64,000 nt of DNA from contig MPMT01000020.1 of assembly GCA_002238645.1 (NCBI GenBank), positions 1 to 64,000 on the forward strand, given 5' to 3'. A model generated the notes under the pieces. The model was not told the origin of the DNA. It did no database searches and worked only from the letters and a program-made list of their open reading frames with translations. Within the stretch, counting starts at the first letter, position 1. Each line of letters starts with the position of its first letter. The position numbers and the translations under genes are program-made. Below, piece after piece: positions 1 through 64,000 of the stretch. This stretch comes from Alphaproteobacteria bacterium bin52. GTDB taxonomy: Bacteria; Pseudomonadota; Alphaproteobacteria; Thalassobaculales; Thalassobaculaceae.

Positions 1-1133
1 ACCTCGCAGACGTCGATGCGATCGACCGGGAACGCCGCATCCTCTACGACATCGTGTTCGAGGTCGTCGAGCGCCGCGTCGATGCCGAGGTCAAGGAATG
101 CCCCGCATGCCGGGCTCGCACCAAGGGGCAGTTCCCCGACACCATGCCGGGCCCGCTGCAGTACGGCGTCGGCCTGCAGGCCTTCGTCATCACCCTGCTG
201 ATCGCCCACATGCTGTCCCTGCGCCGTGCCGTCGCACTGGTGCAGGCAATCTCGGGCCTCAGGCTCTCCGAGGCCACCTGCCTGGGCTACGTGCGCCGCC
301 TTCATGACGCCCTCGCATCATGGGAACACGCCGCCATCGCACACCTGCTGGAACGCCCCGCCCTGCATGCCGACGAAACCGGCTTCCGGGTCGACGGCAA
401 GACCCAATGGCTCCATGTCGTCACCGACGGGGCTGTGACCCTGAAGTTCATGCACCGCAAGCGCGGCAAGGAGGCAATCGAGAAGATCGGCATCATCCCA
501 CGCTACACCGGCACCCTGGTGCACGACTGCTGGGCATCGTACTTCGCCTACGACCAGTGCAGCCATCAGCTCTGTGGGGGCCACCTCCTGAGGGAACTGA
601 CCTTCATCGTCGACTCCAACGGCTTCCGCTGGGCACGCCTGATGAAGAAGCTGTTGCGCGAGGTCTGCCACAGGGTCAACAGGAGCGACACCAGGACCCT
701 GAGCGAGGCCGCGTGTCGGGCCGTGCGCAAGCGCTACCGGACCATCCTGACCCAGGGGGGCAACGAGTTGCCCGTCATCCCGCCGAAGCCGAAAGGAAAA
801 CGCGGACGGATCGCGAAGTCCGACGCACACAACCTCCATGAGCGCCTGGCGAAGCACGAAGAGTCCGTCCTGCGCTTCACCCGCGAGCCGCACACCAGCT
901 TCACCAACAACACCGGCGAGCAGAAGATCCGCATGGCAAAGGTCAAGATCAAGGTGTCGGGATGCTTCCGAACCCAGCTCAACGCCGAAGCCTGGTGCCG
1001 GATCTCGAGTTACCTGAGCTCAATGGCCGCTCTCGGATACAACCCTCTCGTCGCCATCCAGATCGCCCTCGCCGGAAATGCCGCCAAAATGATCAACCTG
1101 CATGACACACAAACCGAACTCGGAAAGGGGTGA
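1..1133 (+). CDS. IS66-family transposase (TnpC), 5' truncated by window edge
   Basis: The frame is open from base 3, so the N-terminal part lies outside the window; the apparent GTG at 54 is internal. IS66 transposases are DDE enzymes that move their element by cut or copy. The visible part starts with a zinc-finger-like CPAC pair (bases 93-104), then a DDE core: ADETGF (first Asp, near base 370), HDCWASYF (second Asp, near 523) and NNTGEQKIR (the Glu, near 920). The C-terminal end has the usual IS66 tail. The stop at 1131-1133 lies a few bases inside the presumed right end of the element. No accessory tnpA or tnpB is visible because the left end is missing. Confidence 0.93.
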   Translation, partial: LADVDAIDRERRILYDIVFEVVERRVDAEVKECPACRARTKGQFPDTMPGPLQYGVGLQAFVITLLIAHMLSLRRAVALVQAISGLRLSEATCLGYVRRLHDALASWEHAAIAHLLERPALHADETGFRVDGKTQWLHVVTDGAVTLKFMHRKRGKEAIEKIGIIPRYTGTLVHDCWASYFAYDQCSHQLCGGHLLRELTFIVDSNGFRWARLMKKLLREVCHRVNRSDTRTLSEAACRAVRKRYRTILTQGGNELPVIPPKPKGKRGRIAKSDAHNLHERLAKHEESVLRFTREPHTSFTNNTGEQKIRMAKVKIKVSGCFRTQLNAEAWCRISSYLSSMAALGYNPLVAIQIALAGNAAKMINLHDTQTELGKG

Positions 1134-1141
1134 GCAGTTAC
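1..1141 (+). mobile_element. Right part of an IS66-family insertion sequence
   Basis: The transposase stop codon is followed directly by gcagttac, so the complement of the presumed right end begins GTAACTGCTCACCCC. The leading GTAA is typical of IS66-family terminal repeats. The next eight bases, 1142-1149 (aaataaaa), are the candidate target duplication, in an AT-rich patch running to about 1190 that differs sharply from the GC-rich surroundings. The left end is outside the window, so the inverted repeat pair and the duplication cannot be confirmed here. Confidence 0.65.
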
Positions 1142-1285
1142 AAATAAAATTAATAATAACAGTGCGATAAGGAGATATGATACGGAAGCCCGTGATCGTG
1201 TGCCGGGCAGGGAGGCAGTGGCAGGCGGCTGCCTCCGGTTCGCCGTCGTGGCGTCGGCCTGCCGCTCTGACCCCGGGGGCCGTCC

Positions 1286-1855
1286 TCAGGCGGTCCGGCG
1301 GGTACGCTGTGGACAGGGCCGCCGCGTTCCGGTGATCGGATCGAATTCCGAGCGGTTGCGGGTTCTCAGGCTGTAGCCGTAGACGTGGAGCGACAGGCTT
1401 GGCGTTTCGCCGGTGTTGCGCACGCTGTGGATGTCGTCGGGCGCCAGGACGCAGGTGTCGCCGGGGCCGATCATGACCTCGTCCGCCATCGTGAGCTCGG
1501 CCCGGTCCGGACGGGACCCGTCGTCGTGGCGGTCCCAGGAGACATTGGTCTCCGCACCCTCGATGCCGACGACGACGCCCCAGGTCTGGTGATCATGCGG
1601 GGCCACGCCACGGCCCGGCAACCAGCAGATCGCCTCGACCAGCAGGGTGTTGTCCGCCTCCTCGCTCAGCACCGTGATCCCGAAACCCTGGGATTCGTCG
1701 CACGACCTGAGCCCGGGGTCGCTCCAGTCGGCCTCGGCCGCATACCGCCTGACAAGGGGTGCGACCCGGGTCCTGACGGTTTCGACCGGTACGGTTGCAA
1801 CTCCGTCGATTGCCCTGAGGTCGGAGAGAAAGGCATCAAGCGAGTACTGCGACAT
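1286..1855 (-). CDS. Cysteine-dioxygenase-like cupin
   Basis: This 189-residue protein belongs to the cysteine/thiol dioxygenase group of cupins, which use a mononuclear iron bound by three histidines to oxidise a thiol such as cysteine or 3-mercaptopropionate to the sulfinate. The metal motif is visible as HDHQTWG followed by a Glu, with the third His in DIHSVRNTG. The ATG at 1855 (MSQYSLDAF) was chosen; an ATG two codons upstream (1861) is equally possible, and the longer open frame to 1996 reads only out-of-frame imuA sequence. The start lies inside the end of imuA (20-26 bp overlap), so the two genes are probably cotranscribed. The exact thiol substrate cannot be told from sequence. Confidence 0.75.
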   Translation of the reverse strand: MSQYSLDAFLSDLRAIDGVATVPVETVRTRVAPLVRRYAAEADWSDPGLRSCDESQGFGITVLSEEADNTLLVEAICWLPGRGVAPHDHQTWGVVVGIEGAETNVSWDRHDDGSRPDRAELTMADEVMIGPGDTCVLAPDDIHSVRNTGETPSLSLHVYGYSLRTRNRSEFDPITGTRRPCPQRTRRTA

Positions 1856-2615
1856 TGTCATCCATCCGTGGCTGTGGATTGGCGGTTCCATCCCCATGGT
1901 GACGTCTTTGGGTGCCCGATACCAGAGGGGACGGACGACACAGTGACTGCCCGTTCCAGGCCAGGGTGCCGCTCGCGGCACGGCCATTGCGGGCATGGGT
2001 CAGCCGGACATGCCAGTGCGGCGACATGTCGGGAGACGGCGCCGGGGCCACCTGCCAGCGCGTGTCCGGTGTTGCGCCGGTCCCCGGTCTGTCGCGCAGC
2101 AGGAACCCGGTGACACCGCTGTCGGCGGCGGCAAGGCGCAGCCGGCGGCAGGCGACGCTGTCGCGATGGCCAGTGCGCGCCGCGCCAACCTCGCCGACGA
2201 CGGCGGCAAGGTCACCGCAGCGCAGCCCCTCTTCCATCACCCACAGCCGGTCGGTGTCATTGCGGGCCCGGACGAACAGGATCCGGGACGGGTCGAAGCC
2301 GAAGGAGGCGAGGCCGCGTGCCGACAGCCGTCCGGGGCCATCGCCGGTACACCAGAGAACATCGCCGCCGGTTTTCGCCAGGACCCGGTGTGCCAGTGCG
2401 ACCGTGAACCCGCAGCGCGCCGCGTCTCCCGCCGCAAAGCCGGGTTCTCCGGCCACCTCGTGCACCTGGCCGCAGCCGAGACCGCCCCGGCCAAGCGCCC
2501 GGTCGAACGGCGCCGCTCCCAGGGGGACGACCGGGTGGCCTTCCGGCATGGCCGTGATCGCGCGGGTCCGGTGGCGCAGCAGTTCAAGGTCGACGGAGGC
2601 ACGGTGTCGAGGCAT
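1836..2615 (-). CDS. imuA: ImuA-like mutagenesis accessory protein
   Basis: The 259-residue product has the RecA-like ImuA layout: a basic N-terminus, a segment FDRALGRGGLGCGQVHEVAG that matches the family, then WCTGDGPGRL and the SFGFDPSRILFVRARN block. ImuA works with ImuB and DnaE2 in error-prone translesion synthesis during the SOS response. A LexA-type box sits 35 bp upstream of the ATG. The usual partner genes imuB and dnaE2 are not next to it: the following gene is the overlapping dioxygenase and the gene behind it is an unrelated enolase-superfamily enzyme. The last 70 or so residues are less typical of the family. It may act with a cassette elsewhere or be a relic. Confidence 0.72.
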   Translation of the reverse strand: MPRHRASVDLELLRHRTRAITAMPEGHPVVPLGAAPFDRALGRGGLGCGQVHEVAGEPGFAAGDAARCGFTVALAHRVLAKTGGDVLWCTGDGPGRLSARGLASFGFDPSRILFVRARNDTDRLWVMEEGLRCGDLAAVVGEVGAARTGHRDSVACRRLRLAAADSGVTGFLLRDRPGTGATPDTRWQVAPAPSPDMSPHWHVRLTHARNGRAASGTLAWNGQSLCRPSPLVSGTQRRHHGDGTANPQPRMDDNVAVLA

Positions 2616-2649
2616 GCAGGTTCGGTCCCGGCATGAATGACAGGCATAT

Positions 2650-2664
2650 GTTCATGTAGTGTTC
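2650..2664 (-). promoter_or_regulatory. LexA (SOS) box upstream of imuA
   Basis: The plus strand reads GTTC, seven bases, GTTC, the exact alphaproteobacterial LexA consensus spacing; a GAAC lies three bases further on, giving an overlapping GTTC-ACT-GAAC palindrome. It is 35 bp upstream of the imuA start, a normal operator position. On the minus strand the site reads GAAC-N7-GAAC. Confidence 0.7.
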
Positions 2665-2702
2665 ACTGAACGGCCGCCATGTCAAGTGCGGGTCGTGCCG
2701 GA

Positions 2703-3788
2703 TCACGCCCGGTGGTGTTCGAGACCGTCCCAGTCGAAGCGGATTCCGTGACCGGGCGCATTGCCCGCCGTGGCATGTCCGTCGACGACGGTGAGCGGGT
2801 GTTCGATGAACCGTTCCAGTCCGAATCCGTGGACCTCGAGGAAGGAGGCGTTGGGGATGGCGCCGAGCAGGTGGACATGGATGTCGTGGACACCGTGCGA
2901 GGTGACCGGGATGTTGCGGGCCTCGGCCATGTGCGCGACCTTCATCCACACGGTGATGCCGCCGCAGTTCGAGACGTCGGGCTCGATGTAGCTCACGCCG
3001 CTGGCGGCCAGCATGTGCTGGAAATCATGCAGCGTGTGCAGGTTCTCGCCGGCGGACACCGGGACGCCGCCCTCGGCCAGGATGCGGGCGTGACCGGCAA
3101 AGTCCTCCGGGATGGTCGGTTCCTCGAGCCAGACAAGGTCGAACGGCCGGAACGCCCGGGCGGCACGGATCGCCGCGTCGACCGTCCAGCGCATGTTGGC
3201 GTCCACCATCAGCGGAAAGTCGTCGCCGAGATGCGCGCGCATGGCCCGGACCCGTTCGACATCCTCCCCGAGCACGTCGCGGCCCACCTTCATCTTGATC
3301 GCCCTGAAGCCATTGGCGAGGTTGCGGTCGGTCTGCTCCAGCAGGGCATCGAGGGTGAACTGCAGGTCGATGCCGCCGGCGTAGGCGGCGACCCGGGGAT
3401 CGGCGCCGCCCAGCAGCCGCCACAGCGGCAGGCCGGTGCGCTGCGCCACCAGGTCCCACAGCGCGATGTCGACGGCCGAGAGCGCGTGCATCGCGAGGCC
3501 ACCGCGGCCGGCATAGTGCAACCGCCACCACAGCATTTTCCAGGTCGCCTCGATCCGGTCGGCATCGCGTCCGACAAGGACCGGCGCGATGTCCCCTTCG
3601 ATGACGGCGTGGATGGCGCGGGCGCCGGCACCGAGCACGTAGGTATATCCCAGTCCCTCGCGGCCATCCTCGTCGGCGATGCGTGCCGTGACGAGTTCGA
3701 AGCTCGGCATCTCGCCGTGCATGGCATCGGAGAGCACCACGGGAAGGGGGATGCTGAAGTGATCGGTCTGAACACGGGTGATCGGCAT
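2703..3788 (-). CDS. Mandelate racemase/muconate lactonizing family enzyme
   Basis: This 361-residue enolase-superfamily enzyme should abstract the alpha-proton of a carboxylate, most likely as a sugar-acid dehydratase or racemase. The capping domain fills roughly residues 1-125 and the barrel the rest. Catalytic residues are visible: K165-x-K167 (KMKVG), metal ligands D196, E222 (LEEP) and E248 (GEN), and the D271/H298 dyad (EPDVSNCGG and SHGVHD). KxK plus a His-Asp dyad places it in the mandelate racemase subgroup. The ATG at 3788 has GGAG six bases upstream; the twelve codons above it in the open frame belong to an intergenic repeat. Substrate unknown. Confidence 0.88.
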   Translation of the reverse strand: MPITRVQTDHFSIPLPVVLSDAMHGEMPSFELVTARIADEDGREGLGYTYVLGAGARAIHAVIEGDIAPVLVGRDADRIEATWKMLWWRLHYAGRGGLAMHALSAVDIALWDLVAQRTGLPLWRLLGGADPRVAAYAGGIDLQFTLDALLEQTDRNLANGFRAIKMKVGRDVLGEDVERVRAMRAHLGDDFPLMVDANMRWTVDAAIRAARAFRPFDLVWLEEPTIPEDFAGHARILAEGGVPVSAGENLHTLHDFQHMLAASGVSYIEPDVSNCGGITVWMKVAHMAEARNIPVTSHGVHDIHVHLLGAIPNASFLEVHGFGLERFIEHPLTVVDGHATAGNAPGHGIRFDWDGLEHHRA

Positions 3789-3789
3789 G

Positions 3790-3873
3790 ATGTCTCCGCA
3801 CCGGGTGGGCCACGAAACCGGCATGATGGCAAATCGGCGGGCCCGGCGAAACGACGATTCCGTCTCGCGGGGC
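3790..3873. repeat. Dispersed intergenic repeat, left copy
   Basis: This stretch aligns without gaps to 7735-7818, about 61 of 84 bases identical by my count, with the best-kept core gcaaa-cggcgggcccg. It ends two bases from the start codon of the enolase-superfamily gene. Read on the minus strand both copies give similar peptides (SSF-RARRFA), but nothing else suggests a gene. The family and its function are unknown to me. Confidence 0.55.
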
Positions 3874-3969
3874 GCCGTCGAGGCGCCGGGCGGACCGTTT
3901 CCGGACCGCAGGTGCGGGTCTCATCGAGACATGGGCGCCGGCCGGTCCGGTGAGGCCGTGGCGAGTCCG

Positions 3970-4947
3970 TCAGCCCGCCGGAACCTCCAGCATCGCCATG
4001 AACGACGCCAGCCCGACCAGGGTGACGAACGCCGCTCCGGTATAGTTCATCGCGTGCCGGAGCGCGCCCATGCCCCGGTGACTGCCGGACCGCTCCATGA
4101 CCCGCATCGCGGTCTGCCTGGCGAGTATGGCCCCCACTCCCAGGATGCAGATGCTCAGCCCGATCCCGAGCGACATCGCTGCCACGAGCAGGAATCCCGG
4201 CACGATCATGCCGTTGGCCACCGCATAGAGCATGATGAGGACCGCGCCGGGACAGGGCACCATCCCGGCGGCCAGCGCCAGCAACCCGCCTTCCGTCCTG
4301 CCGCCGTGGTCATGATGGTGATGGTGGCCATGCCCGTGGTGGTGATGGCCGTGGCCGTGATGGTGATGGTGGACGTGGTCACCCGCGTTCGGGCCAAGGG
4401 AGGCGCGAACGGCGCAGTACAGCATGTACACGCCGATACCCACGATGATCAGGAAGCTCCCGGCGCGAAGGCCCGGCACTTCGGAGAGTCCGATTCCGAA
4501 CCCCGCCTGCAGCACGATGTCTGCCAGCCAGACCACGACGACCGCGGCAATGACGTGGACGATCGCGATCTGCGCCGCCATGACCACCCCGCGAACCACC
4601 CGCGCTTCGCGGCCGAGAAAATAGGACACGATGACGAACTTGCCGTGCCCCGGACCGAAGGCGTGGATACTTCCGTAGGCAAACGCGATCGCCAGGCCCA
4701 GAAAGAGCGCGCCGAGGTCGTCGCCCCGCTCCAGGGCTGTCATGTGCTCGGCGATCTCCGCATTGGCCCGGCGCTGGAATTCGACGGCCAGCCCGAGAAC
4801 GCGTGTCAGCCAGCCGTCGTTCTCGGCAGCAGTCCCGGCGTTCGGTTCCGCCTGCGTGTGCGCGAACGCTTCCGGCGCAGCGAACGAGACCGCCAGCGCC
4901 ACGGCGGCGGCTGCCATCCACAGCCGTATTCCGATACCGGCCAGCAT
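3970..4947 (-). CDS. NicO-family nickel/cobalt transporter
   Basis: The 325-residue inner-membrane protein has a signal-like first helix, HAFGPGHGK in the first core helix and GMVPCPGAVL in a later one, the two hallmark motifs of the NicO/RcnA family. Between them lies a cytoplasmic or periplasmic loop (bases about 4306-4380) with more than fifteen histidines mixed with glycine and aspartate, which is expected to bind Ni, Co or Zn. Family members export Ni/Co or supply metal. The ATG at 4947 (MLAGIGIRLWMAA) starts just before the hydrophobic helix; the frame runs on to 5040 only because it crosses into the inserted IS1-like element. No strong ribosome site is seen. The insertion begins 43 bp upstream of the start codon. 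Confidence 0.85.
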   Translation of the reverse strand: MLAGIGIRLWMAAAAVALAVSFAAPEAFAHTQAEPNAGTAAENDGWLTRVLGLAVEFQRRANAEIAEHMTALERGDDLGALFLGLAIAFAYGSIHAFGPGHGKFVIVSYFLGREARVVRGVVMAAQIAIVHVIAAVVVVWLADIVLQAGFGIGLSEVPGLRAGSFLIIVGIGVYMLYCAVRASLGPNAGDHVHHHHHGHGHHHHGHGHHHHHDHGGRTEGGLLALAAGMVPCPGAVLIMLYAVANGMIVPGFLLVAAMSLGIGLSICILGVGAILARQTAMRVMERSGSHRGMGALRHAMNYTGAAFVTLVGLASFMAMLEVPAG

Positions 4948-4989
4948 GGTTCGAGTGTTTGGCCTGTGTCCTGGCCTGTCAAGGCGGCC

Positions 4990-4997
4990 CGTCCCCC
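4990..4997. repeat. 8-bp target site duplication, left (CGTCCCCC)
   Basis: This octamer directly precedes the left terminal repeat and is repeated exactly at 7626-7633 after the right one. Eight to nine bases is the usual duplication length for IS1-type elements. Confidence 0.9.
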
Positions 4998-5017
4998 GGT
5001 AGTGCCTCACTTTGAAA
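4998..5017. repeat. Left terminal inverted repeat of the IS1-like element
   Basis: GGTAGTGCCTCACTTTGAAA matches the reverse complement of 7606-7625 at every position except the thirteenth (C versus G). Confidence 0.9.
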
Positions 5018-5082
5018 CCGAGCCTGTCGCGTACAGCCACAGCACCCCATATGCTTAGCGGGAAGCATAGGAGGGACTAACC

Positions 5083-5313
5083 ATGCCCAAGGGGCCACAC
5101 GGGCAAAAGCGCCCCGCCGATGTGGTTGGCAACGCCGTCAAGGTCATGCGGATCGCGACCGGCGAAGCCGAAGAGGAATACGAGGACGACGGCAAAGATC
5201 CTGCGGCCAAGGCGCTAGGCACCAAGGGTGGCAAGGCCCGCGCAGAGAAGCTCAGTGCTAAACAGCGATCCGAGATCGCGCGAAAGGCCGCTGCAAAACG
5301 GTGGCACTCTTAG
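5083..5313 (+). CDS. Small basic KGGKARA-type protein (cargo gene)
   Basis: This 76-residue protein has an acidic patch (EAEEEYEDD, residues 28-36) followed by a lysine/alanine-rich tail with GTKGGKARAEKLSAKQR and ending KAAAKRW. The same pattern occurs in short uncharacterised proteins that are common in alphaproteobacteria and resemble histone H1-like tails, so nucleic-acid binding is an inference only. AGGAGGG at 5069-5075 gives an excellent ribosome site seven bases before the ATG, and a 6-bp stem (atgctt/aagcat, 5051-5068) abuts it. Its stop overlaps the stop of the convergent Fic gene by four bases. Its base composition is closer to the host than that of fic. Confidence 0.8.
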   Translation: MPKGPHGQKRPADVVGNAVKVMRIATGEAEEEYEDDGKDPAAKALGTKGGKARAEKLSAKQRSEIARKAAAKRWHS

Positions 5314-6524
5314 CCCGACGCAATCAGCCGCGTCTTCGCTTGGGGCAGTTGGTTGATTTGTCGGTAGAATTCTGTTTCTGTAATCTCCGTCGCCCACTCC
5401 AACCGAGCAGAGACCAAGAATCTTGTGGATTCCGGTATTGGGCCTTTTTCTCGACGAACTATAATTGCCCGCAATCTTGACAAGTGATTCAAGTCTCGCA
5501 CGTACGCTCTAAGAGGGGTTTTTAAAGTGCTGTACTGTCTTGCTAGTAAATTAAATAGCATTCTATACTCAATCTCGCTGTTCATATCAAGAAGCTGATT
5601 TAGAATTTCGTACTGCCTCTGGGCCAATGCCCGCTTGCGCGTTGATCGCAAACGTCCATACATTTGTCCCATGATGTCGCGGAACAAGCTTCTTTGCACA
5701 TGCCTTCTAATTTCTCTAAGCAATCTCTGGCACTGAATCGATATACCCTTAAGGCCAAATTTGAGGAATGGAGTTAAATCATAGTTCTGTTCCCTCACCG
5801 CACTCAAGCAAGCAAGATACGCATCTTTTTCGTCGTAGTAGTAGTTAGACATTGCGATAAACAACGTATCCTTAAGATGTGCACGTCTGAGAACGCAAGC
5901 TTCGAGCGCACGTGCTGTTCGACCGTTACCGTCAACGAATGGGTGCATGGCACCTATGTGGTAGTGTAACGCTAGTGCACGCACCAAGGGATCGTGCCCC
6001 CGGAACTCGTGGTTTAACGCACCGATTAGCGTCCGAAAAGCGCTGCTGCATTCTGAACCGCCTTCAACACCACGATGACGAGGGCGACCAAAACTGACAT
6101 TCTGGCCATCACCGCGCAGTTGTCCCGGCGGACAATGATCATCGTCACAACCAGTTACAATGCGTCTGTGAATCTCTTTAACTAGGTCTTCGTCGATTGG
6201 CCTGTTGTGGTCGAGTGTTTCTATCCACCGGTAGGTGTTAATGGCTCCTCGCGCTTGCCTCTGGGACCGATTAAAGTGCTTGTCAGAAGCGTCAGACGAA
6301 ACCGCTTCTTCAAACTCGCGTTCAGTGAAGTCAGCTCCTTCGATTCGCGATGTGCCAGCTACTTCACGCTTCAGTTCCATTTCCTCAAGATCTTCGGCCC
6401 AGGCTCGCTGAAATGGAATATTGGTGAGCGATAGGATTGATGCCTTCGCCTCTGTCAGCTCGTCGATAATTGCCATCGGATCATACCGTATCCAATGGTC
6501 TGGAGTGACGTATTGTATAGTCAT
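5310..6524 (-). CDS. Fic-family protein adenylyltransferase (cargo gene)
   Basis: The 404-residue product carries the Fic core HPFVDGNGRTAR at residues 194-205, where the His and the GNGR loop act in transfer of AMP from ATP to a target protein. A class II inhibitory motif T-x-x-x-E-G (T58 to G63, TSRIEG) lies N-terminal to it, so activity is probably self-restrained. The beta-flap before the core reads PGQLR with NVSFGRP. The C-terminal 150 residues look like a winged-helix region, as in many chromosomal Fic proteins. The ATG at 6524 was chosen; an alternative lies at 6584. Codon use is AT-rich against a GC-rich host, which points to transfer. It lies inside the IS1-like element and faces the small basic gene. 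Confidence 0.9.
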   Translation of the reverse strand: MTIQYVTPDHWIRYDPMAIIDELTEAKASILSLTNIPFQRAWAEDLEEMELKREVAGTSRIEGADFTEREFEEAVSSDASDKHFNRSQRQARGAINTYRWIETLDHNRPIDEDLVKEIHRRIVTGCDDDHCPPGQLRGDGQNVSFGRPRHRGVEGGSECSSAFRTLIGALNHEFRGHDPLVRALALHYHIGAMHPFVDGNGRTARALEACVLRRAHLKDTLFIAMSNYYYDEKDAYLACLSAVREQNYDLTPFLKFGLKGISIQCQRLLREIRRHVQRSLFRDIMGQMYGRLRSTRKRALAQRQYEILNQLLDMNSEIEYRMLFNLLARQYSTLKTPLRAYVRDLNHLSRLRAIIVRREKGPIPESTRFLVSARLEWATEITETEFYRQINQLPQAKTRLIASG

Positions 6525-6734
6525 AATTTGTTTGTAGCACCTGTCATTTCCAAATGCAAGCAAGACTGTGTGCCTCCAACCCATTGAAATATCGCATATA
6601 TATGTAATCTGAGAGAAGGTGGTGTCGTGTTCATTTCACAGCCATTTCATCATCAAAGCCGACGGCAGAGGGCAAGAATGTTTGAATATGAAGTACAGCT
6701 TGACGCTAAGCATATAAGTTCATATAAGAGGAAC

Positions 6735-7616
6735 ATGAACAAGCTGCCCCTGAAGACCCGCTCCCTGATCCTGAAGATGCTCTGCGAAGGGCAGTCCATG
6801 CGGGCGACCGCACGGTTGGCTGATGTGAGCTACAACACCGTCGCCAAGCTGCTGGTCGATGCAGGCAAGGTCTGTGCCGATCTGCATGACGAGCTTGTGC
6901 AGGACGTGACCGCCAGTCGCATCCAGTGCGACGAGGTCTGGTCGTTCACCTACGCCAGGCAGAGGAACGTCGCGAAGGCCAAGGCGACAGCCGATGAAGC
7001 GGGTGATACTTGGACCTGGACCGCGCTGGACAGCGGCTCCAAGTTGCTCGTCTCGTGGCTGGTGGGCGGACGCGATGGCGAGTACGCCATCGAGTTCATG
7101 GACGATCTGCGAGGGCGCCTCGCGAACCGCGTGCAACTGACGACAGACGGCCACAAGGCCTATCTGGAAGCCGTCGAAGGGTCATTTGGTGGTGATGTAG
7201 ACTATGCCAAGCTAATCAAGCTGTACGGCGAGCCCACGGGGCAGGAGGGCCACGAACGCAAGTACAGTCCCTCAGAGTGCACTGGCACGAGGAAGCGCCG
7301 TGTAGAGGATTTACCCGCTCAGGCCTACGTCTCGACCAGCCATGTCGAGCGTCAGAACCTCACGATGTGGATGCGCCGCTTCACGCGGCCGACCAATGCG
7401 TTCTCCAAAAAGTTCGAGAACCACATGCACATGGTTGCCCTCTACACCGTCTGGTACAACTTTATCCGCATCCACAAGTCCCTGCGTGTCACCCCGGCGA
7501 TGGCGGCGGGTCTGAGTGAGACCGTACGGGATATGGATGATCTGGTACGAATCATGGACGAGCGTGCATCGAAGCCCGGTCCGCGTGGTCCCTACAAGAA
7601 ACAGATTTCAAACTGA
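6735..7616 (+). CDS. IS1-like DDE transposase
   Basis: The 293-residue protein matches the IS1-type transposase class found in environmental bacteria as one continuous frame: an N-terminal helix-turn-helix (residues about 10-45, MRATARLADVSYNTVAKLL), first Asp in QCDEVWSF, second Asp in LTTDGHKAYL, and the Glu in STSHVERQNLTM. The tail PRGPYKKQISN ends at a TGA inside the right terminal repeat. The ATG at 6735 (MNKLPLKTR) is the family start; the frame extends to 6627 without support. From memory of the family the segment after the catalytic Glu (TMWMRRFTRP) seems about two residues short, which might matter for activity. Confidence 0.9.
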   Translation: MNKLPLKTRSLILKMLCEGQSMRATARLADVSYNTVAKLLVDAGKVCADLHDELVQDVTASRIQCDEVWSFTYARQRNVAKAKATADEAGDTWTWTALDSGSKLLVSWLVGGRDGEYAIEFMDDLRGRLANRVQLTTDGHKAYLEAVEGSFGGDVDYAKLIKLYGEPTGQEGHERKYSPSECTGTRKRRVEDLPAQAYVSTSHVERQNLTMWMRRFTRPTNAFSKKFENHMHMVALYTVWYNFIRIHKSLRVTPAMAAGLSETVRDMDDLVRIMDERASKPGPRGPYKKQISN

Positions 7617-7625
7617 GGCACTACC
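7606..7625. repeat. Right terminal inverted repeat of the IS1-like element
   Basis: Its reverse complement reads GGTAGTGCCTCAGTTTGAAA and matches the left end at 19 of 20 positions. It contains the stop codon of the transposase. Confidence 0.9.
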
Positions 7626-7633
7626 CGTCCCCC
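7626..7633. repeat. 8-bp target site duplication, right (CGTCCCCC)
   Basis: Exact copy of 4990-4997. Removing 4998-7633 rejoins the sequence into an uninterrupted intergenic region between nicO and the methyltransferase gene. Confidence 0.9.
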
Positions 7634-7734
7634 GGCGGACTTGACCGCGGTGCCGATCGGCTGTGCGGACGCATGTCCGGCCACGACTGCCCGGGGCGCC
7701 GCGCAGCGGGGCGTGAACACGGGCGAGCCGCACG

Positions 7735-7818
7735 ATGTCTTGCCACCCGGCGGACCACGGGTCCGCCATCGTTGCAAACCGGCGGGCCCGAAGAAATGAT
7801 GATGCCCTTTCGCAAGGC
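7735..7818. repeat. Dispersed intergenic repeat, right copy
   Basis: Partner of 3790-3873, same orientation. It contains a perfect small hairpin, ggcggacc-acg-ggtccgcc, which is only partly kept in the left copy. It ends just before the start of the methyltransferase gene. Confidence 0.55.
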
Positions 7819-7845
7819 ACGGGCGGGACGATGCGGGACAGGACG

Positions 7846-8664
7846 ATGCCTGACGGCACGGTATGCAACGGCGGGCCCGCGCAAACGGAGTGGGAACTGC
7901 ACAACCTGGATTTCGTGGCTCATGCGGCGCTGGTCGCGGACCGGTCCGTGGATCTCGTGGTCGCCGATCCGCCATACCGTCTTGGCAAGGATTACGGAAA
8001 CGGGTCTGACCGGCGCTCCGAGGATGAGTTCCTGCAATGGACCCGGAGCTGGATCCTGCGCGTGCTGCCCAAGCTGAAGCCGACGGGCAGTCTCTACCTG
8101 TTTGCAACCTGGAGACACGCACCGGAGATCTTCTCGTTCGTGAAGCAGCACATGACCATGATCAACGAAATCATCTGGGACCGGCGGGTGCCGAGCATGG
8201 GGGGATCGACCCGCAGGTTCTCCTCGGTGCACGACACCATCGGGTTGTTTGCGCTGACTTCCGGCTACTACTTCGACATCGACGCGGTCAGGATTCCGTA
8301 TGATGCCGTGACACGGAAGGCGCGGTCGCGGCGCCGCTTCGAGGGCAGCCGGTGGCTCGAGAAGGGCTACAACCCGAAGGATGTGTGGAGCGTGTCGCGC
8401 CTGCACAGGCAGCACCGGGAGCGCGAGGACCACCCGACCCAGAAGCCGCTCGAGATCGTCGAGCGCATGGTCCGGGCGAGCTGCCCCGAGGACGGGCTGG
8501 TGCTCGATCCCTTCGCGGGCTCGGGAACGACGCTCGATGCCTGCATCAGGAACCGGCGACGTTGTGTCGCCTTCGAACTGAACGGCGAGTACTGTCGGAT
8601 CATCCGTGCACGGGCCGGACGGGCGGCATCCGGCTCGACCGGGAAGCCGGGTTCGACAGGATAG
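7846..8664 (+). CDS. Site-specific DNA methyltransferase (N4/N6 type, beta class)
   Basis: The 272-residue enzyme should methylate the exocyclic amine of adenine or cytosine using S-adenosylmethionine. Catalytic motif IV (ADPPYRLG, near base 7965) comes before the cofactor motif I (LDPFAGSGTTL, near 8505), the beta-class order, with HPTQKPLE between them. The start at 7846 has AGGA nearby; the ATG at 7831 would add five residues. No restriction endonuclease lies next to it, so it is solitary in this window. It is shorter than CcrM and I do not recognise the C-terminal DNA-binding domain of CcrM, so it is unlikely to be the essential GANTC enzyme. Confidence 0.88.
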   Translation: MPDGTVCNGGPAQTEWELHNLDFVAHAALVADRSVDLVVADPPYRLGKDYGNGSDRRSEDEFLQWTRSWILRVLPKLKPTGSLYLFATWRHAPEIFSFVKQHMTMINEIIWDRRVPSMGGSTRRFSSVHDTIGLFALTSGYYFDIDAVRIPYDAVTRKARSRRRFEGSRWLEKGYNPKDVWSVSRLHRQHREREDHPTQKPLEIVERMVRASCPEDGLVLDPFAGSGTTLDACIRNRRRCVAFELNGEYCRIIRARAGRAASGSTGKPGSTG

Positions 8665-8911
8665 GCCCGCATGCCGGTACCGGCCGGCAGGGCGCTCTCC
8701 GCGAGACCGGGATTGCCGGGGAGGACAGGGAGAAGAGGCAACGGGTACTTCGGCGCCGCCGGGCGGGGATCGTGCTAGGTGCCTATGCCTGTCGGCCGCT
8801 GCTGTCGCCGGTGTCGACAGGGCGCGCCCGGTTTGGGACAGTCTGTCGCGCAGCGGACGTGCACTTCGGTGCGGCACTCCACCATCCGGCCCCAGGAGAC
8901 CGGGCACGCTG

Positions 8912-9841
8912 ATGACCGGAAGCCAGGACAAGGGTTCGCGCCGCGCACACCAGTCCCGCGATCGCATCGGACTGGCGATTCTGCTCGTGATCGTCGCCGT
9001 CGCACTGTTCTCGATCCTCAACGCCGAGGTGAAGATCCTGCGGGCGGACTACGGGGCGGTGCAGCTGGTCTGGGCGCGCTACGCCGGCGCCCTGGTCTTC
9101 ATGGTCGTGGTCTTCACCCCGGTTCGTGGTCCGCACTTCCTGCGGCTGCGCACGGCCCGGCCCCTGGCCCAGGTGCTGCGGGGTGCCTGCCTGCTCAGCT
9201 CATCGCTGTGTTTCTTTCTCGCGATCAAGTGGGTGCCGCTGGCACTTGCCGCCGCCATCACCATGCTGGGACCGGTCTTCATCACCGCCCTCTCAGGGCC
9301 GTTTCTCGGCGAAAGGGTCGGGCCGAGACGATGGACGGCTGTCATCATCGGGTTTGTCGGTGCGCTGGTCATCATTCGGCCGGGGTTCGGTGACACACCA
9401 TGGCAGATCGTCTTCACGCTGGGCACGGCCGTCACCAGCGCACTCTACGCGCTGATCACGCGCCGGTTGTCCTCGAGCGAGGACGCCGCAACCTCCACCA
9501 CCATTACCAACCTGCTCGGGACCCTGGCGCTCAGCCTGGTGGTGTGGAGCACCTGGAACACGCCCCCAAGCGCACTCGAGATCGCGATGATTGCCTCGCT
9601 CGGCCTGCTGTCGGGTCTCGGCCACTACCTCTACACCGTCGCGCTCGGCTGGGGTCCGGCGTCAGTCGTGGCTCCGTTCAACTACGGTCACCTGATCTTC
9701 TCCGCGATCCTGGGATTCCTGGTCTTCGGGTACTTCCCCGACCTGTGGGCCTGGGTCGGCGCGGGACTGATCGTGGCGTCGGGCCTGTACATCGGGTATC
9801 GCGAGGCCGTGCTCTCGAAGAGCGGCAGGCGCACGGGCTGA
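8912..9841 (+). CDS. EamA/DMT-superfamily transporter
   Basis: This 309-residue protein has about ten hydrophobic helices in two EamA repeats, with the repeat signature ALAAAITMLGPVF in the first half and ASVVAPFNYGHLIFS in the second. Family members move metabolites such as amino acids, sugars or drugs across the inner membrane, commonly outward. The ATG at 8912 follows an AGGAG about 14 bases upstream; the longer frame from 8606 runs through intergenic sequence. It faces the catabolic cluster that follows with only 17 bp between the two stop codons. The substrate cannot be inferred. Confidence 0.85.
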   Translation: MTGSQDKGSRRAHQSRDRIGLAILLVIVAVALFSILNAEVKILRADYGAVQLVWARYAGALVFMVVVFTPVRGPHFLRLRTARPLAQVLRGACLLSSSLCFFLAIKWVPLALAAAITMLGPVFITALSGPFLGERVGPRRWTAVIIGFVGALVIIRPGFGDTPWQIVFTLGTAVTSALYALITRRLSSSEDAATSTTITNLLGTLALSLVVWSTWNTPPSALEIAMIASLGLLSGLGHYLYTVALGWGPASVVAPFNYGHLIFSAILGFLVFGYFPDLWAWVGAGLIVASGLYIGYREAVLSKSGRRTG

Positions 9842-9858
9842 CGGCGCGCCCCGCCGGG

Positions 9859-10830
9859 TCACGATCCCAGGACTTCGGCGTTGATCACGTTGTCGGGATC
9901 AAGCCTGCCGTCAAAGCAGTCGACCACGTTCCGGGCCGCGGCAGCGCCCATCCGGAACATCGATTCCTCCGTGACCCCTGCCGAATGCGGCGAGACGATG
10001 ATGTTGTCGAGTTCGAACAGCGGTTCGTCGGCACTCGCCGGTTCGACCACGAACGGGTCGATGCCGGCTCCGGCGATGACCCGGTCGCGCAGTGCGCCGT
10101 AGAGCGCCTTCTCGTCGACGATATTGCCGCGCGCCGTGTTCACCACGAAGGCCGTCGGCTTCATCGCGGCCAGTTCGGCCGTTCCGACCATGCCGTCGGT
10201 CTCGTCGTTCTTCGGACAGTTGACCGAGAGGAAGTCGATCTCCGGGAGCAGCGCGCGCCAGTCCTGCACCGGGGTGGCGCCCGCCGTCGCGATCGCGTCC
10301 TGGATCACGTAGGGGTCGTGTACCAGCACCTTCATGCCCATGGCGGCGCACATGGGAACCAGCCGCCGGCCGATCCGTCCGAACCCGAGGATCAGCACGG
10401 TGCGACCGGCCAGGTCGAAGGCCGGGGTGTCGAAACGGACGTTCCAGTTGCCCTTGCGAACCTCGCGGTCATACAGCAGGGCGCGCTTGGCAAGCGCCAT
10501 CATGAAGAACAGCGAGTGTTCGGCGACGGTGATCGAGTTCGCGGTGCCGACCACGGCGAGCGGAACGCCGGCCTCGGTCAGCGCCGGCACGTCGACCGCG
10601 TCATAGCCGACACCGTGCCGGGCGACGATCTTCAGCCGGGCGGCACTCGCGATGATCCGCCGGGTAAACGGGGCCACGCCCAGGATCGCGGCATCGTAGT
10701 TACCGATGTGCTGCAGGATGTTGTCCTCCGACAGCTCGGTAAACCGTTCGACCTCGATGTCGTCGCGTTCGTCGAACACCGACCTCAGGCCCGAGGTGTA
10801 GGGCATCTGCAGCATCACGCGGTAGGTCAT
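9859..10830 (-). CDS. D-isomer-specific 2-hydroxyacid dehydrogenase
   Basis: The 323-residue protein has the split catalytic domain of the family around a Rossmann fold. The NAD motif is LGFGRIGRR (near residue 150), the substrate arginine is in NTARGNIV, the glutamate in VVEP and the catalytic histidine in SPHSAGVT. It resembles phosphoglycerate dehydrogenase-like enzymes of carbohydrate-acid catabolism more than SerA, since no regulatory ACT domain follows. GGAGAG precedes the ATG at 10830. It is the last gene of a minus-strand run that includes two SDRs and a hydratase. Confidence 0.88.
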   Translation of the reverse strand: MTYRVMLQMPYTSGLRSVFDERDDIEVERFTELSEDNILQHIGNYDAAILGVAPFTRRIIASAARLKIVARHGVGYDAVDVPALTEAGVPLAVVGTANSITVAEHSLFFMMALAKRALLYDREVRKGNWNVRFDTPAFDLAGRTVLILGFGRIGRRLVPMCAAMGMKVLVHDPYVIQDAIATAGATPVQDWRALLPEIDFLSVNCPKNDETDGMVGTAELAAMKPTAFVVNTARGNIVDEKALYGALRDRVIAGAGIDPFVVEPASADEPLFELDNIIVSPHSAGVTEESMFRMGAAAARNVVDCFDGRLDPDNVINAEVLGS

Positions 10831-10999
10831 GCCGGATCTCTCCATGTTCCTGGTGTTGCTTCGGTCACGGACCGCACCCGTACCGGGCGCTCGCCGGAGC
10901 GGTCGATCACGACACTTCGGTCCGCCGGAGGGAGCCGGGACTACAGCCCCAACGCCGGTTCCGTGTCAATCCGGGTGCGCAAACCGCTTCGCGCCGGTA

Positions 11000-11764
11000 T
11001 CAGTAGATCGTGACACCGCTGTCGACCGAGATGACCTGGCCGGTGGTGATCTCCGATTCGTCGGATGCGAGGTAGACCGCCAGGTTGGCCATGTGGATCG
11101 GCTGTCCGAAGCCGAGCAGGTGCTGGTCGGCCAGTTTCTGGATTTCCGACGAGTTCTCGATCATGCCCTTCACCCGGTCGGACAGCGTGACCGAGGGTGC
11201 AATCGCGTTCACCCGGATCCGGTCAGGGGCGTACTCGACCGCCATGGACCTCGTGACCGCCGCGACACCACCCTTGGCCGCGGTGTAGCAGTCGCGCCCC
11301 GGCAGGGCCATCAGCGCCACGTTCGATGCCATGTTGATCACCGATCCGCCGCCTGAAGCCGCAATCCGCGGGATTGCGAGGCTCGAGCACACGAAGGTGC
11401 CGTACAGGTCGAGCGTGATCACCCGCCAGAACTCCTCGTCCGGCGCCTCGGTCACGGGACCGTCGGCAAGGGTGGAGCCGCCGGCGTTGTTGTGAAGCAC
11501 GTGCAGAGCCCCCCAGTCCCCGACGATCCGGTCCACGGCCGCCGCAACACTCGCCCGGTCGGTCACGTCGGTCTCGATGAAGACCGCGCCGCCCCCGTCC
11601 GCGGCTGCCGCGCCGGCCTCTTCGGCCGTTTCCTGTCCACGCCCGGCGTCGATGTCGAGAGCCGCCACCCGCGCACCCTCCTGTGCAAACCGGATCGCGG
11701 TTGCCCGGCCGATCCCGCCGCCGGCTCCTGTGATCATCGCGACCTTGCCGTTCATTCGTCCCAT
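11000..11764 (-). CDS. Short-chain dehydrogenase/reductase
   Basis: A classical SDR of 254 residues: cofactor motif GAGGGIGRA at the N-terminus, NNAG in the centre, the catalytic Ser in NMASN and the active pair Y-x-x-x-K in CYTAAKGG. It should oxidise or reduce a secondary alcohol or ketone with NAD(P). The sequence after the active site (APSVTLSDRVKGM) is like that of the second SDR at 13543-14292, so the two may be related paralogues acting in one pathway. Confidence 0.88.
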   Translation of the reverse strand: MGRMNGKVAMITGAGGGIGRATAIRFAQEGARVAALDIDAGRGQETAEEAGAAAADGGGAVFIETDVTDRASVAAAVDRIVGDWGALHVLHNNAGGSTLADGPVTEAPDEEFWRVITLDLYGTFVCSSLAIPRIAASGGGSVINMASNVALMALPGRDCYTAAKGGVAAVTRSMAVEYAPDRIRVNAIAPSVTLSDRVKGMIENSSEIQKLADQHLLGFGQPIHMANLAVYLASDESEITTGQVISVDSGVTIY

Positions 11765-11789
11765 GGCTGCATTCTCCGTGCCGGTTTTC

Positions 11790-12605
11790 TCAGTGTGCGA
11801 AGATCACGGGGATCTGCGCTTGGTCGAGGATGATCCTGGTCGCGCCGCCGAAGATCATCTGGGTCAGCCGACTCTGGGTGTAGGCGCCCTTGACCAGGAA
11901 ATCGACCCCCGCCTCGGCGGCGATATCAAGCGAGCGGGTGCCCGGGTTGCCGCCGCCGGGCCCCGCCTTGAGCTCGACCTCGATGTCGTGGCTGGCGAGG
12001 TAGTCGACGAGGGCATCACCGCCGGGGCCGGCATGGACCCAGCCTTCCACCGTGATCACGATCACCCGGGAGGCGGCGCGCAGGATCGGCATGGCGAGCG
12101 CGACCACGCGCGCGGTTTCGGTCGAGTGGTTCCAGGCAATTCCGACGACATCGCCGAACGGACGTTCCCACTGTTCCGGGATCAGGACCGTCGGCCGGCC
12201 GCCTTCGAACAGCGCCATCTCGAACAGGGTCTGCCAGTGCGGGTTGTCCTTGGAACGGGTGTACAGCGAGACGTCGTGGACACGTGCCGCCTCGCCGACC
12301 TGGCGCCAGTTGGAGATGGCGGACATGTCGACGTTGACCGTATCGGCGGCCATCGGCGGGTCGCAGGCCGCGATCCGTTCGCGGATCCGGGCCACGGCCG
12401 CGTCCCGGTGCGTCTCGAGTTCGCCGTCGAGCCCGTCATAGGAAACGACACCTCCGCTCATCGGGTCGACGATGACCGGATCGGGCAATCGCGGGCAGAA
12501 CATGGCGGTGATCCGGCTGCCGTGCCTTTGCGCGAGCGCCGCGGCCGCCGCGACTGGCGCGTCGTCGGCCGAGTCAGATCCGAATGGCAGAAGAATCCGT
12601 TTCAT
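11790..12605 (-). CDS. Universal stress protein (two UspA domains)
   Basis: The 271-residue protein holds two UspA folds, the first starting MKRILLPFGSDSAD and the second near VGIAWNHSTETAR. The C-terminal nucleotide loop reads KGAYTQSRLTQMIFGG, where many relatives have GAYGHSR; one glycine of the G-x2-G-x9-G motif is therefore replaced by Thr. The ATG at 12605 has GGAG upstream. It sits between two catabolic genes, 25 bp from each, and is probably cotranscribed. Its role in stress or metabolite sensing is family knowledge, not shown here. Confidence 0.85.
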   Translation of the reverse strand: MKRILLPFGSDSADDAPVAAAAALAQRHGSRITAMFCPRLPDPVIVDPMSGGVVSYDGLDGELETHRDAAVARIRERIAACDPPMAADTVNVDMSAISNWRQVGEAARVHDVSLYTRSKDNPHWQTLFEMALFEGGRPTVLIPEQWERPFGDVVGIAWNHSTETARVVALAMPILRAASRVIVITVEGWVHAGPGGDALVDYLASHDIEVELKAGPGGGNPGTRSLDIAAEAGVDFLVKGAYTQSRLTQMIFGGATRIILDQAQIPVIFAH

Positions 12606-12632
12606 CTGCATCTCCTTGTTGCGTCGCGCCAA

Positions 12633-13424
12633 TCATGTCACCCGCAGTTCGACCGATCCGATGCCTTGTACGGTATACCGGGCGGTGTCGCCAGATACGG
12701 CAAACCGCGTCGCCAGGGTCGATCCGGTCATGACCAGTTCACCGGCCCTGAGCGGACGGCCCTGTCGAGCGAGCAGGTTGGCAAGGAAGGCGAGGGACGC
12801 GAGTGGTGAACCCATGGCGGCACCGGTGACCGCAGTCTCGATCTCGCCATTGTAGTCCAGGGTGACCGGAACCGTCGCCAGGTCGAGGTCGCGCCAGCCG
12901 GCGCTCTCGGCGCCGAGCACGATGCCGCCGCACCAGGCATTGTCGGCGATGAGTGAGTTGGCATCGAGGCTGGAGTAGTCGGCGTCCCTGTCCTCGATCA
13001 GCTCGAAAGCGGGCATGACCGCATCGACATGGTTGCGAATGCTGGCCGCGTCCTGCTCCCGTCCCGGCGGGACGTCGCGGCCGATGCGGACCGCGAGTTC
13101 GAACTCGAGCCCGAGACGCACGAAACCGTCGCGCCGGATCTCGGCCGGTCCGTGGTGGACCATGGCGGCGAGGATCGTTCCGGCACAGGGTTCCGAGACT
13201 CCGACGAGATCGCGGATCGCCTGCGAGGTGAGCGCGATCTTGTAGCCGACACCCGAGCCCTCGCCCTGTTCCTGCCACAGTTCGACCAGCTCCTGCTGAA
13301 CCAGGTAGGCCTCGTCGACGGACCGCGGCGCAAGCCCGCCTTCAAGACCGGCAAACCTCGAACGCGCCGCATGGGCGTCCAGCAGGTGGCGGGCGATGGC
13401 GCTGATGCGTGCAGCACCTGACAT
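12633..13424 (-). CDS. 2-keto-4-pentenoate hydratase-like protein (FAH superfamily)
   Basis: The 263-residue protein matches the MhpD/hydratase branch of the fumarylacetoacetate hydrolase superfamily: SVDEAYLVQQELV near residue 34, GYKIALTS, LEFELAVRIGRDV with the metal-binding acidic residues, and GSPLASLAFLANLL late in the fold. Enzymes of this group hydrate 2-hydroxy-dienoates in meta-cleavage pathways or decarboxylate related oxo-acids. AGGAGG lies eight bases before the ATG at 13424, an excellent start; the longer frame to 13778 overlaps the next gene and is spurious. The setting between dehydrogenases suggests carbon-acid catabolism. Confidence 0.85.
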   Translation of the reverse strand: MSGAARISAIARHLLDAHAARSRFAGLEGGLAPRSVDEAYLVQQELVELWQEQGEGSGVGYKIALTSQAIRDLVGVSEPCAGTILAAMVHHGPAEIRRDGFVRLGLEFELAVRIGRDVPPGREQDAASIRNHVDAVMPAFELIEDRDADYSSLDANSLIADNAWCGGIVLGAESAGWRDLDLATVPVTLDYNGEIETAVTGAAMGSPLASLAFLANLLARQGRPLRAGELVMTGSTLATRFAVSGDTARYTVQGIGSVELRVT

Positions 13425-13542
13425 GAGGGTTCCTCCTGCGGTTGACACGGCGAAGTGTCCGCTACCGGGAGGCTGCTTGACAATCCCCGCCGGTACATCC
13501 CCGTGGCGACCGCCTGTTCGGGGCGTGCACGGATGAGTCCGA

Positions 13543-14292
13543 TCAGTGGAAATACGCGCCGCCGTCGACCACCAGTGTCTGGCCGGTGATGAAGGCGGCG
13601 CCGGCGGACGCAAAGAACACGACGGCGCCCACGATGTCGTCCGGGAGCTGGTCGCGCTGCAGGACCCGGGCCTGGCGCGAGATCTCCTGCAGGGTTTCGA
13701 GCTGGTGCGTGTTTGCACGGACGCCGTCCGACAGGGTGAAGCCCGGTGCCACCGCATTGACCCGGATGCCGGCAGCACCCAGTTCCTTGGCCAGCGCCTT
13801 GGTCATCGCGTTCACCGCACCCTTGCTCGCCACGTAGTGCAGCATGAAGGGGATCCCCTTGAACGGGGTTCCGGACGAGATGTTGATGACGGAGCCGCCT
13901 CCCTGTCGCCGCATGACCGGGACCACAGCGCGGGTCGCCATCGCCTGGCCGATGACGTTGACGTCAAGCACGCGTCTCCAGTCCTCGGCGGTCAGATCCT
14001 CGAAGGCGGTCAGCTGCAGCGACGAGTAGATGCCGGCGTTGTTGACCAGCACATCGATGCGGCCAAACGCATCGACAGCGGCTTCGGCCATGGCCTCGGT
14101 CTCGTGCCGGCTCGAGACATCGCAGGCAATGCCGATGGCACGGTTGCTGCCAAGTGCCGCGGCGGCCTCGACCGCTCCCTCGCGGTCAGCGATCACCACC
14201 GCGGCGCCCTCCCCGAGCAGTCCCTTCGCCAACGCGTGGCCGATCCCCATCGCCCCGCCGGTCACCACTGCGACCCGTCCCTCGCATTGCAT
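13543..14292 (-). CDS. Short-chain dehydrogenase/reductase
   Basis: A classical 249-residue SDR with GGAMGIGHA for cofactor binding, NNAGIYSS, the Ser of NISSGT and the catalytic pair in HYVASKGA. A GGGGGA sequence precedes the ATG. The segment APGFTLSDGV resembles that of the SDR at 11000-11764. It lies between a hydratase and a cupin gene on the same strand. The substrate is unknown. Confidence 0.88.
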   Translation of the reverse strand: MQCEGRVAVVTGGAMGIGHALAKGLLGEGAAVVIADREGAVEAAAALGSNRAIGIACDVSSRHETEAMAEAAVDAFGRIDVLVNNAGIYSSLQLTAFEDLTAEDWRRVLDVNVIGQAMATRAVVPVMRRQGGGSVINISSGTPFKGIPFMLHYVASKGAVNAMTKALAKELGAAGIRVNAVAPGFTLSDGVRANTHQLETLQEISRQARVLQRDQLPDDIVGAVVFFASAGAAFITGQTLVVDGGAYFH

Positions 14293-14354
14293 CGCCTGTC
14301 CCCCTTTCCTTACCGTTGACGGTCAACACTCATGCGCGCGGGGCGTGCGGCCCG

Positions 14355-15005
14355 CTATGCCGGGCCCAGCCGGACCGGCGACTCCGCGAACACCCGGTAG
14401 CTCTGGGACTTCGGCCTGTCGCGGTCCTCTTCCTTCACGTATCGGATCGACGATGTGCCGAGCAGGGTGCGCGGCAGCACCATGGAGCGGATGAACCGGC
14501 TGGGCACGCTGGCGGATGCCTGGGCGAACACCGGTTCGGGCCCTTCCTCGAACCAGGCGCTGCCGGGACAGTAGGTGGTGGAGTGTCCGGCCGTGTCGAT
14601 CCGGATGTCACCTTCCTTCAGGCACCGGATCCCGGGACCCTGGTGGGTGTGCAGGAGAGCGGATCCGCCGGCAGGGAACGCGACACTGTCGAGGCGCAAC
14701 AGAAGGTCGTCAGCGATCGTCGCCGGCTCCACCGGACCGGAGCAGCGAAGTGCTGCGCGGTGCCGGCAGTCGCCCGCACCTGTGCCCGACGGCACAACGT
14801 CCCACCGCCACAGCGTGGCGCCCCCGGCGTCCGCCCGGACCAGTGCCGTTCCCGCCAGCACGACTCCATTGTCGGCGGCGACGCCTGCCCCTTCCACCAG
14901 CGCGCCGCCGGCCGCAACGTAGATCGCCCGTGCTTCCGATTCGCCGAACCGGACTTCCTCGCCACCTGACAGGATGTCCTCGAACAGCTGCATGACATAC
15001 GACAT
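14355..15005 (-). CDS. Cupin-fold protein of unknown function
   Basis: The 216-residue protein shows a cupin-type beta-rich pattern: [18 protein letters not shown] reads like cupin motif 1 (His-x-His and a distant Glu) and [18 protein letters not shown] like motif 2. The earlier part ([17 protein letters not shown]) suggests a two-domain bicupin. The start at 15005 ([12 protein letters not shown]) was taken; the upstream frame to 15149 is rich in Arg and Pro and looks non-coding. A perfect 20-bp palindrome lies 24 bp upstream. It heads the minus-strand catabolic run. No specific enzyme activity can be assigned. Confidence 0.65.
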
Positions 15006-15028
15006 CGTCGCCTCGCGATCGTGTTCCC

Positions 15029-15048
15029 GCCCCGGACCGGTCCGGGGC
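15029..15048. promoter_or_regulatory. Perfect 20-bp palindrome, candidate operator
   Basis: GCCCCGGACC is followed directly by its own reverse complement. With no loop it is a poor terminator and a better fit to a dimeric repressor site, 24 bp upstream of the cupin start codon in a 275-bp gap between divergent genes. High GC makes short palindromes more likely by chance, so the call is tentative. Confidence 0.4.
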
Positions 15049-15280
15049 CTGTCACCCGACACAAGTCTATCCGGCGATACCCGGGGAGGCCACATGGTCC
15101 GGAGATCGTCAGGCCGGGTGGTGGCGTTGCCTGGACGGCTGCCGGACACCTATGATTGGTGCGGACGCGACATGTGCCGGGGGCGAGAGTGTCCAACCTG
15201 CTGCTCCGAGTGTCCCCGAGCGACGGCGAGGGGGAGCCCGCAGCCGGATCCGAAGGACGGGTGAAGATCCGGAGGGTCGT

Positions 15281-16615
15281 GTGCTGACCCGCGCTTTTCT
15301 CGCCGGTCACGATGGCCTTGCCGGTCGCAGCCTCGCGTGCGCCCTGACATCTGCCGGAACCCGGGTTCGGACCGACGCGGACGTGGCGGGACCGGCGGAC
15401 GTCGCAGCGCTTGACGAACTCTTCGCCACGTTCCGGCCCCTCGGCGTGATCGATGCCATGCCCCCGAGCATGGTCGACGGTGCAGGGCCGGCAGGCGGCA
15501 TGGACCGTCTCTTGCGGGCCCAGCGCACGGTTCTGTCAGCGGCGCATCGTTTCGGTGCCGAGACGCTGCTCTACAGCTGGTCCTGCGACGAGACCGGGCG
15601 AGGGTATCGGGCCTGCCGGGAATTCGGAGCGGCCCTTCTCGAGGCATGGCGTCGGGAGCATGGACTGCGTGCGACCGTCGTGGCGTCCCGCGGTCTTGCC
15701 GGATGGGAGGATGCGGCCTGTACCCGGCCGGTAGGTTCCGTTGCCCGTCTGGTCCGGGACATCTACCGTGCGCGGAACGCGCATGCGGACCATGTCGAGG
15801 TGGCGGGTGATCCGGCTGCACCTTGCCGGTACATGTCCGGCGCCGACTGGGCGCGGACCTGTCTCGAGGTGCTCGAGGACGGAACGGGCGGTGGGACGGT
15901 GCTGATCGATCCCGTGTCCGACATGTCGCTCGGTGAGGCGGTTGCGGTGGTCGCCCGGGTTGCGGAGTACGCGGGCAGTATCGCGTGGCGCCGCGCCGCG
16001 CCGGTCCGGCTGCCCGCGGGGGATCGCATGGTCCGGCCCGTGCAGGACACCGGGCTTGCGACCGTGCTCGAGCAGTACTGTCGTGCCCATGCCGCTGGCG
16101 ACGGCACCGTCGGGTCCGGGCGGGTGGTCCGGGCCGGCAGACCGAAAGGCGATGCCGGTGCGACCGGGCAGGTCCGCACCTGGCGCGCCAACGGGCTTGT
16201 GGTGGGATTTACCAACGGCTGCTTCGACGTACTGCACGCAGGCCATGTCTCGCTGCTGCGCCAGGCGCGCGCGGAATGCGACCGGCTGGTCGTCGGGCTC
16301 AATGACGATGCATCGGTTTCGCGCCTGAAGGGCCCCGGGCGGCCGGTCCACACGGTCGGGCAGCGCGCGGCGGTGCTGAACGCAATCAGGGATGTGGACG
16401 CGGTGGTGGTGTTCGCGGAGGACACCCCGGAACGGCTGATCAGGGACCTGCGCCCCGACATCCTGGTGAAGGGGGCGGACTACGACGCCGACGAGGTGGT
16501 TGGTGCGGACTTCGTGCGCGCCCGTGGAGGCAGGGTCGTGCTGGCGCGGCTGGAGGCGGGCCTGAGTTCGACCGCGGCCATCGAGCGGCTGGCACGACGC
16601 GGGCCTCGCGCATGA
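15281..16615 (+). CDS. Fusion of an epimerase-like domain and an HldE-type cytidylyltransferase-fold domain
   Basis: The 444-residue protein has two parts. Residues 1 to about 280 look like an extended SDR related to GDP-fucose synthase, with G9-x-x-G12-x-x-G15 (AGHDGLAG) but with YRACREFG where the active YxxxK should be, so Lys is replaced by Arg and catalysis is doubtful. The C-terminal 150 residues match the nucleotidyltransferase half of HldE/Rfa[18 protein letters not shown] with the HxGH motif and [17 protein letters not shown]. That domain normally adenylylates heptose-1-phosphate for the LPS core. The kinase half of HldE is absent. The GTG at 15281 has GGAGGG four bases before it; the longer frame upstream is not coding-like. 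Confidence 0.8.
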
Positions 16616-16727
16616 ACGGACCGGTACGCAGAGCATCGCGGCAGGGTATGATGCCGGAGATCGTGGTTCGAGGTGCACGGGCAATACGGCCGGTTCCCGG
16701 CGGCCGCAGGGTCGAAACGGAGACTCC

Positions 16728-19700
16728 ATGAACATTCACCATCGGGAAACGGCCCCGCCCGCCTCCAGGCTGCCCGATCTCATGGGGCGCTACCGGGCAC
16801 TCGGCGAGCGCGAGCGCCTGGTGCTGGAGCTCAGGTCCGTAATCCTGATCGGACTCTCGAAGCGCCGGTTCCTCGGGCTGGCGAACACCGTGCTCCACCG
16901 GTGTGGCGAGCATCCCCTGGAGTACACCGGGGCCGAGGTCGCCAGGACGATCGAGCGACTGCAGCGTGACGGGCTGATCGGGAGGCATGGTCAGGTCTGG
17001 CCGGCGCTCGCCTGTGCCGTTGCCCGCGAAGCGGTTGCGGGCACCGGCGGGACCGCGCTGGTTGCGGCGTGCACGGACACGTTTTATCCGGTCCGCGGCT
17101 ACAGGCGCTGGGGCGGAAGGGCCGACCCCGCAACCGGGCTTGATCCGTACATTGCACTGCGCGTCGCGGTGTTCGCGAATGACGAACAGCTGTTCACGAC
17201 CGCGTACAACGCAAGCTATGACGACTTCGATTTTCCGATGTCTCCGAGAGGCCTGTCAGACAACCTGGCGCTCGAGGAGGATCCATTCGAACTGGTCCTC
17301 GAGGGACTCGATTCCGATCCCGACTGGCTGCTCGGGCGCAAGGGCGCAATCGTGGACCGGCTGCTGAATCTCATGCTGGAAAGCGAGTGGGACGGCGACG
17401 GCGGCAGACCCCACTCGGCGCTGTTCGCGCTCGCCGGCATGCGACTGGACCCGCGCGAACACGAGGCGGCTCTCATGCCGCTCATGGAGCGGGCGCTGTG
17501 GGTCGGCGAGTGGGGGTGGATTCGCGAACGCGCCTGGCCCGAGCCGGACTGGGAGCCGTACTCGTGGAACCCCGGGTTCTACAAGGCCGCGATCAGCTAT
17601 CTCGAGGGCAGTGACGGGGCCGCGGACGAGTTTCGCGACCACCTGGCTGCGGCCCGCAGGAAGCTGCGCAGCCGCAGGCTGCGCCCGCCCGGATCATCCG
17701 GGTACCTGTTCGTACTGGCGATGCTGTCTCGGGGGAGCGCAGACGATCGCAGGCAGGCGCGGGATCTGATCGGGATGATGCGGGAGCGTTCCCGGCTCAC
17801 CGGCGCCATGGGCTACGAGGCGCTGCACTGCATTCTCGATCTGCTCGAAGGACGGGACGAGGAAGCGCGCCGTGAGCTGGACGCACTTCTCGCGCAGCAC
17901 GAGAGAACGGGTGCGCCCCCGTTTGTCAGCGGACTGCTCGCGCTGGCCCAGGTTGCGGCGGCGCCCGAACGGCTGAGCAGGAAGGATCGGGAGAAGCTTG
18001 TCATACGCGTGAGCGCGATACGTGACCATGCTCCGGTTCCGGCCCTGATGATTGCCGCGGCACTGGATCGGGTGGATGCGCTCCCGGAGCCGATACGGGC
18101 CTGGCGCGACGGCATGACGGCGTCCGGAATACGTGATTTCGCGACCGTCATCTCGCTGTCTCCGGCATGGGTGCGCCGCATGGACGGACTGGTGCGCGCG
18201 GTGGGCGCCGGCGGCGCACGGAGCCGGTCTTCAGGGCACGGAGGACGGCTTGCCTGGCTGGTGAACCCGGAGACCCTGTCCGTTTCCGTGGTGATGCAGA
18301 GGCACCTGAAACGCGGGGGCTGGAGCGCCGGTCGCGCGGTTCCGGTCAGGCGCTTCTTCGAGTCCGACAAGCAGTTGCTGGGGATGATGACCCGCGAGGA
18401 CGTGTTTGCCGCTCACCACGGGGCCGTGCGGGACACGAACAGGTATCGGGACTACGTCCTGGTACCGGACCTGGTGTTGCCGGCGCTGGTCGGCCATCCG
18501 GCCGTCTATCACGCCGACGACCGCAACCGTCGCCTGGACCTGGTGACCGGCGAGGTCGAACTCGCGGTCAGCAAGCGCGTCGACGGGTATCATCTCGGCC
18601 TGTCGCACTGGAGCGACACCGGGAGGGTGTTTCTCGATCACGAGGCCGACAACCGCTACCGGGTCGTCCGGATGGACCGGTCGCTTGCCGACATTGCCGG
18701 GCTCATCGGCCGGAATGGCCTGGTGGTGCCGCAGGAAGGGAGGGCGAGGGTCATCGAACTGGCCCGGCTCTGCGACGATCGCCTGGCGGTGGTCTCGGAT
18801 GTCGACGGTATCGGGGCCCCTGCGGCGCCGGGTGATCCATGCCCCGTGGTGCGTCTCGAGCCGACAGACGACAACAGGTTCAGGGTGTCGCTGTGGGTGC
18901 AGCCGTGCGGCCCGGGCGGTCCGCGGTTTCCGGTTGGCCGGGGGCCGCGTGTGGTCAGGGTGGACGGCGGCGGCAACGGGAGGCGCGAGCGTGACCTCGC
19001 CCGGGAGGAAGCGGCGGCCGCGGCCGTGATCGCCGCCTGCCCGACGCTTGCGGATACCGGCGTGGTGACGAAGTCGCACGTGTTCGACGAGCCGGAGACC
19101 GGGCTCGACTTCATGCTGGAATTGCAGGCCGTCACCGAGCCCGTGACCATCGAATGGCCCGAGAACGCGCCAAGACCGCACCCGCATGTCGTGTCGACGG
19201 CACAGGTCGCGACATCCGTACACAAGGACCGGGAGTGGTTCGCGGTTTCCGGACAGGTCGGGGTCGACGATGACCTGGTCCTGGACATGCGCGAACTGCT
19301 GGCCGCACTCGACCATGCGGTCGGCCGCTTCGTGCCGATCGGAAAGGGAAGGCTGGTCGCACTCACCGACGGCCTGCGCCGGCAACTCGACACGCTGCGT
19401 GCAGCGTCCGCCGGCCACGGCGCCGACGGCGAACGCATACACCCGATGAGCGCGCTGGCGCTCGACGAGTTGCTTGATACCGCCGGAGCGGGAGACGGCA
19501 GGTCGCCGTGGCACCGGTTTCGTTCGCGGCTTGCGGCAGCACGGGAACTCGAATGCGCGGTCCCGGATGGACTGCGCGCCCGGCTGCGGGAGTACCAGCG
19601 GCAGGGCTACGAGTGGATGAGCCGGCTCGCGCACATCGGTGCCGGCGCGTGCCTTGCCGATGACATGGGCCTCGGCAAGACGGTGCAGTCCCTGGCGCTG

Positions 19701-20951
19701 CTGCTGGCACGCGCGGACGGCGGCCCGGCGCTGATCGTTGCCCCGACATCGGTGTGCTTCAACTGGGAAGAGGAAGCGGCGCGGTTCGCGCCGGGCCTTT
19801 CCATGCATTTTCTCGGTTCCATGGCCGGACGGAAGGAGATCGTCTCCCGGCTCGGTCCGGGCGATGTGCTGGTGGTCAGCTACGGGCTGGCGACCCGTTC
19901 GATTGCTGCCCTGAAATCGACCAGCTGGCACACCCTCGTCCTGGACGAGGCCCAGGCGATCAAGAACTCCCAGGCCAAGCGCACCCGTGCCATCCGCGAA
20001 CTCGACGCCGAATTCCGGGTCGCGCTGACCGGGACGCCGATCGAAAACGCGCTCGAGGAACTGTGGAGCCTGTTCAGCGTCATCAATCCGGGTCTGCTCG
20101 GTACGCTTGCGGGGTTCCGCAGGCGGTTTGCCGTTGCCGAGAACGACCGGGCCGGCCGCGAACGGCTCGCAGCCCTGGTGCGGCCCTTCATTCTGCGCCG
20201 GCGAAAGAGCGCGGTGCTCACCGAGCTTCCCAGCCGGACCGAACAGGTGCTCCACGTCGAACCCGACCCCGAGGAACGCGCCTTCCTCGAGGCGGTCCGC
20301 CGGCAGGCGGTGGAGCGGATTGCCGGTCTCGGGGACGAGGAACCGGGGGCCCGGCGCATTCACATGCTCGCGGAGCTCACCCGGCTGCGCCTTGCCTGCT
20401 GTCATCCCCGGCTGGTGCAACCGGACAGCGACATCCCGGGCGCCAAGCTCGAATCCGCGATGGCGCTGATCCGCACCCTGATCGCGGAGGGCCACAAGGC
20501 GCTTGTCTTCAGCCAGTTCGTGAAACACCTCGAGGTGGTCCGCGCCCGGCTGGATGTCGAAGGGGTCGACTACCAGTACCTCGACGGCTCAACGCCGCCC
20601 GCCGAGCGCAGGACACGCGTCAACGCGTTCCAGGCCGGACAGGGAGAGCTGTTCCTGATCAGCCTCAAGGCCGGCGGCACGGGCCTCAACCTGACGGCGG
20701 CAGACTACGTGATCCACCTGGACCCGTGGTGGAACCCCGCCGTCGAGGACCAGGCGTCCGACAGGGCGCACCGCATCGGGCAACAGCGCCCGGTCACCAT
20801 CTACCGGCTCGCAGTACGGAACTCGATCGAGGAGAAGGTGATCAGGCTGCACGAGGAGAAGCGAGAGCTGGCGGACGATATCCTCGCGGGGACAGAGTCC
20901 GCGACCGCGCTTACGGAAAAGGAGCTGATGAACCTGATCGCGGAGGCATGA
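16728..20951 (+). CDS. SNF2-family helicase-like ATPase with a large unidentified N-terminal region
   Basis: The 1407-residue protein ends in a complete SNF2 motor: Walker A in ADDMGLGKTVQ near residue 978, DEAQ box in LDEAQAIKN near 1072, ALTGTPIENALEELWSLF, VFSQFVKHLEVV, and motif VI in DRAHRIGQQRP near 1345. Such motors translocate on double-stranded DNA and remodel protein-DNA complexes. The first 900 or so residues contain no domain I recognise; the part from about 150 to 450 is helical with repeat-like spacing and many Trp and Arg. GGAGA lies seven bases before the ATG. It follows the fusion gene by 112 bp. Bacterial SNF2 proteins include RapA and defence components, but no partner gene is seen here. 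Confidence 0.9.
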   Translation: MNIHHRETAPPASRLPDLMGRYRALGERERLVLELRSVILIGLSKRRFLGLANTVLHRCGEHPLEYTGAEVARTIERLQRDGLIGRHGQVWPALACAVAREAVAGTGGTALVAACTDTFYPVRGYRRWGGRADPATGLDPYIALRVAVFANDEQLFTTAYNASYDDFDFPMSPRGLSDNLALEEDPFELVLEGLDSDPDWLLGRKGAIVDRLLNLMLESEWDGDGGRPHSALFALAGMRLDPREHEAALMPLMERALWVGEWGWIRERAWPEPDWEPYSWNPGFYKAAISYLEGSDGAADEFRDHLAAARRKLRSRRLRPPGSSGYLFVLAMLSRGSADDRRQARDLIGMMRERSRLTGAMGYEALHCILDLLEGRDEEARRELDALLAQHERTGAPPFVSGLLALAQVAAAPERLSRKDREKLVIRVSAIRDHAPVPALMIAAALDRVDALPEPIRAWRDGMTASGIRDFATVISLSPAWVRRMDGLVRAVGAGGARSRSSGHGGRLAWLVNPETLSVSVVMQRHLKRGGWSAGRAVPVRRFFESDKQLLGMMTREDVFAAHHGAVRDTNRYRDYVLVPDLVLPALVGHPAVYHADDRNRRLDLVTGEVELAVSKRVDGYHLGLSHWSDTGRVFLDHEADNRYRVVRMDRSLADIAGLIGRNGLVVPQEGRARVIELARLCDDRLAVVSDVDGIGAPAAPGDPCPVVRLEPTDDNRFRVSLWVQPCGPGGPRFPVGRGPRVVRVDGGGNGRRERDLAREEAAAAAVIAACPTLADTGVVTKSHVFDEPETGLDFMLELQAVTEPVTIEWPENAPRPHPHVVSTAQVATSVHKDREWFAVSGQVGVDDDLVLDMRELLAALDHAVGRFVPIGKGRLVALTDGLRRQLDTLRAASAGHGADGERIHPMSALALDELLDTAGAGDGRSPWHRFRSRLAAARELECAVPDGLRARLREYQRQGYEWMSRLAHIGAGACLADDMGLGKTVQSLALLLARADGGPALIVAPTSVCFNWEEEAARFAPGLSMHFLGSMAGRKEIVSRLGPGDVLVVSYGLATRSIAALKSTSWHTLVLDEAQAIKNSQAKRTRAIRELDAEFRVALTGTPIENALEELWSLFSVINPGLLGTLAGFRRRFAVAENDRAGRERLAALVRPFILRRRKSAVLTELPSRTEQVLHVEPDPEERAFLEAVRRQAVERIAGLGDEEPGARRIHMLAELTRLRLACCHPRLVQPDSDIPGAKLESAMALIRTLIAEGHKALVFSQFVKHLEVVRARLDVEGVDYQYLDGSTPPAERRTRVNAFQAGQGELFLISLKAGGTGLNLTAADYVIHLDPWWNPAVEDQASDRAHRIGQQRPVTIYRLAVRNSIEEKVIRLHEEKRELADDILAGTESATALTEKELMNLIAEA

Positions 20952-20958
20952 ACGGGCG

Positions 20959-21348
20959 GTGACCTATCTCCAGCTCGCCTATGTGCATCTTGCGACCGTG
21001 TTTCCGTGTCTCCTGATTGGCGGCTGGCTGCTGATTCGTCCCAAGGGCACGCCGGTGCACCGCCTGCTCGGGCGCATCTACGTCGTGCTCATGATCGCGA
21101 CCGCGCTCGTCACGCTTGCCATGCCGGCGGAGGTGGGTCCGCGTCTTCTCGGTCACCTCGGCTACGTTCACCTTTTCAGCGTCCTGGTGCTGGTCTCGAT
21201 CCCGCTTGCCGTGCGCGGGGCCCGGCGCGGGTCGATCAGGACCCACCGCAGTCACATGCTGGGCGTCTACTTCGGCGGCATCCTGGTCGCGGGCGGTTTC
21301 ACGCTGATGCCGGGACGCCTGCTGCATGGCTGGCTGCTCGGGGGGTGA
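20959..21348 (+). CDS. Small four-helix membrane protein (DUF2306-like)
   Basis: The 129-residue protein has four hydrophobic helices with conserved histidines at helix ends (YVHLATVF, PVHRLLGRIYV, GYVHLFS, THRSHMLGVY), a pattern seen in the uncharacterised DUF2306 family. Histidines so placed could bind haem or metal, but this is inference. It begins with a GTG eight bases after the SNF2 stop, so it is probably translated from the same message. Confidence 0.75.
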   Translation: MTYLQLAYVHLATVFPCLLIGGWLLIRPKGTPVHRLLGRIYVVLMIATALVTLAMPAEVGPRLLGHLGYVHLFSVLVLVSIPLAVRGARRGSIRTHRSHMLGVYFGGILVAGGFTLMPGRLLHGWLLGG

Positions 21349-21567
21349 CCTTCCGCCTCAAGGGCAGCGACCTGTTCGACGTTGACCGCATCGTCGGCCT
21401 CCGACAGGAGCCGTGGGCGTGCCGATGATCGATTCCCGGCATTCCGGACGCAGCGTCCGCGAAAACTGTCCGGAACCGCCGTGGCCGACCACCCGGTCGA
21501 GGTGGACATTTGCGGCGCGCGCGATAGGGTCGCAACCCGGTGCGTCCCGGTTCGGCAGGAGGGTGAT

Positions 21568-22653
21568 GTGATCCGCGTTCGACACGATGAACTGACGGTG
21601 GTGGTGGCTGCCATGATGCGCAGCGCCGGCAGCGACGAGGGCGAGGCGCGCTCCGTTGCCGAGAACCTGGTCGAAGCCAACCTGATGGGCCATGACAGCC
21701 ATGGCGTCGGGCTGGCGCCACGGTACATGTCGCACGCTCTTGCGGGGACCATGACCCCCGGTGCCAAGGCGACGGTGGTGACCGATGACGGCGCCTACCT
21801 GCTGGTCGAGGGCAACATGGGCTACGGCCAGACGATCGGGGCCGAGACCATGCGGCTTGCGATCGACAAGGCGCGCCGGACCGGCAGTGCCATCGTCGGA
21901 CTGCGCAACGTGCACCACCTGGGCCGGATAGGGGCCTGGGGCGAGATGTGCGCACGCGCCGGTTTCATCTCGATCCACTATGTCAACGCTACCGGCCACA
22001 AGCCCTATGTCGCACCCTGGGGCGGCTACGAGGCGCGGTACTCGACCAATCCCTACTGCACCGCCATCCCGGCAACCGGAAACACGCCGATGATGGTGCT
22101 CGACATGGCGACGAGCCGGGTGGCGCAGGGCAAGGTCCGGGTGGCGCACTACTCCGGGGCACGGATGCCGATGGAGGATGCGCTGGTGGGGCCGAACGGC
22201 AGGCCCACCTCCGACCCGGGTGTCGTGTTCCGCGATCCGATGGGCGCGATGCTGTCCTTCGGCCAGCACAAGGGCTACGGACTGGCGCTGGTCTGCGACC
22301 TGCTGGCCGGCGGACTGCCCGGCGGCGGCACCGCGCGCCCGGAGCTTGCGACCGGCGAGACCATCAGGAACAACATGCTCACCATCGTGATCGACCCGGC
22401 CCGGTTCGCCTCCGGCGCCGCCTTCTCCGGCGAGTTCGACAGCCTGGTCGAATACGTCAAGTCCGGCCAGCCGGCCGAGGGGTTCGACCGCATACGCGTG
22501 CCGGGCGATCCCGAGCGCGAGTCCATGGACGAACGCCGCCGGACCGGCGTTCCGATCGACCCCAACACCTGGGCCGAGATGAAGACCGCGGGGTGCGACA
22601 ACGGAATGGATGCGGCCGAGTTCGACCGCGCCGTCATCAGCGCCGCCGCGTGA
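21568..22653 (+). CDS. Malate/L-lactate/ureidoglycolate dehydrogenase family (Ldh2)
   Basis: The 361-residue protein belongs to the Ldh2/MDH2 oxidoreductases, an NAD(P)-dependent fold unrelated to Rossmann dehydrogenases. Family landmarks are GHDSHGV (substrate-binding His, residues about 48-54), RNVHHLGRIGAWGE, NPYCTAIP and DMATSRVAQGKV, then KGYGLALVCDLLAG. Members reduce 2-oxoacids or imines. The GTG at 21568 with AGGAGGG four bases upstream was chosen over the ATG at 21382, because the residues between are Arg-rich and unlike the family. It precedes phnM by 36 bp. Confidence 0.87.
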   Translation: MIRVRHDELTVVVAAMMRSAGSDEGEARSVAENLVEANLMGHDSHGVGLAPRYMSHALAGTMTPGAKATVVTDDGAYLLVEGNMGYGQTIGAETMRLAIDKARRTGSAIVGLRNVHHLGRIGAWGEMCARAGFISIHYVNATGHKPYVAPWGGYEARYSTNPYCTAIPATGNTPMMVLDMATSRVAQGKVRVAHYSGARMPMEDALVGPNGRPTSDPGVVFRDPMGAMLSFGQHKGYGLALVCDLLAGGLPGGGTARPELATGETIRNNMLTIVIDPARFASGAAFSGEFDSLVEYVKSGQPAEGFDRIRVPGDPERESMDERRRTGVPIDPNTWAEMKTAGCDNGMDAAEFDRAVISAAA

Positions 22654-22689
22654 ACCGGTAGGGGGACGCCCCGGCATCCTGGAGACGCG

Positions 22690-23832
22690 ATGACCCAGGC
22701 AGTCTTCACCAATGCGCGGATCGTGACACCGGACGAAGTGGTCCACGGCACGGTCGAGGTCGCGGGCGGGAAGATATCCTCGCTTCGCGAAGACGGGCGT
22801 GCGTCCGGCTCGGTCGTCGATTTCGGCGGCGACTACCTGATGCCGGGGCTGGTCGAGCTGCATACGGACACGCTCGAACGGCATTTCGTGCCGCGACCGC
22901 GCGTCAACTGGCCGGGGACCGCGGCGGTCTTCGCCCACGACGGGCAACTCGCCGCCGCCGGGATCACGACCGTGTTCGATGCGCTCTCGGTGGGTATCGT
23001 GCGCCAGGGTGATGTCCGCTCCCGCCTGCTCGGCGCCATGACCTCGGCACTGCGCACAGCACGCGACACGGGTGCGTTGCGGGTCTCGCATTTCCTGCAT
23101 CTGCGCTGCGAACTGTCCTGTGCCGAGCTCATGGAACTGTTTGCACCCTTCACGGGCGACCCGCTGGTTCGCCTGGTTTCGCTGATGGACCACACGCCCG
23201 GCCAGCGCCAGTTCGTCGATCTCGATCGACACCGCATCTACTACCAGACGACCTACGGTCTCGATGACGCGGAGTTCGCCGCATTCCTCGAAACCAAGCA
23301 GCGTGCCCATGTCACGTACAGCGGGCGTCACCGCGCCGAGCTGGTCGGCATGCTCGAGGGGACCGGGATTACGCTGGCAAGCCACGACGATGCCACCGCA
23401 GGCCACGTCGAGGAGGCGGCACGCGACGGTGTCGCCATCGCGGAGTTTCCGACAACGGTGGAGGCGGCGCGCGCCGCCCGCGACCGCGGCCTCACCATCC
23501 TCGCCGGTGCGCCGAACCTGGTGCTCGGCGGCTCGCATTCAGGCAATGTCTCGGCGCTCGAGCTCGCCTCGCTCGGGCTCCTCGACGTCCTCTCCTCGGA
23601 CTACGTTCCCGCAAGCAGCCTGCACGGCGTCTTCCTGCTCCACCGCTCGGAACCGTTCCTGTCCCTGCCGCAGGCGGTCGCGCTCTCGACCGCGAACCCG
23701 GCCCGCGCCGTCGGACTAGCGGACCGCGGCGCCATCCGCCCGGGCGCGCGCGCCGACCTCATCCGGGTGCGCGAGATCGAAGGGGTCCCGGTCGTACTTG
23801 AGACCTGGCGCGAGGGTCGGCGGGTGATGTGA
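22690..23832 (+). CDS. phnM: RPnTP hydrolase PhnM
   Basis: The 380-residue amidohydrolase matches PhnM, which removes diphosphate from ribose-1-phosphonate 5-triphosphate in the C-P lyase route for phosphonate use. Metal-binding features are visible: H58-x-D60 in GLVELHTDTLERH, a Lys replaced region near MDHTPGQRQF, ASHDDATAGHV, and DVLSSDYVPASSL with the late Asp. GGAGACGCG precedes the ATG. The C-P lyase core genes phnGHIJKL are not in the window, but the next gene is the phosphonate-associated 2H protein, which supports the assignment. Confidence 0.92.
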   Translation: MTQAVFTNARIVTPDEVVHGTVEVAGGKISSLREDGRASGSVVDFGGDYLMPGLVELHTDTLERHFVPRPRVNWPGTAAVFAHDGQLAAAGITTVFDALSVGIVRQGDVRSRLLGAMTSALRTARDTGALRVSHFLHLRCELSCAELMELFAPFTGDPLVRLVSLMDHTPGQRQFVDLDRHRIYYQTTYGLDDAEFAAFLETKQRAHVTYSGRHRAELVGMLEGTGITLASHDDATAGHVEEAARDGVAIAEFPTTVEAARAARDRGLTILAGAPNLVLGGSHSGNVSALELASLGLLDVLSSDYVPASSLHGVFLLHRSEPFLSLPQAVALSTANPARAVGLADRGAIRPGARADLIRVREIEGVPVVLETWREGRRVM

Positions 23833-23852
23833 TCCCGTCCCGGGCCCGACGG

Positions 23853-24611
23853 TCACCCGAAAACGCCTTCCAGCGGGAACCGGCGCAACTGGTGAAACGG
23901 TCGCCCGGCCGCCGCCTGCTCGAAGATGCAGATCGATCCGACCGGGTACTCCTCTGCCGCATGCGGTGACCACAGCCGCTCGAGGACCTCCCGCGTCCGC
24001 TCGCGCCCGTCTTTGGCCAGCCGGTCGGTGAGGGTGAAGTGCAGGCGGAATTCGTCGAACACGTAGGGATATCCCCATCTTTCGAGCAATGCGTCCTGTC
24101 GCGCCGTGAGCCCCGCGGCCCGTCGCCGCGCGAGTTCGTCCTGCCCGGGCCCGTCGCGAAAGCGGTCGAATCCGCGCACGCACGCCCCCGCCAGTTCGTC
24201 GGCCTCGGGGCTCGGCGCGGCCGGAACCAGTGCCAGGAAACCGCCGATGGCGCGCACCGCGAGCCGCGGCAGCCGGAACGCTCGCGTCCGGTACGCAAAC
24301 CCTTTGGCAAAGTCGAGCAGCTCGCTTTCGCTCCTGCCCCGCGCCAGCCGGAACGGCGGCTTCAGCGTGGCATGGAACCCGTAGCGCCTGGCGCTGCGGG
24401 TGGCGGCATCGATTTCTCCCGCACCGAACCCGGTCAGAGGAGGACGCGCGGGGACACCAACTCCCTCCGCGGCCCGCCCGAGCCACATGCACCCGAAGTT
24501 CCACAGGAAATCACCCGGGTGCGGTGCGAGGTAGACCGCATACCGGTGTTCGTTGGCCAGAGGGCTCCCTCCCCGCGTGGTCCGCCGCCACGCCACGGCA
24601 CCGGGGATCAA
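23853..24611 (-). CDS. Phosphonate-operon 2H phosphoesterase-like protein (DUF1045)
   Basis: The 252-residue protein has two histidine motifs of the 2H phosphoesterase fold, GFHATLKPPF (near residue 79) and LHFTLTDRL (near 190), which in related enzymes hydrolyse cyclic phosphodiesters. Family members are usually encoded in phn operons; here the gene faces phnM with 20 bp between stops. The start is unsure: the family normally begins near the segment RYAVYLAPHPGD, about 20 codons downstream of the ATG at 24611, but only a CTG with a good upstream GGAGGG is available there. Confidence 0.82.
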   Translation of the reverse strand: MIPGAVAWRRTTRGGSPLANEHRYAVYLAPHPGDFLWNFGCMWLGRAAEGVGVPARPPLTGFGAGEIDAATRSARRYGFHATLKPPFRLARGRSESELLDFAKGFAYRTRAFRLPRLAVRAIGGFLALVPAAPSPEADELAGACVRGFDRFRDGPGQDELARRRAAGLTARQDALLERWGYPYVFDEFRLHFTLTDRLAKDGRERTREVLERLWSPHAAEEYPVGSICIFEQAAAGRPFHQLRRFPLEGVFG

Positions 24612-24647
24612 CGCCGTGCCGCGCAGATCAGTCGGGACACGACGGCG

Positions 24648-25634
24648 TCACCGCTTCTCGCCCGCTCCCGTCGGCTGTCCGGTTCCCGCCGCGAGATGGA
24701 TCTTCTCGATGAAGTGCTCGGCGAGCGTCACCGGGTCCCCGGAGTCCTCGAAGATCCCTCCGAGCGTGGCGTCGTAGTTGGGCTGATGGAAGAAGACCAG
24801 CGAGATGCGGTCGCGCTGCGCCGCCCCGTGCGGCGGGTTCGCAACCCGGTGCAGGGTCGATGCCCAGCGACCGCCGGTCCAGCGTGCCATCGCGTCGCCG
24901 AGATTGCACACGAAGGCGTCGGCAGGCGGGCGAAGATCGGTCCAGCCGCCGCCCGGCAGCCTGACCTGCAGGGTCCCCGGTACATCGTCCCCGCGAAGGA
25001 CGGTCAGCGTGCCGTAGTCGGTATGGGCGCCGGCTCGCAGCTGCCCGCTGGCCGGGGCGGCCGTCTGCGCCGGATAGCGGATCAGCCTCAGGCCGCAGGC
25101 CGGCCGGTCGATCTTGTCGGCGAAGAAGTCCTCCTCGAGTCCCAGCGCCAGCGCCATCGCTCCCATGAGCCGGTCGCAGAGCCCGAGCAGGGCGCGGAAG
25201 TAGCAGTCCACGGTCTCGCGGAACTCCTCCGGCCTCGCCGGATAGCGGTTTGCCGCGAAGAAGTACTCCGCGATCTCGCCGCGGTAATAGTCGTCGTCGG
25301 GGATATCGGGCGGACCCATCGCAAACGCTTCCTGCAGGTCGGGCGGAGTCTTCTCGCCAAGCGTGTAGGCGAGGGAGCGATCGGCATGGGGGTAGTAGCC
25401 GCGGCCGACCCGGCTTTCGGGCCGGAGGATTCCGCACTTCTCGTCCAGGGGAAGGGCGAAGAAATCGACCGCCGCCTGCCGCGTTCGGGCGACGAGATCC
25501 GCCGGCACACCGTGTCCCGTTATGCAGAAGAAGCCCGACACCGTGCACGCCGCTGCGATTTCGCCGGCAACCCTGCGCTTGTCGTCGTCCCCGCCCTGCA
25601 GGTAGGGGCGGATATCAATGACCGGAATCGACAT
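24648..25634 (-). CDS. 2-oxoglutarate/Fe(II)-dependent oxygenase (isopenicillin N synthase-like)
   Basis: The 328-residue protein starts with IPVIDIRPYL, the usual opening of this family, and carries iron ligands H204 and D206 (AHTDYGTL) and H262 (LHRVANPP) with the 2-oxoglutarate-binding R276-x-S278 (RISLVFF). It should hydroxylate or otherwise oxidise a small molecule while decarboxylating 2-oxoglutarate; the substrate is unknown. The ATG at 25634 matches the family start; the longer frame to 25910 runs into the divergent gene. Its C-terminus lies 36 bp from the start of the DUF1045 gene on the same strand, so it may be cotranscribed with it. Confidence 0.88.
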   Translation of the reverse strand: MSIPVIDIRPYLQGGDDDKRRVAGEIAAACTVSGFFCITGHGVPADLVARTRQAAVDFFALPLDEKCGILRPESRVGRGYYPHADRSLAYTLGEKTPPDLQEAFAMGPPDIPDDDYYRGEIAEYFFAANRYPARPEEFRETVDCYFRALLGLCDRLMGAMALALGLEEDFFADKIDRPACGLRLIRYPAQTAAPASGQLRAGAHTDYGTLTVLRGDDVPGTLQVRLPGGGWTDLRPPADAFVCNLGDAMARWTGGRWASTLHRVANPPHGAAQRDRISLVFFHQPNYDATLGGIFEDSGDPVTLAEHFIEKIHLAAGTGQPTGAGEKR

Positions 25635-25800
25635 TCCGACATCTTTCGCCGCGATCAGTCCCGTTCTTGCCGGGTATACCTGTTCGTGAGGACATGTCCA
25701 TCCTGCCCGGGCCACGTCGCCGGCGGCGACAGGACCGATCCTGCCCGCATGGGACCCCTTGCGGAACATCCATATGACCGGAGGTCCCGTGCTTACCACG

Positions 25801-27208
25801 ATGACAACCGGCGAGGCCGTGGCGGGAGCACTTGTTCGCCACGGTGTCGGGACCGTGTTCGGCATCGCCGGCGCCCACATGTACGACTTCACTGATGCGG
25901 TGGCGCGCACGGACGAACTCGACTTCTACGTCACCCGGCTCGAGCAGGGGGCGGGCTACATGGCCTTCGGCTACACCACGTCCACGGGCCGGACCGGGGT
26001 CTTCACCGTGGTTCCCGGGCCGGGCGTTCTGAACGCGTCGGTCGTACTGTGCACCGCCTTCGGTGCGAACGCGCCGGTGCTGTGCGTGACCGGGAACGTC
26101 ATGTCGGACTTCATCGGCCGCGGCCGCGGCCAGCTCCACGAACTGCCGGACCAGCTTGCGACCATGCGGGGGTTCGCCCGCTGGGCCGAGCGCATCAACC
26201 ATCCCTCGAAGGCTCCCGGGCTGGTGGCCGAGGCGTTCCGGCTGCTCCCGAACCCGATCCGGACCAGGTACGCGAGGCGGCCTGGCTCATCGCGCGGGCC
26301 AGGAACCCGCTCATCGTCGTCGGCAACGATCATCCGCTTGGCCTGCTGACCTGGGCGGCGTGGCGGTACTGGCCCGGCTGCAACCTGGTGCTGGGGATCG
26401 GCAGCCGGCTGGAACTTGCCCACATGGGCTGGTGCTGGCGGCGGCAGGGGTTCAGGACCGTGCGTATCGACATCGATCCGCAGGAGATGGTCCGGCTGCC
26501 CCCGGATGTGGGTATCGTCTGCGATGCGCGGCGCGGGGTCATCAACCTCATGGTTGCGCTCGGCCGCCTGATCGACCGGCGCCCGTCGCGGGCCGCCGAG
26601 TGCCGGGCGCATACCGCCGCCGCCATGCGCGAGGTCGCGGCCCTGCAACCGCAGGCGTCGTGGCTCGGGGCCATTCGCGAGGCCCTGCCGCGCGACGGGT
26701 TCGTGGTCGAGAAAATCAGCCAGGCCGGGTTCGCTGCCCGGCTGCTGTTCCCGGTCTGGCGGCCGCGCCAGTACGTGACCTGCGGCTAGCAGGACAACCT
26801 GGGCTTCGGCTTCCAGACGGCACTGGGCGTGAAGGTCGCGAACCCGGCGAGTCCCGTGGTCTCGATCAACGGTGACGGCGGGTTCATGTACGTCGTGCAG
26901 GAACTGGCAACGGCGGTGAAGTACCGTCTGAACGTGGTCGCCGCCGCCTTCGACGACGCGGGTTTCGGCAACATGCGCCGCGACCAGGATACCCGGTACG
27001 GGGGCCGGCTGCTGGGCGCGGACCTGGACAACCCCGACCTCGTCACCCTGGCCGGGAGTTTCGGCGCCGAAGCCAGGCGTGTGACCACCTCCGATGCCCT
27101 GAGATCGGCGGTGGAGCACGGACTGGCCGGGGCAGTCTGCCGATGGTGATCGAGGTCCCCGTGGAACCCGGCAGCGAGGCCTCGCCATGGCCGTTCCTGC
27201 ACCTCCGG
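25801..27208 (+). pseudogene. Decayed acetolactate-synthase-like TPP enzyme
   Basis: Three pieces of one TPP-dependent enzyme remain. Frame 1 (25801 to about 26245) gives the N-terminal domain with the TPP-activating Glu in RLEQGAGYMAFGY. The reading then shifts at about 26245 to another frame (PEPDPDQVREAAW onwards), with part of the usual linker missing. A further in-frame gap follows VVG, where the next residues DHPLGL should come some 25 residues later. A TAG at 26787-26789 interrupts CG-QDNLGFGFQTALG. The cofactor-binding domain follows (INGDGGFM), and near 27135 a last frameshift separates AGAVCRW from LPMVIEVPVEP. Total length is below the 540 or so residues of intact relatives. Four independent lesions make function very unlikely. 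Confidence 0.88.
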
Positions 27209-27260
27209 CAACCAGGCTCATCCGGGTGCCAGGAACGGGGTTCGCAGGGGTGCTCCACGA

Positions 27261-29636
<2,376 letters not shown>

Positions 29637-29652
29637 TCCGCGATGGTCTGCA

Positions 29653-29714
29653 CCGGGCAGGATATCCCTGCCCGGGGTCTTTCCGGGGCGAACCGGCAGC
29701 AGCCGGTTCGCCCC
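29653..29714 (+). terminator. Tandem hairpins after katG
   Basis: A 9-bp perfect stem (ccgggcagg, loop atatc, 29653-29675) is followed by a 12-bp perfect stem (ggggcgaaccgg, loop cagcag, 29685-29714). There is no good T-run after either one, so termination may be weak or they may protect the katG message. Confidence 0.6.
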
Positions 29715-29867
29715 GTTGCGTGAGCGGGGCATCTTCCCGTCCGGGCGGATCGGTGCCTATGATGGTGCCGCGGACCGATCCGCAAGCGGCGCGCTGCCGA
29801 CAGGGCCCGGCCTGACGGGACCTGGCCCGGGCAGGGACATGTGCCGCGGTTAACGGGAGATGCGACA

Positions 29868-31445
29868 ATGACGCTTACACGATCACTCGTGCTTGGCCTC
29901 GGCGCCCTTGCCGTGGTTGCGGGCACCATGATCACCGACGCGGAGGCCTTCGAACGCCGCGGTGACCAGAAGATCCTCGTGGTCGCCAGCCGGCAGAAGG
30001 TTCCGATCCTCGATCCGAGCATCAAGTACGATGCGTCGATCAGGACCATGCAGCAGGCACTCTATGACGGGCTGCTCAAGTACACCGGTACGCCACCGGA
30101 ATACGTTCCCTGGCTGGCCGAACGCTGGGATGTGAGCGACGACGGGCTGACCTATACCTTCCACCTGGTCAAGAACGCGAAGTTCCACAACGGTGACCCG
30201 GTCACCGCCGAGGCGGTACGCTGGTCCTATGCCCGCACGCTCGAGCTCGGCCAGGGCCCGGCCTGGATGCTGAACGCGGTGCTCAAGGCGGAGAACATCA
30301 AGGCCATCGACGACCACACCGTCTCGATGACGCTGGACCGGGCCTACGCCCCGTTCCTGTCGTTCGTGCCCTGGTGGTACATCATGAACCCGGCCCAGGT
30401 CATGGCCAACGAGGTCGACGGCGACATGGGCCAGAAGTGGCTGATCGAGAACGAGGCCGGCAGCGGTCCGTTCCGCCTGAAGCGCATCGAACACGGCAAC
30501 CTGCTGGAGCTTGAACGGGTCCAGGACTACTGGCGCGGCTTCAAGGGTCCGCTCGGAGGCGTGATCTACAGGCTGATCCGTGAGTCCTCGGCCCAGCGCG
30601 CAGCCCTGCAGAAGGGCGAGGCCGACATCGTGACCGGTCTGACGCCCGACGAGTTCGAGGCGGTCTCCAAGACGCCGGGCATGGTGACCTCGACGGCACC
30701 GGCGCTTACCGCGTTCGGGCTCAAGTTCAACACCAAGGCCGAGTACACGAGCGACATCAACCTGCGCAAGGCGATCGCCTGGGCCTACGACTACGACGCG
30801 TTCGTGAAGATCTTCAACGGTCGCGCCAGGCTGCAGACCAGTCCGTTTACCGATGACATCAAGGGCAAGATCACGGTCCCCGGCATGCCGCACAAGGACC
30901 TTGCCAAGGCCAAGGAGTTCCTCGCGAAATCGCAGTGGCCTGACGGCGGCATCGAGATCGAATACGTCTACGTCCAGGGGTTCGAGGTTGAACGGCAGAT
31001 GGGGCTGGTGCTGATCGATGCGCTCAAGCCGCTGAACATCTCGGTGAGCATGATCCCGCTCACTTGGGCCAACATGGTTGCCCGCGGCTCGACGCAGGAG
31101 AGCTCACCGCAGCTGATGGCCATCTTCGCCACCCCGGTGTCCACCGATCCGGACGCAGTGGCGAGCCAGTACCACAAGAGTTCCTGGGGCCGGTACTACG
31201 GCACTCACTACTACGACAACAAGGAAGTCCACGACCTGATCGAGAAGGCGCGCTACCTGTCGAACTGGGAGGAACGCCGTCCGATCTACGAGGAGATCCA
31301 GATGCGGCTGGTCGAGGATCAGCCTGAGATCTTCGGTATGATGCGCGAGCGCATGATCGTCTTCCGGGACTGGGTCAAGGGCTTCGAGTACAGCCCGGTC
31401 CGGATGACATCGGAACTGGATCTGTATCCGCTCTACATCGAGTAG
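29868..31445 (+). CDS. ABC transporter substrate-binding protein, family 5
   Basis: The 525-residue periplasmic protein opens with a signal peptide (MTLTRSLVLGLGALAVVAG, cleavage probably after AEA at about residue 24) and no lipobox cysteine. It then shows the peptide-binding-protein pattern: LYDGLLKY, VPWLAERWDVSDDGLTYTF, KFHNGDPVTAEAVRWS and RKAIAWAYDYD. Family 5 proteins deliver peptides, opines, nickel or glycosides to their permease. GGGAGA precedes the ATG at 29868. It heads an operon with two permeases and two ATPases, separated from the first permease by a strong hairpin. Confidence 0.92.
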   Translation: MTLTRSLVLGLGALAVVAGTMITDAEAFERRGDQKILVVASRQKVPILDPSIKYDASIRTMQQALYDGLLKYTGTPPEYVPWLAERWDVSDDGLTYTFHLVKNAKFHNGDPVTAEAVRWSYARTLELGQGPAWMLNAVLKAENIKAIDDHTVSMTLDRAYAPFLSFVPWWYIMNPAQVMANEVDGDMGQKWLIENEAGSGPFRLKRIEHGNLLELERVQDYWRGFKGPLGGVIYRLIRESSAQRAALQKGEADIVTGLTPDEFEAVSKTPGMVTSTAPALTAFGLKFNTKAEYTSDINLRKAIAWAYDYDAFVKIFNGRARLQTSPFTDDIKGKITVPGMPHKDLAKAKEFLAKSQWPDGGIEIEYVYVQGFEVERQMGLVLIDALKPLNISVSMIPLTWANMVARGSTQESSPQLMAIFATPVSTDPDAVASQYHKSSWGRYYGTHYYDNKEVHDLIEKARYLSNWEERRPIYEEIQMRLVEDQPEIFGMMRERMIVFRDWVKGFEYSPVRMTSELDLYPLYIE

Positions 31446-31479
31446 CGGACGCGGAGCAGCCCCGGTGTCACGACACCAT

Positions 31480-31505
31480 GCCGCCCCGGCCGGGACCGGG
31501 GCGGC
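31480..31505 (+). terminator. Intercistronic hairpin after the binding-protein gene
   Basis: A perfect 10-bp stem (gccgccccgg against ccggggcggc) with a six-base loop lies 35 bp after the binding-protein stop and 30 bp before the permease start, with no T-run. In ABC operons such hairpins commonly protect the upstream message, giving an excess of binding protein. Confidence 0.6.
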
Positions 31506-31535
31506 GCTCCGGCCTCTCCGCCAGGGCCATCCGCA

Positions 31536-32546
31536 ATGCTGAACTTTGCACTGCGGCGGATGGCCTGGATGGCGGTGATGCTGGTGGGGCTGCTCGCCAT
31601 CACCTTCAGTATCTCGCATATCGCGCCCGGTGACCCGGCGGCTCTTGCCGCCGGGCCTGACGCCACCCGCGAGATGGTCGAGCGGATCCGCTTCGAGCAC
31701 GGCCTCGACCGGCCGCTGCCGGTGCAGTTCGCGCTCTACCTCGGCAATATCCTGCAGGGCAACTGGGGGACGTCGATCAACACCAGGCACGCCGTCTGGG
31801 ACGACCTCGTCCTGTTCTTCCCCGCGACCTTCGAACTGGTGGTGTTCTCGATCCTGATTGCGGTCGGCATCGGAATTCCGCTCGGCGTGCTCGCCGCGGT
31901 CAGGCAGAACACCTGGCTCGACCACTCGATCCGGCTCGTTACCGTCGGCGGGGTCGCGCTGCCGATGTTCTGGCTCGGGCTCATGTTGCAGCTTGCGCTC
32001 GCGCTCCACTTCGGCTGGTTTCCGCTCGGCGGGCGCATGGACATGATGACGGAGCCGGTCGCGCCGATCACCCATCTGCTGCTCGTCGACACGCTGCTGC
32101 ACGGCGAGTTCGCGATCTTCGTCGAGTGCCTGCACCACATCGTGCTGCCGGCGGCAGCGCTCAGCATCCCGGCCCTTGCCTCCATCATCAGGGTCAACCG
32201 GGCGGAGATGCTGGAGACGCTGAATCAGGACTACGTGGTCAACGCCATGGCCCAGGGTCTGTCGCTCTTCCGTATCGTCGCCATCTATGCCCTTCGCAAC
32301 GCCATGCTGCCGACCATGGCCATGATCGGGCTGAGGTTCGGCTGGATGCTCGGCGGCACCGTGCTGGTCGAGACCGTGTTCGACTGGCCGGGGATCGGGC
32401 TCTATGCGGTTGAATCGGCGATCAACTCCGACTTCGAACCGATCATGGGATCAACCATCGTGCTCGGCTTCTTCTTCATGCTGACCAACCTGTTCATCGA
32501 CATTGTCTACGCCCTGCTCGACCCCCGGGTCCGGGAACAGATATGA
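31536..32546 (+). CDS. ABC transporter permease (DppB type)
   Basis: This 336-residue permease has about six membrane helices, with the N-terminal helix and large periplasmic loop (SHIAPGDPAALAAG, TRHAVWDDLVLFFPATFELV) typical of DppB/OppB. The coupling motif that docks on the ATPase reads NYVVNAMAQGLS-like sequence with R-V near residue 225 (AEMLETLNQDYVVNAMAQG). It forms the channel with the following permease. Confidence 0.92.
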   Translation: MLNFALRRMAWMAVMLVGLLAITFSISHIAPGDPAALAAGPDATREMVERIRFEHGLDRPLPVQFALYLGNILQGNWGTSINTRHAVWDDLVLFFPATFELVVFSILIAVGIGIPLGVLAAVRQNTWLDHSIRLVTVGGVALPMFWLGLMLQLALALHFGWFPLGGRMDMMTEPVAPITHLLLVDTLLHGEFAIFVECLHHIVLPAAALSIPALASIIRVNRAEMLETLNQDYVVNAMAQGLSLFRIVAIYALRNAMLPTMAMIGLRFGWMLGGTVLVETVFDWPGIGLYAVESAINSDFEPIMGSTIVLGFFFMLTNLFIDIVYALLDPRVREQI

Positions 32547-32699
32547 CCCCGGGAGTTCGGCGCGCAATGACGGCGCTGCGGATGACGGCAGTGCGGAGCG
32601 ATGCTAGGGTATCCCCGGTTCCGGCGGCACTGCCGGGACAGCCGGAAGCAGGGCGGGGCGCCGCCGCCTCTCCCACCCGGACCGGGTATTGACGCCGCC

Positions 32700-33620
32700 A
32701 TGACCGAGAGTGCGCTCCAGCGGGACCTTCCCACCACCGACCCGACCTGGGCCGAACGCAACCACGCCGCGCTGCGGACCCTGCGGCTCTATGTCAGGAC
32801 CCTGTTTCGCAACGCCTCCGCCGTGCTCGGCCTCGGCCTGGTGCTGTTGTTTCTCGCGATCGCCGCTGTCGGTCCCTGGATCATACCCTACCCGGAGGAT
32901 GCCGCCGGCGCGGTGCACATGGACCGCAAGCTGCAGCCGCCAAGTGCGGAGCACTGGTTCGGGACCGACGAGGTCGGCAACGACGTCTTCTCGCGGGTGG
33001 TTCTCGGCACCCGGCTGACCCTGCAGATCGCGCTCATCGTCACCGGGGTCGCGATCCTGATCGGCGTGCCGCTCGGCATGATCGCCGGCTATGTCGGCGG
33101 CGCCGTCCAGGAAGTGATCATGCGGGTGACCGACATCTTCCTCGGTGTCCCCGGTCTTATTCTCGCCATCGCCATCGTCGGCGCGCTCGGGCCCGGGATC
33201 GCCAACGCCATGCTCGCGCTGTCCCTGGTCTGGTGGCCGGGTTACGTGCGCCTGGTGCAGGCAAAGACCCTGTCGCTCAAGAACGAGATCTACGTCGATG
33301 CCGCCAGGTCCATGGGCGCGGGTCCGATGCGCATCGTCTTCGTGCACCTGCTGCCGAACTGCACCTCTCCGATCGTGGTCAAGGCCTCGATGGACATGGG
33401 CATGGCCATCCTGGGTGCCGCCAGCCTCGGTTTTCTCGGGCTCGGGGCCCAGCCGCCCGAGCCGGAATGGGGCGCGATGATCTCGATTGCGCGCAACTAC
33501 CTGCCCGACTGGTGGTGGTACTCCTTCTTCCCTGGTCTCGCGATCTTCATCACGGTGATGGGGTTCAACCTGCTGGGGGACGGATTGCGCGATATCCTCG
33601 ATCCGCAGCACCGCGAATGA
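32700..33620 (+). CDS. ABC transporter permease (DppC type)
   Basis: The 306-residue permease is the second channel subunit. It has the OppC_N segment before the first helix (RLYVRTLFRNASAVLGLGL), the conserved HWFGTDEVGNDVFSRVV, and the EAA-type coupling sequence YVDAARSMGAGPMRIVF. The ATG at 32700 was chosen because the frame above it, from 32601, is Arg/Pro-rich. A 180-bp gap separates it from the ATPase genes. Confidence 0.92.
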   Translation: MTESALQRDLPTTDPTWAERNHAALRTLRLYVRTLFRNASAVLGLGLVLLFLAIAAVGPWIIPYPEDAAGAVHMDRKLQPPSAEHWFGTDEVGNDVFSRVVLGTRLTLQIALIVTGVAILIGVPLGMIAGYVGGAVQEVIMRVTDIFLGVPGLILAIAIVGALGPGIANAMLALSLVWWPGYVRLVQAKTLSLKNEIYVDAARSMGAGPMRIVFVHLLPNCTSPIVVKASMDMGMAILGAASLGFLGLGAQPPEPEWGAMISIARNYLPDWWWYSFFPGLAIFITVMGFNLLGDGLRDILDPQHRE

Positions 33621-33801
33621 CCGGCAGGTCACGGGGAAGGGTTGGAACCGGAAGCCACGCACCCGCCTGCGGTCTTCGCACGGGTCAAATCAGGCGCCGG
33701 TGCGGCGCGCAGCCTCCCCGGCGCCGGATCACGACGGTCACGGGCGAGGTGCGGTCAGAGGAAGACAGCGTGATGCTGTCATCCGTTTGCCGGGAGTTGC
33801 A

Positions 33802-34800
33802 ATGACCGGCACTCCACTCCTCGCTGTCGAGGACCTCACGGTCGAGTTCGATACCTTCGACGGGGTCTACAAGGCGCTCGACGGGGTGAGTTTCACGCTC
33901 GGGCGCGGCGAGTCGCTGGGCATCGTCGGCGAGACCGGCTGTGGCAAGTCGGTGACCGCCAAGTCGATCCTCGGACTTGTCCCGTCGCCTCCGGGGCGGA
34001 CCAGGGCCGGCCGGATCCTGTTTGACGGCGACGACCTGCTGGAAGACGGGGGAGCGCGGGTGCGGGACATCCGCGGCATCGACATCGCCATGATCTTCCA
34101 GGATCCGATGACGTACCTGAACCCGGTCTTCACCGTCGGCCAGCAGCTGGTCGACGTCATCCGGGCCCAGCAGCGGCTGATGCCGGCATCCGAGCGCATG
34201 AGCCGGGCGGGTGCCCGTGCGCTGGCGCTCGAGATGCTCGAACGCGTCCACCTGCCGAACCCGGAGCGCCAGTTCAGCGCCTATCCGCACCAGCTGTCGG
34301 GCGGCATGCGCCAGCGGGTCCTGATCGCCCAGGCCCTGTCCGGACGCCCCCGGATCCTGGTTGCCGACGAACCGACCACCGCGCTCGACGTGACCATCCA
34401 GGCCCAGATCCTGTCGCTGATCCGTGAACTGATCGCAAGTTTCCAGCTGTCGGTGATCCTGATCTCGCATGACCTGGGAGTGGTGGCGACCGTGTGCGAC
34501 CGGATCGTCGTGATGTATGCGGGCCAGATCGTCGAGGACGCGAGCGTGACCGAGATCTTTGACAACCCGCAGCACCCGTACACCCAGGGGCTGCTGGCGG
34601 CAGTGCCGCATCCCGGCCGGCCGGTCTCGAGCCTGTCGGGGATCTCGGGAACCCTGCCGAACCTGCTCGATCCACCGTCCGGTTGCCGGTTCAGGACCCG
34701 GTGCGAGCGCGCGACGGACGCCTGCGGGACACGTCCCGCGCTCGAGCAGCTCGGAACCGGCCACCGGGTCGCCTGCTGGCACCGGGGAGCCGGCCCATGA
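33802..34800 (+). CDS. ABC transporter ATP-binding protein (DppD type)
   Basis: The 332-residue ATPase has Walker A GETGCGKSV (residues 43-51), the signature LSGGMRQRV, Walker B ILVADEPTTALD and the switch His in LISHDLG. The C-terminal oligopeptide-type extension ends with spaced cysteines (CRFRTRCERATDAC). GGGAG lies seven bases before the ATG. Its stop overlaps the next gene in ATGATG, so the two ATPases are translationally coupled. Confidence 0.94.
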   Translation: MTGTPLLAVEDLTVEFDTFDGVYKALDGVSFTLGRGESLGIVGETGCGKSVTAKSILGLVPSPPGRTRAGRILFDGDDLLEDGGARVRDIRGIDIAMIFQDPMTYLNPVFTVGQQLVDVIRAQQRLMPASERMSRAGARALALEMLERVHLPNPERQFSAYPHQLSGGMRQRVLIAQALSGRPRILVADEPTTALDVTIQAQILSLIRELIASFQLSVILISHDLGVVATVCDRIVVMYAGQIVEDASVTEIFDNPQHPYTQGLLAAVPHPGRPVSSLSGISGTLPNLLDPPSGCRFRTRCERATDACGTRPALEQLGTGHRVACWHRGAGP

Positions 34801-35765
34801 TGCTCGAGGTTCGCGACCTCAAGGTGCATTTCGATGTCTCGCGGCGCGGCCGGGGCCGGACGGTGGTGCAGGCGGTCAACGAGGTTTCGCTGCATCTCGA
34901 GCGGGGCGAGGCGCTGGGGCTGGTCGGGGAATCGGGTTCGGGCAAGTCCACCGTGGGCAAGGCGATCCTGCAGCTCGTGAGCCCGAACGCCGGCAGCATC
35001 AGGGTTGGCGGCGAGGAGATGACACGGCCCGACCGCGAGCGGGAAACCCGACTGAGGCGAACCGCGCAGATGGTGTTCCAGGACCCGCACTCCTCGCTCA
35101 ACCCGCGCATGACCATCATGCGCAGCGTGGCCGAGCCGTTGATCCTGCACACCCGCCTGCGCGGCCAAGCGATGCGCGCGCGGGTCGCCGAACTGCTCGG
35201 GATCGTCGGCCTGCCGCAGCACTTCCAGTTCCGCTATCCGCACGAACTCTCCGGCGGCCAGAAACAGCGGGTCTGCATCGCCCGGGCGATCGCGCTCGAT
35301 CCCGACCTGCTGATCCTCGACGAACCCACCTCCGCGCTCGATGTTTCGGTCCAGGCCCAGATCCTGGAGTTCCTGCGCTCGCTGCAGCAGGACAGGGGCC
35401 TGAGCTACCTGTTCATTTCGCATAACCTGGCCGTGGTCCGGCACCTGTGCAACCGGGTCGCGGTCATGTACCTGGGACGCATCGTCGAGGAGGGTCCGAC
35501 GGAGGAGGTGTTCCGCAGCCCCCAGCACCCCTATACCCGCGCACTGCTCGGTGCCGTGCCGCTGCCCCAGGCCCGCCAGCCCCTTGCCGGCGATCCGCTC
35601 ACCGGCGACATCCCGAGCCCGGTCGACCTGCCGCCCGGCTGCAGCTTCGCCTCCCGCTGCCCGCAGGCGATCCAGGGTCTGTGCGACCGGCGTGCGCCGG
35701 ACGACTTCGTCCGCGGTCCGGGTCACCGGGCCCGCTGCCACCTCCATGACCCGGCCCGTGCCTGA
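34797..35765 (+). CDS. ABC transporter ATP-binding protein (DppF type)
   Basis: The 322-residue second ATPase has Walker [10 protein letters not shown] (residues 44-52), signature LSGGQKQRV, Walker [13 protein letters not shown] and the switch His in ISHNLAVV, followed by the Cys-containing C-terminal extension. It pairs with the preceding ATPase to drive the importer. The start overlaps the upstream stop by four bases. The 3' end overlaps the likely pyrD start by 20 bp. Confidence 0.94.
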
Positions 35766-36852
35766 GGCCCGCGTGCGGGTGACAGATGCGGTGGCGGCGG
35801 CGTTGGGCCGGGCTCCGGTCGATCCGGAGCACCTGCAGAAACTGTTCCTGTGGGCCCTGCGATGCGGCCTCGTCCCCGACCTCAGGTTCGAAGCCAGCCC
35901 GATGCTCGCAACCCGGGTTCTCGGGCTCGAGTTTCCGCACCCGGTCGGGCTGGCGGCCGGCATCGACAAGGATGCGGTGGCAGTCCGCGGCCTGCTCGCG
36001 CTGGGCTGCGCCTCGCTCGAGGTCGGCACCATGACGCTGCGCCCGCAGACCGGCAACCCGCGACCGCGGGTGTTCCGGCTCGACGAGGATCACGCGGCCA
36101 TCAACCGGTTCGGCTTCAACAGCCGCGGGCTCGACGCCGGCCTTGAACGGCTTGCCGGGCGCGCCCGGGAAGACGGGATCGTCGGCATCAACCTCGGGGT
36201 GAACTCCGATTCCACCGACCGGGTCAGTGACTACGCACAGGCGGTGGCGACGGCGGCCCCGCGGGGGGACTACCTGGTGGTCAATGTCTCCTCGCCCAAT
36301 ACCCGCGGACTGCGCGACCTGCAGGGCAGCGACTTCATTGACGTCTTGCTCGACCGTGTTGTCGCCGCCCGCAACGGGGCACAGCTTCGACCGCCGCTGT
36401 TGCTCAAGATCGCGCCGGACCTTGCGCGCGACGAGGTTGACGTGCTGGTCGGATCCGCGATGCGCCATGGTATCGACGGCATGATCATCGGCAACACCAC
36501 GGTCATCCGCCCGGACGGTCTCGTGAGCAGGCATGCGCGGGAGCGCGGCGGGTTGAGCGGCGCGCCTCTGTTCGCGCTCTCGACCCGGGTCCTCGCCTGG
36601 GCCCGGCTCGCCGCCGGCGGCTCGCTGCCGCTGGTCGGAGCCGGCGGGGTGCGGGACGCAGAGACCGCCTGGGCCAAGATCCGCGCCGGCGCCGACCTGG
36701 TGCAGCTCTACACCGGCCAGGTATTCGCCGGTGTCGGCCTGTTCAGGTCGATCCACGACGGGCTGGTGGAACGCGTGGCCGGAGCCGGGCTGGAGCACGT
36801 GAGCGAGGCGGTGGGTATGGACGCGGAGATATACGCGGAGGGCGGGGTGTGA
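35746..36852 (+). CDS. pyrD: Dihydroorotate dehydrogenase, quinone-dependent (class 2)
   Basis: The 368-residue membrane-associated flavoenzyme oxidises dihydroorotate to orotate in pyrimidine synthesis and passes electrons to quinone. FMN and substrate motifs are GLAAGIDKDA, FGFNSRGLD, NVSSPNTRGLRDLQ with the class 2 catalytic Ser, KIAPDL and GNTTV, ending GADLVQLYTG. The N-terminal helical segment that contacts the membrane is present (LQKLFLWALRCGLVP). The ATG at 35746 overlaps the ATPase gene; a GTG near 35773 is possible. Its place at the end of an importer operon is unusual but may only reflect readthrough. Confidence 0.93.
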   Translation: MTRPVPEARVRVTDAVAAALGRAPVDPEHLQKLFLWALRCGLVPDLRFEASPMLATRVLGLEFPHPVGLAAGIDKDAVAVRGLLALGCASLEVGTMTLRPQTGNPRPRVFRLDEDHAAINRFGFNSRGLDAGLERLAGRAREDGIVGINLGVNSDSTDRVSDYAQAVATAAPRGDYLVVNVSSPNTRGLRDLQGSDFIDVLLDRVVAARNGAQLRPPLLLKIAPDLARDEVDVLVGSAMRHGIDGMIIGNTTVIRPDGLVSRHARERGGLSGAPLFALSTRVLAWARLAAGGSLPLVGAGGVRDAETAWAKIRAGADLVQLYTGQVFAGVGLFRSIHDGLVERVAGAGLEHVSEAVGMDAEIYAEGGV

Positions 36853-37724
36853 ACAGGATGGTCTCGGGGATGGCGGATGTGGTCGACCGCTACGACGGGT
36901 TCGTCTTCGATATCTGGGGGACCATCCATGACGGCGGGACCATCTATCCCGGCGTGATCGATGCCCTCGCCGGCCTGCGCGACGCCGGCAAGGTGATCGT
37001 GTTCCTGTCGAACTCGCCGCGGACCCCGGCGGTGCTCGAGGACCGGCTCGACGGTCTCGGCCTGCCCGCCGCGCTGCGTGACGGCATCGTGACCTCGGGC
37101 GGCGAGACCAGGCGCCGGCTGTCGGATCCCCGCGATGCCGAACTTGGCGGCCTGAACGGCCCGGTCTGGCAGACCGGGCCCGACCGGTTCCCGGATACCC
37201 TGCCGGAGGACCGGTTCCCGACCACTGGCGAAATCGGGGAGGCGGCCTGGGTGCTCAACGCCGGGCCCAACCTGCCCGAGGACACGCTGGACGTATACGA
37301 CGCGGCACTGAGAGCGGGTGCGGAACGGGGACTGCCGATGGTCTGTGCGAACCCGGACATCCGGGTGATGCACGGCCCCGCGATCCACCTGTGCGCCGGG
37401 GCGCTCGCCGTGCGCTACGAAAGCTACGGGGGCGGGGTGTGCTGGATCGGCAAGCCGCTGCCCGGGGTCTTCGAGCAGTGTCTCGCCCTGCCGGTGCTGG
37501 CCGGAGCGGAACGGGTCCTGGTGGTCGGCGACAACCTCGAGACCGATGTGCTCGGCGCCACCCGCGCCGGACTCGACTCGCTGCTGATTGCCGGCGGCAT
37601 CCACCGGCTGCTCGATGACGACGGTTCGGTCCGTGTCGCCGAACTCGAGCGGCTCGAGACCGGTTTCGGAACCAGCGCCTCGCTGGTCGCGTCGCGGCTG
37701 GTCTGGTCGCCGGGTCAGCCGTAG
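36849..37724 (+). CDS. HAD-superfamily class IIA hydrolase
   Basis: The 291-residue protein is a class IIA HAD phosphatase, with motif I FDIWGTIHDG at residues about 19-28, motif II LSNSPR, the C2-type cap, and the closing motif GDNLETDVLGATRAGLDS. Aspartate at the second position of motif I is replaced by Trp-Gly context, as is normal in the sugar-phosphatase-like subgroup with D-x-W-G. The GTG overlaps the pyrD stop (GTGA), so it is coupled to pyrD. The natural substrate is unknown. Its end overlaps the convergent PhyH gene by ten bases. Confidence 0.86.
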   Translation: MNRMVSGMADVVDRYDGFVFDIWGTIHDGGTIYPGVIDALAGLRDAGKVIVFLSNSPRTPAVLEDRLDGLGLPAALRDGIVTSGGETRRRLSDPRDAELGGLNGPVWQTGPDRFPDTLPEDRFPTTGEIGEAAWVLNAGPNLPEDTLDVYDAALRAGAERGLPMVCANPDIRVMHGPAIHLCAGALAVRYESYGGGVCWIGKPLPGVFEQCLALPVLAGAERVLVVGDNLETDVLGATRAGLDSLLIAGGIHRLLDDDGSVRVAELERLETGFGTSASLVASRLVWSPGQP

Positions 37725-38548
37725 GCCGGTGCCGTCCGGTCGGTTCCGGCGAGCAGGACCGAGCGCTGCCGGGCGAGCGCGGCGTCGCGGAATGCCCGGC
37801 CGGCGGCATCGTAGTCAGCCGCCGGGCGCGGTTCGGGATCGAAGTGGCGGTGCCGGTCGGCCCCGGCCGCGAGAGTGGCCGTGGTGCGCGCACCGCGCTG
37901 GCGAACCCTGGTGCTGATGTAGCGGATCGCAAACCCGATCCTCGGAACCGGGCTGGCATTCGGTTCCGAGCCGTGAACGATTCCCACGTGGTGCAGCGAC
38001 ATCTCGCCGGGCGCCAGCACGATGTCGACCGCCTCGCTCTCGTCGACCTCGACCGCGACTTCCTGGCCGCGGCTGAGCAGGTTGTCGGCGGCGAAGGTAT
38101 CGCGGTGCGGCAGGGCCGTCCCGGAGTGGCTCGCCGGGATCACCCGCATGCAGCCGTTGGCCGCGGTGCTCGGGGTGAACGCGATCCACGCGGTCAGCAC
38201 CTCGTAGGGTTCGAGACCCCAGTAGTTGGCGTCCTGATGCCAGCTGACGTAGCCGCTGGAAGCCGCCTGTTTGGCGAAGAAGCTCGATCCCCAGGCGAGC
38301 ACGTCCGGCCCGAGCAGGGCGGTGACCGGCCGGGTGATCGCCGGGTCGCACACGAGGTCGTGCAGCCACGGGAAGACGAGGTGCGGCTTGCTGCGAAACA
38401 CCGTGTCGGCGACATCGGGCCGGGCGCGCCGGAACTGCCGGTACCGCTCGTGCAATTCGCCTGCCCGGTCGGCGTCGATCCCGGGCAGCGGAGAGAGATA
38501 GCCGTCATGCCGGTAGGTTGCGACCTGGACGTCATCAAGCTCGGTCAT
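37715..38548 (-). CDS. Phytanoyl-CoA dioxygenase (PhyH) family protein
   Basis: The 277-residue non-haem iron oxygenase has H104-x-D106 (SWHQDANYW), the third ligand H192 (IVHGSEPN) and a downstream Arg in PRIGFAIRY for 2-oxoglutarate. PhyH relatives hydroxylate very different small molecules, so the substrate is open. The start codon overlaps the stop of the upstream MetE-like gene (four bases), suggesting that they work in one pathway. Confidence 0.87.
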   Translation of the reverse strand: MTELDDVQVATYRHDGYLSPLPGIDADRAGELHERYRQFRRARPDVADTVFRSKPHLVFPWLHDLVCDPAITRPVTALLGPDVLAWGSSFFAKQAASSGYVSWHQDANYWGLEPYEVLTAWIAFTPSTAANGCMRVIPASHSGTALPHRDTFAADNLLSRGQEVAVEVDESEAVDIVLAPGEMSLHHVGIVHGSEPNASPVPRIGFAIRYISTRVRQRGARTTATLAAGADRHRHFDPEPRPAADYDAAGRAFRDAALARQRSVLLAGTDRTAPAYG

Positions 38549-39723
38549 CGCTGCGGTCCCCAGAGTTCGTCGGTTGCAAGGCGAGCACCCTCAACAAGGG
38601 CCCCGAGCTTCGCCCAGGCCACGTCCTCGGCGGTGAAGGTATCGCCGGCAAAGGTCCCGAACCCGCAGTCGGTGCCGGCAAGGATGCGGGTGCGATCGCC
38701 CACCGACCGCGCAGCGCGAACCAGCCGTTCGGCCACCACCTGCGGATGCTCGACATAGTTGTTGGTGGTCTCGATCACGCCGACGACCAGCGCCATGTGG
38801 TCCGGCAGCGGCAGGGTCCGGAACGCCTCGACCTCGTGGGCATGACGCGGATTGGCAAACGGCAGCACCAGCGCGCCCACCCGCGCCTGGTACATCACCG
38901 GGAGCACGTCGGGACACGGCACGTCGTGCAGGTGCGGCCCGTCCCGGTTGCCCCAGCAGGCATGCAGCCTGATCCGCTCTCGCGGCAGGTCCGCGATCGC
39001 CTCGTTCAGGGCCGTGACGTGCATCTCCATCGCCTCGATGAACTCCGCGAGCGTGCGGTCCTGGAAGTAGCCCGAGCGCTCGATCCCGAGATCGGGCGAG
39101 TCGATCTGCAGGATGAACCCGGCGTCGACGATGTGGCGGTACTCCGCGCCGAGCGCCCGCGCGAGCGCGAAGACGTAGTCCTCGTGCCGGTCGTAGTGGA
39201 GGTTCACCATGGCGGTGGACGCGAAGCCCGGGGAGACCGCGGTCATGAAGGTCTCGGCAAAGCCGTCGCCGGTCTCCGCGAGTGCCCGGCGAAACGACGT
39301 GCACTCCGCCTCGACGCCGTCGAGGTTCGCGTAGGAAACCGGTCCGATCGCCTGCGGCAGGCCGTAGGGACTGATCCGCCTGCGCCCGCTTTCCCTGATC
39401 CGGGAGAACCAGATCGGGAACTCGGTCGCATCAACGGGCAGGCGGCGCTGCGGACCGCCGTCGCCGTGGCCGAAGCCGTTCATCCGTTCGGCGGCATAGG
39501 AGACGAAGTCGGTGCGCGGCATCTCGCCGTCGTTGCCGACGTCGATGCCGGTCTCGAGCTGCCGCGCGATCACGGTCCTGAGCGCGCGCGCCACGGCCCC
39601 GTCAAGCGCATCTGCGTCATGGTGCTCACGGTTCGCCCTTGCAACCAGCAGGTCGGCGAGCGCATCCCCGCGCGGCAGGCTGCCGACATGGGTGGTGAGG
39701 ATACGGTCGGTGCTCGTCTTCAT
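38545..39723 (-). CDS. MetE-like cobalamin-independent methyltransferase family protein
   Basis: The 392-residue protein matches the C-terminal catalytic half of cobalamin-independent methionine synthase and its relatives. The zinc site is visible as HAC in RLHACWGNRDGPH and the late Cys in AGTDCGFGTF. The opening TTHVGSLPR is shared by this group. It lacks the N-terminal half of MetE, so it is more likely a thiol-directed methyl or alkyl transferase than the main methionine synthase. GGAGGAAC lies before the ATG at 39723. Coupled to the PhyH gene. Confidence 0.85.
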   Translation of the reverse strand: MKTSTDRILTTHVGSLPRGDALADLLVARANREHHDADALDGAVARALRTVIARQLETGIDVGNDGEMPRTDFVSYAAERMNGFGHGDGGPQRRLPVDATEFPIWFSRIRESGRRRISPYGLPQAIGPVSYANLDGVEAECTSFRRALAETGDGFAETFMTAVSPGFASTAMVNLHYDRHEDYVFALARALGAEYRHIVDAGFILQIDSPDLGIERSGYFQDRTLAEFIEAMEMHVTALNEAIADLPRERIRLHACWGNRDGPHLHDVPCPDVLPVMYQARVGALVLPFANPRHAHEVEAFRTLPLPDHMALVVGVIETTNNYVEHPQVVAERLVRAARSVGDRTRILAGTDCGFGTFAGDTFTAEDVAWAKLGALVEGARLATDELWGPQR

Positions 39724-39786
39724 TGGCGAAGTTCCTCCCGGAGCAGGCACTATGGGCGCGCGGCCGGCGTGCTGTCCATGCCGTAC

Positions 39787-39804
39787 CACTTTCAAAGGAA
39801 AGTG
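39787..39804. promoter_or_regulatory. Small inverted repeat in the divergent promoter region
   Basis: cactttc and gaaagtg form a perfect 7-bp inverted repeat with a four-base centre, between the divergent MetE-like and OYE genes. It could be an operator serving both; nothing else identifies its ligand. Confidence 0.3.
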
Positions 39805-39839
39805 CGATCTGCTAGTCCGCAGGGGCCCCGTTCTCCCGG

Positions 39840-41021
39840 ATGATGCCCATGGTTCCCCTGCTGTTTACACCGTGCCGGCACCGTGATGTCGAGCTGAAGA
39901 ACCGCGTGGTGATCGCGCCGATGCACCAGTACTCCGGCGTGAAGGGATACCCGACCGATTGGCATGTCATGAGTGTGGGGCGCTACGCCGCCGGCGGTGC
40001 CGGACTGGTCTTCGTCGAGTCGACCAAGGTCGAGCGTCGCGGCTGCGGGACAATCGGTGACCTCGGCCTGTGGCACGACGATTTCATCGGGCACTTCGCA
40101 CGCCTTGCCGACTTCATCCGCAGCCACGGCGCGGTACCCGGCATCCAACTCGGCCACAGCGGGCGCAAGGCACGCCGCTACCGGCCGTGGGAGGGAGGCG
40201 GACCGCTCGACCGGTCACCCGGGATCGACGACTGGGATGACTGGGAACTGGTCTCGGCCAGTGACGGCAGCGACCGCGGCGAACCGGCGCCCAGGGCATT
40301 GTCGAGTGGCGAGATCGTCGACCTGGTCGGACGCTGGGGCGACGCGGCCGCGCGCGCCGATGCCGCCGGGTTCGACGTACTCGAAATCCATGGCGCCCAC
40401 GGCTACCTGATCCACCAGTTCCTTTCTCCGCACTCGAACCGGCGCGGCGACCGCTACGGCGGATCCGAGGCCAACCGGATGCGGTTCGCCATCGAGGTGG
40501 TCGATGCGGTGCGCGCCGCGTGGCCAGCGCACAAGCCGCTGTTCCTGCGCCTGTCGGTCGAGGACGACGCCGGGTGGAACCCGGATGCCAACGTCCGGCT
40601 CGCCCGCATTCTCGGACCCCGCGGTGTCGATGTCTTCGACTGTTCGTCCGGCGGCATGCGCGGCGCGCCGGTGGTCAGTGCCGGGCCGGTCGGCTACGGC
40701 TACCAGGTTCCCTACGCCGAGAAGCTGCGCCGGGAAGCGGGTGTCGCGACCATGGCGGTCGGACTGATCGTGCACGCCGACCAGGCCGAACAGATCCTGC
40801 TGCAGGGCCGGGCCGACCTGGTCGCGCTGGCACGCGAGGTCATGCACAATCCGAACTGGCCGCTGGATGCGGCAATGAAGCTCGGGCTGGCCCAGCCGTT
40901 CGGCCTGATGCCCAGTCCATACGCCTACTGGCTCGAGAAGCGCGCCGGGCAGGTCTCGGCACTGACCCCGTCAACCCACACCCGGGGTCTCGACCACCTC
41001 GCCACCCAGCCACGGGAGTAG
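39840..41021 (+). CDS. NADH:flavin oxidoreductase (old yellow enzyme family)
   Basis: The 393-residue FMN enzyme has KNRVVIAPMHQYSG at the start of the barrel, the substrate-binding IQLGHSGRKA, the family block HGAHGYLIHQFLSPHSNRR followed by GDRYGGS, and the FMN phosphate site MAVGLI with LVALAREVMHNPNWP. It should reduce an activated C=C bond with NAD(P)H, as in the YqjM or dienoyl-CoA reductase groups; no iron-sulfur motif follows, so it is the short type. Several ATGs lie within four codons of 39840 and the true one is uncertain. It starts a four-gene operon. Confidence 0.9.
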   Translation: MMPMVPLLFTPCRHRDVELKNRVVIAPMHQYSGVKGYPTDWHVMSVGRYAAGGAGLVFVESTKVERRGCGTIGDLGLWHDDFIGHFARLADFIRSHGAVPGIQLGHSGRKARRYRPWEGGGPLDRSPGIDDWDDWELVSASDGSDRGEPAPRALSSGEIVDLVGRWGDAAARADAAGFDVLEIHGAHGYLIHQFLSPHSNRRGDRYGGSEANRMRFAIEVVDAVRAAWPAHKPLFLRLSVEDDAGWNPDANVRLARILGPRGVDVFDCSSGGMRGAPVVSAGPVGYGYQVPYAEKLRREAGVATMAVGLIVHADQAEQILLQGRADLVALAREVMHNPNWPLDAAMKLGLAQPFGLMPSPYAYWLEKRAGQVSALTPSTHTRGLDHLATQPRE

Positions 41022-41024
41022 AAG

Positions 41025-41786
41025 ATGTCACATGTCCTGGTGGAGTTCGCCGGGGGTGTCAGGACGGTCACGCTGGACCGGCCCGAAAAGCGCAATGCCA
41101 TGAACCAGGCCATGCTCGACGCATTGCATGCGGTGTTTGTCTCCGAGCCTGCGCCCGACGAACGGGTGGTGGTGATCCGGGCCCGCGGGCCGTCGTTCTG
41201 CGCCGGTATCGACCTCGCGGAGCGCCGGCAACGCGGGACTCCGACCTCGGAGAGCCCGGTCGAACGGGTCTTCCACGCCATGGAGACCTACCCGCTTCCG
41301 ATCATCTCGGTGGTCCAGGGCGCGGCAATCGCCGGCGGGTGTGAACTGGCGCTGCACAGCGAGTTCGTGGTCGCGGCCGAGGACGCACGCTTTGGCATGT
41401 CGCTCGCCCAGATCGGCCTCGCGCCGACATGGTTCCTGTGCAAGAAGCTGATGGAGGTCGCGGGTCCGGTCGCCACCCGGGAGATCCTGCTGCTCGGCGA
41501 CCCGGTCCCGGCGCGCTGGATGTACGACCATGGCCTGATTGCGCGTATTGCTCCGGCGAATGAACTCGACGCGACGGTTGCTGGTCTGGTCGACCGGCTG
41601 TGCGCCAACGCGCCGCTGTCGCTGCGTGCGATGAAGGCACTGATCATCCGCCAGCTCGACTATCGCGACGGAATCGACCGCAAGGACACCGAGGACCTGG
41701 TACGCACCGCGCGGACCAGCGCCGACGCGCGCGAGGGCATGGCGGCTCGCCTCGAGCGGCGTCCGGCGCGGTTTGTCGGCAGCTGA
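41025..41786 (+). CDS. Enoyl-CoA hydratase/isomerase family protein with altered active site
   Basis: The 253-residue crotonase-fold protein keeps both oxyanion loops (FCAGIDLAE and IAGGCELAL) and the first acidic residue (Glu in GGCEL). The second catalytic Glu of classic hydratases, in the pattern FGQPE, is replaced: here ARFGMSLAQIGLAP, with Leu at that place. It may therefore be an isomerase, lyase or thioesterase-like member. GGGAG sits nine bases before the ATG, and it follows the OYE gene by three bases, so they are cotranscribed. Confidence 0.88.
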   Translation: MSHVLVEFAGGVRTVTLDRPEKRNAMNQAMLDALHAVFVSEPAPDERVVVIRARGPSFCAGIDLAERRQRGTPTSESPVERVFHAMETYPLPIISVVQGAAIAGGCELALHSEFVVAAEDARFGMSLAQIGLAPTWFLCKKLMEVAGPVATREILLLGDPVPARWMYDHGLIARIAPANELDATVAGLVDRLCANAPLSLRAMKALIIRQLDYRDGIDRKDTEDLVRTARTSADAREGMAARLERRPARFVGS

Positions 41787-41789
41787 GTC

Positions 41790-42140
41790 ATGGCGGTGCG
41801 TCTGCAAGGCGACTGGCAGGAACTCGACGTACAGACCTGTGCCGCGGTCGGGGGCCACCTCGGGGTCTACCAGCTCGGCACCGGAGGCGGGACCATCGTA
41901 TTCATCGGTGTTGCCGACGCACGGACCCGCTTCGGGCTGCGTGGCGAGTTGCTGCGCCACTGCGCCGATCCGCCGACCGGCGCCACCCGGTTCCGGGTCG
42001 AGGTCACCCACTCCTATCGAAGCCGCTACATGGAGCTGGTCGAGGCCTACCTGCATGATCACGGCCGGTTCCCGATTGGCAACGCCGACCTCGACCGGTC
42101 GCGCTTCGGGACGCTGCGGCCCGGCGGCGGCCCGGCTTGA
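41790..42140 (+). CDS. Small GIY-YIG-like protein of unknown function
   Basis: The 116-residue protein starts three bases after the hydratase-like gene. The order GVYQL, IVFIGVADA, LRGELLRHC, FRVEVTHSYRSRYMELVEAYLHDHGRFPIGN recalls the GIY-YIG nuclease core: two strands, a helix and a late Glu followed by a His/Gly region. The first strand lacks the canonical GIY and the catalytic Arg is not clear, so nuclease activity is not claimed. Its fixed place inside a fatty-acid-type operon is unexplained. Confidence 0.6.
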   Translation: MAVRLQGDWQELDVQTCAAVGGHLGVYQLGTGGGTIVFIGVADARTRFGLRGELLRHCADPPTGATRFRVEVTHSYRSRYMELVEAYLHDHGRFPIGNADLDRSRFGTLRPGGGPA

Positions 42141-42163
42141 CGCCTGCGGAAGGATGACCCGCG

Positions 42164-43327
42164 ATGGACTTCGCCCTCACTCCCGAACAGACCATGGTCG
42201 TCGACATGGTCCGCCGCTTCGTGCGCGAGGAAATCCTGCCGCTCGAGGAGAGCCTCGATGCGGATGCCGAAGAGGTGGCGCCCGGGGTGCTGGCCCGGCT
42301 GGTGGACCGGACCAGGGAGATGGGGCTCTACGGCCTCGACACGCCGGCCGAATACGGCGGTCCGGACATCGACATGGTCACCCGGGCGCTGATCGCCATG
42401 GAGTGCAGCCGCCACCGAGCCGGTCTCTACGCGCCCTGCTACCAGGCCTTCGGCGGCGCGCGCCAGGCCCAGTTGTTCGAGGCCACCGACGTCCAGAAGG
42501 AACGCTACCTCTACCCGATGCTCCGGGGCGAGAAACGCGCCTTTTTCGCCCTGTCCGAACCGTCCGGCGGCAGCGACCCGGCCCGGGCGATCCGGACCCG
42601 GGCGGTGCGCGACGGCGACGCATGGGTGCTGAACGGAACCAAACTGTGGATCAGCGGCGCCGACCGCGCCGACTACGGGCTGGTGTTCGCGCGGACCGGT
42701 GGTCCCGGCCGGTCGGGTGTCACCGCCTTCATCGTCGAGACGCACTGGCCGGGGTTCAACGTCACCCGGGTGGTGCATACCCTGCGCTCTTCGAAATACG
42801 CCACCGAGATCCACATGGAGGACCTGCGGGTTCCACACGAGAACATTCTCGGGCGCGAGGGCGGCGGATTCGAGATCGCCAATGACCGGCTGGCACGCCA
42901 GCGGATCCCCTACGCTGCCGAATGCCTGGGTGTTGCCATGGAAGCACACCGCATGGCAATCGATTACGCCCGGATCCGCGAGACCTTCGGGGCCCCACTT
43001 GCACACCGCCAGGGCATCCAGTGGATGCTGGTCGAGAACGAGATCGACATTCGCTCGGCCCGCCTGCTGGTGCTCGACGCGGCGGCCCGGGCCGACCGGG
43101 GAGAACCGTTCCGCACCGAGTCGGCGATCGCCAAGCTGGTCTGCGCCGAGAACGGCTTCAAGGTGGTTGATCGTGCCATGCAGATCCACGGCGGTCTCGG
43201 GGTGGCGAAGGACCTGCCCCTGGAACGCTGGTTTCGGGAAATGCGGATTCGCCGGATCGGCGAGGGGCCGAGCGAGGTCCAGAAACATGTCATCGCGCGC
43301 GACATCATCGGCGGATCGCTGAGATAG
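42164..43327 (+). CDS. Acyl-CoA dehydrogenase
   Basis: The 387-residue flavoprotein has the FAD-binding signature FFALSEPSGGSDPAR, WVLNGTKLWISGA, the helix motif QMHGGLGV-like IHGGLGVAKDLPLER, and the C-terminal RIGEGPSEVQKHV with the catalytic-position Glu. It removes two hydrogens from an acyl-CoA, feeding electrons to ETF. It is the last gene of the operon with OYE and the hydratase-like protein; together they suggest breakdown or saturation of an unusual acyl-CoA. Confidence 0.92.
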   Translation: MDFALTPEQTMVVDMVRRFVREEILPLEESLDADAEEVAPGVLARLVDRTREMGLYGLDTPAEYGGPDIDMVTRALIAMECSRHRAGLYAPCYQAFGGARQAQLFEATDVQKERYLYPMLRGEKRAFFALSEPSGGSDPARAIRTRAVRDGDAWVLNGTKLWISGADRADYGLVFARTGGPGRSGVTAFIVETHWPGFNVTRVVHTLRSSKYATEIHMEDLRVPHENILGREGGGFEIANDRLARQRIPYAAECLGVAMEAHRMAIDYARIRETFGAPLAHRQGIQWMLVENEIDIRSARLLVLDAAARADRGEPFRTESAIAKLVCAENGFKVVDRAMQIHGGLGVAKDLPLERWFREMRIRRIGEGPSEVQKHVIARDIIGGSLR

Positions 43328-43331
43328 GCAC

Positions 43332-43379
43332 AAAAAAACCGGAACCGGCGCCCGCTGCAAGGTCGGGCGCCGGTCCCGG
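43332..43379 (-). terminator. Rho-independent terminator of the cold-shock gene
   Basis: Read on the minus strand, a long GC-rich stem (ccgggaccggcgcccg against cgggcgccggttccgg, one mismatch, loop of about nine bases, 43339-43379) is followed by seven T residues (43332-43338). It lies about 80 bp after the csp stop and just past the end of the convergent acyl-CoA dehydrogenase gene. Confidence 0.85.
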
Positions 43380-43460
43380 AAATGGTCAGGGTTGGCTTAC
43401 AGCCTTTTCAGGCAACACCGGCGCCAATGAACCGGCGTTGTCCTGACACCGACTAAGCGC

Positions 43461-43667
43461 TCAGAGCAAACTGAGATTGGTTGCGGCCTGCTTGCCGTTA
43501 CGGCCCATTTCCAGATCGTAGGACACCTTTGCGCCCTCGTTCAGCTGGGCAATTCCGGATCTCTCGACAGCTGTGATGTGGACGAACGCATCAGGTCCAC
43601 CCTGGTCGGGCTGAATGAAGCCGTACCCCTTGGTTGAGTTGAACCACTTGACGGTTCCAGTTGCCAT
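43461..43667 (-). CDS. Cold-shock domain protein
   Basis: The 68-residue protein is a single cold-shock OB fold with both RNA-binding motifs, KGYGFIQ (RNP1, residues 13-19) and DAFVHI (RNP2, 27-32). These proteins melt RNA secondary structure at low temperature or in stationary phase. GGAGAAAG precedes the ATG at 43667; the ten residues above it in the open frame are leader. A perfect 10-bp inverted repeat lies 95 to 143 bases upstream and a strong terminator follows. Confidence 0.95.
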   Translation of the reverse strand: MATGTVKWFNSTKGYGFIQPDQGGPDAFVHITAVERSGIAQLNEGAKVSYDLEMGRNGKQAATNLSLL

Positions 43668-43761
43668 TGTACTTTCTCCATAGTCTTGGGGGATCAACGG
43701 CTACACGTATGGCCGACCCCCTTCGGTGAGCGCTCTTAATGTCAGGAGACGCTTTCTAAGC

Positions 43762-43810
43762 CCTTGTGTTGTAGGCCCTTTACATTCAACGACACTGGCG
43801 CAACACAAGG
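43762..43810. promoter_or_regulatory. Inverted repeat in the leader/promoter region of the cold-shock gene
   Basis: ccttgtgttg (43762-43771) and caacacaagg (43801-43810) are perfect complements separated by 29 bases. Cold-shock genes commonly have long structured leaders that change fold with temperature, so a leader hairpin is one reading; an operator pair is the other. Confidence 0.45.
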
Positions 43811-43938
43811 TAGATGGGATCAGGACTGAGAGAATTCAAGGCATCGGGCCCCGTCTTGCGGCAGCCTTTGTTCTGCGATAGGTCAGGAGACGCACCGCCC
43901 GTGGCCGGCCGCGTGCAGACCGGGAGTTCGTGGATGCC

Positions 43939-44823
43939 ATGAAGGCTGCGCCCTTCGAGTATGTTCGGCCCGCGAGCCTTGCTGACGCACTGGAACTGCT
44001 GGCCGAACCAGGCCCCGAAACCCGCATCATTGCCGGCGGACAGTCGCTGGTCCCGATGATGGCGATGCGCCTCGCCCGGCCCGGCCGGCTGGTGGACATC
44101 GCCGGGCTTGATGCGCTCGCGGGGATCGGTCGAGGGGACGGCGGCATCGTGGTCGGGGCCGCGACAGTGCAGGCGGAGGCGGAACGTTCGCCGCTGCTGG
44201 CCGCGGAAGCGCCGCTGCTGGCCGCCGCACTCCCGCATGTAGGGCATGTCCAGACCAGGAACCGGGGAACCATCGGCGGCAGCGTCGCCCACTGCGATCC
44301 CGCAGCCGAGATCCTGCTCGCGGCGCTCGCGATGCGCGCCGAGGTCGAACTTGCCTCGGTGCGCGGCCCACGCCGTCTCGCGCTCCGTGACTTCGCCGTC
44401 GGTGCGATGATGACGGCGGCCGAGGACGACGAGATGCTGGTCCGGGTGTTGCTGCCGGCCCGCCCGGCGGGGCTCGCGATCGGTGCCGCAGTCAGGGAGG
44501 TCAGTGCGCGTGCCGGAGACTTTGCGGTCCTTGCGGCCGCGGCCGAGATCGGTCTTGACGAGGACGGCGTGTGCCGGCACCTCCGCCTCGCGGTCGGTGG
44601 CGCCTCCCCGGTTCCGGTGACCGCCGAAGCGGCCGAGCGGGCGCTGCTCGGAACCCGGGCCGACACCGACGCGGTTCGCGAGGCGACGCGGCTCGTCGCA
44701 CCGCTTCTCGAACCCTGGGACGACCAGCGGGCGTCCGCTTCCTATCGCCGCCGGGTCGCACCCGGTCTGCTGGCACGCGCGCTCGAGACCGCTGCCGAAC
44801 GGGCGCGGTCCCCGGAGGAGTAA
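43939..44823 (+). CDS. Molybdenum hydroxylase FAD subunit (CoxM type)
   Basis: The 294-residue subunit binds FAD with IIAGGQSLVPMM (residues about 30-41) and TRNRGTIGGSVAHCDPAAE, the two family motifs. It takes electrons from the iron-sulfur subunit. The ATG at 43939 was chosen; a GTG three codons earlier (43930) has a closer GGGAG. Its stop shares bases with the start of the next subunit (TAATG). Confidence 0.92.
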   Translation: MKAAPFEYVRPASLADALELLAEPGPETRIIAGGQSLVPMMAMRLARPGRLVDIAGLDALAGIGRGDGGIVVGAATVQAEAERSPLLAAEAPLLAAALPHVGHVQTRNRGTIGGSVAHCDPAAEILLAALAMRAEVELASVRGPRRLALRDFAVGAMMTAAEDDEMLVRVLLPARPAGLAIGAAVREVSARAGDFAVLAAAAEIGLDEDGVCRHLRLAVGGASPVPVTAEAAERALLGTRADTDAVREATRLVAPLLEPWDDQRASASYRRRVAPGLLARALETAAERARSPEE

Positions 44824-45296
44824 TGCCGGTTCCGGTCACGATTTCGGTCAACGGACGCGCGGTGTCGGACACCGTCGAACCCCGTGTGACCCTGGTGGAC
44901 TTCCTGCGCGATCGCCTGGGCCTGACCGGCACCCACGTCGGCTGCGAACAGGGTGTGTGCGGCGCCTGTTCGGTGCTGCTCGACGGTGTGCCGGTGCGCT
45001 CGTGCCTGCTGTTCGCGGTCCAGGCCGGGAACCGGTCAGTCACCACCGTCGAGGGACTGGATGACGCCATTCTCCTGGACGCGTTCGAGGAGACCCACGC
45101 GATGCAGTGCGGCTACTGTACGCCGGGGATGCTGATCGCTGCCAGGGGCCTGCTGTCGGACACGCCGGACCCGAGCGAGGACGACATTCGCGAGGCCATT
45201 TCCGGCACGCTGTGCCGGTGTACCGGCTACGTGCAGATCGTGGAGGCAATCGCGCTGGCCGCGACGCGCCTGCGCCAGGACGAGCGCCATGGCTGA
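44823..45296 (+). CDS. Molybdenum hydroxylase [2Fe-2S] subunit (CoxS type)
   Basis: The 157-residue subunit has the plant-ferredoxin cluster motif GCEQGVCGACSVLLDG and the second, helical cluster motif CGYCTPGM with CRCTGY. It relays electrons from the molybdenum centre to FAD. It overlaps the genes on both sides, so the three subunits should be made together. Confidence 0.95.
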   Translation: MPVPVTISVNGRAVSDTVEPRVTLVDFLRDRLGLTGTHVGCEQGVCGACSVLLDGVPVRSCLLFAVQAGNRSVTTVEGLDDAILLDAFEETHAMQCGYCTPGMLIAARGLLSDTPDPSEDDIREAISGTLCRCTGYVQIVEAIALAATRLRQDERHG

Positions 45297-47676
45297 TCCC
45301 GCACGGTTCATCTCCACCCGGCGCCGGGTGCGCGAGGACCGGCGCTTCGTGACCGGGACCGGACGGTTCGTCGCCGACATCCGACTTCCGGACGCGCTGC
45401 ACGCCGCCGTGGTGACCAGCCCGCATCCGGCCGCCCGCATTGTCTCGATCGATACCCGGGCGGCCCTGGCCAGCGAAGGTGTCGAGGAGGTCCTGGTCGG
45501 CACCGGGTTGCCCGACCTGGTCGATCCGATCCCCAATGCGCTCGATACGCCCGGGATCCGCTGCTACCCGCTGGCTGGGGATACGGTGCGCTATGTTGGC
45601 GAATGGGTGGCGGTGGTGGTGGCACGGACCAGGGCGCTGGCCGAGGACGCGGCGGAACTCGTCGACATCCGGTACCGGGCACTGCCCTTCGTGGTCGACG
45701 CCGAAGCCGCGCTCGATCCCTCCTCTCCCCCGGTGCACCCGGCGCACGGCAGCAACCTGCTCTACCGGCGCCTGTTCTCCTGGGGCCCGGTCGAGGCCGA
45801 CTTCGGCGCTGCCCCGCATCACCTCGGCTTCGAACTCGCCTGGGGTCGCAGCGCCACGGTTCCGATCGAGACCTTCGGTGTCGTGGCCCGCTGGGATGCC
45901 GGGCGCGACCTGCTGGACATCTGGGCATCGATCCAGATGCCGTCCTTTGCCGAGCAGGTCGCATCATGCCTCCGGCTCGACCTCAACCAGGTGAGGGTGC
46001 ACTACGATGTCGACGTCGGTGGGTCCTACGGTGTCAAGCGGGGTCTGAAGCACACCGTCGTCGCCGGCCTGCTGGCACGGCGGACCGGACGGCCGGTGCG
46101 CCTCATCGAGGACCGGCTCGAGAACATGGCGGGTGGTGACATGCACGGCCCGGAACGCCGGTTCCGGGTCGCGGTCGCCTTTGACGACGACGGGATGATC
46201 CGGTCACTGAAGCTGCGGGCCCTCGAGGACGTCGGGGCGCAGTCCGGCCGGGCCCCGCTGCAGCTCGGCAAGCCGGTGAGCGCCATCGTCGGCGCCTACC
46301 GGATCGGCAGCGTCGCCTATGAGGCGATCTGCGTCTCCACCAACAAGACCGGACAGACGGCGGTGCGCGGTTTCGGGATGGCGCCGACCAACCTTGCTCT
46401 CGAGACCGCCCTCGACCGGGTCGCCCGACACCTGGGCAAGTCCCGCTTCGCGGTTCGCCGAACCAACATGATCCGCGCGTACCAGTTTCCGTACCGGATC
46501 CCCAGCGGTTCCGCCTACGACAGCGGCGATTACCATGCGGTGCTGGCGAAGGCCTGCGGACTGGCCGGGCTGGACCGCCTGCTTGCGCGCCGCACCGCTG
46601 CCCGGGCCGAGGGCAGGGTCGTCGGGATCGGGATTGCGACCTGCCTCGAGCCGAGCGGCGGCAACTCGAGCTTCGAAGCGCTGCTCAACCCGAAGAACAC
46701 AACCACCACATGGCCTGAATCCTGCGTCATCAAGGTCGACCGCACCGGTCTCGTCACCGCGAGCATCGCCACCTCGACCTCCGGCCAGGGCCACGAGACG
46801 CTGACGGCCACGGTGATCGGCGAGGAACTGGGTATCGACCCCGACCGGATCCGGGTGCTGCACGCCGATACCCTGTCGGCCATGCCGGGCAACACTCCTG
46901 TCGCGAGCCGCATGGCGATCATGCTGGGTGGCGCCGCGACCGGGGCGGCGGGACGGATCCGCGACCGGGCGCTTGCGATCGGGGCGCACTTGCTCGGCCA
47001 CGCTCCGGGCGAGGTGAGATGGAGTGACGGAGCCGCCGTTGCGCCGGACGGCCGCCGCCTGTCGCTTGGCGAGATCGCCCTGGTCGCGCACCGCGAGTAT
47101 CACCGCCTGCCCCCAGGCGTCACCGAGCCCGGGCTGCAGGCCACCCACGTCTACCAGGTCCCGACCGGCGGCACGTTGCCCGATGCCGATGGCCGCGGGC
47201 AGATGTACCCCTGCTACTCCTTTGCCGCCCACCTGGTCTATGCCGAGATCGACCGGCTGACCGGCACGGTGTCGCTGGCCGACTACGTCATCGCCCATGA
47301 CTGCGGAACGGTCATCAACCCCGAAATCGTACGCGGCATGGTGATCGGGGGGGCGGCCCACGGCATCGGCGCCGCGCTCTACGAGGAGTTCGCCTACGAC
47401 GGCCAGGGGCAGTTCCTGTCGGGCACCCTTGCCGACTACGTCATGCCGACCGCGCACGAGGTTCCCGACATCAGGGTGGTGGAACACTGCACGCCGTCGC
47501 CGCTGACCTCGCACGGACAGAAGGGGGTGGGCGAAGGCGGCTATCTGGGTGCTCCGGCCGCGGTCGCGAGTGCGGTCAACGACGCGCTGGCACCCTTCGG
47601 CATCGCCTGTCTCGAGTTGCCCATGCGCGCCGGCACGCTGTCCGACCTGCTGGCCACGGCCACGGAGCAGCCATGA
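45289..47676 (+). CDS. Molybdenum hydroxylase large subunit (CoxL/xanthine dehydrogenase type)
   Basis: The 795-residue catalytic subunit binds molybdopterin cytosine dinucleotide. Landmarks are the N-terminal GTGRFVADI, AVRGFGMAPTNLALE, STSGQGHETLTATVIGEELG and the catalytic Glu in GVGEGGYLGAPA near the C-terminus. The AYxCSFR loop that marks true CO dehydrogenase was not found, so the substrate is probably an aldehyde, purine or aromatic heterocycle instead. The next gene, an ACMSD-like amidohydrolase, overlaps it by four bases and points to ring-compound breakdown. Confidence 0.92.
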   Translation: MADPARFISTRRRVREDRRFVTGTGRFVADIRLPDALHAAVVTSPHPAARIVSIDTRAALASEGVEEVLVGTGLPDLVDPIPNALDTPGIRCYPLAGDTVRYVGEWVAVVVARTRALAEDAAELVDIRYRALPFVVDAEAALDPSSPPVHPAHGSNLLYRRLFSWGPVEADFGAAPHHLGFELAWGRSATVPIETFGVVARWDAGRDLLDIWASIQMPSFAEQVASCLRLDLNQVRVHYDVDVGGSYGVKRGLKHTVVAGLLARRTGRPVRLIEDRLENMAGGDMHGPERRFRVAVAFDDDGMIRSLKLRALEDVGAQSGRAPLQLGKPVSAIVGAYRIGSVAYEAICVSTNKTGQTAVRGFGMAPTNLALETALDRVARHLGKSRFAVRRTNMIRAYQFPYRIPSGSAYDSGDYHAVLAKACGLAGLDRLLARRTAARAEGRVVGIGIATCLEPSGGNSSFEALLNPKNTTTTWPESCVIKVDRTGLVTASIATSTSGQGHETLTATVIGEELGIDPDRIRVLHADTLSAMPGNTPVASRMAIMLGGAATGAAGRIRDRALAIGAHLLGHAPGEVRWSDGAAVAPDGRRLSLGEIALVAHREYHRLPPGVTEPGLQATHVYQVPTGGTLPDADGRGQMYPCYSFAAHLVYAEIDRLTGTVSLADYVIAHDCGTVINPEIVRGMVIGGAAHGIGAALYEEFAYDGQGQFLSGTLADYVMPTAHEVPDIRVVEHCTPSPLTSHGQKGVGEGGYLGAPAAVASAVNDALAPFGIACLELPMRAGTLSDLLATATEQP

Positions 47677-48650
47677 TCATCGATATTCACGCCCACCTGC
47701 TGCCCCAGGGCACACTCGACGCCCTGGCGGCCCGGCCGGGGCAGTTTCCGTCGGTCTCGCTGTTGCGCGATGCCAACGAGCTTCGGCTCGCGTTTGCCGG
47801 CGGATCACCGACCCGGCCGATCATGCCGGCGTTGCGCCACTTCGGACCACGGCAGCGGTTCCTCGCCGGCGCCGGCATCGACCTGCAGCTCGCCGGCGGC
47901 TGGCTCGACGCTTTCGGCTACGAACTGCCCGCCGAGGAAGGTGCGGACTGGTCGCGGTTCCTGAACGAGGGCATGCTCGCCGAATGCCGCGACCGCGATG
48001 GGGTGCTCCCGCTGGCGACGGTTCCACTGCAGTCGGGAGCCCTTGCCGCCCGAGTGCTGCGCGAGGCGGTCAGGGACGGCATGCCGGGCGCGATGATCGG
48101 GACCCAGAACCGGGGCAGTTCCGGTTCGCTTGACGATCCCGACCTCGATCCGTTCTGGGAGACGGCGGCGGAACTCGGGGTCCCGGTGATCGTTCACCCG
48201 ATGTTCGGGTCGGCCGATGCCCGACTGCATGACATGCAGATGATGAACGCGGTCGGGCGGGTCTCGGATGTTTCGACAGCCGTCAGCAGGCTGCTGTTCA
48301 AGGGTCATCTTTCGCGGTTTGCCGGTCTGGTGCTCGTGGCCTCCACCGGCGGCGGGGCGCTGCCCTACATGCTCGGCCGGCTCGAGCGCAACCACCGCGC
48401 CTTCCCGGGCCTCGTGGTCGATCCGGTCGAGCAGTTCGCCCTGCTGTACTTCGACAGCGTGGTGTTCCAGCCGCGGATCCTGCGTTTCCTGGTCGAGATG
48501 GCGGGTGTCGAGCGCATCATGCTCGGGTCCGACTACCCGTTTCCGATCGGCGATCCGGACCCGCGTGCGGTGATCGAGCAGGCCGGACTCGAAGCCTCGG
48601 CAACCGAGGCCATGTTGACCGGCACGACTCGCCGGCTGTTCGGTGTCTGA
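47673..48650 (+). CDS. Amidohydrolase-2 family (ACMSD-like decarboxylase)
   Basis: The 325-residue protein opens with IDIHAHLLP (metal-binding His-x-His) and has VIVHPMFG in the centre and MLGSDYPFPIGDP near the end, the late Asp ligand. The pattern fits the 2-amino-3-carboxymuconate-6-semialdehyde decarboxylase branch, which performs non-oxidative decarboxylations in aromatic catabolism. Its start overlaps the hydroxylase gene (ATGATC over the TGA), so it probably acts on the product of that enzyme. Confidence 0.86.
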   Translation: MIIDIHAHLLPQGTLDALAARPGQFPSVSLLRDANELRLAFAGGSPTRPIMPALRHFGPRQRFLAGAGIDLQLAGGWLDAFGYELPAEEGADWSRFLNEGMLAECRDRDGVLPLATVPLQSGALAARVLREAVRDGMPGAMIGTQNRGSSGSLDDPDLDPFWETAAELGVPVIVHPMFGSADARLHDMQMMNAVGRVSDVSTAVSRLLFKGHLSRFAGLVLVASTGGGALPYMLGRLERNHRAFPGLVVDPVEQFALLYFDSVVFQPRILRFLVEMAGVERIMLGSDYPFPIGDPDPRAVIEQAGLEASATEAMLTGTTRRLFGV

Positions 48651-48658
48651 GGAGGGCG

Positions 48659-49255
48659 ATGTCGAAACAGAACTTCCTGCTCGTCCTCGGCGCGCTCGCG
48701 CTGATGTTCGCCGGCGCACTGGGCGGCGGCTTCTGGGTGGCGGAGAACTGGCGGGGCGGCGGGTCGCGGGGAAGCGACCTGGTCGGGGGTCCCTTCAGCC
48801 TCGTCGATCACGTCGGCCGGGCGGTCACCGAGGCCGACTACACGGACCGTCACACCCTGGTCTACTTCGGCTATACCTACTGCCCCGACGCCTGCCCTCT
48901 CGGCTTGCTGACCATCACGGAGGCCCTTGAGCAGCTGGGAGAGAAGGCCGGACGGGTGAAGCCGCTGTTCATCACCGTCGACCCGGAACGCGATACCGTC
49001 GAGGTGATGGCGGCCCACCACGAGCACTTTCACTCTGCCTTCAGCTTCCTGACCGGGACGGCGCGACAGATCGCCGATGTCGCCCGGGCCTACCGGGTGT
49101 ACTACCAGAAGTCCGAGACCGAGGACGCGGCCGACTACCTGGTGGATCACTCCACCGTCACCTACCTGATGGCGCCCGGCGGCGGATTCCTGCGACACTT
49201 CGGCCACGCGGTCACGGCGGACGAACTCGCTGCCGCGCTGAAGGAGGTTCTGTAG
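48659..49255 (+). CDS. SCO1/SenC-family copper chaperone-like thioredoxin-fold protein
   Basis: The 198-residue protein is anchored by an N-terminal helix (FLLVLGALALMFAGALGGGF) and carries the copper ligands C75 and C79 (YCPDACP) and H164 (VDHSTVTYL). SCO proteins load or reduce the Cu-A site of cytochrome oxidase, or act as thiol-disulfide proteins. GAGGAGGGCG directly precedes the ATG. No oxidase genes are nearby; it sits after the molybdenum hydroxylase group. Confidence 0.92.
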   Translation: MSKQNFLLVLGALALMFAGALGGGFWVAENWRGGGSRGSDLVGGPFSLVDHVGRAVTEADYTDRHTLVYFGYTYCPDACPLGLLTITEALEQLGEKAGRVKPLFITVDPERDTVEVMAAHHEHFHSAFSFLTGTARQIADVARAYRVYYQKSETEDAADYLVDHSTVTYLMAPGGGFLRHFGHAVTADELAAALKEVL

Positions 49256-49524
49256 TGGAGCGACCGGACAGCCGCACCGGCCGGATCATGCGCCTGCCGC
49301 TGTTCGACGGGCAGGTGCCGTCCGGCGGTCCGGTTCACCTGGTTTCCGACCAGGGCGACGAGCTGCTGCTGGTTGCCGTGGGTACGGACACGCCGGGCCG
49401 GGTCGAGGACCTGGCCGCGGCTTCGGCCGACCGGTTCGAGGCCTGGCTCGGCCGTGACGTCACGGTCCGCGGCACCGTGCTCGGAACGGTGATCTGGTAC
49501 GCGGCCGTCACGCCGGCGGAGTAG
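49255..49524 (+). CDS. Small unknown protein coupled to SCO
   Basis: The 89-residue protein starts with a GTG that overlaps the SCO stop (TAGTGG). It has no signal peptide or membrane helix. The sequence alternates short strands (VHLVSDQGDELLLVAVGT, DVTVRGTVLGTVIWYAAV), like a small beta barrel. I do not recognise the family. Its last 17 bases overlap the convergent acyl-CoA dehydrogenase gene. Confidence 0.6.
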   Translation: MERPDSRTGRIMRLPLFDGQVPSGGPVHLVSDQGDELLLVAVGTDTPGRVEDLAAASADRFEAWLGRDVTVRGTVLGTVIWYAAVTPAE

Positions 49525-50677
49525 TGCGGTCGAGCGCGACCCGGCCCGCACGTTCGCGCGCGATGATCAGCTTCTGGACCTGCGCGGTCCCGTCGCCGAT
49601 CTGCAGTCCGAGAATGTCCCGCATGCGCTGCTGGTGCGCGAGGTCGCGGCTGTAGCCGGAGTGACCGTGCAGCAGCAGACACTGGTGCACCACGTCGAAC
49701 GCAACCTTCGGTGCCCACCACTTCACCATTGCCGCCTCGGCGGTATGCGGCTGGCCCCGGTCACGCAGCCACAGCGTCTTGTAGCAGAGCAGACGTGCCG
49801 CCTCGAGCATGGTCTCCGCCTCGGCGAGCGGGAAGGTTACGCCCTGGAAGGCTGCGAGCGGCTTGCCGAAGGCCTCGCGGTCGCCCACATGCTCCCAGGT
49901 CTCCGACAGCGATGCCTGCGCCGTGGCCAGGCACTGCAGTCCGATCAGGGCGCGCGAGTAGTCGAACCCGCCCATGACCTGCCGGAACCCGGCTCCTTCC
50001 GGGCCGACCCGGCGCGCGTCCTCCACGCGCACGTCGTCGAAGAACAGCGAGCCGCGGCCGACCACCCTCGAACCCACGTCGTCGAACCCGGTCCGCTCCA
50101 GACCCGGCGTATCACCAGGAACCAGCAGCGCCGTGATCCCGTGGGCGCGTTCCGCGGTACTGCCGGTCCGCGCGAACACCAGGATCTCGTCGGCCTGGGC
50201 GGCAAGCGAGATCGATGTCTTCTCGCCGTTCAGCACGTAGCCGTCGTTGGTGCGGCGCGCGGACAGCCGCAGACTCGCTGCATCCGAACCACCGGCCGGC
50301 TCGGTCAGCGCGAGTCCCAGCAGGATTTCGCCGGCGCAGGCGCGGCCGATCGTGTCCCGCGCCAGATCATCGGGTGCGTGGTCCGCCAGGATCGCACCGA
50401 CCAGCCCGGTCAGCATCGGGACGTAGGCGACATTCATGTCGGCGTGGCTGATCGCCTCCATGATGAGGCCGGCGGTCACCGCGTCGGCGCCCGCACCGCC
50501 GGTTCCGACCGGCAGTTCGGCTCCGATCAGTCCGAGTTGGCCCATTTCGCGGACCAGCCCGCGGTCAAGTTCCGCCTGGTCATCGCGCGCGAGGTACCCG
50601 GGCGCGAGCCGGTCTCCGGCAAACCGCTCCGCCATGTCGCGGATCGCGCGTTGCTCGTCGCTCAGTGCAAAGTCCAT
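49508..50677 (-). CDS. Acyl-CoA dehydrogenase, Asp at the usual catalytic-Glu position
   Basis: The 389-residue flavoprotein has GLALTEPAGGSDAASL for FAD, YVLNGEKTSISLA, and the C-terminal QCLLLHGHSGYSRD. The late motif reads LQIGDGTAQVQKL, with Asp where most family members have the Glu base in YEGT-like sequence. A few alicyclic acyl-CoA dehydrogenases are known to use Asp, so an unusual substrate is possible. The start is 13 bp from the mutS stop on the same strand. Confidence 0.9.
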   Translation of the reverse strand: MDFALSDEQRAIRDMAERFAGDRLAPGYLARDDQAELDRGLVREMGQLGLIGAELPVGTGGAGADAVTAGLIMEAISHADMNVAYVPMLTGLVGAILADHAPDDLARDTIGRACAGEILLGLALTEPAGGSDAASLRLSARRTNDGYVLNGEKTSISLAAQADEILVFARTGSTAERAHGITALLVPGDTPGLERTGFDDVGSRVVGRGSLFFDDVRVEDARRVGPEGAGFRQVMGGFDYSRALIGLQCLATAQASLSETWEHVGDREAFGKPLAAFQGVTFPLAEAETMLEAARLLCYKTLWLRDRGQPHTAEAAMVKWWAPKVAFDVVHQCLLLHGHSGYSRDLAHQQRMRDILGLQIGDGTAQVQKLIIARERAGRVALDRTTPPA

Positions 50678-50690
50678 CCTGTCGTGTCCC

Positions 50691-53345
50691 CTACCGGTCG
50701 CCGTCCCTGCCGCTTGCCAGTTCCTTCAGCTCGTAGAGCATTTCCAGTGCCGCGAACGGGGTCAACCGGTCGGGTTCGATCTCGCCCAGACGCCGGGTCA
50801 GCAGGTCAGGCTCCCGGTGCTCCGGCGGCGGTGGCAGCGGGACCGAGCGGAACAGCGGCAGTTCTTCGATCAGACGGCGCGCGGTCCCGGACCGCTCGCT
50901 GTTTTCCAGTCGGTCGAGCACGTCGCGGGCCCGTTCGATCACCGCGCCCGGCAGGCCGGCGCGCCGGGCGACATGGATGCCGTAGGAGCGGTCCGCCGTG
51001 CCGCGGACAACCTCGTGCAGGAAGACGATATCGTCGTTCCATTCCCTGATGCGCATGGTGCAGCAGGCAAGCGCCGGCAGGGTGTCGGCAAGCACGGTGA
51101 GCTCGTGGTAGTGGGTGGCGAACAGGGTGCGGCTCGCGTTGACCTCGTGCAGGTGCTCGAGCACCGCCCAGGCGATCGAGAGCCCGTCCCAGGTCGCGGT
51201 GCCGCGACCGATCTCGTCAAGGATGACCAGCGAGCGTTCCGTCGCCTGGTTGAGGATGGCGGCGGTCTCGACCATCTCCACCATGAAGGTCGAGCGTCCG
51301 CGCGCCAGGTCGTCCGCCGCCCCGACCCGGCTGAACAGCCGGTCGATGACGCCGATGTGGGCGTCCTGCGCCGGCACGTAGCTGCCGGTCTGCGCAAGCA
51401 CGGCAATCAGCGCGTTCTGGCGCAGGAAGGTCGACTTGCCGGCCATGTTGGGGCCCGTGACCAGCCACAGGCGCTGGTCCCGGGCGAGATCGCAGCCGTT
51501 GGCGACAAACGGCTCGCCCTCGGCGGCCAGGGCCTCGACCACCGGGTGGCGGCCTTCGCTCACGGTGAAGTCAAGGCTGTGATCGATCCGTGGGCGCACC
51601 CAGGAACGATCGACGCCGAGGTCTGCCAGCGAGGACGCAACGTCGAGCCGTGCCAGCGCCGCCGCCGCGCGGTCAACCTCCCCGGCGCGGGCGCAGACCT
51701 GTTCGACCAGGAACCGGAACAGCTCGAGTTCCAGTGCGAGCGCGCGGTCCGCCGCCTGGCCCAGGTCACGCTCGAGTTCACCGAGCTCGGCGGTGGTAAA
51801 CCGCATGGTGCTGGCCATGGTCTGGCGATGAATGAAGGCCTGGTGCGCCTGCACCTTCCCGGCCTGGACCGCGGTCACCTCGACAAAGTAGCCCAGCACG
51901 TTGTTGTGCCGGACCTTGAGCGATGCGATGCCGGTTTCCTCGGCGTAGCGCTGCTGCAGGGCGGCGATCATGCGCCGGCTGTCGTCGCGCAGCGAGCGCA
52001 GGCGATCAAGGTCCCCGTCATGTCCCGCCGCGATGAACCCGCCGTCGCGGGCCGCAAGGCCCGGGCGCTCCACCAGTGCCGCCTCGAGCAGGGCGACGAG
52101 GTCACCGTGGCCGTCGAGTGCCGCTGCGATCGCGCCGATCCCGCCCGACGCGTCCGCAAGCAGGGCTGCGAGGCCGCCGGCACAGTCGAGTCCGTCGCGG
52201 ACCGCCGCGAGGTCGCGGGGCCCGCCGCGCTCGAGCGAGAGCCGCGAGACAGCACGCTCGAGATCGGTCATGGTCGCAAGCCGGTTGCGCACCTCAGCGC
52301 GCAGTTCCGGGCGGGTGGCAAAATGCGAGACCTCGTCGAGGCGGGCGTCGATCGCCGCCGGGTCGGTGAGCGGCGCGGCGAGGCGGTCGGCAAGCAGCCG
52401 TGCGCCGGCGCTGGTCGCGGTGCGGTCGATGACCCCGAGCAGGCTGCCGCGCCGGTCACCGGCCAGGGTTCGCAGCAGCTCGAGGTTGGTGCGTGTCGCC
52501 GCGTCGATGACCACGGTGTCGGCACCGTTGCAGCGGGCGGGCGGTCGAAGCCGTGGCAGCCTGCCCTGCTGGGTGAGGTCAAGGTAGTCGACGAGTGCTC
52601 CGGCCGCGGCCAGTTCCACTCGGGAAAAACTGCCGAACCCGTCCAGGGCGTCGACGCCGAACAGCGCCTTCAGTCGCCTTTCCCCGTTGATGCTGTCGAA
52701 CCGCGCCGATGGCTGGGGAACCAGGATGTCCCGCCAGTCATCGAGCGCGACGCCATCCAGGCGGTCCGGCACCAGCAGTTCACTCGGTGCGATCCGCGCC
52801 AGAAGCAGGGCCAGGCCGTCACGGTCGGCCGCCTGAACGAGGAAGGTCCCGGTCGAGATATCGACCCAGGCGACGCCGCAGGTCCCGCGCAGCTCGGCAA
52901 GTCCGGCGAGGTAGTTGTTGCGGCCCGGCTCGAGCAGGGTGTCTTCGGTGAGCGTGCCCGGGGTGATCACCCGGGAGACCGCGCGGCGGACAAGCTGTTT
53001 CGACCCGCGCCTGCGTGCCTCCTCCGGTGCCTCCACCTGGTCGCAGATGGCAACCCGAAACCCCTTCCGGATCAGCCGCGACAGGTAGGCATCGGCGGAA
53101 TGGACCGGGACCCCGCACATCGGGATGTCCTCGCCGTGGTGGCGGCCCCGCCGCGTGAGCGTGATGTCGAGCGCCCCGGCCGCCTCGACCGCGTCGGCAA
53201 AGAACAACTCGTAGAAATCGCCCATGCGGTAGAACAGGAGCGAATCCGGGTACTCTTTCTTGATTTCGAAGTACTGCGCCAGCATTGGCGTCAGGGTGCC
53301 GCTGGCACTGCGATCCTGTCGGGACGATGCGGTAATCCGGTTCAC
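50691..53345 (-). CDS. mutS: DNA mismatch repair protein MutS
   Basis: The 884-residue protein has the mismatch-reading F44-Y-E46 (MGDFYELFF), the connector and lever domains, and the ATPase with Walker [13 protein letters not shown] near residue 631 and Walker [17 protein letters not shown]. It detects mismatched bases and recruits MutL. Length is normal for the family. The start is a GTG at 53345 and the N-terminus [15 protein letters not shown] is the expected one. Divergent from maeB with 164 bp between them, a gene pair often seen in alphaproteobacteria. Confidence 0.97.
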
Positions 53346-53509
53346 TCCGTTCAGGTCCGGCGGGTCGGAACTGTATCACGGCCACCGGCGCGATGGCATC
53401 AGACAGATCGGTGCGCATGCTGCCCGTTGCCCGCATTGGTGCTACGCTTCCGGTCGGCATGGACCGGTGTTCGCGAGAGTCCTGCGATCTTGGAGAGGGA
53501 CGGGAGTCG

Positions 53510-55771
53510 ATGGACCACGACAGGGAAATGCTCGAGCGTGATGCCCTCGACTTTCACGCCCAGGGCCGGCCCGGCAAGCTCGAGATCACGCCGACCAAGC
53601 CGCTCACGACCCAGCGCGACCTGACACTCGCCTATTCGCCCGGCGTGGCCACGCCGTGTCTCGAGATCGAACGCGATCCCGCCCTCGCCTATGACTACAC
53701 CGCCAAGGGCAACGTGGTCGCCGTGATCTCGAACGGCACCGCGGTACTGGGCCTCGGAGACATCGGTGCGCTTGCGGCCAAGCCGGTGATGGAAGGCAAG
53801 GCGGTCCTGTTCAAGAAGTTTGCCGATGTCGACGGGATCGATCTCGAAGTCAACACGCCGGATATCGATGAATTCGTCAACTGTGTCCGGTTTCTTGGCA
53901 AGAGCTTTGGCGGTATCAATCTTGAGGATATTGCAGCACCCTCCTGTTTCATCATTGAGCAGCGGCTGAAGGAACTGCTGGACATACCGGTTTTTCACGA
54001 TGATCAGCATGGAACAGCGATCATTTCTGCTGCGGGACTGCTCAATGCACTGCATCTTACCGGCCGCGACCTGCGCGAAGCGCGCCTTGTGGTCAATGGC
54101 GCCGGCGCGGCATCCATTGCCGGCGTCGAGCTGCTCAAGGCGATGGGCATGCCGTACGACAACATCGTGATCTGCGACTCGCGCGGCGTGGTCTGGCGCG
54201 GCCGCGAGGCCGGCATGAACCAGTGGAAGTCGGCCCACGCCGCCGAAACGGACGCGCGGACGCTCGAAGACGCGGTCAAGGGCGCCGACGTGCTGTTCGG
54301 CCTCTCCGTCAAGGACGCGTTTTCGGCCGACATGGTCCGGTCCATGGCCGACAACCCGATCATCTTCGCCATGGCCAACCCCGATCCCGAGATCACCCCG
54401 GAGGAAGTGGCCGCGATTCGCTCCGATGCCATCATGGCCACCGGCAGGTCCGATTACCCCAACCAGGTCAACAATGTCCTCGGTTTCCCCTACATTTTCC
54501 GCGGCGCCCTCGACGTGCATGCGGTCGAAATCAACGACGCAATGAAGATCGCGGCGGCCCACGCGATCGCGAAACTCGCCCGTCTCGACGTGCCCGACGA
54601 GGTCAATGCCGCCTACGGACGGCCGTTGCAGTTCGGGCGCAACTACATCATCCCCGCCCCGTTCGACCCGAGGCTGATCGTCCACGTCTCGAGCGCGGTT
54701 GCGCGCGCGGCCATGGACACCGGGGTTGCCCGCAAGCCGATCGAGGACTTCGAGGCCTACGAGGCGACGCTGTCGGGCCGCCTCGATCCGACCGCCAATG
54801 CACTGACCGGGATCTACAGCCGGGTGCGCCGGTCGCCGCGCCGGGTCGTGTTCGCCGAAGGCGAGGAGGAACGGGTGATCCGGGCTGCCTTCGCGTTCCG
54901 GGCCAGCGGCTACGGGGAACCGGTTCTGATCGGCCGGGAGGAGACCGTCGGACGGACGCTCGCCCGTCTCGGTTACGAGGGCAGCATCGAGATCCACAAT
55001 GCGCGCAGGTCGGAACACAACCGGATGTATACCGACGCGCTCTACCGGAGACTGCAGCGGTCCGGCCAGCTGATCCGCGATGTCCAGCGCATGGTCAACC
55101 AGGATCGCAACGTGTTCGCGGCCTGCATGGTCCGGCACGGTCACGCCGACGCCATGGTCACCGGCGTCACCCGAAGTTTCGGGGTGAACCACGAATATGT
55201 CACCCGGGTGCTCGATACCCGGCCCGGACAGCGGCTGATGACCTGCAGCATCGTGATCACCCGGCGCCAGACCCTGTTCATCGCCGATACCAACATCAAC
55301 GAACTTCCCGATCCGGAGTGTCTCGCCGACATCGCGGTTCAGACCGCGGAATTCGCACGTTCGTTCGGACACGTGCCCAGGGTGGCACTGCTGTCGTTCT
55401 CGAACTTCGGCTACCCGGACCGCCAGCACATGCAGCGCGTCCGGGCGGGCGTTCAGGCAATCGACCAGCGTGGCGTCGACTTCGAGTACGACGGCGAGAT
55501 GAACGTCGACGTCGCCCTCGACATGTCGCTGCGCGAGAACTACCCGTTCTGCAGGTTGTCCGGCCCGGCCAACGTGCTGATCATGCCGGCGCTGCATTCG
55601 GCCAACATCAGCTACAAGCTGCTGCGCGTGGCGGGGGCGGGAACCGTGATCGGCCCGGTGCTGATCGGGCTCGAGAAACCGGTGCAGATCGTGCAGATGA
55701 ACGCGACTGTCAACGAGATCGTGCAGGCGGGCGCCATCGCCGCGCACGACGCCATCCGCGCTGAGTGCTGA
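53510..55771 (+). CDS. maeB: NADP-dependent malic enzyme with phosphotransacetylase-like domain
   Basis: The 753-residue protein joins a malic enzyme (residues 1 to about 430) to a phosphate acetyltransferase-like domain (about 430-753) that is regulatory in known MaeB proteins. Malic features are SPGVATPCLEI, NGTAVLGLGDIGALA, HDDQHGTAII and the cofactor site VNGAGAASIAG. The C-terminal part has FAEGEEERVIRAA and VAGAGTVIGPVLIG. It turns malate into pyruvate and CO2, yielding NADPH. GGGAG lies before the ATG at 53510. A stretch inside the catalytic domain (53880-54062) is clearly poorer in GC than its flanks. Confidence 0.95.
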   Translation: MDHDREMLERDALDFHAQGRPGKLEITPTKPLTTQRDLTLAYSPGVATPCLEIERDPALAYDYTAKGNVVAVISNGTAVLGLGDIGALAAKPVMEGKAVLFKKFADVDGIDLEVNTPDIDEFVNCVRFLGKSFGGINLEDIAAPSCFIIEQRLKELLDIPVFHDDQHGTAIISAAGLLNALHLTGRDLREARLVVNGAGAASIAGVELLKAMGMPYDNIVICDSRGVVWRGREAGMNQWKSAHAAETDARTLEDAVKGADVLFGLSVKDAFSADMVRSMADNPIIFAMANPDPEITPEEVAAIRSDAIMATGRSDYPNQVNNVLGFPYIFRGALDVHAVEINDAMKIAAAHAIAKLARLDVPDEVNAAYGRPLQFGRNYIIPAPFDPRLIVHVSSAVARAAMDTGVARKPIEDFEAYEATLSGRLDPTANALTGIYSRVRRSPRRVVFAEGEEERVIRAAFAFRASGYGEPVLIGREETVGRTLARLGYEGSIEIHNARRSEHNRMYTDALYRRLQRSGQLIRDVQRMVNQDRNVFAACMVRHGHADAMVTGVTRSFGVNHEYVTRVLDTRPGQRLMTCSIVITRRQTLFIADTNINELPDPECLADIAVQTAEFARSFGHVPRVALLSFSNFGYPDRQHMQRVRAGVQAIDQRGVDFEYDGEMNVDVALDMSLRENYPFCRLSGPANVLIMPALHSANISYKLLRVAGAGTVIGPVLIGLEKPVQIVQMNATVNEIVQAGAIAAHDAIRAEC

Positions 55772-55799
55772 GTCCCGCGGGAAAGACGGTGCACGACCG

Positions 55800-57185
55800 G
55801 TGTTGAGCAGGTGGACGGCCGGGAGTCTTCTGAGAACAGCGGCGCTTGGCGCCGCGTTTGCTGCCGGGATCGGCGTGGTCGCGGCATTCACCCCGGGGAT
55901 CCCGTTTGCCGCCATGGTGGCCGGCTGGGTGCTCGCGACCGCGGTGGCCGGCGTGCTGATTTCCCTTCACGCGAACGGGCTTGCCACAGTCGCCCGGTCC
56001 CTGCGCGCCGGCGCCGGGAACAGTGAGCTTGCCCGGCTTGCCGACGGCAGCGGCGAGCTCGCCGAACTCGCGGGAGCGCTGATCCGGCACCTGCGCGAAG
56101 ACGAGATCGGCCAGGACCGGACCCGTGCGGAGACCGACGGGTTGCGCCGCATTGTGGCCGAACTTCCGGATCCGATCTTGGTCCTCGGCCCGGACGACCG
56201 CATTTTGCTTGCGAATGAGGCGGCGGCCCGGGCATTCGGCGAGGCGCTGGCCGGGCGGGACCTGAAGACTGTCCTGCGGGAGCCGAACCTGCTGTCGGCG
56301 CTCGGTGTGGCGCGACAGGGCGGAGAAGGCAAGGACATCGAGATCGCCGGGATCGGCCCGGCGGAGTCGGTCTACCGGGTGCGGGTTTCGCCGATCGGGG
56401 ACGAGCCGGGCGCAACCCGCCTGCTCGCGTTTACCAGCCTGACCGAGGCCCGGCGTGCGGAGCAGATGCGGGTCGAGTTCGTGGCCAATGTCAGCCATGA
56501 ACTGCGCACGCCGCTCGCGATCCTGCACGGGTTCGTCGAAACCCTGATGGGACCGGCCCGTGATGACGGCGAAGCGCGTGCCCGGTTCCTCGGCATCATG
56601 TACAGCCAGTCGACACGGATGACCCAGCTCGTCGAGGATCTCTTGTCCCTGACGCGGATCGAGGCTCGGGAACACCACCTGCCGACCGACACCGTCTCCA
56701 TTGACCGGGTGATCGAGCGGACGGTTGCCGATGCCCGCTACGTGGCGAGCCAGAAGGGCATGACGATCGAGTCCGGCATCCGGGACCGGCTGCCCGACGT
56801 GATCGGCGATCTCGACGAACTGCTGCAGGTTACCCAGAACCTGGTCGACAACGCCATCAAGTACGGCCGTTCCGACAGCGTGGTCAGGATCGAGGCGATG
56901 ATGGCGGAGGACGTCGAGCCACCGGCCCGCGACGGGGATACGGGAATGGTTGCAATCGCGATCAGTGACCAGGGAGAGGGCATTGCGCGCGAACACATCC
57001 CGAGACTGACCGAACGGTTCTACCGGGTGGACAGCGCGCGGTCGCGCAAGCTCGGCGGCACCGGGCTCGGGCTTGCGATCGTCAAGCACATCATCGCCCG
57101 GCACCGGGGGACGCTTGCAATCGCCAGCGAGGTGGGCACGGGCAGCACCTTTACGGTGTTCCTTCCAGCCGTACCGGAAGGCTGA
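55800..57185 (+). CDS. phoR: Phosphate regulon sensor histidine kinase
   Basis: The 461-residue kinase has two N-terminal membrane helices with a short loop, a PAS domain (ELPDPILVLGPDDRILLANEA region), the phospho-acceptor H233 in VSHELRTPLA and an ATPase domain with QNLVDNAIKYG (N box), SDQGEGI and GGTGLGLAIVKH. It senses Pst/PhoU state and phosphorylates PhoB. It begins with a GTG, 28 bp after maeB, and precedes pstS. Confidence 0.93.
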   Translation: MLSRWTAGSLLRTAALGAAFAAGIGVVAAFTPGIPFAAMVAGWVLATAVAGVLISLHANGLATVARSLRAGAGNSELARLADGSGELAELAGALIRHLREDEIGQDRTRAETDGLRRIVAELPDPILVLGPDDRILLANEAAARAFGEALAGRDLKTVLREPNLLSALGVARQGGEGKDIEIAGIGPAESVYRVRVSPIGDEPGATRLLAFTSLTEARRAEQMRVEFVANVSHELRTPLAILHGFVETLMGPARDDGEARARFLGIMYSQSTRMTQLVEDLLSLTRIEAREHHLPTDTVSIDRVIERTVADARYVASQKGMTIESGIRDRLPDVIGDLDELLQVTQNLVDNAIKYGRSDSVVRIEAMMAEDVEPPARDGDTGMVAIAISDQGEGIAREHIPRLTERFYRVDSARSRKLGGTGLGLAIVKHIIARHRGTLAIASEVGTGSTFTVFLPAVPEG

Positions 57186-57196
57186 CCGCCACACAA

Positions 57197-57214
57197 CTGT
57201 CACACTCCATTGAT
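57197..57214 (+). promoter_or_regulatory. Candidate PHO box upstream of pstS
   Basis: CTGTCAC, four bases, CATTGAT fits the PhoB pattern of two seven-base half-sites; the first half matches CTGTCAT at six positions and the second at four. It lies about 75 bp before the first pstS start and right after phoR. Confidence 0.5.
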
Positions 57215-57274
57215 AGGGTCCGGCTGCCCGTTGATGGCCGAGCCCGCCATCGGTGTGCCAGGCCTCCCATTCTG

Positions 57275-57334
57275 CTGGAGAACCGCATCATGACCCTCGT
57301 TCCACTGGAGAACCGCATCATGACCCTCGTTCCA
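57275..57334 (+). repeat. Exact 30-bp tandem duplication covering the pstS ribosome site and start codon
   Basis: Bases 57275-57304 are repeated exactly at 57305-57334. Each unit holds CTGGAG, the ATG and the first five codons (MTLVP), and because 30 is a multiple of three the frame stays open between the copies. Confidence 0.95.
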
Positions 57335-58372
57335 CGCGCCGCCGTCCTGACAGCCGGCGGTATTGCCCTGGCGGCGCTGATGTCGGCCCAACCGGCCGAT
57401 GCGCGCGACCAGGTCCGCATCGTCGGGTCCTCCACCGTCTTCCCGTTCTCTACCGTCGTCGCCGAGAACTTCAGCAAGAGCACCGGCATGAAGACCCCGG
57501 TGGTCGAGAGCACCGGTTCGGGCGGCGGCCTGAAGCTGTTCTGCGCTGGCGTCGGACCGGAGCATCCGGACATCACCAATGCCTCGCGCCGGATCAAGCA
57601 GTCGGAGATCGACACCTGCGGAAAGAACGGCATCGAGGACATCGTCGAGATCAAGGTCGGCTACGACGGTATCGTGCTCGCCAATTCCAAGGCGGGTCCG
57701 GTCATGAAGCTCAGCGAGAAGCAGGTCTTCATGGCACTGGCCAAGCAGGTTCCGGTCGACGACAAGCTGGTCGACAACCCCTACGAGCGCTGGTCGCAGA
57801 TCGATGCGTCCCTGCCCGACATCGAGATCGAGGTTCTCGGACCGCCCCCGACCTCGGGTACCCGTGACGCCTTCGTCGAGCTTGCGATGCGTGACGGCGC
57901 CAAAGCCTTCCCGATGCTGAAACAGCTGCGCAAGGACAAGGGCAAGAAGGCGTTCCGCGCCGTGTCCGACAGCATGCGCGAGGACGGCCGGTTCATCGAG
58001 GCCGGCGAGAACGACAACCTGATCGTCCAGAAGCTCGAGGCCAATCCGAACGCGCTCGGCATCTTCGGCTTCAGCTTCCTCGACCAGAATGCCGACAAGG
58101 TCCGGGGCTCCGAGGTCAATGGCGTTGCCCCGACCTTCGAGAACATTGCCGGAGGAGCCTACGGCATCTCCCGGTCCCTGTTCTTCTACGTCAAGAAGGC
58201 GCATGTCGGCGTGATCCCGGGCATCGCGGAATACGTCGCCGAGTTCACCAGCGAGCGGGCTGCCGGCGAGGAAGGGTACCTGACCGACAAGGGCCTGATC
58301 CCGCTACCGGCGGCGGAGCTGAAGAAATACCAGGAAGACGGAGCCAGGATGACACGCCTGGCCGGGCTCTGA
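57290..58372 (+). CDS. pstS: Phosphate ABC transporter substrate-binding protein
   Basis: The product is 360 residues from the first ATG or 350 from the second (57320), both with GGAG nine bases upstream because of the tandem duplication. The second start gives a normal signal peptide (RAAVLTAGGIALAALMSA, cleavage after ADA); the first adds ten residues (MTLVPLENRI). Phosphate contacts are visible in RIVGSSTVFPF, STGSGGGLKLFC and SGTRDAFVEL. It captures phosphate in the periplasm and passes it to PstCA. Strong hairpins follow the gene. Confidence 0.95.
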   Translation: MTLVPLENRIMTLVPRAAVLTAGGIALAALMSAQPADARDQVRIVGSSTVFPFSTVVAENFSKSTGMKTPVVESTGSGGGLKLFCAGVGPEHPDITNASRRIKQSEIDTCGKNGIEDIVEIKVGYDGIVLANSKAGPVMKLSEKQVFMALAKQVPVDDKLVDNPYERWSQIDASLPDIEIEVLGPPPTSGTRDAFVELAMRDGAKAFPMLKQLRKDKGKKAFRAVSDSMREDGRFIEAGENDNLIVQKLEANPNALGIFGFSFLDQNADKVRGSEVNGVAPTFENIAGGAYGISRSLFFYVKKAHVGVIPGIAEYVAEFTSERAAGEEGYLTDKGLIPLPAAELKKYQEDGARMTRLAGL

Positions 58373-58394
58373 TCCGGCTGCGTGTGATACAATG

Positions 58395-58448
58395 GCCGGC
58401 GCCCGTGGTCTGCCCCGGGCGCCGGCTGTCCGGCAGTGATGCTGCCGG
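58395..58448 (+). terminator. Tandem hairpins between pstS and pstC
   Basis: A perfect 11-bp stem (gccggcgcccg, ten-base loop, 58395-58426) is followed by a 7-bp stem (ccggcag, 58430-58448). No T-run follows, and pstC begins 28 bp later, so these likely attenuate or stabilise to give more PstS than permease. Confidence 0.6.
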
Positions 58449-58475
58449 CAGGATCGGGCATCGAGGGGCCAGGCG

Positions 58476-59858
58476 GTGCACAGTTTGATCCTTGCGGCAA
58501 CAGTCCTGCTCCTGGCCCTGATCGGCTACGCCCTCGGACGATCCCGGTCGCGAAATCTCGCCGGTGCGAGCGGACAGCCGCTGCATTCGCTTCCCGCCTA
58601 TTACGGCGGCTATGTCGCGATCTGGTGCGGTCTGCCGGCAGTCCTCGTGATGGCCGTGTGGCTCGGTACCGAGGGCGCCATCGTGCGGGCCCTGACCGTG
58701 CAGTCGCTGCCGGCCGAACTGGTCAGCGACGATCCGGATCGCATGGCGCTGCTGCTCACCGACATCCGCAACCTGGCCTCGGGCAGCATCTTCAGCCGCG
58801 ACGTCGACCCGGCGCTCCAGGCCGCCGCCGATCACTACCAGTCGCTGCGCCAGACCGGATTCGCCTCCATGATCGTGGTGGTCCTGGCCTGCGCTGTGGC
58901 CGGACTGGTCTGGGCCCGCCGGCGCGTGACGCCCGGCCTGCGGGCCCGCAACCACGTCGAGCGCGTCATCCTGTGGGTGCTGATCGCCTGCTCGACCATC
59001 GCCATCCTGACGACCATCGGCATCGTGCTGTCGCTGATCTTCGAGACCCTGAGGTTCTTCGAGAAGGTGCCCCTGCACGAGTTCCTGTTCGGGTTGCACT
59101 GGAGTCCGCAGACGGCGATCCGCAGCGACCAGGTCGGCGCATCGGGCGCGTTCGGCGCCATCCCGCTGTTTGCCGGAACCCTGCTCATCACCCTGATCGC
59201 CATGCTCGTGGCCGGACCGATCGGGCTGATGAGCGCCATCTACATGGCCGAGTACGCGGGGTCCAGGCTCAGGTCTACCGCCAAACCGATTCTTGAAGTG
59301 CTCGCAGGGATCCCGACAGTTGTCTACGGGTTTTTCGCCGCCCTGACCGTCGCCCCCTTCGTGAGGCAGTCCGGCGGCAGCATCGGTCTCGACGTGGCAT
59401 CCGAGAGTGCGCTCGCGGCCGGCGTGGTCATGGGAATCATGATCATCCCGTTCGTCTCCTCGCTGTCCGATGACGTGATCAACGCCGTTCCGCAGTCCCT
59501 GCGCGACGCGTCCTACGGTCTCGGCGCCACCCAGTCGGAAACCATTCGCCAGGTGATCCTGCCCGCGGCTCTGCCCGGCATTGTCGGAGCCTTCATGCTC
59601 GCGATCTCGCGCGCCATTGGCGAGACCATGATCGTGGTCATGGCTGCGGGTCTCGCGGCCAACCTCACCGCGAACCCGCTGGAAGCGGTCACCACGGTCA
59701 CCGTGCAGATCGTCACGCTGCTGGTGGGAGACCAGGAGTTCGACTCGGCCAAGACCCTTGCGGCCTTCGCGCTCGGGCTGATGCTGTTTGTCGTCACCCT
59801 CGGGCTCAACCTGCTCGCCCTGTCCGTGGTCAGAAAGTACCGGGAACGCTATGACTGA
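58476..59858 (+). CDS. pstC: Phosphate ABC transporter permease PstC
   Basis: The 460-residue permease has the long N-terminal domain typical of alphaproteobacterial PstC, with two helices and a periplasmic loop before the six-helix core. The core shows GAFGAIPLFAGTLLITLIAM, LAGIPTVVYGFFAAL and the coupling helix SLRDASYGLGATQSETI. It begins with a GTG and overlaps pstA by eight bases. Confidence 0.94.
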   Translation: MHSLILAATVLLLALIGYALGRSRSRNLAGASGQPLHSLPAYYGGYVAIWCGLPAVLVMAVWLGTEGAIVRALTVQSLPAELVSDDPDRMALLLTDIRNLASGSIFSRDVDPALQAAADHYQSLRQTGFASMIVVVLACAVAGLVWARRRVTPGLRARNHVERVILWVLIACSTIAILTTIGIVLSLIFETLRFFEKVPLHEFLFGLHWSPQTAIRSDQVGASGAFGAIPLFAGTLLITLIAMLVAGPIGLMSAIYMAEYAGSRLRSTAKPILEVLAGIPTVVYGFFAALTVAPFVRQSGGSIGLDVASESALAAGVVMGIMIIPFVSSLSDDVINAVPQSLRDASYGLGATQSETIRQVILPAALPGIVGAFMLAISRAIGETMIVVMAAGLAANLTANPLEAVTTVTVQIVTLLVGDQEFDSAKTLAAFALGLMLFVVTLGLNLLALSVVRKYRERYD

Positions 59859-61146
59859 CCATGCAGCCAGGCTTCGGGAAGGGGCGATGATGTCGGGCGA
59901 ACCGGACTACGCAGCGCGTCTGCGCCGCCGCCATCGGTCCGAGATGCGGTTCCGGTTCTACGGCCTGCTGAGCATCGCACTTGCCGGTGTCATCCTCGTG
60001 ATCCTGGTCGGGAGCATCGTTCTCAAGGGCTACAGTGCGTTCTGGCAGACACACGTGCGCCTCGACTTCGCGATCAGCGCCGAACAGGTGGACATCGACA
60101 ACCTGCGCGAGACCAACTGGGACGGCCAGGTCAAGGCAACGCTCCGCGACATGGCGCCCGAGGTCACCGGCAGGAGGGACAAGCGCAAGCTCTACCGATT
60201 CGTCTCGCCGAATGCCGGCTATGACCTGCGCGACGCCATCGCAGCCGATCCCGGCCTGCTTGGCACGGGGTTCAGTCTCTGGGTCAAGGCGTCCGACGAC
60301 ATCGACATGCTCACCAAGGGCCACCTCGACCGCACCTTGCCGGAATCCGATCGCCGCGTCTCAGATCTCGAGGTTGGCTGGTACGACCGGTTTGTCGGGG
60401 AGGGACGCATCGAGTTGCGGTTCAACCTCGACTTCTTCACCACCGCGGACAGTCGCGAGCCTGAGGAGGCAGGAATCCAGGGCGCACTGATGGGCTCGTT
60501 CCTGACCCTGCTCGTCACCCTTGCGCTATCGTTTCCGGTTGGCGTTATGGCAGCGGTATACCTTGAGGAATTTGCGCCGAAGAACCGGTGGACCGACATC
60601 ATCGAGGCCAACATCAACAACCTGGCGGCGGTTCCCTCGATCGTCTTCGGGTTGCTCGGTCTTGCCGTCGTCATCTCGCTGTTCGGTGTTCCGCGCTCGG
60701 CGCCCCTGGCCGGCGGCATCGTGCTCGCGCTGATGACGCTGCCGACCATCATCATCGCCTCGCGCGCGGCACTGAAGGCGGTGCCGCCATCGATCCGGGA
60801 AGCCGCCACAGGTCTGGGGGCGTCACCGCACCAGGTCGTGATCCACCACGTCCTGCCGCTCGCCATGCCGGGCATCCTGACCGGGACCATCATCGGGCTG
60901 GCCCAGGCGCTCGGCGAGTCGGCGCCGCTGCTGATGATCGGCATGGTTGCCTTCATCGTCGACACGCCGACCGGGTTCACCGATCCGGCGACTGTACTCC
61001 CGGTGCAGATCTATATCTGGGCCGACAGTCCGGAACGGGCGTTCGTCGAGAAGACCTCGGCCGCCATCATGGTCCTGCTTGCCTTTCTCGCCTGCATGAA
61101 CGCAACGGCGGTCTGGCTGCGCAGGAAGTTCGAACGCCGCTGGTAG
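59851..61146 (+). CDS. pstA: Phosphate ABC transporter permease PstA
   Basis: The 431-residue permease also has an extended N-terminal region (DUF3333-type, residues about 50-220) with a helix and a large periplasmic domain. The core includes PVGVMAAVYLEEFAPKN, NNLAAVPSIVFGLLGLAV and the coupling helix SIREAATGLGASPHQVV. The ATG at 59851 overlaps pstC; the ATGATG at 59887 has a better ribosome site (GGAAGGGG) and could be the true start. Confidence 0.93.
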   Translation: MTDHAARLREGAMMSGEPDYAARLRRRHRSEMRFRFYGLLSIALAGVILVILVGSIVLKGYSAFWQTHVRLDFAISAEQVDIDNLRETNWDGQVKATLRDMAPEVTGRRDKRKLYRFVSPNAGYDLRDAIAADPGLLGTGFSLWVKASDDIDMLTKGHLDRTLPESDRRVSDLEVGWYDRFVGEGRIELRFNLDFFTTADSREPEEAGIQGALMGSFLTLLVTLALSFPVGVMAAVYLEEFAPKNRWTDIIEANINNLAAVPSIVFGLLGLAVVISLFGVPRSAPLAGGIVLALMTLPTIIIASRAALKAVPPSIREAATGLGASPHQVVIHHVLPLAMPGILTGTIIGLAQALGESAPLLMIGMVAFIVDTPTGFTDPATVLPVQIYIWADSPERAFVEKTSAAIMVLLAFLACMNATAVWLRRKFERRW

Positions 61147-61155
61147 GATGTCGGG

Positions 61156-61959
61156 ATGGTGATGAACGGACAGCAGGACGAGAACCCGGCACGCGACTTC
61201 GCCCGGGTGAAGATGCAGGCCGAAAAGGTCACGGTGTTCTACGGTGACGCCCGGGCGTTGCATGACGTCGACCTCGATATCAGGGAACATACGGTCACGG
61301 CGCTGATCGGTCCGTCCGGCTGCGGCAAGTCGACCTTCCTGCGGTGCCTGAACCGCATGAACGACGTGATCGACATCTGCCGGGTGGAAGGCCGGATTAC
61401 GCTTGACGGCGAGGACATCAACACGCCGTCGCTCGACACCGTGCATCTGCGGGCCCGGGTCGGCATGGTGTTTCAGAAGCCGAACCCGTTTCCCAAGTCG
61501 ATCTACGACAATGTCGCCTACGGTCCGCGGATCCACGGCATGACGTCGGGCAAGTCGGAGCTCGACGAGATGGTGGAGACCAGCCTCGAGAAGGCCGGGC
61601 TGTGGAAGGAGGTCCGGGATCGGCTTGACGAACCCGGCACCGGACTTTCTGGTGGCCAGCAACAGCGTCTGTGCATCGCGCGATCGATCGCGGTAAACCC
61701 GGAAGTGATCCTGATGGACGAGCCGTGCTCGTCGCTCGATCCGATCGCCACCGCCCGGATCGAGGAACTGATTGACGAACTGCGCGCCAACTTCACGATC
61801 GTGATCGTGACCCACTCGATGCAGCAGGCGGCACGGGTCTCGCAACGCACCGGCTTCTTTCATCTCGGTGAACTGGTGGAAGTCGGCAACACCGACCAGA
61901 TCTTCACCAATCCGGACGATCAACGCACCCAGGACTATATCACCGGCCGCTTCGGCTAG
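61156..61959 (+). CDS. pstB: Phosphate ABC transporter ATP-binding protein
   Basis: The 267-residue ATPase has Walker [10 protein letters not shown] (residues 52-60), the PstB-specific [17 protein letters not shown], signature LSGGQQQRL and Walker [13 protein letters not shown]. It powers phosphate uptake and takes part in signalling through PhoU to PhoR. It lies nine bases after pstA. Confidence 0.97.
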
Positions 61960-61999
61960 GAGCCGGGCGGACTCACCCTTATCGGGAGCCTCAAGGGCG

Positions 62000-62722
62000 A
62001 TGGAACGCACGGTCAAGGCATTCGACAACGATCTCGACGCGCTCAAGTCGGCAGCAGCGGCGATGGGCGGCCTGGTCGAGGCCCAGGTTGCGGATTCGGT
62101 TCGCGCTGTCGTGCGGCGCGATACCGATCTTGCCGCGCGAACACGAGAGATCGACGAGCGGATCGATGACATGGAAATCGAGATCCAGGATCTCGCACAG
62201 CGGATTCTGGCCTTGCGGTCCCCGGTGGCCTCGGACCTGCGCGCCATTCTCGGTGCCCTGCACATTGCCCGTGACCTGGAACGCATGGGCGATCACGCCA
62301 AGAACATTGCCAAGCGCGTGAGTGCGCTTTCTGCCGTTGCCGAGCTGCAGGGCCTGAACGGGATCGTGCGCATGGCGCGGCTTGCCCGGGCACTGATCAA
62401 GGACGTGCTTGATTCCTATGTCGACGGCGATACCGAGGCTGCCCTGCGCGCCTGGCGGCGCGATGAGGAAATCGACGAGATGCACACGAGCCTGTTTCGC
62501 GAGCTCCTGACCTACATGATGGAGGATCCGCGAAGCATCTCCTACTGCACGCACCTTCTGTTCGTTGCCAAGAACATCGAACGGATCGGTGACCACGCCA
62601 CCAACATTGCCGAAATCGTTCACTTCATCGAGGAAGGCAGCCGGTTTGCCGAGAGCCGGCCGACCAGTGACGACGCCAGTGTCACGGTTGTCGACGCGAC
62701 AGACAGGGAGCAGGGGACATGA
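62000..62722 (+). CDS. phoU: Phosphate signalling protein PhoU
   Basis: The 240-residue protein has the two three-helix PhoU repeats, each with the metal-binding E-R-x-G-D-H-A-x-N-I motif: LERMGDHAKNIAKR and IERIGDHATNIAEI. It links the transporter to PhoR and keeps the regulon off when phosphate is plentiful. The ATG at 62000 gives the family N-terminus (ERTVKAFDNDL); the frame above it overlaps pstB. Confidence 0.95.
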   Translation: MERTVKAFDNDLDALKSAAAAMGGLVEAQVADSVRAVVRRDTDLAARTREIDERIDDMEIEIQDLAQRILALRSPVASDLRAILGALHIARDLERMGDHAKNIAKRVSALSAVAELQGLNGIVRMARLARALIKDVLDSYVDGDTEAALRAWRRDEEIDEMHTSLFRELLTYMMEDPRSISYCTHLLFVAKNIERIGDHATNIAEIVHFIEEGSRFAESRPTSDDASVTVVDATDREQGT

Positions 62723-63459
62723 CCCGCGTGCAGGTGGAGAGATTCGGCAGGGATGACGCCCTGATGAAGCCGCACATCCTGGTCGTCGAGGACGAGGACG
62801 ACATCGTCACCCTGCTGCGCTACACGCTCGAACGCGAGGGTTTCCGGGTCAGTGCGGCCACCAATGGAGAGGAAGCACTGCTGCTGTGTCGGGAACAGAT
62901 GCCGGACCTCGTCCTGCTTGACTGGATGCTGCCTCTGCTGTCCGGTTCCGATGTCTGCCGACAGTTGCGCCGGGTGGACGATACTGCGGAGATACCGGTC
63001 ATCATGCTCACGGCCCGCGGCGAGGAGACCGACCGGGTACGGGGACTCAATGCCGGTGCGGATGACTACATCACCAAACCGTTCAGCCTCGTTGAGGTGG
63101 TGGCAAGGATCCGGGCGGTACTGCGGCGAACCCGGCCCGGCTCCCAGGCCAGCCAGCTGACCTTTGCCGACCTGGCGATGGACCTCGCCAATCACCGGGT
63201 GACCCGCGACGGCCGCAATATCCATCTGGGACCGACGGAGTTCCGGCTTCTGCGGCACTTCCTGGAGTATCCGCGCCGGGTGTTCTCACGTACCCAGTTG
63301 CTCGATCGTGTCTGGGGCCGGGACGTCTACGTCGAGGCGCGCACGGTCGATGTCCATATCAGACGGCTGCGCAAGGCCCTGAACGGGGATGGCGAAAAGG
63401 ACCTGATCCGTACCGTCCGTTCCGCCGGCTACGCCCTGGACATGCCGATGGAGACCTGA
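62719..63459 (+). CDS. phoB: Phosphate regulon response regulator PhoB
   Basis: The 246-residue regulator has a receiver domain with phospho-acceptor D68 (LLDWMLP), the switch Thr in MLTARGEE and Lys in ITKPFS, followed by an OmpR-type winged helix (LGPTEFRLLRHFLE, VDVHIRRLRKAL). When phosphorylated by PhoR it binds PHO boxes. The first ATG overlaps the phoU stop (ATGA); an internal ATG at 62764 gives the more usual N-terminus (MKPHILVVEDE). Confidence 0.96.
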   Translation: MTRVQVERFGRDDALMKPHILVVEDEDDIVTLLRYTLEREGFRVSAATNGEEALLLCREQMPDLVLLDWMLPLLSGSDVCRQLRRVDDTAEIPVIMLTARGEETDRVRGLNAGADDYITKPFSLVEVVARIRAVLRRTRPGSQASQLTFADLAMDLANHRVTRDGRNIHLGPTEFRLLRHFLEYPRRVFSRTQLLDRVWGRDVYVEARTVDVHIRRLRKALNGDGEKDLIRTVRSAGYALDMPMET

Positions 63460-63465
63460 TCCCGG

Positions 63466-64000
63466 TCAGGCCCGGCCGGCATGGGTTGACAGCAGGGCGG
63501 CCTCGACCCCGAGGCCGGCAAGCGCGCGGTTCCACATTTCGTCAAGGTCGCTGTCGAACAGCCGGGTGTCCTCGCAGGGCGCGCACAGCCAGGCATTGCC
63601 CTGGATCTCGCCTTCGAGCTGCCCCGGACCCCAGCCGGCATAGCCGAGCGTGAGGATATGCTGCCGCGGCCCGCGACCGGCCGCGATGTCCCGCAGGATG
63701 TCGATGTTGGCGGTCAGCGCGATGTCACCGGCAATCCACATGGTGCCGTCGTGCCGGTAGTCACTGGTGTGCAGCACGAAACCGCGTTCCGTCTCGACCG
63801 GGCCGCCGAAGTGAATATCCGGCATCCGTGCGTGGTGCTCGGGGTCGATCTCGATGTCGAGCTGGGTCAGGAGGTCGGGAAAGGACAACGACCCGATCAG
63901 GCGGTTGATGACCAGACCGATCGCACCCTCCGGGCCATGGGCGCACATGTAGATGACGGTCCGCTCGAAGCGGGGATCCGACATGGTCGGCATGGCGAGC
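63466..64000 (-). CDS. yqgE: YqgE/AlgH family protein, 5' end beyond window
   Basis: At least 178 residues are visible. The block AMPTMSDPRFERTVIYMCAH and GAIGLVINRLI match the YqgE/AlgH fold, as does FGGPVETERGFVLH. The ATG at 63993 is internal: the frame continues Leu-Ala into the right edge, and relatives have about twelve more residues. The function of the family is unknown. It is convergent with phoB with six bases between the stops. Confidence 0.93.
   Translation of the reverse strand, partial: LAMPTMSDPRFERTVIYMCAHGPEGAIGLVINRLIGSLSFPDLLTQLDIEIDPEHHARMPDIHFGGPVETERGFVLHTSDYRHDGTMWIAGDIALTANIDILRDIAAGRGPRQHILTLGYAGWGPGQLEGEIQGNAWLCAPCEDTRLFDSDLDEMWNRALAGLGVEAALLSTHAGRA

Follow-up and report, generated by a model that had tools for sequence, protein, structure and literature searches.

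What happened at the start of pstS, and does it matter to the cell? In the window, by which we mean the whole stretch of 64,000 nucleotides that was analysed, a first-pass annotation had pointed to a 30-bp tandem duplication across the ribosome site and start codon of this gene for a phosphate-binding protein. The locus raises the questions of whether the duplication is real, how old it is, and whether it changes the PstS protein or its amount.

Structure of the repeat

The exact tandem lies at 57275-57335 and consists of two 30-bp units plus 1 further matching base at 57335, giving a 61-bp array. Copy 1 (57275-57304) and copy 2 (57305-57334), both on the forward strand, were recovered by a tandem scan, by Tandem Repeats Finder, where the repeat had the best score of 14 rows for the 64-kb window, and by a genome-wide pattern search. 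It is the only exact tandem in the window with two full copies at periods of 12-300. When the 4.2-Mb genome was searched for the unit with up to 3 mismatches, two matches were found, both at 57275-57334, and a reversed control pattern gave 0. An exact adjacent repeat of a 30-mer is far beyond chance expectation. A mobile element was ruled out because the unit is present at no other site in the genome. Elsewhere in the window, an imperfect 21-bp repeat of 2.6 copies with 84% matches occurs at 4316-4369.

Each copy contains a Shine-Dalgarno-like GGAG (57277-57280 in copy 1 and 57307-57310 in copy 2, forward strand) followed after a 9-nt spacer by an ATG (57290-57292 and 57320-57322, respectively). 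Both ATGs open the pstS ORF at 57290-58372, which encodes 360 aa from the first ATG and 350 aa from the second, and the reading frame is kept because 30 is divisible by 3. The exact doubling that had been described, with identical copies that each supply a ribosome site and a start in one frame, thus holds in full. Downstream of the second ATG the ancestral sequence context is preserved, and this ATG is the counterpart of the start used in the congener described below. The unit itself is nearly palindromic (TGGA...TCATGA...TCCA).

The gene affected belongs to a pst-pho cluster on the forward strand. The long form of pstS (57290-58372) was identified from PF12849 (149.4 bits against a cut-off of 27) and from its position in the cluster. 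Because the protein scored 149.4 bits with TIGR02136, under the curated cut-off of 206.6, we use the name in the sense of a PstS-like binding protein of the pst operon, as supported by PF12849 (PBP_like_2) and the neighbourhood. A search of this genome with the PstS protein gave one match. Upstream is a gene for a phoR-like sensor kinase (55800-57185; TIGR02966, 317.5 bits, slightly under the cut-off of 334.2). Downstream are pstC, pstA, pstB, phoU, and phoB (58476-63459; TIGR02138, TIGR00974, TIGR00972, TIGR02135, and TIGR02154, each over its cut-off), so that the order is phoR-pstS-pstC-pstA-pstB-phoU-phoB with the repeat at the 5' end of pstS. An unduplicated element on the same strand at 57197-57214, 60 bases upstream of copy 1, reads CTGTCAC-N4-CATTGAT and resembles what we take to be the Pho-box consensus. 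The motif CTGTCAY occurs in 44 of 105 pstS upstream regions, as compared with an average of 2.2 in shuffles, and a looser two-half Pho-box pattern is found in 29 of the 105, including those of the window and the congener. Scanning of 57100-57400 for promoters gave no sigma-70-like site and no terminator-like site. A side observation from the window is an 810-aa open frame on the minus strand at 25971-28403 that matches no Pfam model at E 0.001; a long open frame on the opposite strand overlaps it, and it may not be a gene.

Two starts and one predicted mature protein

The predicted signal peptide, MTLVPRAAVLTAGGIALAALMSAQPADA, is encoded at 57320-57403 on the forward strand, where a cleavage site was read by eye using the A-x-A rule for signal peptidase. 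The product of the first ATG is MTLVPLENRI, then MTLVPRAAVLTAGGIALAALMSAQPADA, then RDQ. The ten added residues precede both the hydrophobic core and the apparent A-x-A site (again by eye). Ribosomes could initiate at either ATG, more often at the second, and the n-region of the signal peptide would then be ten residues longer in one precursor than in the other. Because these residues lie ahead of the predicted cleavage site, signal peptidase would remove the difference, and the same mature PstS is expected from either precursor. Any effect of the duplication should therefore be confined to the amount or export of PstS. The proposal of either two translation starts or a ten-residue extension fits this arrangement of two complete ribosome-site and start modules in one frame.

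As a comparison, the N-terminal proteoform pairs of Salmonella likewise arise from one gene with two in-frame starts, and some involve a signal peptide (mBio 2024, PMC11005335). In the portion of that report available, the starts are not described as duplicated sequence, which is what they are in pstS. Some of the short forms in Salmonella are described there as losing the signal peptide, whereas both forms of PstS would retain the predicted one.

Copy number in relatives

Our search of the genus covered two genomes, that of the window and a congener (G001, whose pstS locus is L032), with one genome per species. The congener PstS protein is 96% identical, and its gene has a single copy of the unit. 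In the MAFFT alignment, the second copy is represented by a clean 30-bp gap with both flanks collinear. MAFFT pairs copy 2 with the single copy of the congener, but which of the two is counted as extra is arbitrary. Both window copies share two differences from the congener unit, at unit positions 14 and 25, as expected if one sequence of this lineage was copied.

We also compared an orthologue set of 116 loci, 115 of which had a pstS match and 105 of which were distinct, with the window counted once although it is covered by five overlapping loci. The scan for exact tandems took in all 115, and none of at least 12 bp was found near the pstS start in the 104 distinct orthologues besides the window. 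One of them (L022) has an 11-bp tandem in its start region. Two in-frame ATGs, each with a ribosome-site word at the right distance, occurred in 2 of the 105, the window and L070. Because the two ATGs of L070 adjoin and use one common GGAG, the window is the sole orthologue of the 105 with two separately served in-frame ATGs. These counts depend on a simple start rule of ribosome-site word plus spacing, under which 6 of the 105 had no qualifying start and some others had a second qualifying GTG or TTG. By hand count, GTG is a well-served pstS start in about half of the orthologues (55 of 105), and the start in this genus is ATG. An approximate tandem scan gave partial repeats of 15-18 bp with 80-88% identity in 4 of the 104 others (L044, L062, L075, and L083). 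None of these is the 30-bp unit and we judged them unrelated to it.

The first-pass annotation had proposed comparing copy number among relatives. A pair of copies fixed across them was not seen; the congener and all other orthologues compared have one. A single copy is thus most simply taken as ancestral, and the doubling as a lineage-specific gain.

Age of the duplication

The identity of the two copies had been read as evidence for a recent event. Between the window and the congener, pstS differs at 42 of 1053 bases (4.0%); of the fourfold sites, 19 of 188 differ. At the 4.0% rate, two 30-bp copies that had existed since the species split would have a probability of ~0.30 of remaining identical. 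Identity therefore does not prove recency, since there is a ~30% chance of no difference even at the age of the split, and gene conversion or re-duplication would mask the age of the copies too. What stands of the claim is the timing relative to the congener: its single copy, together with the two differences common to both window copies, fits a duplication that postdates the split. The time since then is poorly bounded because the comparison rests on one congener.

Is the duplication real and how common are such repeats?

Because the genome is a draft of 120 contigs, we considered whether the repeat could be an assembly artefact in which two contig ends with 30 common bases were joined untrimmed. 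A length of 30 bp would match the k-1 overlap at k = 31. However, two contigs share an exact terminal overlap of 127 bases (1 informative pair among 81 ends). As judged from this single pair, the assembler used words of 127, which exceeds the 61 bp of the array, so that the array was probably read within single words. In addition, a further 60 stretches of the genome (916,066 bases in all) yielded no second exact 30-bp tandem, and the window contains no Ns. We consider an artefact very unlikely and take the duplication to be, very probably, genuine and restricted to this lineage.

Exact tandems with a period of at least 18 are not rare. There were 9 in 150 partly overlapping stretches from many relatives (1.356 Mb), and only 1 of the 9, the 30-bp tandem of pstS, encloses a ribosome site and start. 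By contrast, such repeats are scarcer in this genome, where the 60 other stretches (916,066 bases, 2,047 of them masked) gave 3 exact tandems with a period of at least 15, the longest being 21 bp. This makes a 30-bp tandem at the start codon of a Pho-regulon gene somewhat unusual, which counts against regarding it as an ordinary duplication. The genome also has three exact copies of a 12-bp unit, TGTGGATAAACT, close to a contig end (L123:181-216).

Origin of the duplication

Our preferred explanation, which we hold to be probable, is an ordinary small in-frame tandem duplication, specific to this lineage, that spans the ribosome site and start of pstS and is predicted to be near-neutral. Duplications of this ordinary kind arise by replication slippage or illegitimate recombination, and either may have acted here. 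Read from the sequence, the ends of the duplication share one base only (C), so there is no sign of slippage between longer homologous stretches. Loss of mismatch repair found no support as a cause, given that mutS (50691-53345) is full-length with all five Pfam MutS domains. A longer DNA query gave a weak second match (80% over 50 bases, E 5.4e-4), which corresponds to 57397-57446. That segment is in the region of the cleavage site and mature N-terminus and is outside the 30-bp repeat.

Short repeat-associated indels between relatives are likewise described as small variable segments (Genome Biology 2010, PMC2884548), and for many of these the authors, in the part of their report available, thought replication slippage likely. 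Their comparisons, as given there, were within three species, whereas ours is between two species of one genus.

Predicted effects on translation

We estimated from a folding model how much energy it takes to open the ribosome footprint, assuming 6 different 5' ends of the mRNA. For 6 of 6, the second start was cheaper to open than the first, by 1.3-2.6 kcal/mol. The summed initiation estimate for two copies relative to one was lower for 4 of the 6 and higher for 2. Because the estimate changes sign with the assumed 5' end, the model does not point consistently to higher or lower PstS output.

The near-palindromic unit allows copy 1 and copy 2 to pair, and in minimum-energy folds both ribosome sites and both ATGs are wholly or partly inside one stem. 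We rejected the idea that the duplication creates a stable mRNA hairpin: it is present in these folds, yet the two-copy leader showed no excess stability over shuffles (z 0.75, 0.33, -0.67). It is scarcely credible that the locus is a two-state translational rheostat, in which such a hairpin would enclose both ribosome sites and starts, and losing or regaining a copy through slippage would switch PstS output with the mature protein unchanged. The congener leader folds somewhat better than its own shuffles (z -1.55, -1.24). A 10-bp hairpin is possible in it just upstream of the ribosome site (L032:2939-2964); the counterpart in the window (57228-57253) has two stem mismatches.

Alternatively, the duplication could be an adaptive regulatory mutation that alters PstS translation through two entry sites and mRNA folding and is kept for the local phosphate supply. 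In favour are the role of pstS in nutrient uptake, the Pho-box-like site of the gene, and a precedent at argB in evolved Escherichia coli (eLife 2019, PMC6941894). According to the parts of that report available, six re-introduced mutations increased ArgB 2.6-8.2-fold and growth by 36-61% while mRNA changed little, and the strain list includes a 38-bp duplication upstream of argB (PMC6941894). The coordinates listed (4145901 for a change 24 bp upstream; 4145912-4145949 for the duplication) place it, by our calculation, at about -13 to +25, so that the start codon lies within it (PMC6941894). As in pstS, a metabolic gene carries a short duplication where its translation begins, but argB is described there as having no canonical Shine-Dalgarno sequence, whereas each pstS copy has a GGAG (PMC6941894). 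The argB duplication arose under known selection, and the study quantified what upstream mutations did (PMC6941894). Since 38 is not a multiple of 3, the two argB starts are in different frames, unlike those of pstS. The argB case indicates that such duplications do arise and can be adaptive. For pstS, however, the folding model gave no consistent direction (4 of 6 lower, 2 of 6 higher), the two-copy leader was no stabler than shuffles, and the doubling did not recur among the 104 other orthologues. We therefore regard an adaptive origin as unlikely.

Phase-variable contingency loci typically have many short repeat units near a start codon, often with shifts of frame, and exact adjacent repeats can delete or expand via slippage. 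The pstS repeat is also near a start codon, and the two species of the genus do not have the same number of copies. It had been suggested that this slip-prone unit could gain or lose copies and so tune PstS output, which as a contingency element it would do within the population. By contrast with phase-variable loci, pstS has two 30-bp units and the frame is kept. Exactly two units are present, as against the several to many expected of such an array, and extra or decayed copies of the unit were found in none of the 104 other orthologues scanned. With only two copies and no consistent direction from RNA folding, the suggestion of tuning is not upheld, and we consider a contingency element extremely unlikely.

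Returning to the ordinary in-frame duplication, its effect on the amount or export of PstS is most likely small and near-neutral. In the open-licence literature that we searched, no duplicated pstS start was found. PstS is a protein whose amount matters when phosphate is scarce. For the duplication to gain greater importance, the one- and two-copy states would have to differ in output or fitness, or members of the population would have to differ in copy number. As it stands, the locus offers a clean case from nature in which a translation start has undergone a small in-frame duplication, and this can be compared with a laboratory-selected one.
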